Assembly (NCBI GenBank): GCA_009885825.1
Contig: VFJY01000069.1
Span: 1-39,817 of the forward strand
Origin: Rhodobiaceae bacterium
GTDB lineage: Bacteria > Pseudomonadota > Alphaproteobacteria > Rhizobiales > Aestuariivirgaceae
Length of the DNA: 39,817 bases
Direction: 5' to 3'
Below the pieces are notes generated by a model. The model made no database searches, was not told where the DNA came from, and worked only from the letters and a program-made list of their open reading frames with translations. Below are positions 1 to 39,817 of the stretch, in pieces (position 1 is the first letter of the stretch; every line of letters starts with the position of its first letter). The translations under genes were made by a program, and so were the position numbers.

Positions 1-40
1 CCAACACTATCGCCTCAAAATCACGACCAAATTGCGAAAA

Positions 41-117
41 TGGTCGGAGTGAGAGGATTCGAACCTCCGACCCCCTGCTCCCGAAGCAGGTGCGCTACCA
101 GGCTGCGCTACACTCCG
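41..117 (-). tRNA. tRNA-Pro (anticodon CGG)
   Basis: Read on the minus strand, the sequence folds as a full cloverleaf of 77 nt including an encoded CCA. The acceptor arm pairs CGGAGTG with CACTCCG, followed by discriminator A and CCA. The T-arm contains GGTTCGAATCC. The anticodon stem CCTGC/GCAGG encloses the loop TTCGGGA, giving anticodon CGG, which reads the proline codon CCG. It is transcribed divergently from the tRNA-Gln gene 86 bp away. Confidence 0.96.
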
Positions 118-203
118 CCAGTAGGACCTTTTATAGTCAGCCGGAATTGCCCACGCAAGCCGGTTGCAGGAACAACTTTGCTCGGCTATAGGGGCACCAG
201 CAT

Positions 204-278
204 TGGGGCGTCGCCAAGCGGTAAGGCAGCGGATTTTGATTCCGCCATACGGAGGTTCGATCCCTCCCGCCCCAGCCA
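204..278 (+). tRNA. tRNA-Gln (anticodon TTG)
   Basis: A 75-nt cloverleaf. The acceptor arm pairs TGGGGCG with CGCCCCA, then discriminator G and an encoded CCA. The anticodon stem GCGGA/TCCGC encloses TTTTGAT, giving anticodon TTG for glutamine. The T-arm contains GGTTCGATCC. Its 3' end faces a broken integrase gene on the opposite strand 75 bp downstream, so this gene is the likely former attachment site of an integrated element. Confidence 0.96.
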
Positions 279-353
279 TAATCTTCTGTTATGCTTGTGA
301 AATTCTGATCCGGTTTTCTGATGGCAGCGCGGGGTAGACACATTTTCAAAAGG

Positions 354-545
354 TCAGACAATCTTCGTTCGCCGTTTTGCCAGTTCATTATCGAAATTCC
401 GGATGACGGCGGTGAGCCGCTCACGTTTTTCGGCCCGTCTTGAATAGTGGCGCGCCCTCTCGATGGTCTGCGGCCCGCGCATGTCAGCAATGGTGCGTTC
501 GTCGCATCCCATCCCGGCAGGAATTGCCGCCATTGCGCTCTTCGC
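354..545 (-). pseudogene. C-terminal remnant of a tyrosine recombinase (phage/island integrase)
   Basis: A minus-strand frame ending at a TGA (354-356) reads about 60 residues typical of the end of rhizobial site-specific integrases: MGCDERTIAD, then ARHYSRRA with the catalytic tyrosine, then a basic tail ending AKRRTKIV. The HxLR and other upstream catalytic boxes are not found in any frame above about position 545, and no credible start is present. The gene is therefore a 5'-truncated, decayed relic. Such integrases cut and rejoin DNA at tRNA 3' ends, and this one sits directly downstream of tRNA-Gln in the expected orientation. The family call rests on motif resemblance only. Confidence 0.62.
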
Positions 546-815
546 TGGTAGGGAGAGCGCTTTCCAGCCGGGAAAACGCCACGGAGTTTGGCCCTTCTGA
601 CTGTTTGCTCACGCGAAATACCGCTCGTATGTATGAGGTTTTTCACGTTTGGAGGCAGGTATGTTAATGCATCAATTCTTTTGCCCTTGCCGCAGCAGAA
701 GCGCCATTCGATAGCATCAAGGCGGGCGTCACGGGCAGGCAAGGCGGCTGCGAAGGCATTCAGGGTCACCTGAATGTAAAGCTGGGTCAGGTTGTACAAT
801 GAAAGGCCATCGCGA
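546..815. other. Gene-free stretch between integrase remnant and aldolase gene
   Basis: I recognise no gene here. A long open minus-strand frame passes through it, but that frame also runs across the integrase remnant in a different phase and antisense to tRNA-Gln, so it is unlikely to be real. The stretch is probably decayed DNA from the former integrated element plus the upstream region of the aldolase gene. No clear promoter was seen. AAAGG at 802-806 is a plausible ribosome binding site for the ATG at 816. Confidence 0.5.
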
Positions 816-1634
816 ATGATCCCCAATGGCATCCGTCATAAATGGGTTGAAGGAAAACCCGTCATCAATGGCTGGCTGTCCATTGCGTCGCCCTTTGTGG
901 CTGAAATCATGGCGGCGCAAGGCTACGACTCTGTCACAATTGACCTGCAACACGGCTTTGTTGGCTATGAAGTAGCGACTTCAATGTTGCAAGCCTTGCG
1001 CGCCAGTGGTGTGACGCCCATGGTGCGTGTGCCTTGGCTGGATCCGGGCGACATCATGAAAGCGCTGGATGCGGGTGCCTATGGCATCATCTGCCCCATG
1101 ATCAATTCGCGCGAGGAGGCGGAACGGCTGGCGTCCTACATGCGTTATCCGCCCCACGGTGTGCGGTCATTTGGACCAACGCGCGCGCTGTTTTCCGCCG
1201 GAAGCGATTACGGCCAGCATGCCGACAAGGAAGTGCTGTGCTTGGCCATGATCGAAACGGCCGAGGCAATGAAGAACCTGGAGGCCATCTTGTCCACGCC
1301 CGGCCTGGACGGGGTCTATATCGGACCCGCTGATTTGACCTTGGGGCTCACGGGCAGGCGCTATGCGACAGGATTTGACCGGGAAGAACCAGAAATGGTT
1401 GAGGCCATCCGGAAAGTGCTGGAAAAATCCCATGCGGCGGGCGTTCGCGCGGCGTTGCATTGCGGAACGCTGGCCTATGCCGCGAAGGCCGTTGGCTGGG
1501 GCTTTGACCTTGTGACAATTTCGAATGACGTGCGCATGCTGGCTGGTGCAGCGCAGGCAAGCGTTGCTGCGGCACGGCAGTTGATTGATAGCCAGCAACC
1601 CGGGAAACCGGCAACCCCGGGCAGCGGATATTGA
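816..1634 (+). CDS. HpcH/HpaI-family class II aldolase
   Basis: This 272-residue protein belongs to the divalent-metal pyruvate aldolases that cleave 4-hydroxy-2-oxo acids to pyruvate (or a related oxo acid) and an aldehyde in the cytoplasm. The family active-site set is visible: His46 in DLQHG, Arg71 in MVRVPW, Glu147 in MIET and Asp173 in GPADLTLGL. It spans the normal family length of about 250-270. I chose ATG 816 over TTG 792 because AAAGG lies 9 nt upstream of it. The next gene begins one base after the stop, so the two are co-transcribed and probably act in sequence. Likely natural substrates are deoxy-keto-aldarate-type compounds (as for GarL/HpaI), but the substrate cannot be read from the sequence. 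Confidence 0.88.
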   Translation: MIPNGIRHKWVEGKPVINGWLSIASPFVAEIMAAQGYDSVTIDLQHGFVGYEVATSMLQALRASGVTPMVRVPWLDPGDIMKALDAGAYGIICPMINSREEAERLASYMRYPPHGVRSFGPTRALFSAGSDYGQHADKEVLCLAMIETAEAMKNLEAILSTPGLDGVYIGPADLTLGLTGRRYATGFDREEPEMVEAIRKVLEKSHAAGVRAALHCGTLAYAAKAVGWGFDLVTISNDVRMLAGAAQASVAAARQLIDSQQPGKPATPGSGY

Positions 1635-1635
1635 A

Positions 1636-2610
1636 ATGCCCCATGTTCTTGTAGCAGGGCGCATCCATGCCTCAGGCGTTGCGCTCCTGAAGTCGACCAG
1701 CGGATTCAGCTGTGATCTGGTGGATGAGGTATCAATCGAATCTTATGTGCGTTTGATCGGAAAAGCAGACGCGCTTCTGCTGCGCACCCAGCCATTGACG
1801 GCAGAAATCCTGGCCAAGGCCCCACAGCTTAAAATCGTTTCGCGCCATGGCGTAGGTTACGACGCTGTTGATATGGCGGCCTTGAACGCGCGCCAAATAC
1901 CATTGGCCATCGTCGGTGATGTAAATTCGCGGTCGGTGGCCGAGCATACGCTGATGCTGATGCTTTCAGCGGCGCGGCGCGTCGTCGCCAATGATATGGC
2001 ATCGCGCACTGGCAAATGGAATGAACGCAACAGCTTTTCTTCGGTCGAGCTGGACGGCAAGCAGCTTTTGCTTTTTGGCTTTGGCCGTATCGGCAAAGCC
2101 GTCGCCAGGCTTGCGCAGGCCTTTGGCATGCGGGTGGCGGCCCATGATCCCAATGTGCCCGAAGAGGCCATGGCTGCGGCGGGGATTCAATATGTTGGCG
2201 ATGCCCGCGACGGTTTGAAAGAGGCGGACTTTCTATCGGTCCATATCCCGGCGGTTTCAGGCACCGCCATCATTGGCAAAGAGCAGCTCGCGCTGATGAA
2301 GCCCAGCGCCATTTTGATCAACACGGCGCGTGGCGGCCTGATCGACGAACTTGCCCTTGATGCCGCCTTGCGGGCGGGCCAGGTTGCAGGCGCGGGCCTC
2401 GACGTCTTCGTTGAAGAGCCGCCTTTGCCCAGCCATCCGCTTTTGAGCAATGTGAAAGTCACCATCAGCCCGCACGCGGCAGGACTTACCAGGGAATGCG
2501 CCGAGCGCATGTCGATCATGTCAATCCAGAACATCATCGATTTTTTCAGCGGAACAACCAATCCCGCCTTGATCGTCAATGCGCGCGAGGTCGGTGTGGC
2601 GCGACCATGA
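1636..2610 (+). CDS. D-2-hydroxyacid dehydrogenase (phosphoglycerate dehydrogenase-like)
   Basis: A 324-residue NAD(P)-dependent D-isomer-specific 2-hydroxyacid dehydrogenase, reducing a 2-oxo acid or oxidising a 2-hydroxy acid. The Rossmann motif GFGRIG spans residues 148-153, and Asp171 after the second strand suggests NAD preference. The catalytic set is Arg232 (NTARGG), Glu261 (FVEEPP) and His280 (SPHAAG). There is no ACT or regulatory C-terminal domain, unlike biosynthetic SerA, so a catabolic role (hydroxypyruvate, glyoxylate or tartronate-semialdehyde type) is more likely. The ATG at 1636 lies one base after the aldolase stop, and an upstream in-frame start at 1585 would overlap the aldolase. 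I infer that it handles a product of that aldolase. Confidence 0.85.
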   Translation: MPHVLVAGRIHASGVALLKSTSGFSCDLVDEVSIESYVRLIGKADALLLRTQPLTAEILAKAPQLKIVSRHGVGYDAVDMAALNARQIPLAIVGDVNSRSVAEHTLMLMLSAARRVVANDMASRTGKWNERNSFSSVELDGKQLLLFGFGRIGKAVARLAQAFGMRVAAHDPNVPEEAMAAAGIQYVGDARDGLKEADFLSVHIPAVSGTAIIGKEQLALMKPSAILINTARGGLIDELALDAALRAGQVAGAGLDVFVEEPPLPSHPLLSNVKVTISPHAAGLTRECAERMSIMSIQNIIDFFSGTTNPALIVNAREVGVARP

Positions 2611-2673
2611 GGTCTGACTGGTGCAATTGTCGAAAAGCCGCGCCAAATGATGGTTTTACTCATGCAGTACGGC

Positions 2674-2702
2674 TTGTTTGATGTTTGATTGTGCAATAGA
2701 AA
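2674..2702 (+). promoter_or_regulatory. Candidate promoter with tandem heptamer upstream of iolD
   Basis: The 132-bp gap before iolD holds TTGTTT (2674-2679), a 17-nt spacer and TAGAAA (2697-2702), a weak but correctly spaced sigma-70-like pair. TGTTTGA is repeated head-to-tail at 2675-2681 and 2682-2688, overlapping the -35 element, which is a sensible place for a regulator to bind. This is pattern inspection only. Confidence 0.3.
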
Positions 2703-2742
2703 TTTAAGGCTGCGCCGATCAGGTGCAACAGGAGTGAAAATC

Positions 2743-4584
2743 ATGTCCACAGTTCGCTTGACAATGGCGCAAGGCCTGGTGCGCTATCTCTGCAACCAGT
2801 TCACGACTGTTGATGGCAAGGAGGTTCCGCTTTTTCCCGGTGTGTTCGCGATCTTCGGCCATGGCAATGTGACGTGTCTTTCGGAAGCACTGGAAGCGGC
2901 GAAGGACATCCTCCCCACATGGCGCGGCCAGAATGAACAATCCATGGCGCTTGCCGCTATCGGATTTGCCAAGGCCAAGCGCCGCCGCCAAATCATGGTG
3001 GCATCGTCTTCAATCGGGCCGGGGGCCCTCAACATGGTGACGGCGGCGGGTGTGGCCCACGCCAACCGCCTGCCCATTCTCATCTTGTCAGGTGACACAT
3101 TCGTAAACAGGCGTCCTGATCCCGTCATGCAGCAAGTGGAGCATTACGGTGATCCCACCATCAATGTGAATGATGCCTTCAAGGCGGTGACGCGCTATTG
3201 GGACCGCATCGTGCACCCCGAGCAAATTATCTCATCGCTTCCGCAGGCCGTTGCCGCCATGCTTGATTCCGCCGATTGCGGCCCCGCATTTATAGCACTG
3301 CCGCAGGATATTCAGGAAGTGGCCTGCGACTATCCGCAAGCCTTCTTCACCAAGACTGTTCATGAAATTCCGCGGCCCCGCGCTGACCGCAATAGCCTGG
3401 CAAAGGCTGTGGCGCTTCTCAAAAGCGCCAAGCGCCCCTTGATCATTTCCGGTGGCGGCACACGCTATTCCGGCGCAGAGGAAGCGGTGGCGCGGTTCGC
3501 GCTTGATTGCGGCATTCCCATCACGGAAACCATCGCGGGCAAGGGCGCGGTTGTCCATACACATCCGGCCTATGCCGGTCCAGTTGGCATTGTGGGCTCG
3601 ACGTCAGCCAATGCGCTGGCCGCCGAAGCCGATGTGATCCTTGCCATTGGCACGCGGTTGATGGATTTCACCACAGGTTCGTGGACCTGCTTTAAACACG
3701 ATGCGAAATTCATCTCGGTCAACGCCGCGCGCTGGGACGCCACCAAGCACCGCGCCCTTGCCGTTGTTGGAGATGCCAGGGAAACAGTCGAAGAACTGGC
3801 TACTGCCATGAAGGGTTGGAAAGCCGATGTCGGCTGGACCGCGAAATTCAAGGATCTTTTCGCCGACTGGAACAAGGCGCTGGACGGCTATCAGAAACCC
3901 ACCAACGCGCCAGTGCCCACCTATGCGCAAGTTGTGGGCGTGGTGAATGCCAAAGCCGGTGAGCGCGATTATGTGATCACGGCGGCGGGTGGTCTTCCCG
4001 GCGAGTTGATGAAAAACTGGCGGGTCAAATCCACCAATTCCTTCGATGTCGAGTTCGGCTTCTCCTGCATGGGCTATGAGATTGCTGGGGGCTGGGGCGC
4101 GGCCATGGCCGACCCGACGCGCCAGACCATCGTCATGGTGGGCGACGGCACCTACATGATGATGAACTCCGACATCTATTCCACCGTCCTCACGGGCCAC
4201 AAGATGATCGTTGTCGTCTGCGACAACGGTGGATACGCGGTGATCAACCGCTTGCAGAATTTCAAGGGGGGCGCTTCCTTCAATAACCTCATCAAGGATT
4301 GCAAGGTCAAGGAGGCATTCGGTGTCGATTTTGCCAAGCATGCGGAATCCATGGGCGCGCTGGCGCGCAAAGTGGAAAGCCTCGCTGAGCTGGAACAGGC
4401 GCTGGACTGGGCCAAAACGACAGATCGCACGACGGTCATCACCATCGTGTCAGATGCTTTCGCCTGGACGCCGGGGGATGCCTTGTGGGATGTGGGCGTG
4501 CCAACTATAAGCCAGCGCGAAAGTGTGCGCGAGGCCGCCAAATATCAGGCTGATGTGCGCTCGAAACAGCGCGTTGGCGTGTAA
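2743..4584 (+). CDS. iolD: 3D-(3,5/4)-trihydroxycyclohexane-1,2-dione hydrolase
   Basis: IolD is a thiamine-diphosphate enzyme that opens the ring of 3D-trihydroxycyclohexane-1,2-dione to 5-deoxy-glucuronate in myo-inositol catabolism. The 613-residue protein has the three-domain acetolactate-synthase architecture. The N-terminal Pyr domain carries the ThDP-activating Glu65 (GQNEQSMA). A central domain follows, and the C-terminal PP domain has GDGTYMMMNSD (from about residue 467) with the Mg/ThDP-binding Asp and Asn. ATG 2743 is preceded by GGAG (2731-2734); an in-frame start at 2689 has no such site and would add a non-homologous extension. iolE follows after 15 bp and encodes the enzyme of the preceding step. 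Confidence 0.95.
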   Translation: MSTVRLTMAQGLVRYLCNQFTTVDGKEVPLFPGVFAIFGHGNVTCLSEALEAAKDILPTWRGQNEQSMALAAIGFAKAKRRRQIMVASSSIGPGALNMVTAAGVAHANRLPILILSGDTFVNRRPDPVMQQVEHYGDPTINVNDAFKAVTRYWDRIVHPEQIISSLPQAVAAMLDSADCGPAFIALPQDIQEVACDYPQAFFTKTVHEIPRPRADRNSLAKAVALLKSAKRPLIISGGGTRYSGAEEAVARFALDCGIPITETIAGKGAVVHTHPAYAGPVGIVGSTSANALAAEADVILAIGTRLMDFTTGSWTCFKHDAKFISVNAARWDATKHRALAVVGDARETVEELATAMKGWKADVGWTAKFKDLFADWNKALDGYQKPTNAPVPTYAQVVGVVNAKAGERDYVITAAGGLPGELMKNWRVKSTNSFDVEFGFSCMGYEIAGGWGAAMADPTRQTIVMVGDGTYMMMNSDIYSTVLTGHKMIVVVCDNGGYAVINRLQNFKGGASFNNLIKDCKVKEAFGVDFAKHAESMGALARKVESLAELEQALDWAKTTDRTTVITIVSDAFAWTPGDALWDVGVPTISQRESVREAAKYQADVRSKQRVGV

Positions 4585-4599
4585 CAACTGGAGAAAGAA

Positions 4600-5499
4600 A
4601 TGAAAGCGAAACTGGGCATGTCGCCAATCGCGTGGTGGAACGACGACTTGGTCGAATTGAGCGACGATGTTTCGCTGGAGGAGTGCCTGCGGCAATCGCG
4701 CAGCGCGGGCTTTACCGGCATGGAAATGGGCCGCCGCTTTCCGGCCGATCCTGCGGTCATGCTGCCTATTCTGAAACAAGCCGATGTGACCCTTTGCGGA
4801 GGCTGGTTTTCGGGTCGGCTTGTGGATGGCGACATTGCAGCCGAGAAGGATCGCATTCTTCCCATGATCGAACTTTTCAAGGCCGTCAACGCGCCATGCA
4901 TTGTCTATGGCGAAATTGCACGCAGCATCCAAGGCGACCGGACGAGGCCCCTGGCTACCAAGCCCAGGCTTTCCGAAGATGAAATGAAAGTCTATGGCCG
5001 CATGTTGACTGAATTTGGCGAATGGTGCGCAGGGCAGGGCATGCCATTGTCCTATCACCATCACATGGCGGCGGTCGTTGAGACAGAGCCAGAACTTGAT
5101 CTTTTCATGAAACATTCGGGCGAAGGAATTCCGCTGCTCTTTGATGCGGGCCACATGGCTTTTGCCGGGGGCAATGTGCTGCGCGTGATCGACAATCATC
5201 ACAGTCGCATCACCCATGTCCATGTGAAGGATGTGCGCATGGGTGTGATCAACAAGCTGGACCGCACCAGGCAGTCCTTTCTGGATGCCGTGGCGCTTGG
5301 CGCCTTCACGGTGCCGGGCGATGGCTCGCTGGATTTTGAGGCCATTGTCAAGAAATTCGCTGGCTATGGCTATGAAGGCTGGTTTGTGGTTGAGGCCGAG
5401 CAGGATCCGGTCAAATCACCACCCCTCAAAATGGCCCAGATTGGCCACCAGGAGCTGATGCGGGTCATGAGGGCTGCCGGCTATTCAGTTTTGGCATAG
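4600..5499 (+). CDS. iolE: Inosose dehydratase
   Basis: IolE dehydrates scyllo-inosose to the trione that IolD hydrolyses. At 299 residues it has the usual length and the TIM-barrel fold of the xylose-isomerase/AP-endonuclease-2 superfamily. The N-terminus reads LGMSPIAWWNDD, as in known IolE proteins. Metal-site segments are visible at YHHHMAAVVE, LLFDAGHMAF, THVHVKDVR and FVVEAEQDP. GGAGAAAG lies at the proper distance before the ATG. It is co-transcribed with iolD, and its stop codon is immediately followed by the ATG of a dehydrogenase gene. The order dehydratase, hydrolase and dehydrogenase supports an inositol role. Confidence 0.94.
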   Translation: MKAKLGMSPIAWWNDDLVELSDDVSLEECLRQSRSAGFTGMEMGRRFPADPAVMLPILKQADVTLCGGWFSGRLVDGDIAAEKDRILPMIELFKAVNAPCIVYGEIARSIQGDRTRPLATKPRLSEDEMKVYGRMLTEFGEWCAGQGMPLSYHHHMAAVVETEPELDLFMKHSGEGIPLLFDAGHMAFAGGNVLRVIDNHHSRITHVHVKDVRMGVINKLDRTRQSFLDAVALGAFTVPGDGSLDFEAIVKKFAGYGYEGWFVVEAEQDPVKSPPLKMAQIGHQELMRVMRAAGYSVLA

Positions 5500-6618
5500 A
5501 TGAAAAAACTCGGCATCGGCATTGTCGGCACCGGCTTCATGGGCAAGGCGCACGCCTTTGCCTACCGCGCGGCGCTGGCGGCTTTCCCGGATATTCCTGT
5601 TCCTGTTCTGCGCATGATTGCCGATGCCAACGCGCCATCCGCGGCAAAGGCTGCGGCGCAATTTGGTTTTGAAGCTTCGAGCGGCAACTGGCGCGATCTC
5701 GTCAACGATCCCGCCATCGATGTTGTGTCGATCACCACGCCAAACATCCTTCACAAGGAAATGGCGCTCGCGGCGATCGCCGCAGGAAAGCATGTGCACT
5801 GCGAAAAACCATTGGCGCCCTCCGTGGCTGAGGCCGAAGAGATGATGAAGGCCGCTGAAGCCAAAGGCATAGTCACGCAGGTGGGCTATAATTACATTAA
5901 AAACCCGTTGCTGAAACTGGCGCGGCAAATGGTTGAAGCCGGCGAGCTTGGCGACATCACTGGCTTTCGCGGCATCCACGCCGAAGACTATATGCACGAC
6001 CCCGATAGCCCCCACAGCTGGCGACTTGATCCTGTCGGCGGACCCGGTGTGGTCGCCGATCTTGGCAGCCATATCATCGGCATGGCTCGTTTTTTGCTGG
6101 GGCCTATTTCTGAAGTTAATGCCGAACTCGAGACAGTTGTGAAAAACCGGGCCGCATCGGCAGGTGCGACCGAGCGCAAGCAGGTGCTGGTTGACGATAT
6201 CGCGCGGCTGATGGTGCGCTTTGGCCGTGGCTGCGGCGGAATGATTGAGGCGAACTGGATCGCCACGGGCCGGAAAATGCAATTGGGTTTTGAACTGACA
6301 GGCAGCAAAGGCTCGCTGGTGTTCAGCCAGGAGCGCTTCAACGAAATGCAGTTCTACAAGGCGGGCGGTGACCCGCGCAACGGTTACACCCGCATCGAAG
6401 CGGGTCCGCAACACCCGCCCTACGGTCAGTTCTGCGTGGCTGCTGGCCATCAACTGGGCTTCAATGATCTCAAGACCATCGAGATAGCGGAATTCCTGGG
6501 CGCGGTTGGCGGTGGACAGGCGGCAGGCCCGGATTTCCGTGAAGCCTGGGAAATTCAGAAAGTTGTTGAAGCCGCCGTGCAGTCTTCAAGATCCCGCAGT
6601 TGGCGCAATGTATTGTAG
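5500..6618 (+). CDS. Gfo/Idh/MocA-family oxidoreductase, probable inositol dehydrogenase
   Basis: A 372-residue NAD(P)-dependent sugar or cyclitol dehydrogenase. The N-terminal Rossmann fold has GTGFMG (residues 10-15). The catalytic Lys103 lies in EKPLA, and the Asp187/His191 pair lies in ADLGSHI, the active-site signature of the family. The start ATG directly abuts the iolE stop codon with no clear ribosome binding site, implying translational coupling. Given the neighbours, the likely job is oxidising myo- or scyllo-inositol (or an epimer) to inosose, the substrate of IolE. Other members oxidise glucose, xylose or deoxy sugars, so the substrate is an inference from context. Confidence 0.85.
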   Translation: MKKLGIGIVGTGFMGKAHAFAYRAALAAFPDIPVPVLRMIADANAPSAAKAAAQFGFEASSGNWRDLVNDPAIDVVSITTPNILHKEMALAAIAAGKHVHCEKPLAPSVAEAEEMMKAAEAKGIVTQVGYNYIKNPLLKLARQMVEAGELGDITGFRGIHAEDYMHDPDSPHSWRLDPVGGPGVVADLGSHIIGMARFLLGPISEVNAELETVVKNRAASAGATERKQVLVDDIARLMVRFGRGCGGMIEANWIATGRKMQLGFELTGSKGSLVFSQERFNEMQFYKAGGDPRNGYTRIEAGPQHPPYGQFCVAAGHQLGFNDLKTIEIAEFLGAVGGGQAAGPDFREAWEIQKVVEAAVQSSRSRSWRNVL

Positions 6619-6812
6619 GTAGAATTGGCCCGTTTGGGATCTCGTGACGGGAATGCGTTTTGCCCTTTAATCTTGGCAGTGTCGGCTTTCATTTAACAAC
6701 GTCCGCTTTCTGAGAAATTCAACCAAAACTCTGTATGTCAAGGCGGATAGAATTAGCTTGCCCAACCCGAAATTGTCGTGTTGGCATTGTAACGAAACGT
6801 TTAATCACCCAC
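6619..6812 (+). promoter_or_regulatory. Promoter region of the glycogen operon, with AAACGTTT palindrome
   Basis: This gap separates the inositol genes from glgP. The perfect palindrome AAACGTTT (6795-6802) lies about 24 bp before the start, inside the looser repeat TAACGAAACGTTTA. A central CG with A/T-rich arms is typical of LacI-family operators. A weak stem CCCGT/ACGGG (6629-6633/6647-6651) followed by GCGTTTT could end the upstream transcript. I could not pick a convincing -35/-10 pair. Confidence 0.3.
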
Positions 6813-6817
6813 AGGAG
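6813..6817 (+). promoter_or_regulatory. Ribosome binding site deciding the glgP start
   Basis: AGGAG sits 8 nt before TTG 6826, which is the optimal spacing. GTG 6817 overlaps it and cannot use it, and ATG 6835 is 17 nt away. TTG 6826 is therefore preferred, although ATG 6835 cannot be excluded. Confidence 0.5.
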
Positions 6818-6825
6818 TGCTCAGG

Positions 6826-9315
6826 TTGAAAGATATGGAATGGGGAGTTAAGACCGATGCCAACGCGGCAAAATCCAGTTCTCCGGCGAGCGCAAATGAC
6901 GTGGCGGCTGTTCAGGCCGAAATCCTGGGCAAACTCACATATGCAATTGGCAAGGATCCGATCGTCGCCAAGCGGCACGATTGGCTCGCCGCAACAATTC
7001 TCGCCCTGCGCGACCGGATTATTGATCGCTGGATGGAATCCACCCGCGCCAGTTACAAAGCTGAGGCCAAGCGCGTTTATTATCTTTCACTTGAATTCCT
7101 GATCGGCCGTCTGTTGCGCGACGCGCTCAGCAATCTCGGCCTGGGCGAGAGCTTTAGAGAGGCATTGGCGGGTCTTGGAGTGGACTTTGACTTGACCGAA
7201 GCGCTGGAGCCAGATGCCGCCCTGGGAAACGGCGGGCTTGGGCGCTTGGCGGCGTGTTTCATGGAAAGCATGGCAAGCCTGGGCATACCCGCTTACGGCT
7301 ATGGCATTCGCTACAATCATGGGCTGTTCCGCCAACTCATCAATGATGGCTGGCAGGTTGAGCTTCCGGAAAACTGGTTGGAGGATGGAAACCCCTGGGA
7401 GTTTCCGCGCCGCGAAGCGGCCTACAAAATTGAATTCGGTGGGTCTATCGGGTCGGACGGTGCGGCAGAAGGAAAGCACGTGGCGCGCTGGCAGCCTGGC
7501 GAAACCTTGCTGGCAACCGCCTTTGATACACCCATTGTTGGCTGGCGTGGCAAGAGGGTGAATACGCTTCGGTTGTGGTCGGCGCGGGCAGTGGATCCCA
7601 TTCATCTCGACGCTTTCAACTCGGGTGACTTTACAGGCGCCCTGTCCGGCCACAACCGCGCTGAAATTATCACGCGCGTTCTCTATCCGTCAGATTCAAC
7701 AGCCGCTGGTCAAGAACTTCGCCTGCGGCAGGAATATTTTTTCACGTCCGCCTCCTTGCAGGACATAATTCGACGTCACTTGCAACAATATCCGGATTTG
7801 ACAAATCTTGCCGACAAGGCGGCGATTCAAATCAATGACTCACACCCGGCGATTGCCATCGCCGAACTCATGCGGCTGCTTGTTGATGTTCACCATCTGC
7901 CTTGGAATAAAGCCTGGGATGTCACGCAAGCGGTTGTCTCCTATACGAACCATACGCTATTGTCGGAAGCGCTTGAAAGCTGGCCCCTTGAGCTGTTTGA
8001 ACGTCTCCTGCCGCGGCACCTGCAGATCATTTGTGTCATCAACGACCAGTTGATTGTCAGGGCGCGAAATCTTTTGGATGCAACACCGGAATTCATCGCC
8101 TCTATTTCGCTGGTTGATGAGCACAATGGGCGGCGCGTGCGCATGGCCCAATTGGCCTTTGCCGGCTCCCACAGCGTAAACGGTGTCTCGGCGCTCCATA
8201 CAGGCTTGATGACGAAGAGCGTGTTCCGGGACTTGAACACGCTCTTTCCGGGGCGCATCAACAACAAAACCAACGGTATCACGCCTCGACGATGGTTGCT
8301 GGGCGTTAACCCGGAACTTTCGGCGCTGCTGACAGAAGCTGCGGGTGTAGGGTCGTTGGATAATGCGGAACATCTCGTGCGGGCGGCTTCAAAATCCGGA
8401 GACAGGTATTTCGTTGAGCGTTTCGCCGCCATAAAGCTTCGCAACAAGGAAGCCTTGGCAAACCTCATCACCGCAAGGCTCGATCTGAAAGTTGATCCAT
8501 CCGCATTGTTTGATGTGCAGATCAAGCGCATTCACGAATACAAACGGCAATTGCTCAATGTTCTGGAAGCAATTGATTTCTATCTGGCTGTGAAAGCCGA
8601 GCCAAACCGTAACTGGACGCCAAGGGTCAAAATATTTGCCGGAAAGGCTGCTGCCAGCTACCGGCAAGCCAAACTCATCATCAAGCTCATCAATGACGTG
8701 GCGGCAGTGGTCAACAATGATGCTGATCTCAGGGGCAGGCTGAAGATTGCTTTCATCCCAAACTACAATGTGAGTTTGGCCGAAATGATAGTTCCGGCTA
8801 CGGATCTGTCCGAGCAAATTTCAACGGCGGGCATGGAGGCCTCGGGCACTGGCAATATGAAGTTTGCGCTGAATGGTGCCCTGACGATTGGCACGCTGGA
8901 TGGCGCCAACGTTGAAATTCGCGAACATGTCGGCGCCGATAATTTCTTCCTGTTTGGACTCACGGCGGAGGAGGTGGATGCCCGTCGGCGCAAGGGCGTG
9001 GATGGCTCTGCGGTCGTGGCCGCCTCACCCAGATTGGGCGCGGTTCTGCGCAGCCTGGAACAAGGGCTGTTTTCCAAGGGCGATACCAGGCTTTACCAGC
9101 CCATCCTTGACTCAATCCACAATGGAGACTGGTTTATGGTGGGTTCCGACTTTGATAATTATGTGGAAACGCAGGGCAAAGTTTCCAATCTTTGGCAGGA
9201 CACGGGAAACTGGACAGGAAAGGCAATCCAGAATACGGTTCACATGGGCTGGTTTTCTTCGGATCGCACAATCCGTGAATATGCCCGTGATATCTGGAAC
9301 GTGCCGGTGGAGTAA
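6826..9315 (+). CDS. glgP: Glycogen phosphorylase
   Basis: GlgP removes glucose units from glycogen chain ends as glucose-1-phosphate using pyridoxal phosphate. The protein of about 829 residues has the full GT35 family length. The PLP-binding lysine is Lys679 (counted from TTG 6826) in GTGNMKFALNGA. Other family blocks are ALGNGGLGRLAACF, YGIRYNHGLF and NNKTNGITPRRW. It is the first gene of a six-gene operon, and glgB follows after 12 bp. The N-terminal extension before KLTYAIGKDP is short and poorly conserved, so the exact start is uncertain by a few codons. Confidence 0.96.
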   Translation: MKDMEWGVKTDANAAKSSSPASANDVAAVQAEILGKLTYAIGKDPIVAKRHDWLAATILALRDRIIDRWMESTRASYKAEAKRVYYLSLEFLIGRLLRDALSNLGLGESFREALAGLGVDFDLTEALEPDAALGNGGLGRLAACFMESMASLGIPAYGYGIRYNHGLFRQLINDGWQVELPENWLEDGNPWEFPRREAAYKIEFGGSIGSDGAAEGKHVARWQPGETLLATAFDTPIVGWRGKRVNTLRLWSARAVDPIHLDAFNSGDFTGALSGHNRAEIITRVLYPSDSTAAGQELRLRQEYFFTSASLQDIIRRHLQQYPDLTNLADKAAIQINDSHPAIAIAELMRLLVDVHHLPWNKAWDVTQAVVSYTNHTLLSEALESWPLELFERLLPRHLQIICVINDQLIVRARNLLDATPEFIASISLVDEHNGRRVRMAQLAFAGSHSVNGVSALHTGLMTKSVFRDLNTLFPGRINNKTNGITPRRWLLGVNPELSALLTEAAGVGSLDNAEHLVRAASKSGDRYFVERFAAIKLRNKEALANLITARLDLKVDPSALFDVQIKRIHEYKRQLLNVLEAIDFYLAVKAEPNRNWTPRVKIFAGKAAASYRQAKLIIKLINDVAAVVNNDADLRGRLKIAFIPNYNVSLAEMIVPATDLSEQISTAGMEASGTGNMKFALNGALTIGTLDGANVEIREHVGADNFFLFGLTAEEVDARRRKGVDGSAVVAASPRLGAVLRSLEQGLFSKGDTRLYQPILDSIHNGDWFMVGSDFDNYVETQGKVSNLWQDTGNWTGKAIQNTVHMGWFSSDRTIREYARDIWNVPVE

Positions 9316-9327
9316 CGGGTAGCAACA

Positions 9328-11520
9328 ATGGCCGAGCCTAAGTGGAAAACCAGCGGCCAGGACATTCAAGCCATTATTGACGGAAGGCATTCAGATCCCT
9401 TCAAGGTGCTTGGCGTTCATCCCAGCGGCAAGAGTTGGGTAGCGCGGGTATTTGTTCCGGGCGCCGAAACCGTCACCGCCCAAACTTTGGGCGGAAAGAG
9501 CCTCGGCGCATTGGAAAAGCGCCACGCCGGTGGTTTTTTTGAAGGCAGGATAAAGGCCACTAAACATCAAAAACTGCTCTTCTCCTGCGCCAATGCGGGA
9601 GGCAGCTGGACGATTTCCGATGCCTATTCCCTAGGCCCGGTTCTGGGGCCCCAGGACGATTATTTCTTCGCGGAAGGCAGCCATCTCCGGCTTTACGACA
9701 AGCTGGGCGCGCATCCGATGGTTCACGAAGGTGTGAAAGGTGTTCATTTTGCCGTCTGGGCGCCCAATGCTGAACGCGTTTCGGTCGTTGGAGATTTCAA
9801 TGACTGGGATGGCCGCCGCCACGTTATGCGCAAGCGGCTTGACGTCGGTGTGTGGGAAATCTTTGTGCCAGGCGCCGCCATCGGGCAAGCCTACAAGTAT
9901 GAGTTGCTTGGATCTGGCGGAAAACTTTTGCCGTTAAGAGCTGATCCATTTGGTTTTGCCTCGGAGCTTCGCCCCAAGACCGCGTCGCGTGTCGCCGTGA
10001 CGGACCATTTCAAATGGACCGATGACACCTATTTGGCGGCGCGCAGTGCGCGTGATCAGCGGCGATCGCCGATCACCACCTATGAAGTCCATCTTGGGTC
10101 GTGGAAGCGCAAGGATGGGAATTCGTTTTTGAGTTACTGGGAATTGGCCGAAGACCTGATCGGCTATGCGAAACACATGGGCTTCACTCATATTGAATTG
10201 ATGCCGATCACAGAGCATCCCTTCGATCCCTCCTGGGGTTATCAGCCAACCGGGCTCTATGCGCCCACAGCGCGTTTTGGCGACCCCGAAGGTTTTGCGG
10301 CATTTGTTGACGCGGCCCACAAGGCCGGAATCGGCATCATTCTCGACTGGGTGCCGGCGCATTTTCCAACCGATGAGCATGGCCTTGCCCGCTTTGACGG
10401 CACGGCACTTTATGAGCACGAGGATCCCCGCCAAGGCTATCACCCGGATTGGAACACGGCGATCTTCAATTTCGGCCGCAGCGAAGTCAGCGGCTATCTT
10501 ATAAACAACACTTTGTTCTGGCTCGGCCGCTACCATCTCGATGGACTTCGTGTGGATGCCGTGGCGTCCATGCTCTATCTCGATTACTCGCGCAAAGAGG
10601 GCGAGTGGATCGCCAACAAGCATGGCGGGCGCGAGAATCTGGAGGCCATCGCTTTCTTGCAACGCATGAACCATGAAGCCTACGGCAACAATCCCGGCAT
10701 CATCACCATCGCCGAGGAGTCCACCGCATTTCCTGGCGTTTCGCAGCCCACGCATGCAGGCGGACTTGGCTTTGGCTTCAAGTGGAACATGGGCTTCATG
10801 CATGACACGCTGGAGTATCTGAAGCGCGAGCCCGTCCACCGCAAGCATCACCACAATGAGCTGACCTTCGGCTTGCTCTATGCGTTTTCGGAGAATTTCG
10901 TGCTTCCCCTGTCGCATGACGAGGTGGTGCATGGCAAAGGTTCGCTGCTGGCCAAGATGGCGGGCGACGACTGGCAGAAGTTTGCCAATCTTCGGGCCTA
11001 TTACGGTTTCATGTGGGGCTATCCCGGCAAAAAATTGCTGTTCATGGGCCAGGAAATGGCGCCGCGTGGCGAATGGAACTTCGCCCAAAGCCTCGACTGG
11101 CATTTGCTCGACCACGCGCCGCATCAGGGCATGCAGACCCTCGTGCGCGATCTTAATATGGCCTACCGCGATTATCCCGCCCTGCATGCCCGCGACTGCG
11201 AGCAGGAAGGTTTTGAATGGTTGGTGGCCGATGACGCGGAAAATTCCATTTTTGCCTGGGCGCGCCATTCAGGCGAAGGGCAGTGCGTGGTTGTGGTGAG
11301 CAATTTCACGCCGACGCCGCGCGACAACTATGCTTTACCCTTGCCACGGGCTGGCTATTGGCGCGAGATTGTCAATAGCGATGCGGAAATCTATGGCGGC
11401 AGTGGTCGGGGTAACTTTGGCGGAATTACAGCGGGGACCGAAAGCTCACACGACAAGCCCGCGAGTGCCCGGATCACCGTGCCGCCGCTCGCGACGATCT
11501 ATTTTCTCTATGTAGGATAG
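9328..11520 (+). CDS. glgB: 1,4-alpha-glucan branching enzyme
   Basis: GlgB cuts alpha-1,4 chains and reattaches them as alpha-1,6 branches. The 730 residues give the long bacterial form: an N-terminal extra domain, a CBM48 domain (about 125-215, including [20 protein letters not shown]), a GH13 barrel and a C-terminal beta domain. The catalytic nucleophile is in [10 protein letters not shown] (about residue 407), the acid in TIAEEST (about 461) and the transition-state Asp in [13 protein letters not shown]. It lies between glgP and glgC in the operon, consistent with making and trimming the same polymer. A long antisense frame inside this gene is a codon-bias shadow. Confidence 0.97.
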
Positions 11521-11540
11521 GAAAAAAATGGAGTCAAACG

Positions 11541-12802
11541 ATGAGTGAAGTCCGTAGATCGTCTCCACTGGCGCGTGATGCCATGGCCTATGTGCTGGCG
11601 GGCGGGCGCGGCAGCCGCCTGCTGGAACTCACCGATAAGCGCGCCAAGCCGGCGGTGCATTTCGGCGGCAAATCGCGCATCATCGATTTCGCCCTGTCCA
11701 ACGCGCTCAACTCGGGCATCCGCCGCATCGGCGTTGCCACCCAGTACAAGGCCCACAGCCTCATACGCCACATGCAGCGCGGCTGGAACTTCTTCCGCCC
11801 TGAGCGCAATGAAAGCTTCGACATTCTTCCGGCCTCGCAACGTGTCTCCGAAGACCAGTGGTATGCGGGAACGGCGGACGCCATCTACCAGAATCTCGAT
11901 ATTGTCGAGAGTTATGGCGTGAAATACATGGTCGTGCTGGCAGGCGATCATATCTACAAGATGGATTACGAGTTGATGCTGCAGCAGCATGTCGATTCCG
12001 GCGCTGATGTCACGATTGGCTGCCTCGAGGTGCCGCGCATGGAAGCGACAGGCTTTGGCGTTATGGCGGCTGATAAAACCGACCGCATCATCAGCTTTCT
12101 GGAAAAGCCCAAAGACCCACCTGGCATGCCCGACAAGCCCGACATGGCTCTGGCGTCCATGGGCATCTATGTATTTGAGATGAAAATGCTTGCCGAGCAG
12201 CTCCGCAGGGATGCGGCCCACAAGGGATCGAGCCGCGATTTTGGCAAGGACATCATTCCCCATATGGTGACCAAAGGCAAGGCCGTGGCGCACCGTTTTA
12301 CCAATTCATGTGTGCGTTCGGCCCAGGAATCGGAAGCCTATTGGCGTGATGTTGGAACGGTAGATGCCTATTGGGAGGCCAATATCGATCTGACCGATGT
12401 GCTTCCTGCTCTCGATCTCTATGATCAGGACTGGCCGATCTGGACTTACAGCGAGGTGACACCGCCCGCAAAATTCGTCCATGATGAAGAGGGCCGTCGT
12501 GGCCAAGCCGCCGCCTCGCTTGTCTCCGGTGGTTGCATTGTCTCGGGAGCGAGCTTGCGCCGCTCGTTGCTGTTCACCGGGGTGCGGGTCAATTCCTATT
12601 CGTCCGTCGATGAAGCGGTGGTTCTTCCACATGTCGTGATTGGCCGCAATGCTAATCTCCGGAAAGTTGTAATTGACCGCGGTGTGAAAATCCCTGAGGG
12701 CCTTGTTGTCGGCGAAGATCCCGTTTTGGATGCGAAGCGTTTCAGGCGCACCGAAAGTGGTATTTGCCTCATTACCAAAATCATGATCGACAAGCTTGGC
12801 GC

Positions 12803-12806
<4 letters not shown>
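11541..12806 (+). CDS. glgC: Glucose-1-phosphate adenylyltransferase (ADP-glucose pyrophosphorylase)
   Basis: GlgC makes ADP-glucose from ATP and glucose-1-phosphate, the committed and allosterically controlled step of glycogen synthesis. The 421-residue protein starts with the nucleotidyltransferase signature [20 protein letters not shown] and has a C-terminal left-handed beta-helix. GGAG (11530-11533) is 7 nt before the ATG. Family blocks [19 protein letters not shown] and SMGIYVF are present. Its stop overlaps the glgA start as ATGA, so translation is coupled. Alphaproteobacterial forms are usually activated by fructose-6-phosphate and pyruvate; that is family knowledge, not something visible here. 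Confidence 0.97.
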
Positions 12807-15852
<3,046 letters not shown>

Positions 15853-15860
15853 GTTTAATA

Positions 15861-17771
15861 GTGTCAGGGAAGCGTGGCCGTCCTTCGCCACTAGGCGTTA
15901 CGCTGGAGGCCGACGGCGCAAATATTGCCGTGTTCTCCAAGCATGCCACGTCCGTATATATATGTCTCTTTGACGCTGCTGGAGAAACGGAAATAAATCG
16001 TTTCGCCTTGCCGCAACGCAGCGGTGATATCCATTTTGGATTTATTGAAGGATTGTCCCATGGCGCGCGCTATGGTTTGCGTGTTGCGGGCCTATGGGAG
16101 CCACAGAGCGGCCATCGGTTCGATTCGGCGAAGCTGCTTGTTGATCCCTATGCGACGGCGCTTGATCGGCCTTTCAGATACGATCCCACGCTCGCGCAAT
16201 TTGGCGAAGACACCGCTCAAGTTGTTCCAAAATGTATTGCCCAACGCGAATTGCCCGACGCGAAACGTCTGCCCTGTGGGAAACCGGATTTCATTTATGA
16301 AATCCCTGTCAAGGCTTTCACGATACTGCATCCGGACGTAGGACAGGAAAAACGCGGAACGATTGGCGCATTGGCTGAACCGGCAATTATTGCCCATCTC
16401 CAGAGATTAGGGGTCGGTACGATTGAACTGATGCCAATTGCGGCCTGGATCGACGAACGGCATCTGCCTCCTCTCGCCCTCAGAAATGCCTGGGGCTACA
16501 ATCCTGTCACATTTTTTGCGGTTGATCCGAAACTGGCTCCGGGCGGGCTGGAGGAAGTCCGAAGGACCGTCGTCGCACTCCATGAAGCCGGCATCCGCGT
16601 TGTCTTGGATGTTGTATTCAACCACACGGGTGAAAGCGACACATTGGGCCCGACGTTGAGTTTACGCGGGTTGGACAATGCATCATACTATGCCCACAGT
16701 AGTGGAATGCTTGTCAACGATACGGGATGCGGCAATACGCTGGCGCTCGCTGAGCCAGTGATGGCGCAAATGGTGTTGGATGCGCTGCGCCATTGGGTTT
16801 TGAAAGCCGGTATTGACGGTTTCCGATTTGACCTTGCAACAGTGATGGGACGCGACGGCCATGGATTTTCGCCTCATGCGCCATTGCTCACGGCGATCGA
16901 ACAGGACCCCCTGCTTTCCAGTTGCGTCATGATCGCTGAACCTTGGGACGTCGGCCCGGGCGGCTATCAGCTTGGACGCTTTCCTGCCCGCTGGCATGAA
17001 TGGAATGACCGTTACCGCGATGACGTTCGCAAGTTCTGGCGGGGTGATGCCCACGCCGCCAACGGCATGGCCACCCGTCTTGCTGGTTCATCCGATATTT
17101 TCGCGCCAGGCCGCAAGCCTTCCTGCAGCATCAACTTCATATCCGCCCATGATGGCTTTACATTGCGCGACATTGTCACTTACAGCGACAAGGACAATTT
17201 CAACAACGGGGAAGACAATCGTGATGGCAAGTCTGGCGAGGTAACGTGGCCCGGCGGCGACATTCGCGCCTTGTTGGCAACTCTTTTTCTGTCGCGCGGG
17301 ACACCCATGCTGACAGCCGGAGACGAGTTCGGCCGCACGCAAAAGGGCAACAACAACGCCTATGCGCAAGACAATGAGGTGACATGGCTTGACTGGAACG
17401 GACGCGATGATAGCCTTGTCTCGGAAGTGTCGACACTTTTGAGTTTGCGCAGGACATTCGCCGCGCTGACGGATGACGCCTTTCTGCAAGACAACACTGA
17501 AGTCATGTGGTTTGGCGGCGATGGCGAACCAGTGAATTGGAGCAATCCAGGCGAACGCTTTGTCGGCCTGGTTCTTGCCCGCGCCGAAGGCCGGATTGCC
17601 GTTGTCTTGAATGGATCGCGGGAAATCCACAAAATTCAGGTGCGAACAAGAGACGGATACAAGTGGAACCGCGCCTATTGCTCGTCCCAGGCAACAGACT
17701 GCCCAAGCCGGTCGGTTTCCCTGTTTCAAGAGATTCCCAAAACGTCAGAGTTGGCGCATTCACACTTGTAA
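15861..17771 (+). CDS. glgX: Glycogen debranching enzyme
   Basis: GlgX hydrolyses alpha-1,6 branches left after phosphorylase action. The 636-residue protein has an N-terminal CBM48-like domain and a GH13 barrel with nucleophile Asp324 (DGFRFDLAT), acid Glu360 (AEPWDVGPGGY) and Asp431 (SAHDGFTLRD). The NNGEDNRDG block and the TPMLTAGDEFGRTQ segment are characteristic of GlgX. The start is GTG 15861, 8 bp after the pgm stop with no clear ribosome binding site, so it is probably coupled. The last 50 residues or so are weakly conserved and the protein is slightly shorter than E. coli GlgX. Its codon choice looks less GC-rich than the upstream glg genes, which may mean it was added to the operon later. 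Confidence 0.94.
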   Translation: MSGKRGRPSPLGVTLEADGANIAVFSKHATSVYICLFDAAGETEINRFALPQRSGDIHFGFIEGLSHGARYGLRVAGLWEPQSGHRFDSAKLLVDPYATALDRPFRYDPTLAQFGEDTAQVVPKCIAQRELPDAKRLPCGKPDFIYEIPVKAFTILHPDVGQEKRGTIGALAEPAIIAHLQRLGVGTIELMPIAAWIDERHLPPLALRNAWGYNPVTFFAVDPKLAPGGLEEVRRTVVALHEAGIRVVLDVVFNHTGESDTLGPTLSLRGLDNASYYAHSSGMLVNDTGCGNTLALAEPVMAQMVLDALRHWVLKAGIDGFRFDLATVMGRDGHGFSPHAPLLTAIEQDPLLSSCVMIAEPWDVGPGGYQLGRFPARWHEWNDRYRDDVRKFWRGDAHAANGMATRLAGSSDIFAPGRKPSCSINFISAHDGFTLRDIVTYSDKDNFNNGEDNRDGKSGEVTWPGGDIRALLATLFLSRGTPMLTAGDEFGRTQKGNNNAYAQDNEVTWLDWNGRDDSLVSEVSTLLSLRRTFAALTDDAFLQDNTEVMWFGGDGEPVNWSNPGERFVGLVLARAEGRIAVVLNGSREIHKIQVRTRDGYKWNRAYCSSQATDCPSRSVSLFQEIPKTSELAHSHL

Positions 17772-17793
17772 CGGGCAGCATTTGCATTGGTCT

Positions 17794-18981
17794 TTAGAGG
17801 ACGGCTGCTAAGCGCTCGGCGACAAGTTCAACTTCGGTTTCATGGAGACACATGGGATTGATGATGATCCGATTTGCGTTCCTTTCGGCTGGATCGACGT
17901 GGATGGAAGGATTGTCGCGCCGCAGCTTGTCAATCACTGCCGCTGCGGAATGCTCGCCCTGCAATGTCAATTCAAGTTGTGGTACGCATTCGACCAATCC
18001 CTCATTTCGGATGCGCACAGCGGTGGCAGCCGAGCTGCTAAGCCGACTTGCAATCAGGTGAATCGATTTCAGCCATCTGGCGTGTCGCGCGGCATCGCCT
18101 TCCGCAATAAACAACCGGAGCGCTGTCAACAACCCGGCGATTTCTTCCTTGCCGACTTTACAGGTCCGGCCAATCCCGTGCTGGGGTGCGCCCTTGAGCC
18201 GCGACTTGTCAATCAGCGCGGCAGGTGGTTCCCACATGTCCCAATGGATGTCATGGTCGAGATGGTGAAGCGCTGCCGCCATGATCAAGTCGCGCCTGCC
18301 GCAGAGAATGCCGCTGGCTTGAGGTCCGCCCAGGGCCTTGCCACCGGAATAGGCGACGAGGTCGGCGCCTTCAGTGATAAAGCGTTTGAGATTGGATTGC
18401 GGTGGCAACTGCGCCGCCGCATCGACAATAACGGGAACCCCGCGCGCGAGGCCAATCCGTGTGAGGTCCTTGAGAGGCGGTTGCGCCTGGGTGTCGGCCA
18501 CATAGAAAATCGCGGCGGTGCGCTCCGTTATGGCGTCGTCGATCTCCCAAGCCTCTGCGTCGCGAACGCCCGCCCCGGCATAGCGGTCAGGCAGACCCAC
18601 CTCGATGATTTTCACCCCGGCTGCACGCACCGCGTGATCGTAGAAATTGCGCTGGCTGCGCACCATGACAACCTCATTCTTCATGCCCGTTGTGTCTGGC
18701 AGGCGCGCCATGGCGCCGGGGTCGAGGCCGGTCACACAGGCCGCGGTTGCCAGCAGTAAACAGGCTGCCGCGCCAGACGCCACATAGCCAGCCTCAGCGC
18801 CCGTGGCCGCGGCAATCACCCTCGACGCAGCGGCTTGCAATTCGGCCATGTCAACACAACACTGGGACGCCTCCACCATGGCCTGTGACACTTCTGGGCG
18901 CATAATACCGCCGGAAAGGCGTGTCGCTGGGCCTTTTGCATTGATGATAGGACTTACACCAAACTGGTCAAAAACACTCAT
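17794..18981 (-). CDS. SelA-like PLP-dependent enzyme
   Basis: A 395-residue fold-type I PLP enzyme of the SelA-like group, which includes selenocysteine synthase and D-glucosaminate-6-phosphate ammonia-lyase (DgaE type). Lys215 in YSGGKALGGPQAS is the expected Schiff-base lysine, and Asp187 in VIVDAAA would contact the PLP nitrogen. No tRNA-binding N-terminal domain is present, and no selB or tRNA-Sec is nearby, so selenium metabolism is unlikely. ATG 18981 has GGAG 9 nt upstream and gives the family N-terminus MSVFDQFGV; an ATG at 19017 is possible but weaker. It is the last gene of the ABC-transporter operon. A beta-elimination or ammonia-lyase reaction on an imported amino sugar acid or hydroxy-amino acid is an inference. 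Confidence 0.82.
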   Translation of the reverse strand: MSVFDQFGVSPIINAKGPATRLSGGIMRPEVSQAMVEASQCCVDMAELQAAASRVIAAATGAEAGYVASGAAACLLLATAACVTGLDPGAMARLPDTTGMKNEVVMVRSQRNFYDHAVRAAGVKIIEVGLPDRYAGAGVRDAEAWEIDDAITERTAAIFYVADTQAQPPLKDLTRIGLARGVPVIVDAAAQLPPQSNLKRFITEGADLVAYSGGKALGGPQASGILCGRRDLIMAAALHHLDHDIHWDMWEPPAALIDKSRLKGAPQHGIGRTCKVGKEEIAGLLTALRLFIAEGDAARHARWLKSIHLIASRLSSSAATAVRIRNEGLVECVPQLELTLQGEHSAAAVIDKLRRDNPSIHVDPAERNANRIIINPMCLHETEVELVAERLAAVL

Positions 18982-18990
18982 ATGTTGCAG

Positions 18991-18994
18991 CTCC
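18991..18994 (-). promoter_or_regulatory. Ribosome binding site deciding the SelA-like start
   Basis: Read on the minus strand this is GGAG, 9 nt before the ATG at 18981. The alternative ATG at 19017 has only a weak upstream purine run, and the residues it would add have no family counterpart. Confidence 0.55.
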
Positions 18995-19082
18995 GTTGGA
19001 TTGGTGGCCTGTTTCATTGCATCAGCTTCACTGCGGCGGATCGATCGAATGGCAATCGGCGGGTCGCAAGCTTGCAGCTTTC

Positions 19083-20180
19083 CTAAGCCACCAGCCCGCG
19101 GGCATCAACCCTGACGGCGCCCAGCACCTCATCGCCCCGCACAAAGACAACCCTGTCAAACAGATTGATGACGGGACAGACATGGTTGGGAGTGATCTTC
19201 ACAAGTTCGCCAATGGCGGGCTTTCTCGCCAGGTGCGAGGTGTCGAGATAGCCGTGCTCCTCGTTGGCGGCATAGACCTGGGCATCTCCCAGATCGTGGG
19301 CTGTGCCATAGCCCTGCAGGCCCAGCAGATCGCTGGTGAGGGATTTTGTTCCCGCATCAATCAAGGCGCGTTCGGAAGTTGGGCGGCTGACCACGGTTGC
19401 AAGCACCTGCACGGCGCAGTCGCTGTATGCGCAGGTTCCCCGTTCAGCCAGTGAGCGGTCAAAATAGATGTAGGTTCCCGCACGGTACTCGGTCAGTTGC
19501 GAGAGGCCTTCATCTTTCCACATGTCGGGCGAGCCGCCCGAGGTGATTATGCCCGTTGCAAGCCCCGCGGCCAGACAGAGCTCCCTGGCTTCCATGAAAA
19601 AGCTTTCCGCCTGCAGGCGTTGGCCAGCGCCTGCGTAAGTCATGAGGCCGCCATATGCCAGCCCAGGCGTTTTATCGATGATCTGCGCCAGATCGACTGC
19701 GGCTTGGGGAGACTGAACGCCGTTGCGATGGGCTCCGGTATCACATTCAACCAAGACAACGATCTTCCGGCCCGCGTTTTTGCCGGCTTCGGCCAGTCCT
19801 GCAACGACATCGGCGCTATCTGCAACGACTGAAATCTGCGTCCGCCTGGCCAGCGCCGCCAGGCGTTCCAGTTTCCTCCTGCCGACAATGTTAAAGGTAA
19901 GCAGCATATCGGTGATGCCGGCGTCGGCCATGACCTCGGCTTCGCCAAGCTTCTGAACCGTTATGCCCTTTGCCCCCAGGGCCAGTTGATATCTGGCGAG
20001 ACCCACAAGCTTGTGGGTTTTGATGTGGGGCCGGTTGGCAATTCCAAGCTGGTCACAGCGCGCCTGCCAGCGCTTTAAATTGCGGTCAACGACATCAATG
20101 TCGATCAAAGGGACCGGCGTCTCAATATCTTCAATGCGTTTGCCGACGGGCTCAAAATTCAGAAAATTGGTTATATTCAT
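19083..20180 (-). CDS. D-threonine aldolase/D-serine dehydratase-type PLP enzyme
   Basis: A 365-residue fold-type III (alanine-racemase-like) PLP enzyme. The PLP-lysine motif RPHIKTHK (Lys54 by family pattern) lies in the N-terminal barrel. A C-terminal metal site with His333 and Cys335 in NHVCPVINL is diagnostic of the D-threonine aldolase, 3-hydroxy-D-aspartate aldolase and D-serine dehydratase group. Such enzymes cleave or dehydrate beta-hydroxy-D-amino acids. The start overlaps the stop of the SDR gene by ATGA, so both are made together. With the SelA-like protein, this gives two unrelated PLP enzymes in one transport operon. Which reaction is catalysed cannot be decided from sequence. 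Confidence 0.84.
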   Translation of the reverse strand: MNITNFLNFEPVGKRIEDIETPVPLIDIDVVDRNLKRWQARCDQLGIANRPHIKTHKLVGLARYQLALGAKGITVQKLGEAEVMADAGITDMLLTFNIVGRRKLERLAALARRTQISVVADSADVVAGLAEAGKNAGRKIVVLVECDTGAHRNGVQSPQAAVDLAQIIDKTPGLAYGGLMTYAGAGQRLQAESFFMEARELCLAAGLATGIITSGGSPDMWKDEGLSQLTEYRAGTYIYFDRSLAERGTCAYSDCAVQVLATVVSRPTSERALIDAGTKSLTSDLLGLQGYGTAHDLGDAQVYAANEEHGYLDTSHLARKPAIGELVKITPNHVCPVINLFDRVVFVRGDEVLGAVRVDARGLVA

Positions 20181-20956
20181 GATGACTGATCCGGATGAAT
20201 GCGAAAGTCTTTTCCTTCCGGCAGGGTTTGTCCGCCATCGACGATGATTGTGGTGCCGGTGATATATGATGCCTCGTCGGAGGCGAGAAAGAGAGCGGCA
20301 TTGGCGATGTCCCGAGGTGTTCCGAGGCGGCCGAGGGGAATCGCATCCTCCATGGATTTGATGTAGGCTGCGGAGCGATGAAGCTTGATGCCTTCAGTGA
20401 GGATATTGCCGGGCTCAATACCGTTGACGGTGATCCCGTAACCAGAAAATTCCAGGGCCGCAGCTTTGATGAAGCCGTTGATTCCTGCTTTGCTCGCTGA
20501 ATAGTGCCCGTGACCGGGGCTTGTGACGCGGGGGCCGGTGATTGATGAGGTAAAGACCATGCGCCCGTATTTCCTGGCTTTCATGATGGGAAGCGCTGCG
20601 CGCGCCGCAAGGAAAGTGCCCCTGAGATTGATGGTTAGAACGGCATCCCACTCTTCGGGTTCAATGTTCTCAATCAGCGTCCAGGGGAATATGCCGGCGT
20701 TTTGAACAATGATATCGAGGCCACCGAACTTTCCTACGGCCTCGCTGACAGCTCGGTCAGCATCGGCCTTTTGGGAGATGTCGGTTGTCACAAAATGTCC
20801 TTGCAGGCGGCGTGCGGTTTCGCGGCCTACTGCCTCTTCCCGGTCAGCGATGACAATTTTGGCGCCCGCCTCGAAAAAACGCGTTGCAATGCCTTCGCCA
20901 ATTCCACGGGCTCCGCCGATTACCAGCGCAACGCGATCTTTGAGCCGTCCGGTCAT
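20177..20956 (-). CDS. SDR-family NAD(P)-dependent oxidoreductase
   Basis: A 259-residue classical short-chain dehydrogenase. The nucleotide motif GGARGIG (14-20) has Gly replacing the usual Thr, and Asp38 in VIADREE suggests NAD use. QNAG at 86-89 and the catalytic Ser138, Tyr152 and Lys156 (YSASK) follow. The C-terminal TGTTIIVDGG block is typical of FabG-like sugar or hydroxyacid dehydrogenases. It overlaps both neighbours by ATGA, placing it firmly within the transporter operon. It probably oxidises a hydroxyl of the imported compound before or after the PLP enzymes act. The substrate is unknown. Confidence 0.87.
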   Translation of the reverse strand: MTGRLKDRVALVIGGARGIGEGIATRFFEAGAKIVIADREEAVGRETARRLQGHFVTTDISQKADADRAVSEAVGKFGGLDIIVQNAGIFPWTLIENIEPEEWDAVLTINLRGTFLAARAALPIMKARKYGRMVFTSSITGPRVTSPGHGHYSASKAGINGFIKAAALEFSGYGITVNGIEPGNILTEGIKLHRSAAYIKSMEDAIPLGRLGTPRDIANAALFLASDEASYITGTTIIVDGGQTLPEGKDFRIHPDQSS

Positions 20957-21951
20957 GCGAGCATCTGCTTTATCGAAAGTTTGACTGTATCGAGCAATAC
21001 GGCAGCCAGCACAAGTGCGCCCAGAATAACCTGCGTATAATGGGCGGGCAGTCCCATCAGATTTATCGCTGTGTGGATGGACGAAAGAAGCAGCACGCCC
21101 GCATAAACACCTGGCAATCTGCCCACACCGCCCTTGAGGCTGACGCCGCCGATCACCACCGCAGCAAAGGCATTGAACAGCATTCCAGTTCCGAGGTTGG
21201 CTGTGGCCCCTGAAGTCCGTATCGCCAAAAGCAACCCCGCAAGGCCCGCGATCGCGCCAGCGAGAACGAAGGTCAACAGCACGAGCTGATCGACTTTGAT
21301 GCCGGCGCGAAATGTAGCGACTGCGTTGCCGCCAATCATCGTCACGTGGCGGCCAAAAGGCGTTCTGCCCATGATAAATGTGAACACCACGAAGCAGATG
21401 ATTGCGATCCAGGCGATCAAGGGAATAAAACCCATTGTTTCGATGCCGATGAAGCGGAGTGGTGGGGCCAGGTCCTGGGCTGAACGCCCGCCGGAGATTG
21501 CGACCACAAGGCCGCGCACCCAGATATAAGAGGCGAGCGTTACGATGAAGGCATTCATCTGGAGTTTGACGACAAGCCAGCCGTTCATAGCGCCGATCAC
21601 GCCGCCCACAAAAATTGCGATGAGTGCGGCCACTGGTATGACCAGCCAGGCAGGGGTTAGAGTGTAGCCTTGGCCGATGCCGTGCGAGCAGAACAATATT
21701 CCGGTTATCATGGCGCTCAGGGCGGCCACCGATTCAACCGACAAATCCATATGACCTGCGATGATCACGATGGCGAGGCCAATGGCCATGACGCCCACAA
21801 AAGTGGATTGTTCGACAATGTTTGCGAATATGCCGATCTGGAAGAAGTTGGGTATTGTCAGCGAAAAAATTGCCAGCACAAAAACCAACATGAACCAGAC
21901 GAGATTATCAAGCGCAAATTCGATGAGCGCTCTTTGGAAGGGACTGATCAT
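20953..21951 (-). CDS. Sugar ABC transporter permease (RbsC/XylH type)
   Basis: A multi-spanning inner-membrane protein of 332 residues from the BPD_transp_2 family, which forms the channel of ribose, xylose and autoinducer-2 type importers. Several hydrophobic helices are visible, with the family segments GHMDLSVESVAALS near the N-terminal third, GGNAVATFRAG in the cytoplasmic loop, and FNAFAAVVIGGVSLKGGVG towards the end. Because the pore is normally a dimer, a single permease gene is enough. I prefer ATG 21951 over the TTG at 21954. It is preceded by the binding-protein gene with an intervening hairpin and overlaps the SDR gene by ATGA. Confidence 0.9.
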   Translation of the reverse strand: MISPFQRALIEFALDNLVWFMLVFVLAIFSLTIPNFFQIGIFANIVEQSTFVGVMAIGLAIVIIAGHMDLSVESVAALSAMITGILFCSHGIGQGYTLTPAWLVIPVAALIAIFVGGVIGAMNGWLVVKLQMNAFIVTLASYIWVRGLVVAISGGRSAQDLAPPLRFIGIETMGFIPLIAWIAIICFVVFTFIMGRTPFGRHVTMIGGNAVATFRAGIKVDQLVLLTFVLAGAIAGLAGLLLAIRTSGATANLGTGMLFNAFAAVVIGGVSLKGGVGRLPGVYAGVLLLSSIHTAINLMGLPAHYTQVILGALVLAAVLLDTVKLSIKQMLA

Positions 21952-21968
21952 CAAGGATATCCAGAAAA

Positions 21969-21996
21969 TGTCCCGGGCTTTACAAGGCCCGGGACA
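21969..21996 (-). terminator. Strong intercistronic hairpin after the binding-protein gene
   Basis: A perfect 10-bp inverted repeat, TGTCCCGGGC and GCCCGGGACA, encloses an 8-nt loop. On the transcribed minus strand it is followed by ATTTTC, a short T-run. It lies in the 57-bp gap between the binding-protein and permease genes. Such hairpins commonly protect the upstream message from 3' decay and partly terminate, raising binding protein over permease. The same fold could be a full terminator, but no separate promoter is seen for the permease. Confidence 0.72.
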
Positions 21997-22008
21997 CTAT
22001 TTCAGTGA

Positions 22009-23052
22009 TTATTCAACTGGCACAATCTTGTCGGCTGGCGCCTTCAGATTGCCCCAGAAACGCGGCTCATCAACATTGTCCTTGGTGATGGCGGCGCCGG
22101 GGATTTTGATGTTTGGACCCCAAGCCTCAATGGTGACGACGGAATCGAGGCCGAGCACTTTATAGGTCCCGGCCTTGATTTCCTGCTTGTTCACCACTTT
22201 GTCAGCGAACATGGCGACCGCAGCGGCCTGGGCATAGAGGGGCTGTTCCACTTCGACGTTGAGCCAGCCCTTGCGGATCAGATCGAGGCCGACCGGAGCG
22301 CCATTGGACGAGATCATCATGACGTCGCCCGGCTTCTTGCCTTTGGCCTCGAGTGCCGCGACCGCTGCCACCGAGAGATGGGCGGCATGCAGGAAGATCA
22401 GGTCGATATCGGGGTTCGCCACCATCTGATCGGACACGATGGTGCCGGCATTCTCGGGAGCCCACTGCAGGGCGGGGAGCGAAATGATCGTTACGCCCGC
22501 GAACTCCTTCATCTTGTCCTCGAAACCCTTCTGGATATCGAGGGAATAGGGATCGGCCGGATCGCCCAGCACCTGCAGGATCTTGCCCTTGACCTCGCCG
22601 TTCTTCTCCTTCAGCAGGCGCTGGATTTCGCCCGCCGCCACCTGACCGATCTCGATGGTTCCGGCAACGGAGGTGAAATCGCTCGGCGTGGCGGTGATCT
22701 GGCGGTCGAATTCGATGACAGGTATGCCCGCCGCGCGGGCCTTCTCGATCGAGGGTTGCAGCGCGTTGAAGTCGACGGCAGCCAGCACGATGGCAGCCGG
22801 TTTCAGCAGGATGGTGTCGTTCATCTGGCTCTGCTGCAGGTCGGTCTTGTTGTCGGCATTGAGGGTGATGGCGTCGTAGCCCACATCCTTGAGGAACTTT
22901 TCAATGGCAGAAACGGATTCAGTCTGAAATTCATCAAGCAGAGTGGGCACCATGTAATAGATGGTTCCCTTGGACTGGGCGAGCGCTGGCGAAGCCAAAC
23001 CGATGGCGGTCAGCGCCAGCGAGCTGATCAATAGTCTGCGAATTCTGTTCAC
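22009..23052 (-). CDS. Periplasmic sugar-binding protein of ABC importer
   Basis: A 347-residue type I periplasmic binding protein (ribose-binding RbsB family, Peripla_BP_4). A signal peptide covers residues 1-25: basic MNRIRR, a hydrophobic core, and a cleavage site after ASPALA. The mature protein has the two-lobe pattern with [16 protein letters not shown] in the hinge region. The start is GTG with AGGAGA 6 nt upstream. Its gene lies between the ATPase and permease genes of the same importer and is followed by the strong hairpin. Ligands of this family are pentoses, hexoses, inositols and amino sugars; the specific one is unknown. Confidence 0.92.
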
Positions 23053-23072
23053 GGGACGTCTCCTTTTTTTGG

Positions 23073-23870
23073 TTATTGGACAAGTTGCGGGCCATTCGGC
23101 CTCATTTCTTGGGCTGCGGCCTCCAGGGCTTCGCCGGTAATCATGCGAACAACTTCATCGGGGCTGGTGTTTTTTGTCCGGACATTGCCCGCAACCTTGC
23201 CATGGCGGATAACCACAATGCGGTCAGCCACCTGGAAAGCCTGCGCCATGATATGCGTAATGATCACAACGCCTATGCCTTGCGCGGCAATGCGCTTGAC
23301 CATGTCGAGGCCGCGGCGCGTCTGTTCAACGCCAAGGGCCGCAAAGGGCTCATCCAGCAGAACCAGCTTGCCGCCCCAGTGGACGAAACGGTTGAGTTCA
23401 ATGGCTTGGCGCTGACCGCCGGAAAGATGCTCGACGTTTATCCGCAGCGAGGGAATTTTGGTGCCAGCATTGGCGATCGCCTGGGCGGCTGCCGCTTGCA
23501 TTTCGGCCTCCTGAAGAACTGGAATGCCGAAGTAGCGTTTCACGATTTCCCGGCCCATGAAAAAATTGGCGACGACATCAACATTGGTGCAGAGCGAGAG
23601 ATCCTGGTAGACCGTTTCGATGCCAGCCGCCTTCGCTTCGGCGGGAGAAGAAAAACTGCGCTGGCGGCCCTCAAACACCATGGTGCCGGATGTGGGTTGC
23701 AGGCCACCCGCGATAATCTTGACGAGAGTGGATTTTCCAGCGCCGTTGTCACCCAAAAGGGCCACCACTTCGCCACGGTGAATATCAAAAGTAATGCCGC
23801 GCAGGGCGTCTATGGCGCCAAAATTGCGCGTGATGTTTTCGAGCCTGAGAAGTGGCGTTTCAACAGTCAT
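23073..23870 (-). CDS. Sugar ABC transporter ATP-binding protein (single-domain)
   Basis: A 265-residue nucleotide-binding subunit with Walker [10 protein letters not shown] (40-48), Q-loop YQDLSL (88-93), signature LSGGQRQ (149-155), Walker B LVLLDEP (169-175) and H-loop ITHIM. It has only one ATPase domain, as in the fructose FrcA type, rather than the double-domain RbsA. After the signature the usual Ala-Arg is replaced by Leu-Asn-Arg, which is mildly odd. ATG 23870 ([10 protein letters not shown]) is preceded by GGAG; the open frame runs further upstream to 23972 but without family similarity. It is the first gene of the operon 23870-17794. Confidence 0.92.
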
Positions 23871-24234
23871 TTTAGCTCCGCACCACCCGACAATGCACGG
23901 AAGATTCTGGACTTTCAATAGATAGTTCAAGGCAGTCGCCATCAGGGAGTCTGCGACGGAGGTGAGCGCCACTCAAACTGCCAGCATGGCCAGTTTCCAA
24001 TCGATACCTTCGCCATCGCCCAACCTCCCGACAAGGGCCTCATGTCCCGTTAACCCGATACTGCACTGGCCGAATTCCTTGTTCAGATGGTCGAACCGAG
24101 AGCTTTTGATGGATCCCACCGTATTCTGGCATGCTCGTAGTTTGCGGCCAGCACAAGTCTATTGTAGAACGTGAGGATACAATTCCACCTCCCGAATATT
24201 GACGCCCGAATATTGAAATGAGAAGGAGAAAACC
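23871..24234. other. Divergent intergenic region between ABC operon and hydantoinase gene
   Basis: This 364-bp stretch must hold the promoters of the leftward ABC operon and the rightward hydantoinase gene. I could not identify a convincing -35/-10 pair for either. The only clear structure is the tandem repeat at 24191-24216. Short open stretches on the minus strand (about 23973-24170) lack a start and a ribosome binding site and are not called. No regulator gene is present. Confidence 0.5.
24191..24216 (+). repeat. Tandem 12-bp direct repeat before the hydantoinase gene
   Basis: CCCGAATATTGA occurs at 24191-24202 and again at 24205-24216, giving a 14-bp period with a 2-bp spacer. The second copy ends just before the AGAAGGAG ribosome binding site. 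Each copy contains the symmetrical core AATATT. It may be a regulator site in the 5' leader or a local duplication. Confidence 0.6.
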
Positions 24235-25692
24235 ATGTCGACAGTCATCAAGGGCGGCACCATTGTAGCGGCCGACAGAACCTACACATCCGACATCCTG
24301 ATTGAAGGCGAGCGGATTGCCGCCGTCGGTGACAATCTGAAAGGCGACAAGGTCATCGACGCCGACGGTGCCTACATCATGCCGGGCGGCATAGATCCCC
24401 ATACCCATCTCGAAATGCCATTCATGGGAACAACCGCCGCTGAAACCTGGGAAAGCGGCACTTTTGCGGCCCTGTCCGGTGGCACCACATCCGTCGTTGA
24501 TTTTGTTATTCCCGGCAAGGATGGAATGCTCGCAGCCCTTGCCGATTGGGAGCGCAAAGCCACCAAGAGCGCCTCGTCCGATTATTCCTATCACATGTGC
24601 ATTACCGGCTGGTCGCAAAAACATTTCGAAGAAATGGCGCAGGTGGTTGACCGCGGCATCAACACCTTCAAGCACTTCATGGCCTATAAGGGCGCATTGA
24701 TGGTGAATGATGATGAAATGTTCGCCTCGTTTCAGCGCTGTGCTGCATTGGGAGCATTGCCCCTGGTCCATGCCGAGAATGGCGATATCGTGGCAGCGCT
24801 CCAGGAAAACTACATGAAGGCAGGCATCAGCGGCCCCGAGGCCCATGCCTATTCTAGGCCACCGGAAGTTGAAGGCGAAGCCGCCAACCGGGCCATCATG
24901 ATTGCAGATGCGGCAGGCGTTCCCGTTTACATTGTTCACACGTCTTCCGAACAGGCCCATGAAGCCATCCGCCGCGCCCGCCAGAAGGGCATGCGCGTTT
25001 ATGGCGAGCCCTTGATCCAGCATTTGACCCTCGATGAAACCGAATATTTCAACAGGGACTGGGACTATGCGGCCCGCCGCGTCATGTCGCCGCCGTTCCG
25101 CGACAAGAGCCACCAGGATTCGCTCTGGGCCGGCCTCGCTGCCGGTTCATTGCAAGTTGTGGCGACCGACCATTGTGCATTCACCACCCAGCAGAAGCGC
25201 ACGGGTCTTGGCAACTTCACCAAGATTCCAAATGGCACCGGCGGCCTCGAAGACAGGTTGTCTGTCCTGTGGACCAAGGGTGTTGAAACCGGCAGGCTCA
25301 CCAAGAATGAATTCGTGGCTGTGACCTCAACCAACATTGCACAGATTCTGAACATTTATCCGCAGAAAGGCGCAATCCTGGTGGGGTCCGATGCGGATCT
25401 TGTAGTCTGGGATCCAAAACTGTCCAAAACGATTTCCGCAGCGAACCAGAAATCTATTATCGACTACAACGTGTTCGAAGGTTTCAAAGTGAACGGGCTG
25501 GCGCGCCATACCATCTCACGCGGCGAAGTTGTCTGGACTCACGGCAAAAACGATCAGGCAAAGCCCGGCCGCGGCAAACGAATTCTGCGAAAGCCATTCC
25601 CGGCGGTCAACCAGGCGCTATCAGTTTGGAAGGAGCTGACAGCCCCCCGCGCCGTAACCCGCGCCCCTGAGCATATGCCCATCGGCGTTTAG
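24235..25692 (+). CDS. hydA: Dihydropyrimidinase / D-hydantoinase
   Basis: A cyclic amidohydrolase that opens dihydropyrimidine or hydantoin rings to N-carbamoyl amino acids. It has 485 residues, the normal length. The binuclear metal site is complete: His56 and His58 (DPHTHLEMP), the carboxylated Lys152 (FMAYKG), His179 (LVHAENGD), His235 (IVHTSSEQ) and Asp312 (ATDHCAF). AGAAGGAG precedes the ATG. It stands alone on the plus strand, divergent from the sugar ABC operon and convergent with an SDR gene 2 bp beyond its stop. No beta-ureidopropionase, N-carbamoylase or dihydropyrimidine dehydrogenase gene is in the window; the nearby amidase might take the next step. Confidence 0.93.
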   Translation: MSTVIKGGTIVAADRTYTSDILIEGERIAAVGDNLKGDKVIDADGAYIMPGGIDPHTHLEMPFMGTTAAETWESGTFAALSGGTTSVVDFVIPGKDGMLAALADWERKATKSASSDYSYHMCITGWSQKHFEEMAQVVDRGINTFKHFMAYKGALMVNDDEMFASFQRCAALGALPLVHAENGDIVAALQENYMKAGISGPEAHAYSRPPEVEGEAANRAIMIADAAGVPVYIVHTSSEQAHEAIRRARQKGMRVYGEPLIQHLTLDETEYFNRDWDYAARRVMSPPFRDKSHQDSLWAGLAAGSLQVVATDHCAFTTQQKRTGLGNFTKIPNGTGGLEDRLSVLWTKGVETGRLTKNEFVAVTSTNIAQILNIYPQKGAILVGSDADLVVWDPKLSKTISAANQKSIIDYNVFEGFKVNGLARHTISRGEVVWTHGKNDQAKPGRGKRILRKPFPAVNQALSVWKELTAPRAVTRAPEHMPIGV

Positions 25693-25694
25693 GG

Positions 25695-26393
25695 TCAGAG
25701 CATAGCAGCGCCGCCATTGGCGCCCAAGCACTGGCCGGTGAAAAATGTGGAACCCGAACCGGCCAGAAACACGATTGTTGATGCAATCTCCCCGGGCCTG
25801 CCGATGCGGCCCAGGGGGTGGGCGGTTTCCAGGGCTTTTTGTTCCGAATTCATGGCCGAAAATCCCAGAAGTGCCGTGTCAGTTGGACCGGGAGCCACTG
25901 CGTTGACGAGTATCCGTGGAGCCAACTCCCGCGCCCACGAGCGCGTCAGGCCCAGCATTGCAGCCTTGGAGGCGCAATAAACTGAGGCATCTGCCCGGCC
26001 AAGATAGGCCAGTTCGGAAGCCAGATTGATGATCCGGCCGCCATCCCCAATATGTGGCAGGGCCTCCCTTGTCACCAGGATTGCGCCACGGACATTGATG
26101 GAGAAGTGCCGGTCAATGTGTTCAGCCGTGATCGCCGGGATGCCCAGCTCCTGCATGATGCCCGCATTGTTGACGAGCACATCAATTCCCCCAAGCTCGG
26201 CTGCGGCAGCGGCAACGGCGCTTATGATATCACCCTCCTTTGCAAGGTCGCATCGGATGAGCCGCATTGATGGTTGCGATGTATCGTGATCAAGCCCAAT
26301 CACACGGGCCCCTTGCTGCGCGAACATGGTCGCGGTGGCAAGTCCTATGCCATTCGCCGCACCCGTGATTACAACACGTTTTCCGCTCACCAT
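25695..26393 (-). CDS. SDR-family oxidoreductase (short form)
   Basis: A 232-residue classical short-chain dehydrogenase with TGAANGIG (10-17), NNAG (75-78) and catalytic Ser126, Tyr139 and Lys143 (YCASK). Asp35 after the second strand suggests NAD use. It ends a minus-strand operon and its start overlaps the previous SDR gene by 7 bp. The C-terminus lacks the usual VDGG and reads GANGGAAML, so it is slightly divergent. It most likely acts on an alcohol or keto group released from the compound imported by the adjacent NitT/TauT-type transporter. The specific substrate is unknown. Confidence 0.85.
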   Translation of the reverse strand: MVSGKRVVITGAANGIGLATATMFAQQGARVIGLDHDTSQPSMRLIRCDLAKEGDIISAVAAAAAELGGIDVLVNNAGIMQELGIPAITAEHIDRHFSINVRGAILVTREALPHIGDGGRIINLASELAYLGRADASVYCASKAAMLGLTRSWARELAPRILVNAVAPGPTDTALLGFSAMNSEQKALETAHPLGRIGRPGEIASTIVFLAGSGSTFFTGQCLGANGGAAML

Positions 26394-27142
26394 GGCACGT
26401 CACCCCGGTCTACGCCAAGCGACTGCCCTGTTATGTTGCGGGCAGCATCGGAGGCCAGGAAAAGGTAGGGCTCAGCCATATCCTCCGGCTCCATCAGCCC
26501 CGGCAGCGCTTGCCCACCTACAATGGTTGCCAGTAATTCATCTTCGTCAATGCTTTGCCTCGCCGACATATTCCTGAGGGAGCGCATCGATGCATCCGTT
26601 CTGACCCAGCCGGGGCAAATTGAATTGACGCGAATTCCCTTCGGGCCAAGTTCCTTTGCCCAGGTTTTTGTCAATCCTATAATCGCGTGCTTGGAGGCTA
26701 CATAGGCCCCAAACAGAGGCTCCGCGACGCGGCCCCACGTTGAAGCTGTATTGATGACGCAGCTTCCGCTCGCCATTTTTGCAAGTGCTCGCCTCGTTAC
26801 AATCTGCGTGCCGATGATGTTGATTTCAATGATGCGTCGAAACGCCTCCTCAACTTCAGCGCCTCCCTCTGCCAGCGGCGTCATCAATTCAAGCCCGGCA
26901 TTGTTGACCAGTACGTCTATGCGGGTCAGCGCGGCAAGTGCCATCGAGACGGCCTCTCCATCCCTGATGTCGGCAGCAAATCCTGTGGCCCCCAATTCCG
27001 CAGCTTTGGCGACAATTGGACCGTCGAGTGCCAACAGGGTCAGCTTTGCTCCCGCCGCGGCAAAACCTTTTGCAACGCCGAGGCCAATGCCGCGGCTTGC
27101 GCCGGTAATCACCACGGATTTTCCACGAATGCTAGCCGTCAT
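26387..27142 (-). CDS. SDR-family oxidoreductase
   Basis: A 251-residue classical SDR with TGASRGIG (13-20), NNAG (80-83) and catalytic Ser134, Tyr147 and Lys151 (YVASK). The acidic residue normally found after the second strand is replaced by LALDG, so cofactor preference is unclear. It overlaps the ATPase gene upstream by ATGA and the next SDR gene downstream by 7 bp. The two adjacent SDRs differ clearly and are not a recent duplication. Paired SDRs in a transporter operon suggest an oxidation plus a reduction (net epimerisation) or two sequential oxidations; this is inferred. Confidence 0.86.
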   Translation of the reverse strand: MTASIRGKSVVITGASRGIGLGVAKGFAAAGAKLTLLALDGPIVAKAAELGATGFAADIRDGEAVSMALAALTRIDVLVNNAGLELMTPLAEGGAEVEEAFRRIIEINIIGTQIVTRRALAKMASGSCVINTASTWGRVAEPLFGAYVASKHAIIGLTKTWAKELGPKGIRVNSICPGWVRTDASMRSLRNMSARQSIDEDELLATIVGGQALPGLMEPEDMAEPYLFLASDAARNITGQSLGVDRGDVPW

Positions 27143-27906
27143 CTGACTGTCTCCGCCTCCTTGCGAATGAGATGCAAAACCTCATTCCGTAATTTAAAAA
27201 ACTCCTGCGATTCTCGCGCAGCCAATGTCCGCGTTGCGCCCAAGATCTTCGTTACAATAATATCTTTGATAACGCGCGCCGGGCGGGCTGAAAACAGAAT
27301 GATGCGGTCGGCAAGGAATACCGCTTCTTCCACATCATGGGTGACAAAGATGATCGTCTTCTTTTCCTCGGCTTGAATCTGGCGAAGTTCAACTTGAAGG
27401 CGTTCGCGTGTGAGCGCGTCAAGCGCGCCAAACGGCTCGTCCATCAGCAGCACATCAGAGCCAGCGGCGAGGCTGCGGGCGATGGCCACACGCTGCCGCA
27501 TGCCGCCCGAAATGCGGTTTGGGAATGACTTGGAAAAATCTTCCAGTCCAATGAGTTTTAGATAGTGGGCTACCCGTTCAGCTCTCTGGTGCGCATGGAG
27601 ATCGTCTCTGTAGCGCATGCCGAATGCGATGTTGCCTTCAACCGTCAGCCATGGAAATGATGAATAGGATTGAAACACCATTCCACGCCTGCGGTCTGGC
27701 CCCGCGATAGCCTCGCCGCCCAGTCGAATGGTGCCCGTCGTTGGTGTGTCCAGCCCGCCAGCCATGCGCATCAGGGTTGTTTTGCCGCATCCCGAGGGGC
27801 CAAGGAAAACGACAAGCGAATTTCGCGCAATTGCGAGGGATGATTCCGAAACCACAGACACATCGCCGAACCTCTTGGTCACCTTTTCAAATGTCAGGTA
27901 ATCCAT
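27139..27906 (-). CDS. NitT/TauT-family ABC transporter ATP-binding protein
   Basis: A 255-residue ATPase of the SsuB/TauB/NrtD group. Walker A GPSGCGKTT spans 36-44, the Q-loop is FQSYSSFPWLTV, the signature ISGGMRQRV, Walker B VLLMDEPFGALD and the H-loop VTHDVEEA. The Q-loop wording and short length are characteristic of nitrate/sulfonate/taurine importers. It lies 2 bp after the permease gene and overlaps the SDR gene by ATGA, so all five genes from the binding protein to the SDRs form one transcription unit. The family also carries pyrimidine precursors (the HMP/ThiXYZ and RutG-neighbour types) and riboflavin, so substrate is not implied. Confidence 0.92.
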   Translation of the reverse strand: MDYLTFEKVTKRFGDVSVVSESSLAIARNSLVVFLGPSGCGKTTLMRMAGGLDTPTTGTIRLGGEAIAGPDRRRGMVFQSYSSFPWLTVEGNIAFGMRYRDDLHAHQRAERVAHYLKLIGLEDFSKSFPNRISGGMRQRVAIARSLAAGSDVLLMDEPFGALDALTRERLQVELRQIQAEEKKTIIFVTHDVEEAVFLADRIILFSARPARVIKDIIVTKILGATRTLAARESQEFFKLRNEVLHLIRKEAETVR

Positions 27907-27908
27907 TC

Positions 27909-28691
27909 CTATAAATACCTGAACATGCGGCGGTGCAGGGCGCGCAGAAGCTGGTCAGTGATCAGCCCGATCAACCCAATGACCACGACACCGGCCATGA
28001 CTTCGGGCGTTTTGACGTAGCGGCGCGCCGACCAGATGACAAAGCCCAGGCCTGAATCAGCCGCGACAATTTCTGCGATAACAAGATAGGTCCAGCACCA
28101 GCCAAGCGTTATGCGAAGATTGTCGACAAGATTCGGGCCCATTGAACGCAATGCGACGTCTGTCATAACCTGCCTCGGTCTGGCCCCAAGGGTGAATGCG
28201 ATCTCGACATATTCGTGCGGCACCCGGCGCATATCGTCTGCCACCAGCAGCACCAATTGAAAGAACGTGCCGAGCCACAGCAGGAAGATCTTTGTCTCCT
28301 CGCCGACTCCAAACCAGATGATCGAAAGCGGCACTAGCGCCGGTACTGGCAGATAGCGGATGAAATCTATCATTGGCTCCAGTGGTGCCCCGACTATGCG
28401 GTAGCTGCTCATCAGAATGCCAATGGGAATGGCCATGGCGGCAGCAATCAGGAACGCCACCCAGACCCGCAGGCTTGAGATGAGTGAATGCCACAGCAAA
28501 TGCTGTGTCGTGGCCATTGTCCACAAGGCGGCAATCACTTTGCTGGGTGGCGGCAAAAATTGCGGCGCGACGAATTCGAGCCGCGCCACGACTTCCCACA
28601 AAAGCAGGACGACCACCGCCGCCGCGACACCGAGCGCGAACTCGGTGCCAGCGGTGGCTTTTCCCCTGAAAGTGAGGACTTCTCGCATCAT
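27909..28691 (-). CDS. NitT/TauT-family ABC transporter permease
   Basis: A 260-residue membrane protein of the BPD_transp_1 (SsuC/TauC) family with about six hydrophobic helices. The ATPase-docking EAA loop reads EIAFTLGARPRQVMTDV, close to the family consensus. The N-terminal segment LLLWEVVARLEF and the later FIRYLPVPALVPLSIIWFG are typical of this group. ATG 28691 starts the protein with a second ATG directly following. The gene sits 21 bp downstream of the binding-protein gene and 2 bp upstream of the ATPase gene, giving the usual binding-permease-ATPase order. Confidence 0.91.
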   Translation of the reverse strand: MMREVLTFRGKATAGTEFALGVAAAVVVLLLWEVVARLEFVAPQFLPPPSKVIAALWTMATTQHLLWHSLISSLRVWVAFLIAAAMAIPIGILMSSYRIVGAPLEPMIDFIRYLPVPALVPLSIIWFGVGEETKIFLLWLGTFFQLVLLVADDMRRVPHEYVEIAFTLGARPRQVMTDVALRSMGPNLVDNLRITLGWCWTYLVIAEIVAADSGLGFVIWSARRYVKTPEVMAGVVVIGLIGLITDQLLRALHRRMFRYL

Positions 28692-28712
28692 GTCACGATG
28701 CCGAGACTCCCG

Positions 28713-29702
28713 TCAGGGCGCAATCGTGTTGATAACGGAGCCGTCGATTTGCTGTGCCGCGTCAAGTTTGCTGTCGGCGCCGCCGTTCTCCAGATTCAGC
28801 TGCATGACGGTATCAAAGATATCATGCAGCGATCCCTTGGCGCCCGCAGCACCCAAATAAGCCTTTGCGTCTGAAAGTGTCGTATATGCCAGGCTCGTCT
28901 CCAGAATCTCAGTCACCTCGGCAGCGGTCAGCCCATAGTGAGAAGCGGCCATTTCGGCGTATTTGGCGGGTTCCGTCTTGCTATAGTCAACAGCCTTGTA
29001 GATGCACTTCAGGAAGCTCGCGTATTTTTTGGGGTTGGCGGCCAGATCGTCCTGCCTGGCGGTGATCACATCGATAATAATGCCCTTGTAATCCTTTGAC
29101 GAGAAGAACATGCGGGCGCCGGGCCGACCGGAAGCTTTGATGGCCTGCGACATGAAAGGCTCGTAGCTGGCAATTGCGGCAATCGAGCTATCGGCAAAAA
29201 TTGCGGCCGTGTCGGCAGTGGCGATGTCCTTGATTTGCAAATCGGCCAGCGTCATGCCTGCCTTTTTCAATTCCATTTGCAGCAGCAGGCGTGCTGGAAT
29301 ATTGGGTTCAGCGGCCACTGTCTTTCCTTTCAAATCGGCCACCGTCTTGATGGCATCATCGGTGATGACGCCGTCACCGCCCAGGGATTCATCAATGGTA
29401 CCGATAATGACACCTGGCGTGGAGGCATCGCGCGGTCTTCCCTGATGCTCGCCGACAGTGCGCATATCGACCTCAATATCACCTCGCACATAGGCTGCCA
29501 TGACGTTTGAGCGGTCATCCTCGAACTTGTAATCGACTTCAAGTCCCTCTTCCTTGAAACATCCCAGGTCATTGGCCACGTGGACTGGCGCAAAACCAAG
29601 CCAGGTGGGCGCCAACATGCGAATAACCTCCGCTGAGTTTGCGATGCCACAAGTGCCCGCCAGCAAGACGATTGCGGCGGTGCCAATGAGTAATGATTTC
29701 AT
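28713..29702 (-). CDS. NitT/TauT-family ABC substrate-binding protein
   Basis: A 329-residue periplasmic binding protein of the NMT1/SsuA-like fold. A signal peptide is clear, with a likely cut after GIANSA (residue 24). The mature N-terminus has the family opening LAPTWLGFAPVHVANDLGCF, and PNIPARLLLQME lies in the middle. GGGAGAA precedes the ATG at 29702; the frame runs further upstream without similarity or signal. It follows the deacetylase gene by 92 bp. The ligand is unknown; the neighbours (hydantoinase, cyclic-amidase-like protein, amidase) make a small nitrogen heterocycle or amide likely. Confidence 0.9.
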   Translation of the reverse strand: MKSLLIGTAAIVLLAGTCGIANSAEVIRMLAPTWLGFAPVHVANDLGCFKEEGLEVDYKFEDDRSNVMAAYVRGDIEVDMRTVGEHQGRPRDASTPGVIIGTIDESLGGDGVITDDAIKTVADLKGKTVAAEPNIPARLLLQMELKKAGMTLADLQIKDIATADTAAIFADSSIAAIASYEPFMSQAIKASGRPGARMFFSSKDYKGIIIDVITARQDDLAANPKKYASFLKCIYKAVDYSKTEPAKYAEMAASHYGLTAAEVTEILETSLAYTTLSDAKAYLGAAGAKGSLHDIFDTVMQLNLENGGADSKLDAAQQIDGSVINTIAP

Positions 29703-29794
29703 GACGTTCTCCCAAATTTTATTGCAAGTAATTATTCTTGCATGTTGTGAAATTTCCCGTTTGAAGTCCAGCCCCATTTTGGCAGACTCCGAAG

Positions 29795-30694
29795 CTAAAC
29801 CCGTTTTGGCGCAACTGGCTGGTGGTAGTAGGGCAATTGCTCCACGCGGGGGACATAAGTGCCATTTTTGCGGCACTCCAGGATATGCCCGGCAATCTGC
29901 TCCAGTGTGGCAAACCACACTTCGCCTGTTCCCAGCATGTAGTCGATCATTTTCTCCACCCGCAGCCAGCGTGAGAGCCTCCCACTGACAAAGGGATGCC
30001 ATATGCCCACCCAAAGCCCGCCGCCAACCTGCCGCATAGCTTCGAATTCAGACAAAAAAACCTCCATCGCCCGCTCGGGCGCCATGACCTGCATGACATA
30101 GTTGAGATCAATGGAGTGCACATAGGGCGGCCAGTCGTCCGTGGCCCAGCTGGTCGGTATCTCCACCAGCTCGCCAACCTTCGTTTTCAGAATGTAGGGC
30201 ACATCATCGGCCATCAGGGACGAGTCATAGAGAAACTTCTCCTCCACAAGCAGGTCGGCAGTATGATTGGAGAAGTTATAGAGTGGTGACCGGTTTCCCC
30301 GGGGCCTCTTGCCCGTATGTTTTACGACCGTGTCAATGGAACGTTGCATCCAATAGTATTCATCTTCCCGTGTGAGGCTGTTTGGAGCTTCATGGATGTA
30401 GCCATGAAAACCAACCTCATGTCCGTCCTTGACCATTGCTTCAACGGCATGGGGGTATTGCTCAATGCACCAGGCGGGCACAAAAAAAGTCTGTTTTAGA
30501 CCGTGCCGCCTATAGGTTTCCAGAATTCGCGGCACGCCAACAGTGGGTCCGTAGCGCAGCATTGAGATCGTGGAGACGCGCTTTATTGAATCTTGTGGAT
30601 GCTCGATATGGACAAGACTGTCCGCATCCATGTCGAAAGTGATGGCACAGGCCACTTTGGCGCCATTCGGCCATGGAACCGGATTTGAAATCAT
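29795..30694 (-). CDS. NodB-fold polysaccharide deacetylase family protein (PuuE/cyclic-imidase-like)
   Basis: A 299-residue cytoplasmic protein with the NodB homology domain and no signal peptide. The metal-binding triad is visible as Asp21/Asp23 in ITFDMDAD and His97/His101 in FHGYIHE; Arg135 with RSPLYN is the next conserved block. Lack of export, and the N-terminal wording, place it with the PuuE allantoinase/HpPgdA/cyclic imide hydrolase branch, whose members open cyclic amides rather than deacetylate chitin. Good SD GGGGAG precedes the ATG. It lies between an amidase gene and a NitT/TauT importer. A role in opening an imported cyclic imide or ureide is an inference. Confidence 0.84.
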   Translation of the reverse strand: MISNPVPWPNGAKVACAITFDMDADSLVHIEHPQDSIKRVSTISMLRYGPTVGVPRILETYRRHGLKQTFFVPAWCIEQYPHAVEAMVKDGHEVGFHGYIHEAPNSLTREDEYYWMQRSIDTVVKHTGKRPRGNRSPLYNFSNHTADLLVEEKFLYDSSLMADDVPYILKTKVGELVEIPTSWATDDWPPYVHSIDLNYVMQVMAPERAMEVFLSEFEAMRQVGGGLWVGIWHPFVSGRLSRWLRVEKMIDYMLGTGEVWFATLEQIAGHILECRKNGTYVPRVEQLPYYHQPVAPKRV

Positions 30695-30758
30695 AATGCG
30701 TCTCCCCAGGAAGCGTCGATTTTCACGTTATCCCGGTGGAGCTTTCGACCGGCAACCA

Positions 30759-32102
30759 TCAGTTTCCTCGAATCAAATTTTCAATTGAAAGCGCTGCAGA
30801 AAGCGCATCCGTGTCGCGCCCGTGCTGCGCCGAGATCAGAAATCCCGTGGGCATCATGTCGCGGTCGGTTCCATTCGGAATTGACACCCCACACCAATCG
30901 AGGAAATTCCCCAGCATGGTATTGCGCAAGGCCTTTGCGTTGGCCCGGAAAAACTCGTCATGATCAGCTGCAAGCGGCGCTATGTCCATCGCAACAACGG
31001 CTGTTGTCGGAAAAATGACCACGTCGTTGCCGATCAGCGTGTCACATTCAGCAATCAGGCTTTTCCGCCGCATCATGACATCAACCAGATCCACCGCCCT
31101 CATTTTTTCCGCCATGAGAATGCGTTTGACCACACGGGCGTCCATTCTTGCCGCATCGGGTCCGTGAACCCTGTCCCAATGAAGAAGCAGCGCTTCCGGG
31201 CCCAGCACGTCACCGCGCTTGGCAATGAGGTCGAGAATCGCATTGAAAGCGGGAAACACTTTGCGCCTGATTTTGGCCCCGGCCTTTGCCAGTCGTTTGA
31301 CCGCAGCGTCGAAGTTGACCTGAACGGCAGGCTCGATGCCTTCAAATACGACGTTCTCGGGTATGAGAAATGTGAGTTCCTTGATAGGTCTCACACGGGC
31401 TTTTGGTTTTGCAAGCCCGCGCAAAACGGCATCCACCAGCGCGCAGTCCTCAACCGTTTGAGCCAAAGGACCCAGAGTATCCAGCGAGCGTGACAACGGA
31501 AATACACCGTCCATTGAATAGTGGCCGGTCGAAGTCTTGTAGCCAACCACGCCATTGAAGGAAGCCGGAATGCGGATTGAACCGCCTGTGTCCGTGCCTA
31601 TCGCCAGAGGCAGCAATCCTTTAGCCACCACCACGGCCGACCCTGAGGAAGAGCCTCCCGGTGCGCGGGCGGGGCCCGTGCCATTGGGGTTTCGGGGTGT
31701 TCCGTAATGCGGGTTGAGGCCAATGCCGGAATAGGCAAACTCCGTCATGTTGAGGGTGCCAATGGAAACAAGCCCGGCGCGCTTCCCCGCAGCGACGAGT
31801 GCCGCATCGGCCCTTGCAGGCGGATTGTCCTTGAACAGAATCGAACCGACGGTGGTGACCCGTCCTTCTAGGTCAAACAGGTCTTTCCAGCCGATGGGGA
31901 CACCGTCAAGGGCGCTGAGGGGCTTTCCCGCCTTCAGCCTCTTGCGCGAAGCCTTGGCTTCCACCATAGCCCTCTCAGCCAGGATGTCGATGAATATCGC
32001 CTGATCATCGCAACTCCGGATGGCCTCCAGCGTTTGTTGCAGAAGTTCCACTGGGTCAATTTTGCCCTTTCGCAATTTGCGTGCAAGCGTTGCCGTTTTC
32101 AC
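30759..32102 (-). CDS. Amidase signature-family hydrolase
   Basis: An amidase signature enzyme of about 447 residues that hydrolyses a C-N amide bond. The Ser-cisSer-Lys triad is complete: Lys in IGWKDLFD, cis-Ser in GGSSSGSA and nucleophile Ser in TDTGGSIRIPA. The start is uncertain. GTG 32102 gives the family-like N-terminus KTATLARKLRKGKIDPVELL, while the frame stays open to GTG 32180, overlapping the promoter region of the divergent deoC. Neither has a good ribosome binding site. It is first in a minus-strand run that continues with the NodB-fold protein and transporter. It could cleave the half-amide or carbamoyl product of the ring-opening enzymes, or be a glutamyl-tRNA amidotransferase-like paralogue of unrelated function. 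Confidence 0.88.
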   Translation of the reverse strand: MKTATLARKLRKGKIDPVELLQQTLEAIRSCDDQAIFIDILAERAMVEAKASRKRLKAGKPLSALDGVPIGWKDLFDLEGRVTTVGSILFKDNPPARADAALVAAGKRAGLVSIGTLNMTEFAYSGIGLNPHYGTPRNPNGTGPARAPGGSSSGSAVVVAKGLLPLAIGTDTGGSIRIPASFNGVVGYKTSTGHYSMDGVFPLSRSLDTLGPLAQTVEDCALVDAVLRGLAKPKARVRPIKELTFLIPENVVFEGIEPAVQVNFDAAVKRLAKAGAKIRRKVFPAFNAILDLIAKRGDVLGPEALLLHWDRVHGPDAARMDARVVKRILMAEKMRAVDLVDVMMRRKSLIAECDTLIGNDVVIFPTTAVVAMDIAPLAADHDEFFRANAKALRNTMLGNFLDWCGVSIPNGTDRDMMPTGFLISAQHGRDTDALSAALSIENLIRGN

Positions 32103-32220
32103 CGCCCCATAACGGTCGACCCGTTCCTCACGCCATTGTTGCAAGCAGTCATCAGTGCTCCCCTGACCTTGAGGGCCCACTCAAGCAGATCAGAATTTCC
32201 AGCGCAACTCCCGTGATAGT

Positions 32221-32248
32221 TTGCCGGGATTGGATAAAGTTCTATAAC
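32221..32248 (+). promoter_or_regulatory. Weak candidate promoter of deoC
   Basis: TTGCCG (32221-32226), a 16-nt spacer and TATAAC (32243-32248) lie just before deoC. The -10 element is only 9 nt from the ATG at 32258, so a transcript from it would be nearly leaderless, and indeed no ribosome binding site is visible there. The candidate is weak but self-consistent. Confidence 0.3.
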
Positions 32249-32257
32249 CCAGATACC

Positions 32258-33235
32258 ATGGATAAAAGCGCTGCCACCAATCTCCATCCGCCACGCAACA
32301 AGGGCACGCCCCTTCATCCCGAGTGGTTCGAAAACATACAGGTCAATCTCTCCGCCAGCGAACGCCGCGCGGCGACCATGACCACCAGGCGGACGGTGAA
32401 GAAGGAATATCAGGCGGCCTGGCTGGTGAAAGCCATTCAATGCATTGATCTCACAACCTTGGCGGGGGACGACACGGACCAGCGTGTGCACCGCCTCTGT
32501 GCGAAAGCCAAAAGACCTTTGCGGACCGATATCGTTGAAACCCTGGGACTTGCGGACAATCCTCCAACTGTCGGCGCTGTCTGCGTTTATCCCCTTCTGG
32601 TTTCTGCTGCCGTGAAGGCCTTGTCCGGCTCGGGCATTCCCGTTGCGTCTGTCGCCACAGGTTTTCCCGCAGGCCTGACGCCACTGCCCCAGCGCCTCTC
32701 TGAAATCCGCTATGCGGTGGATCAGGGAGCGCGTGAAATTGATATCGTGATCCATCGTGCGCAGGTGCTGACGCAGGACTGGACCGCCCTCTACGATGAA
32801 GTGAGCGCCATGCGCGAAGCCTGTGGCGAGGCGCATTTGAAAGCCATTCTCGCAACTGGCGATCTGAAAACCCTACGCAATGTTTATAAGGCCAGCATGG
32901 TGGCCATGATGGCAGGCGCCGACTTCATCAAAACCTCAACCGGCAAGGAAGACGTGAACGCAACGCTTCCCGTGAGCCTTACGATGGTGCGGGCGCTGCG
33001 CGATTTTGGCGAGTTCACGGGCGAAAAAATCGGCTTCAAACCGGCAGGTGGCCTCCGCACCGCAAAGGACGCGCTCGCCTGGATTATTCTGATGAAGGAA
33101 GAATTGGGCAACGAATGGCTTGAGCCTGAACTTTTCCGCATCGGCGCCAGCTCCATGCTCGCCGACATTGAACGCCAACTCGAACATTTCATAACCGGCC
33201 GTTATTCCGCCCTTTCCCACCACGCGCTAGCCTGA
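32258..33235 (+). CDS. deoC: Deoxyribose-phosphate aldolase
   Basis: DeoC cleaves 2-deoxyribose-5-phosphate to acetaldehyde and glyceraldehyde-3-phosphate. The 325-residue protein is of the longer form, with an N-terminal extension of about 50 residues before the CIDLTTLAG strand. Catalytic residues are Schiff-base Lys225 (FIKTSTGK), Lys261 (GFKPAGG) and Asp162 (EIDIVIH). The Asn usual in the IDMVIN block is His here. The frame is open to 32081, but that would overlap the amidase start, so ATG 32258 is chosen. The aldehyde dehydrogenase that follows after 10 bp would oxidise its acetaldehyde product. Confidence 0.93.
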   Translation: MDKSAATNLHPPRNKGTPLHPEWFENIQVNLSASERRAATMTTRRTVKKEYQAAWLVKAIQCIDLTTLAGDDTDQRVHRLCAKAKRPLRTDIVETLGLADNPPTVGAVCVYPLLVSAAVKALSGSGIPVASVATGFPAGLTPLPQRLSEIRYAVDQGAREIDIVIHRAQVLTQDWTALYDEVSAMREACGEAHLKAILATGDLKTLRNVYKASMVAMMAGADFIKTSTGKEDVNATLPVSLTMVRALRDFGEFTGEKIGFKPAGGLRTAKDALAWIILMKEELGNEWLEPELFRIGASSMLADIERQLEHFITGRYSALSHHALA

Positions 33236-33245
33236 GGTCATACCC

Positions 33246-35633
33246 ATGCCCAAAGTAACAGAAGTCCTCAGAACCATGGACTACGGCCCAGCGCCTGAAT
33301 CCAGCACGCATGTCATGTCCTGGCTCGATCAGCACAAAAACGGTTTTGGCCATTTCATTGATGGGGAATTTGCAGGCTCATCCGGCAAGCAGCAATTTGA
33401 CGCCCTGAACCCCGCAACCGGTGAAGTTCTGGCCCGCGTCGCCCAAGGCGCTGAACGTGATGTTGATGCCGCCGTGAAAGCCGCACGCAAGGCCTTCCGC
33501 ACCTGGTCCAAATTATCCGGCCATGACCGCGCCCGCCGTCTCTATGCCATTGCCAGATTGATCCAGAAACGCGAGCGTTTTCTCTCGGTTCTTGAAAGCA
33601 TGGATAACGGCAAGGCCATCCGCGAAAGCCGTGACATTGATATTCCCCTTGTCGCCCGTCATTTCTATCACCATGCGGGCTGGGCCGAATTGATGGCCTC
33701 AGAATTCAAGGGCTATGGCCCCCTGGGCGTGTGTGGCCAGATTATTCCGTGGAACTTTCCGCTGCTCATGCTGGCCTGGAAAATTGCGCCCGCGTTGGCG
33801 GCAGGCAACACGGTTGTTCTGAAGCCAGCGGAATTTACACCACTCACCGCCTTGGCTTTCGCTGAAATCTGTCGCGAAGCTGGTCTGCCCCAAGGCGTTG
33901 TTAACATCGTCTGCGGCGATGGCGAAACAGGTGCTCATCTCGTGGCCCACAAGGACGTGGACAAGATCGCCTTCACCGGCTCGACCGAAGTGGGCCGCAT
34001 CATCCGAACGGCAACAGCGGGCACGGCCAAAAAACTCTCGCTCGAACTGGGCGGAAAATCGCCTTTCATTGTTTATGAAGATGCCGACCTTGATGCAGCC
34101 GTTGAGGGCGTGGTCGACGCCATCTGGTTTAACCAGGGACAAGTCTGTTGTGCAGGTTCACGTTTGCTCATTCAGGAAGGCGTTGCTCCGCGTTTCATCG
34201 CCAAGCTCAAGCGTCGTATGGATACATTGCGTGTGGGTTCACCCCTCGATAAGTCTGTGGACATGGGGCCTGTCGTCGATTTGGTGCAGTTGAACCGCAT
34301 CCGCGGGCTGGTCAAACAAGGCGAGGAGGAGGGCGGCACATTACTGCAATCCGTTTGCGAATTGCCAGCCAAGGGAAACTATTTCGCACCTTCCCTGTTT
34401 GTCGATGTTGAACCCGCATCAACAGTTGTGCAGGAAGAAATCTTCGGCCCCATCGCTGTCGCCATGACATTCCGCACCCCCGATGAAGCCATCCAGCTCG
34501 CCAACCACACGCGCTATGGCTTGGCGGCCACCATCTGGTCTGAAAATATTAACCTGGCGCTTGAGTCCGCCGCGCGCATGAAGGCCGGCATCGTTTGGAT
34601 AAACTCCACCAACCTGTTCGACGCGGCCTCGGGCTTCGGTGGCTACAAGGAAAGTGGTTTCGGCCGCGAAGGTGGCCGCGAAGGCATGTATGAGTACATG
34701 ACGGCTGATTGGCTCGAAACTTTGCCACCCCTGGTAGATCGCAAAACGCCAGCTCTTTCCGCCTTGCCCGCCGCAACTGCCGAACACCAAAGCATTGATA
34801 GAACTGCAAAACTTTTCATTGGCGGCAAACAAGTGCGGCCTGACTCCGGTTACAGTTATTCGGTTCTAAATGCGAAGGGCAAAAGCATTGGCCAAGCTGG
34901 CCTCGGCAATCGCAAGGATATCAGAAACGCAGTTGAAGCGGCATCCAAGGCTTCTAGCTGGGGCAGCGCCACCGCCCATAATCGGGCCCAGATTCTTTAC
35001 TATATCGCCGAAAACCTGTCCGCCCGAGCCGCCGAATTCACCAACCGCCTCATGGCGTTAGGTTCGAAACCTAAAGCCGCGAGTGAGGAAATGGGCCTGT
35101 CAATCCAGCGCATTTTCTATTACGCAGCCCTTGCCGACAAGTATGATGGCCGCGTCCACTCCACCCGCTCCCGCCACGTAACCCTGGCGATGAACGAACC
35201 CTTCGGCGTGATGGGCATCCTCTGCCCCGATGACGCGCCGCTGCTTGGTTTTATCTCACTGGTCATGCCAGCGATTGCCATGGGAAACCGCGTTGTGGCA
35301 GTCCCCGCCGCGCTCGCTCCTCTGGCGGTCACGGACTTCTATCAGGTTCTCGAAACTTCAGATCTCCCCGCTGGCGTCATCAATATTGTGACAGGTGACC
35401 GCGAAGAGCTGGCCAAAACCCTGGCCGACCATGATGAAGTTGCATCGCTATGGTATCATGGTTCTGCTGCGGGCTGCGCTGCCGTGGAAAAAGCCTCCGC
35501 CGGAAATCTCAAAAGCACCTGGACCAATCAGGGCAGGCAATTCGACTGGTACAATGACAGCCACGCCCAAGGCGAAGAATACCTCCGCCACGCCACCCAA
35601 ATCAAAAACATCTGGATCCCCTACGGCGAGTGA
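33246..35633 (+). CDS. Tandem-domain aldehyde dehydrogenase (ALDH16-like)
   Basis: A 795-residue protein built from two aldehyde dehydrogenase modules. The first (about 35-510) is complete and active-looking: Asn170 in PWNF, Lys193 in LKPAE, Glu267 in ELGGKSP and catalytic Cys301 in NQGQVCCAGSR. The second (about 525-795) repeats the cofactor-fold part (LFIGGKQV, then EPFGVMGILCPDDAP) but lacks the catalytic Cys and Glu and stops early, so it is a non-catalytic module. This layout matches the ALDH16 family, in which the second module helps assembly. GAGGT precedes the ATG. Co-transcription with deoC points to acetaldehyde as substrate. Confidence 0.92.
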   Translation: MPKVTEVLRTMDYGPAPESSTHVMSWLDQHKNGFGHFIDGEFAGSSGKQQFDALNPATGEVLARVAQGAERDVDAAVKAARKAFRTWSKLSGHDRARRLYAIARLIQKRERFLSVLESMDNGKAIRESRDIDIPLVARHFYHHAGWAELMASEFKGYGPLGVCGQIIPWNFPLLMLAWKIAPALAAGNTVVLKPAEFTPLTALAFAEICREAGLPQGVVNIVCGDGETGAHLVAHKDVDKIAFTGSTEVGRIIRTATAGTAKKLSLELGGKSPFIVYEDADLDAAVEGVVDAIWFNQGQVCCAGSRLLIQEGVAPRFIAKLKRRMDTLRVGSPLDKSVDMGPVVDLVQLNRIRGLVKQGEEEGGTLLQSVCELPAKGNYFAPSLFVDVEPASTVVQEEIFGPIAVAMTFRTPDEAIQLANHTRYGLAATIWSENINLALESAARMKAGIVWINSTNLFDAASGFGGYKESGFGREGGREGMYEYMTADWLETLPPLVDRKTPALSALPAATAEHQSIDRTAKLFIGGKQVRPDSGYSYSVLNAKGKSIGQAGLGNRKDIRNAVEAASKASSWGSATAHNRAQILYYIAENLSARAAEFTNRLMALGSKPKAASEEMGLSIQRIFYYAALADKYDGRVHSTRSRHVTLAMNEPFGVMGILCPDDAPLLGFISLVMPAIAMGNRVVAVPAALAPLAVTDFYQVLETSDLPAGVINIVTGDREELAKTLADHDEVASLWYHGSAAGCAAVEKASAGNLKSTWTNQGRQFDWYNDSHAQGEEYLRHATQIKNIWIPYGE

Positions 35634-35637
35634 GGAA

Positions 35638-36897
35638 TTACTTCAGCGCCGCCAGCGCTTCCAGAAAAAACTCCGGCCCTCCAAAGTTTCCGGACTTTAG
35701 CGCAAGTGCTATGCGGGGCTCACCAAACGATAGGGTTGCAGGAACACCTGGCGCTATCTGTGAGCCAATTTCGAGAGCTTCAATCCCAAGGGCTGAAACC
35801 ACAGCGCCAGATGTCTCACCACCCGCCACCACAATACGCCGAACCCCGCGTTCGACCAGTTTTTGTGCAATGGCAGCAATGGCTTTTTCGATCATGGCAC
35901 CCGCCTGATCGCGCCCAAAGAGGGTCTGAGTTTCCGTGACTTTTTCAGGCGGCGCACTGGCATAGATCAAGGCAGGGGAGTTTTTGAGCGCCGCTCCAGC
36001 CCAGTCAACCAGCTCCGCAACCGTCGATTCAAAATTTGAAACCAATGCAGCCGGTTCAATCGCCCGTGCCGGAAATTTCGCCTTCATGCGTTCGACCTGC
36101 GTCAGTGTGGCCGTAGAACAACTTCCAGAAAGCACAACACCACCGCCATCAACACTTCGGAGTGGTGATACGCCTTCCCTCACAGGCAGCAAACCAGTTT
36201 TCCGAAAATTTTTAGGCAACCCAATGGCGGCCCCTGATCCGCCAGTAATCAACGGCAAGCCGGCGCAGGCCTCGCCCATATGCATCAGATCGACATCTTC
36301 AACCGCATCAACAATGGCGTAGCGCACACCAGCACTGCGAAGCTTGGTAAAAGTTTCTGCAATCGCAGCCGCACCTCTCTTTACAACGCGGTGATCCACA
36401 AGACCCACTTTTTGAGGCGTTTGCCTGGCCAGCACATTCACCAGATTTGAGTCCAGCATCGGCGTCAGCGGATGATGGCGCATGCTTGAATCTGAAAGCA
36501 GTGCATTGCCGACAAACAAATGCCCCTTGTAAATCGTCCGCCCGCTCTCCGGAAAGGCGGGGCAGGCAATGGTGAATTGAGCGCCAAGCTCGTCCAGCAG
36601 CGCGTCGGCCACCGGGCCGATATTCCCACGGTCAGTTGAGTCAAACGTCGAGCAATATTTGAAATAGATCTGCCACGCGCCATTGGCTTTCAACCAGCGG
36701 CAAGCCTCCACCGATTGCGCCACAGCTTCATCTGCCGCAATCGTCCGCGACTTCAACGCCACAACAATGGCATCCGCCTCAGGTGCGACACCCTTGGGCA
36801 CACCAATCGTTTGAACCGTCCGCATGCCGTGGCGCGACAGCGTGTTGGCCAAATCCGTGGCCCCCGTGAAATCATCCGCGATGCAACCCAGCAGCAT
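35638..36897 (-). CDS. Four-carbon acid sugar kinase (DUF1537), 3-oxo-isoapionate kinase-like
   Basis: A 419-residue kinase of the four-carbon acid sugar kinase family (OtnK, DtnK, OiaK). The N-terminal domain opens with CIADDFTGATDLAN, the family hallmark. The C-terminal nucleotide domain has VVLSGSCS, VAGGETSGAV and a terminal GNFGG block. The ATG at 36897 overlaps the stop of the preceding gene as TGATG; a GTG at 36900 is also possible. Known members phosphorylate 3-oxo-tetronates or, in apiose catabolism, 3-oxo-isoapionate. The preceding apionate-lactonase-like gene favours the latter. It converges with the ALDH gene 4 bp away. Confidence 0.86.
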   Translation of the reverse strand: MLLGCIADDFTGATDLANTLSRHGMRTVQTIGVPKGVAPEADAIVVALKSRTIAADEAVAQSVEACRWLKANGAWQIYFKYCSTFDSTDRGNIGPVADALLDELGAQFTIACPAFPESGRTIYKGHLFVGNALLSDSSMRHHPLTPMLDSNLVNVLARQTPQKVGLVDHRVVKRGAAAIAETFTKLRSAGVRYAIVDAVEDVDLMHMGEACAGLPLITGGSGAAIGLPKNFRKTGLLPVREGVSPLRSVDGGGVVLSGSCSTATLTQVERMKAKFPARAIEPAALVSNFESTVAELVDWAGAALKNSPALIYASAPPEKVTETQTLFGRDQAGAMIEKAIAAIAQKLVERGVRRIVVAGGETSGAVVSALGIEALEIGSQIAPGVPATLSFGEPRIALALKSGNFGGPEFFLEALAALK

Positions 36898-38822
36898 CAC
36901 GAAGCCGCAATTCGCGAAACAGCATAAGCGCCAAGTTCAATGCCTGAAACTTTTTTGACTGACCTGCCTTTCTTGGCGAGATAACCTGAGTCGCTGGTCA
37001 GCGCCCCAAAACCGTTTTCATCCAGCATATGCACGCCCGCGCCACCGGAAAATCCTCTCACTTTTACCGTTTGTTTTTCCGCCGTCAGATTGGCAAGCCA
37101 CAGTACCGGGCCGGACTTTGATTGATGGGCAAGTGCCGCAATTTTTCCCGGAACACTGTTGGCGGTTTCAATGGTTTTGACACGTCCTGCCCGGCCCAGC
37201 CCGGCGAGAACATGATAGGCAGGGTGAATTCCGCTGCTCGAAATCACGCCCTGCGACCCTGTGGCCGATCCCAACGCAATGGCATCCAGCTTGCCCCGCG
37301 CCGCCGCCGCAAATAGTCCCAAGTTCCATGCCGCGGCAAAAAGCCCGCGCTGGCGGGGGTCCAAGTTCGACAGGCAAACGCGGCCATTGTCGGGGTTGGG
37401 CGCAACGGCAGCGCCATAAGGGTTGTCCCGGCACGGTATGCTGGAAGGCCCAAGACGATAGGGCGATTTCCCGATGATCGCGCGGGTCGAAGCAAAAATC
37501 GACGGCAGCGACTCGAGCGTTTCCATGACGGAGATATCATCGGCTGCATGCACAATGGGGCAAACCGTGTGTGTGATGAAATCGAACAAACCTTGCGGCG
37601 GGCGCTTGCGGTTAAGCTCGGTAAAGTAACACAACATGCCGCCACCCAGCGGCACCCCGGGAAATGCGCTGCGCATCGCAGCGGCCATTTCTTCATAGGT
37701 TGGCCCCGGCGGACGCGGCGAATTTGGCTGGAAAGACTTGAGATCATGGGCCTGTGTGATCACCTGGGAATCGGGCTTCAAGCCACTCTCGCGAAGGGCC
37801 GCCGCAATCTCCGAGACTTCGCGATCGGCAGGTTGCTTTGCCGGCAGGATGATCTCCAGAACGATCGGAAGATTTGTCTTTTCCTTGAGGGCTCGAAAAG
37901 CCCTGGCGGCTGCAACCTGACCAGTTTCACGTCCATCAATCTGGCAGACAAGATGGGAGGGCGAGGCAGCCGAAATAATATTGGCCTTGGCAAGTGCAGC
38001 CTCAGCCTCTTTCATGGGCACACCCATGCCAAGAGCAGGCAACCAATTCGACACGCGCCCAAGAGCAACCTGAACAACACCGCGCGAACGCTTTGCCAAA
38101 GCCCTGGATGGCTTTCCCGCAATTGAAAGATTCACTGATTGCGCGAACATCTGGCCCGCAGGCAACGTATAAGGCCATGGGTCGAGCAGGGAACACACAT
38201 AGGTTTTGTAGGAAGCATCCATCCAGTTGCGATGGTCCTCCATTTCAAACTTGTTCCCTTCCATAAAAACTGTGGCAGTTACGCCTGACATGACCGTGTG
38301 CTTCAACGAGCGAACTTCGAATATCGGCTGGCCGGGACTTATGAGCTTCGGAAATGTCCGCTTTTCGCGTTTGCCATCAACATGGACAACATCAACGGGT
38401 TTTCCGACAACGCCTTCCAGCGGATGCAGCACCACAAACCCTGTCCGGTTTGTCAAGAAATCACTCTCCGGCGTGCCGTCGGCTGAAAAAGTCAGAGTGC
38501 CATCGGACTTTGCCTCAATCCTGGCATGATAGCGGATGGCTTGGTCAGCATCACGGCAAGTAGCGCCGTAGCTGACCGTGAATCCATCCTTGCCCTGTTT
38601 CACTTTCAAATCAACGATGGCAGGCGCATAGGTGCCCCAGTTCTTGTCGCGCACGATGTAGGCGATAGCCCGCAAGACTTCGACGCCACGATAACGAATG
38701 TAACGGAGCGCGCCATTGTCGAGCATCGCTGTGATGGGCCCGGCGCTAAGTTCGCGGCGCTTGCCTTCGGGAACCTCGGTGCCGAACAGTTTAATGGCGC
38801 GGCTTGGCTTCTTCTGGGCCAT
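36897..38822 (-). CDS. D-apionate lactonase-like protein (tentative)
   Basis: A 641-residue cytoplasmic protein without signal peptide. The N-terminal 240 residues look like a beta-sandwich: GPITAMLDNGALRYIRYRGV, VRDKNWGTY, and NRTGFVVLHPLEG with HVDG. MEDHRNWMDASYKTY at about 197-211 has charged and aromatic residues that could form an active site. The middle part resembles a TIM barrel and the end a small beta domain. From memory these blocks match the D-apionate lactonase (ApnL) family, which opens D-apionolactone; I could not run a search. AGGAGA precedes the ATG. It sits between a sugar ABC ATPase gene and a DUF1537 kinase gene, which fits apiose/apionate catabolism. Confidence 0.6.
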   Translation of the reverse strand: MAQKKPSRAIKLFGTEVPEGKRRELSAGPITAMLDNGALRYIRYRGVEVLRAIAYIVRDKNWGTYAPAIVDLKVKQGKDGFTVSYGATCRDADQAIRYHARIEAKSDGTLTFSADGTPESDFLTNRTGFVVLHPLEGVVGKPVDVVHVDGKREKRTFPKLISPGQPIFEVRSLKHTVMSGVTATVFMEGNKFEMEDHRNWMDASYKTYVCSLLDPWPYTLPAGQMFAQSVNLSIAGKPSRALAKRSRGVVQVALGRVSNWLPALGMGVPMKEAEAALAKANIISAASPSHLVCQIDGRETGQVAAARAFRALKEKTNLPIVLEIILPAKQPADREVSEIAAALRESGLKPDSQVITQAHDLKSFQPNSPRPPGPTYEEMAAAMRSAFPGVPLGGGMLCYFTELNRKRPPQGLFDFITHTVCPIVHAADDISVMETLESLPSIFASTRAIIGKSPYRLGPSSIPCRDNPYGAAVAPNPDNGRVCLSNLDPRQRGLFAAAWNLGLFAAAARGKLDAIALGSATGSQGVISSSGIHPAYHVLAGLGRAGRVKTIETANSVPGKIAALAHQSKSGPVLWLANLTAEKQTVKVRGFSGGAGVHMLDENGFGALTSDSGYLAKKGRSVKKVSGIELGAYAVSRIAAS

Positions 38823-38839
38823 GGATTTTCTCCTGCGTT

Positions 38840-39817
38840 TCAGATCACTTTTTCACTTGTGGGATCGATGATGATGGCGCGCGCCATATCGATATCAATA
38901 TTGACTTTCGCCCCTGGCTTGCTGGCATCATGGGCATCGAGATCAGCCACAATGCTGGTGCCGCCGAGAGGGAAGGTGATATGGACCCGCGAACCCGTGG
39001 GCTGCACCAATTCGATAACGACAGGAACGCGCGCGTGGCCAGCCGCAACGCTTTGTCCTGCGATCGCAATGTGCTGGGGTCGGATGCCCAGAACAACATC
39101 TTTGACCGCAACCCTGCGAGGCAGCGCCAGCTTCGTGCCACCTGCCAGCGTCAATGAGTTTCCACTGATTGTTGCGGTCAGAAAATTCATCTTCGGACTG
39201 CCGAGAAACCCCGCAACAAATTGGCTCGCGGGCCGTTCAAAAAGATCAAGCGGCGAGCCCAGCTGTTCAATGCGGCCGTCGCGCAGCAAAACGATCCGGT
39301 CAGCCAGCGTCATCGCCTCGATCTGGTCATGCGTCACATAAATCATGGTGCGGCCAAGTTCCTTGTGCAGCCGCTTGATTTCAACACGCATGTCATCGCG
39401 AAGCTGCGCGTCAAGATTGCTCAAGGGTTCGTCAAACAGGAACAATCGCGCGTCCCGAACAATGGCGCGGCCAATGGCGACCCGCTGGCGCTGGCCGCCA
39501 GAAAGTTCCCGCGGGAAACGCTGCAGCAGCGGCCCAATGTCCAGCATGTCAGCTGCCCGCTTCACCCGTGTGTCAATCTCGGCAGCCGCGACTTTCCGTG
39601 CCCGCAGGCCAAAAGCGATATTTTCAAATACGCTCATATAGGGGTAGAGCGCGTAATTCTGGAACACCATGGCAATGTCGCGGTCGCGAGGCCGCGCCCA
39701 GGTCACATCCTTGTTTCCGATCTCAACCGTTCCAGCGCTTGGCTCCTCAAGCCCTGCAATCGTTCTGAGCAATGTGGATTTGCCGCAGCCTGATGGCCCT
39801 ACAAGCACAGTGAATTC
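38840..39817 (-). CDS. Sugar ABC transporter ATP-binding protein, MalK/UgpC type (5' end cut by window)
   Basis: At least 325 residues of a CUT1-family ATPase. Visible are Walker A GPSGCGKST, Q-loop FQNYALYPYMSV, signature LSGGQRQRVA, Walker B LFLFDEPLSNLD and H-loop VTHDQIEA, followed by a TOBE-type regulatory domain (GIRPQHIAI). The frame is open to the last base, so the first 30 residues or so and the start lie outside. It is followed by the lactonase-like gene after 17 bp and probably belongs to an operon whose binding protein and permeases lie further right. It energises import of a sugar or glycoside. Confidence 0.93.
   Translation of the reverse strand, partial: EFTVLVGPSGCGKSTLLRTIAGLEEPSAGTVEIGNKDVTWARPRDRDIAMVFQNYALYPYMSVFENIAFGLRARKVAAAEIDTRVKRAADMLDIGPLLQRFPRELSGGQRQRVAIGRAIVRDARLFLFDEPLSNLDAQLRDDMRVEIKRLHKELGRTMIYVTHDQIEAMTLADRIVLLRDGRIEQLGSPLDLFERPASQFVAGFLGSPKMNFLTATISGNSLTLAGGTKLALPRRVAVKDVVLGIRPQHIAIAGQSVAAGHARVPVVIELVQPTGSRVHITFPLGGTSIVADLDAHDASKPGAKVNIDIDMARAIIIDPTSEKVI

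Follow-up and report, generated by a model that had tools for sequence, protein, structure and literature searches.

A probable oxidative route for free hexosamines in a six-gene ABC importer operon that carries two PLP enzymes

Overview

The operon presented here lies in a 39,817-nucleotide stretch of DNA from a Rhodobiaceae bacterium (contig VFJY01000069.1; the whole stretch is referred to as the window). It is probably a new variant of oxidative amino-sugar catabolism. With somewhat better than even confidence, we favour as its function the breakdown of free hexosamines by a kinase-free oxidative route. In the proposed pathway the ABC importer would bring in D-glucosamine and/or D-galactosamine, as judged from the reported ligands of a 78%-identical protein. 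A short-chain dehydrogenase (SDR) would then oxidize the sugar at C1 to the 2-amino-2-deoxy-aldonolactone or acid, from which a PLP-dependent ammonia-lyase would strip the 3-hydroxyl and the 2-amino group, yielding 2-keto-3-deoxyhexonate and ammonia. Both PLP enzymes of the operon are predicted to perform such an elimination, perhaps on different epimers. A KDG kinase would finally phosphorylate the 2-keto-3-deoxyhexonate for cleavage by KDPG aldolase; candidates for both enzymes are encoded elsewhere in the genome: a PfkB protein whose best match is KdgK (score 260.9, under the curated cut-off of 400) and two Eda-family matches. Elimination of the predicted type has been published for OngC, acting on glucosaminate (PMC9537276), and for DgaE, acting on the 6-phosphate.

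Organization of the operon

The six genes run from 23870 down to 17794, all on the minus strand, and open reading frames and Pfam matches bear out the place and order that a preliminary description had given them: importer ATPase, periplasmic binding protein, permease, SDR, fold-type III PLP enzyme and SelA-like PLP enzyme. The ATGA overlaps noted there among three genes are likewise present, as two junctions (permease/SDR and SDR/fold-III). The ATPase (23073..23870) has 265 aa from an ATG at 23870, a start position shared by its homologues; the reading frame can be extended upstream to a GTG at 23972. A strong stem-loop (21969..21996, minus strand; -24.2 kcal/mol, z -5.3) separates the binding-protein gene (22009..23052) from the permease gene (20953..21954; BPD_transp_2), which begins with TTG. 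The SelA-like gene starts 65 bases past the fold-III stop, and its relatives suggest a true start near residue 13. Its stop codon is 22 bases from that of the convergent glgX, and the operon therefore ends there.

The operon of the window contains no kinase, as had been claimed, and no lactonase, RidA or ROK regulator. At related loci, SMP-30 lactonase genes adjoin the module in two cases (L116, L118), and a KDG/KDGal-kinase-like gene (204.7, under the curated cut-off of 400) adjoins it in one (L178). A search of the bacterium's own genome with a relative's ROK regulator returned two matches, both on other contigs and the best 31% identical, and so no evident orthologue.

The importer and its ligand

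The binding protein (Peripla_BP_4) aligns over nearly its full length with Avi_5305 of Agrobacterium vitis (PDB ID: 4y9t/5br1), with an E value of 9e-164 and approximately 78% identity, and is a close orthologue of it. Tyr168 is reported to make Avi_5305 specific for D-glucosamine and D-galactosamine (PMC13209645, which cites Yadava 2016 as the original). This residue aligns with Y169 of the window protein, and at least 47 of 49 aligned rows, duplicates counted, have the tyrosine. The imported compound is thus likely to be a free amino sugar, glucosamine or galactosamine, the ligand being assigned by homology. An amino-sugar importer that lacks a kinase is thereby supported, with the free sugar taking the place of the amino sugar acid or hydroxy amino acid first proposed as the imported compound. 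The available text of the citing paper describes the Avi_5305 binding protein alone and does not mention catabolic genes.

Uptake of an ordinary ribose-type sugar was rejected, the binding protein being an Avi_5305 orthologue and far from RbsB. The ATPase has a single ATP-binding domain (Walker A GDNGAGKS, signature LSGGQ, Walker B LLDEP) rather than the double length of approximately 500 aa found in the ribose (CUT2) family, and its match to RbsA-type models is confined to their first half. Structure prediction of the binding protein gave a pLDDT of 42 from one sequence and 53.9 from seven, the latter model being used for a Foldseek look-up.

The dehydrogenase

The SDR (20177..20956; Pfam, with YxxxK at 152) scores 222.1 against the PRK07231 'glucose 1-dehydrogenase' subfamily, above the cut-off of 215, and is predicted to be an amino-sugar C1 dehydrogenase. 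Membership of the SDR family says little about which position is oxidized. A neighbourhood set of 43 importer loci was assembled, 28 from the bacterium's own family and 15 from outside it; an SDR at least 63% identical adjoins the importer in 37 of them. These observations support the earlier suggestion of an SDR oxidation, in which the acid would be made inside the cell by this enzyme.

The fold-type III PLP enzyme

The first PLP enzyme (19083..20180) consists of Ala_racemase_N and D-ser_dehydrat domains and carries its metal site as HxC (HVC at residue 333), as in D-threo-3-hydroxyaspartate dehydratase; HxC is found in 14 of 14 aligned sequences. By domain content and metal site it is of the dehydratase type, and it is predicted to be a hexosaminate or D-beta-hydroxy-amino-acid ammonia-lyase. 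Two D-threonine aldolases (4v15, 7dib) have HxD instead, and D-threonine aldolase was rejected as the identity of the enzyme on this ground. BhcC was rejected by profile score (189.7, against a cut-off of 690).

The same observations bear on a different pathway, in which the fold-III enzyme would be an aldolase cleaving hexosaminate to glycine and either erythrose or threose, this tetrose would be oxidized into tetronate catabolism, and the SelA-like enzyme would act on another substrate. A D-erythronate dehydrogenase gene does adjoin the module in L108 (NF043036 score 384.1, cut-off 325), L172-L174 share this gene start, and a 3-oxo-tetronate kinase gene adjoins a fold-III relative in L126 (623.5, cut-off 350). 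However, L108 and L172-L174 have no fold-III gene near the module, and the HxC site and the low score with the BhcC aldolase model argue for a dehydratase. So do the RidA/YjgF genes near the fold-III gene or the module in L118, L109, L175 and L180 (RidA being profile-confirmed only in L118, L109, L131, L175 and L180). We consider the aldolase pathway unlikely, and the retro-aldol step of the preliminary description is disfavoured with it.

The SelA-like enzyme

The second PLP enzyme (17794..19017) belongs to the SelA/DgaE superfamily. It is a relative of DgaE, its K227 aligns with the PLP lysine of the DgaE enzyme DGL, and it is predicted to be an ammonia-lyase for unphosphorylated hexosaminate. 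DGL shares the superfamily and the lysine, and the same type of elimination is predicted for the window enzyme; in contrast, the substrate of DGL is a 6-phosphate formed after PTS uptake. The enzyme could be filed neither as a DgaE equivalog (TIGR01437 167.5, cut-off 385.3; NF047797 155.8, cut-off 600) nor as SelA, the seryl-tRNA selenium transferase (TIGR00474 48.7, cut-off 267.9). Public records examined name the family only as 'aminotransferase class V-fold PLP-dependent enzyme'.

One difference from DgaE lies at the His162/His163 pair, which is present in DGL and in three of three DgaE-type comparators and absent from the window enzyme and the 18 distinct relatives examined (89 aligned). 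An arginine is absent at the likely matching places of the window enzyme, although one of the three comparators differs there too and the C-terminal part of DGL lies outside the comparison. Approximately residues 253-279 of the window enzyme, some 27 in all, form a segment that DGL lacks and that includes conserved positions.

The 11 haloarchaeal regions examined around relatives of the enzyme contain Rid in six, a PIG-L deacetylase in six and an annotated glucose 1-dehydrogenase in five; the last is missing from the other six. These clusters are similar to the GlcNAc pathway described for Natrarchaeobius, in which a glucose dehydrogenase and a DgaE homologue are proposed to break down glucosamine (PMC12343721). 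The route that its authors put forward in the available text passes through a phosphorylated intermediate and involves an unknown kinase, and they ask for experiments.

The HxC dehydratase-type site of one enzyme and the DgaE relationship of the other support the PLP-driven ammonia elimination first suggested. The two enzymes had been placed in succession; they probably catalyze the same kind of step instead.

Recurrence of the genes

Of 297 genomes from the order, 20 encode the binding protein and 10 the SelA-like protein, with seven encoding both. This co-occurrence is more than chance (Fisher p 2e-7, kinship and genome size ignored). Outside the bacterium's own family, three of six genomes with the SelA-like protein also have the binding protein (p 0.002, with the same factors ignored). 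In the neighbourhood set, the SelA-like gene is near the importer in 21 of 43 loci, the fold-III gene in 11 and both in five, against 5.4 expected if the two were independent. The two PLP genes thus show neither pairing nor exclusion, and the idea that they replace each other is weakened. Each is associated with the importer, and the pair is not obligatory. Neither strong PLP form is present in 16 of the 43 loci (10 of the 15 outside the family, where only five have a strong PLP neighbour): 14 have neither family within six called genes (8 of the 15), and two, both from outside the family, have only a 31-35% SelA relative. The simple gene caller drops some overlapping genes, so that some of these 'neither' loci may be wrong and counts of ROK and RidA are lower bounds.

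The combination recurs to some extent, as had been anticipated: among the 42 other importer loci, four have the SDR and, no more than six called genes away from the binding protein, the two PLP genes. One of them (L119), from another family, matches the window in all six genes and in their order, and in L175, L177 and L180 the genes are rearranged. The L119 order would suit PLP enzymes that act in sequence, for example a C2 epimerase or racemase feeding the other enzyme, both being needed for one substrate. Also compatible is the finding that, in 11 of 12 selected Rhodospirillales-type loci, the SelA-like gene is followed by a member of a different fold-III subfamily (homology to 3gwq resting on L061, the one locus compared). 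We nevertheless think a sequential scheme improbable. Sixteen importer loci have the SelA-like gene only and six the fold-III gene only, although the other gene may sit elsewhere in the genome, and the D-ser_dehydrat domain with its HxC site points to elimination rather than racemization.

The weakest alternative, that the importer takes up hexosamines while the PLP enzymes are mere neighbours serving general D-amino-acid or D-beta-hydroxy-amino-acid breakdown, draws on the loci without either PLP family, on the wide spread of fold-III relatives (119 of 297 genomes) and on their presence beside importers for amino acids or other sugars and beside RidA and M81 genes. It is very doubtful, however, given that the fold-III protein occurs in 19 of the 20 genomes with the importer and in 100 of the 277 without it, that the SDR and fold-III genes overlap in the window, and that the importer-linked SelA-like rows fall together as a single group in the tree (1 change against a shuffled mean of 10.6, support 95/79; identical rows, rows below 330 aa, L006 and L052 left out).

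Relation to known pathways and significance

The kinase-free oxidative route that we favour has a close published counterpart in the ong chitin-oxidation pathway, in which the fold-III PLP enzyme OngC converts unphosphorylated D-glucosaminate to KDG and ammonia, and whose cluster includes RidA and a KDG kinase (PMC9537276). That pathway has as its starting compound N-acetylglucosaminate derived from LPMO products, which enters through an SSS transporter and is then deacetylated; the available text does not mention an ABC importer, an SDR or a SelA-like enzyme as part of it. Close parts of the present system (Avi_5305, OngC, DgaE) have already been characterized. As a set the genes look uncharacterized, as does one of the enzyme families, and the chemistry is partly known. 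A literature search gave nothing to contradict the claim that no characterized pathway has exactly this set, although the Avi_5305 paper may discuss the gene cluster.

A broader proposal, possible but on balance doubtful, has two parts that would hold together. The SelA-like clade of alphaproteobacteria, Gemmatimonadota, Latescibacterota, Acidobacteriota and haloarchaea would be an uncharacterized family of ammonia-lyases for unphosphorylated hexosaminates, with a proton donor other than that of DgaE; and the two PLP lyases of the operon would divide the importer's sugars between them, one acting on D-glucosaminate and the other on D-galactosaminate.

In this operon it can be tested cleanly whether PLP enzymes of two unrelated folds have come to serve the same elimination. 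If the proposals are true, genes would be assigned to the kinase-free use of glucosamine and galactosamine, a widespread SelA-like family would gain a substrate and a reaction, and an amino-sugar importer of reported specificity would be seen to be coupled to catabolism.

Organization of the operon

The six genes run on the reverse strand from 23870 down to 17794, and gene calls and Pfam domains bear out the order given in the preliminary description: a single-domain ABC ATPase, a binding protein (Peripla_BP_4), a permease (BPD_transp_2), an SDR, a fold-III PLP protein (Ala_racemase_N and D-ser_dehydrat) and a SelA-family protein. The ATGA overlaps it described among three genes are found at the permease/SDR and SDR/fold-III junctions; the SelA-like gene starts 65 bases past the fold-III gene, and 22 bases separate its end from the convergent glgX. 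A stable stem-loop (21969–21996; -24.2 kcal/mol, z -5.3) between the binding-protein and permease genes is perhaps a message-stabilising or attenuating hairpin downstream of the binding-protein gene. Positions 24235–30014 hold an unrelated-looking second catabolic cassette: a divergent D-hydantoinase/dihydropyrimidinase (over cut-off), then two SDRs and an NMT1/THI5-type ABC importer on the reverse strand.

Importer ligand

The binding protein is 78% identical (E 9e-164; runner-up match 8e-21) to Avi_5305 of Agrobacterium vitis (PDB 4y9t/5br1), which, according to an extract of PMC13209645 (citing Yadava 2016), is specific for D-glucosamine and D-galactosamine through Tyr168. This residue of the Avi_5305 chain aligns with Y169 of the window protein, which the family alignment retains in at least 47 of its 49 rows, duplicates included. 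From this close orthologue we infer that the ligand is an amino sugar; the earlier amino-sugar idea is well supported on the importer side.

The SelA-like enzyme

The SelA-like enzyme, with PLP lysine K227, scores below cut-off on both the DgaE-family model (167.5 against 385.3) and the DgaE equivalog (155.8 against 600). According to PMC9529869 (in part), His162 and His163 of the 6-phosphate-acting lyase DGL are strictly conserved and His163 donates the proton. In contrast to DGL, the window enzyme does not contain this pair, and neither does any of the 18 relatives shown from an alignment of 89; the motif in three DgaE-type comparators is SHH. Candidate phosphate-binding arginines are seemingly absent as well, in a comparison that excludes the C-terminal part of DGL and in which one of the three comparators also differs. 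Proteins of the window's clade share an additional segment, about 27 residues long, in which D254, D256, W262, P264 and P265 are conserved. The predicted function that fits is an ammonia-lyase for unphosphorylated hexosaminate.

Of the 86 rows in the tree, 11 were labelled importer-linked, and these form a single group (support 95/79), with one change in linkage against a shuffled mean of 10.6; the weak relatives at L116 and L122, which also adjoin an importer, were left unlabelled and are placed elsewhere. Directly upstream of the SelA-like gene, a conserved protein of about 263 residues occurs within the genus (L005:8812–9600 and, judged by length and sequence start, L105, L106, L163, L167, L168, L171 and L179); its only match is a sub-threshold one to PhyH (E 0.008).

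Relatives of the SelA-like enzyme occur in 31 plasmid records; the 20 listed are all haloarchaeal, and 11 regions were read. An annotated glucose 1-dehydrogenase adjoins the relative or lies one gene off in five (three Halorussus, one Haladaptatus, one Halosolutus); annotated glucose dehydrogenase is missing from the other six. A Rid protein and a PIG-L deacetylase are each found in 6/11, and a polysaccharide-lyase or heparinase-type gene in 2/11. This content matches what a route from GlcNAc through glucosamine and glucosaminate to KDG would need. A similar route, including a kinase, has been proposed for natronoarchaea by one group (PMC12343721, in part).

The fold-III enzyme

The nearest solved structures are two D-threonine aldolases (4v15, 7dib) and D-threo-3-hydroxyaspartate dehydratase (3wqc). 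The metal-site motif is HVD in both aldolases, HAC in the dehydratase and HVC in the window, with HxC in all 13 relatives aligned. Because this site matches that of 3wqc, the enzyme probably groups with the dehydratase, as judged from these few characterised proteins. Of the two reactions previously suggested, dehydration would be favoured and retro-aldol cleavage disfavoured. Against this reading, a D-erythronate dehydrogenase adjoining the importer module at one locus (L108:5320–6303) and a 3-oxo-tetronate kinase adjoining a fold-III relative at another (L126:6506–7762), both over cut-off, could fit an aldolase that yields glycine and a tetrose, a possible tetronate link.

Biochemical work has described a D-glucosaminate dehydratase (EC 4.3.1.9) that depends on PLP and a metal. 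RidA-family genes accompany imine-releasing PLP enzymes; they adjoin fold-III relatives at three loci (L118, L109, L131) and lie by the importer module at L175 and L180. The ong chitin-oxidation cluster also includes one, and its OngC, also a fold-III enzyme, converts free glucosaminate to KDG and ammonia (PMC9537276, in part).

Downstream steps and regulation

The genome has 13 PfkB matches (of three scanned, one best matched KdgK, at 260.9, under the cut-off of 400), two KDPG-aldolase-family matches and three SMP-30 lactonase-family matches, none of the last on the window's contig. In relatives, a PfkB gene whose best match is KDG/KDGal kinase (204.7, under the cut-off of 400) adjoins the module at L178, and SMP-30 lactonase genes adjoin it at L116 and L118. 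A regulator of the ROK family, that of NagC and Mlc, usually leads the module in relatives; none was found on the window's contig.

Recurrence of the importer and PLP genes

With a threshold of E 1e-80 or better and the own genome counted, the binding protein occurs in 20/297 genomes of the order, 2/385 of the class and 32/199 nearest relatives, ten of the 32 being among the order's 20. Neighbourhoods were read in 43 genomes (20 from the order and 23 more; 28 from the own family), a PLP neighbour lying within six called genes of the binding protein at an identity of at least 55% (SelA-like) or 48% (fold-III). The SelA-like gene alone was found at 16 loci (2/15 outside the family), the fold-III gene alone at six (2/15), a 31–35% SelA relative as sole PLP neighbour at two (2/15) and neither family at 14 (8/15). 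Recurrence of the six genes holds in part: both PLP genes accompany the importer at 5/43 loci (window, L119, L175, L177, L180; 1/15 outside the family). The absence of a strong PLP neighbour from 16/43 (10/15) counts against the proposed pathway. Three loci are cut off on their SDR side where the contig stops, and several more lie on short contigs (L183, 3.4 kb). L109, tallied as SelA-like alone, does have a 49% fold-III gene, nine genes off. An SDR at least 63% identical is present at 37/43 loci and a ROK regulator at 29 or more.

At locus level the two PLP genes neither attract nor avoid each other (5 observed, 5.4 expected, p 1). At genome level, with kinship and genome size ignored throughout, the fold-III protein (119/297 genomes of the order) occurs in 19/20 genomes with the importer and 100/277 without (p 1.5e-7; outside the family 13/14 and 98/271, p 3e-5), and seven of the ten genomes with the SelA-like protein carry the importer (10/297; p 2e-7; outside the family 3/6, p 0.002).

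Beyond the 43, the module also appears, together with a gene annotated as 'alanine racemase', in two plasmid records of Rhizobium tumorigenes (the protein of L102 is 49% identical to the window fold-III protein); in Rhizobium sp. SL42 it stands with neither PLP gene. An importer locus with no PLP gene nearby has a DHDPS-family gene (L161:1–1345) and, by eye, a proline-racemase-like gene after the SDR, cut by the contig end.

Two PLP enzymes in one operon

A different fold-III subfamily, called 3gwq-like (homology to 3gwq checked for one locus), follows the SelA-like gene, directly or one called ORF on, in 11 of 12 Rhodospirillales-type loci that we chose (L059, L061, L063–L066, L068–L070, L073, L074; L067, L072 and L077–L079 left out), by eye except where scanned. 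From this gene content, joint action of the two kinds of PLP enzyme seems possible. Again by eye except where scanned, these loci mostly carry an M81/MlrC metallopeptidase, often with an HpcH/HpaI aldolase downstream; enolase-like and dehydrogenase-like genes lie near the 11. An analogous cassette stands beside repABC on two Phyllobacterium plasmids (L146, L147), with a different class of carbohydrate ABC importer, an SDR, an RpiR regulator, a D-TA-family PLP enzyme, RidA and M81.

What the operon gains from having two PLP enzymes is the interesting part of the finding, and the pathway predicted from these genes is likely to be a new variant of oxidative amino-sugar catabolism.
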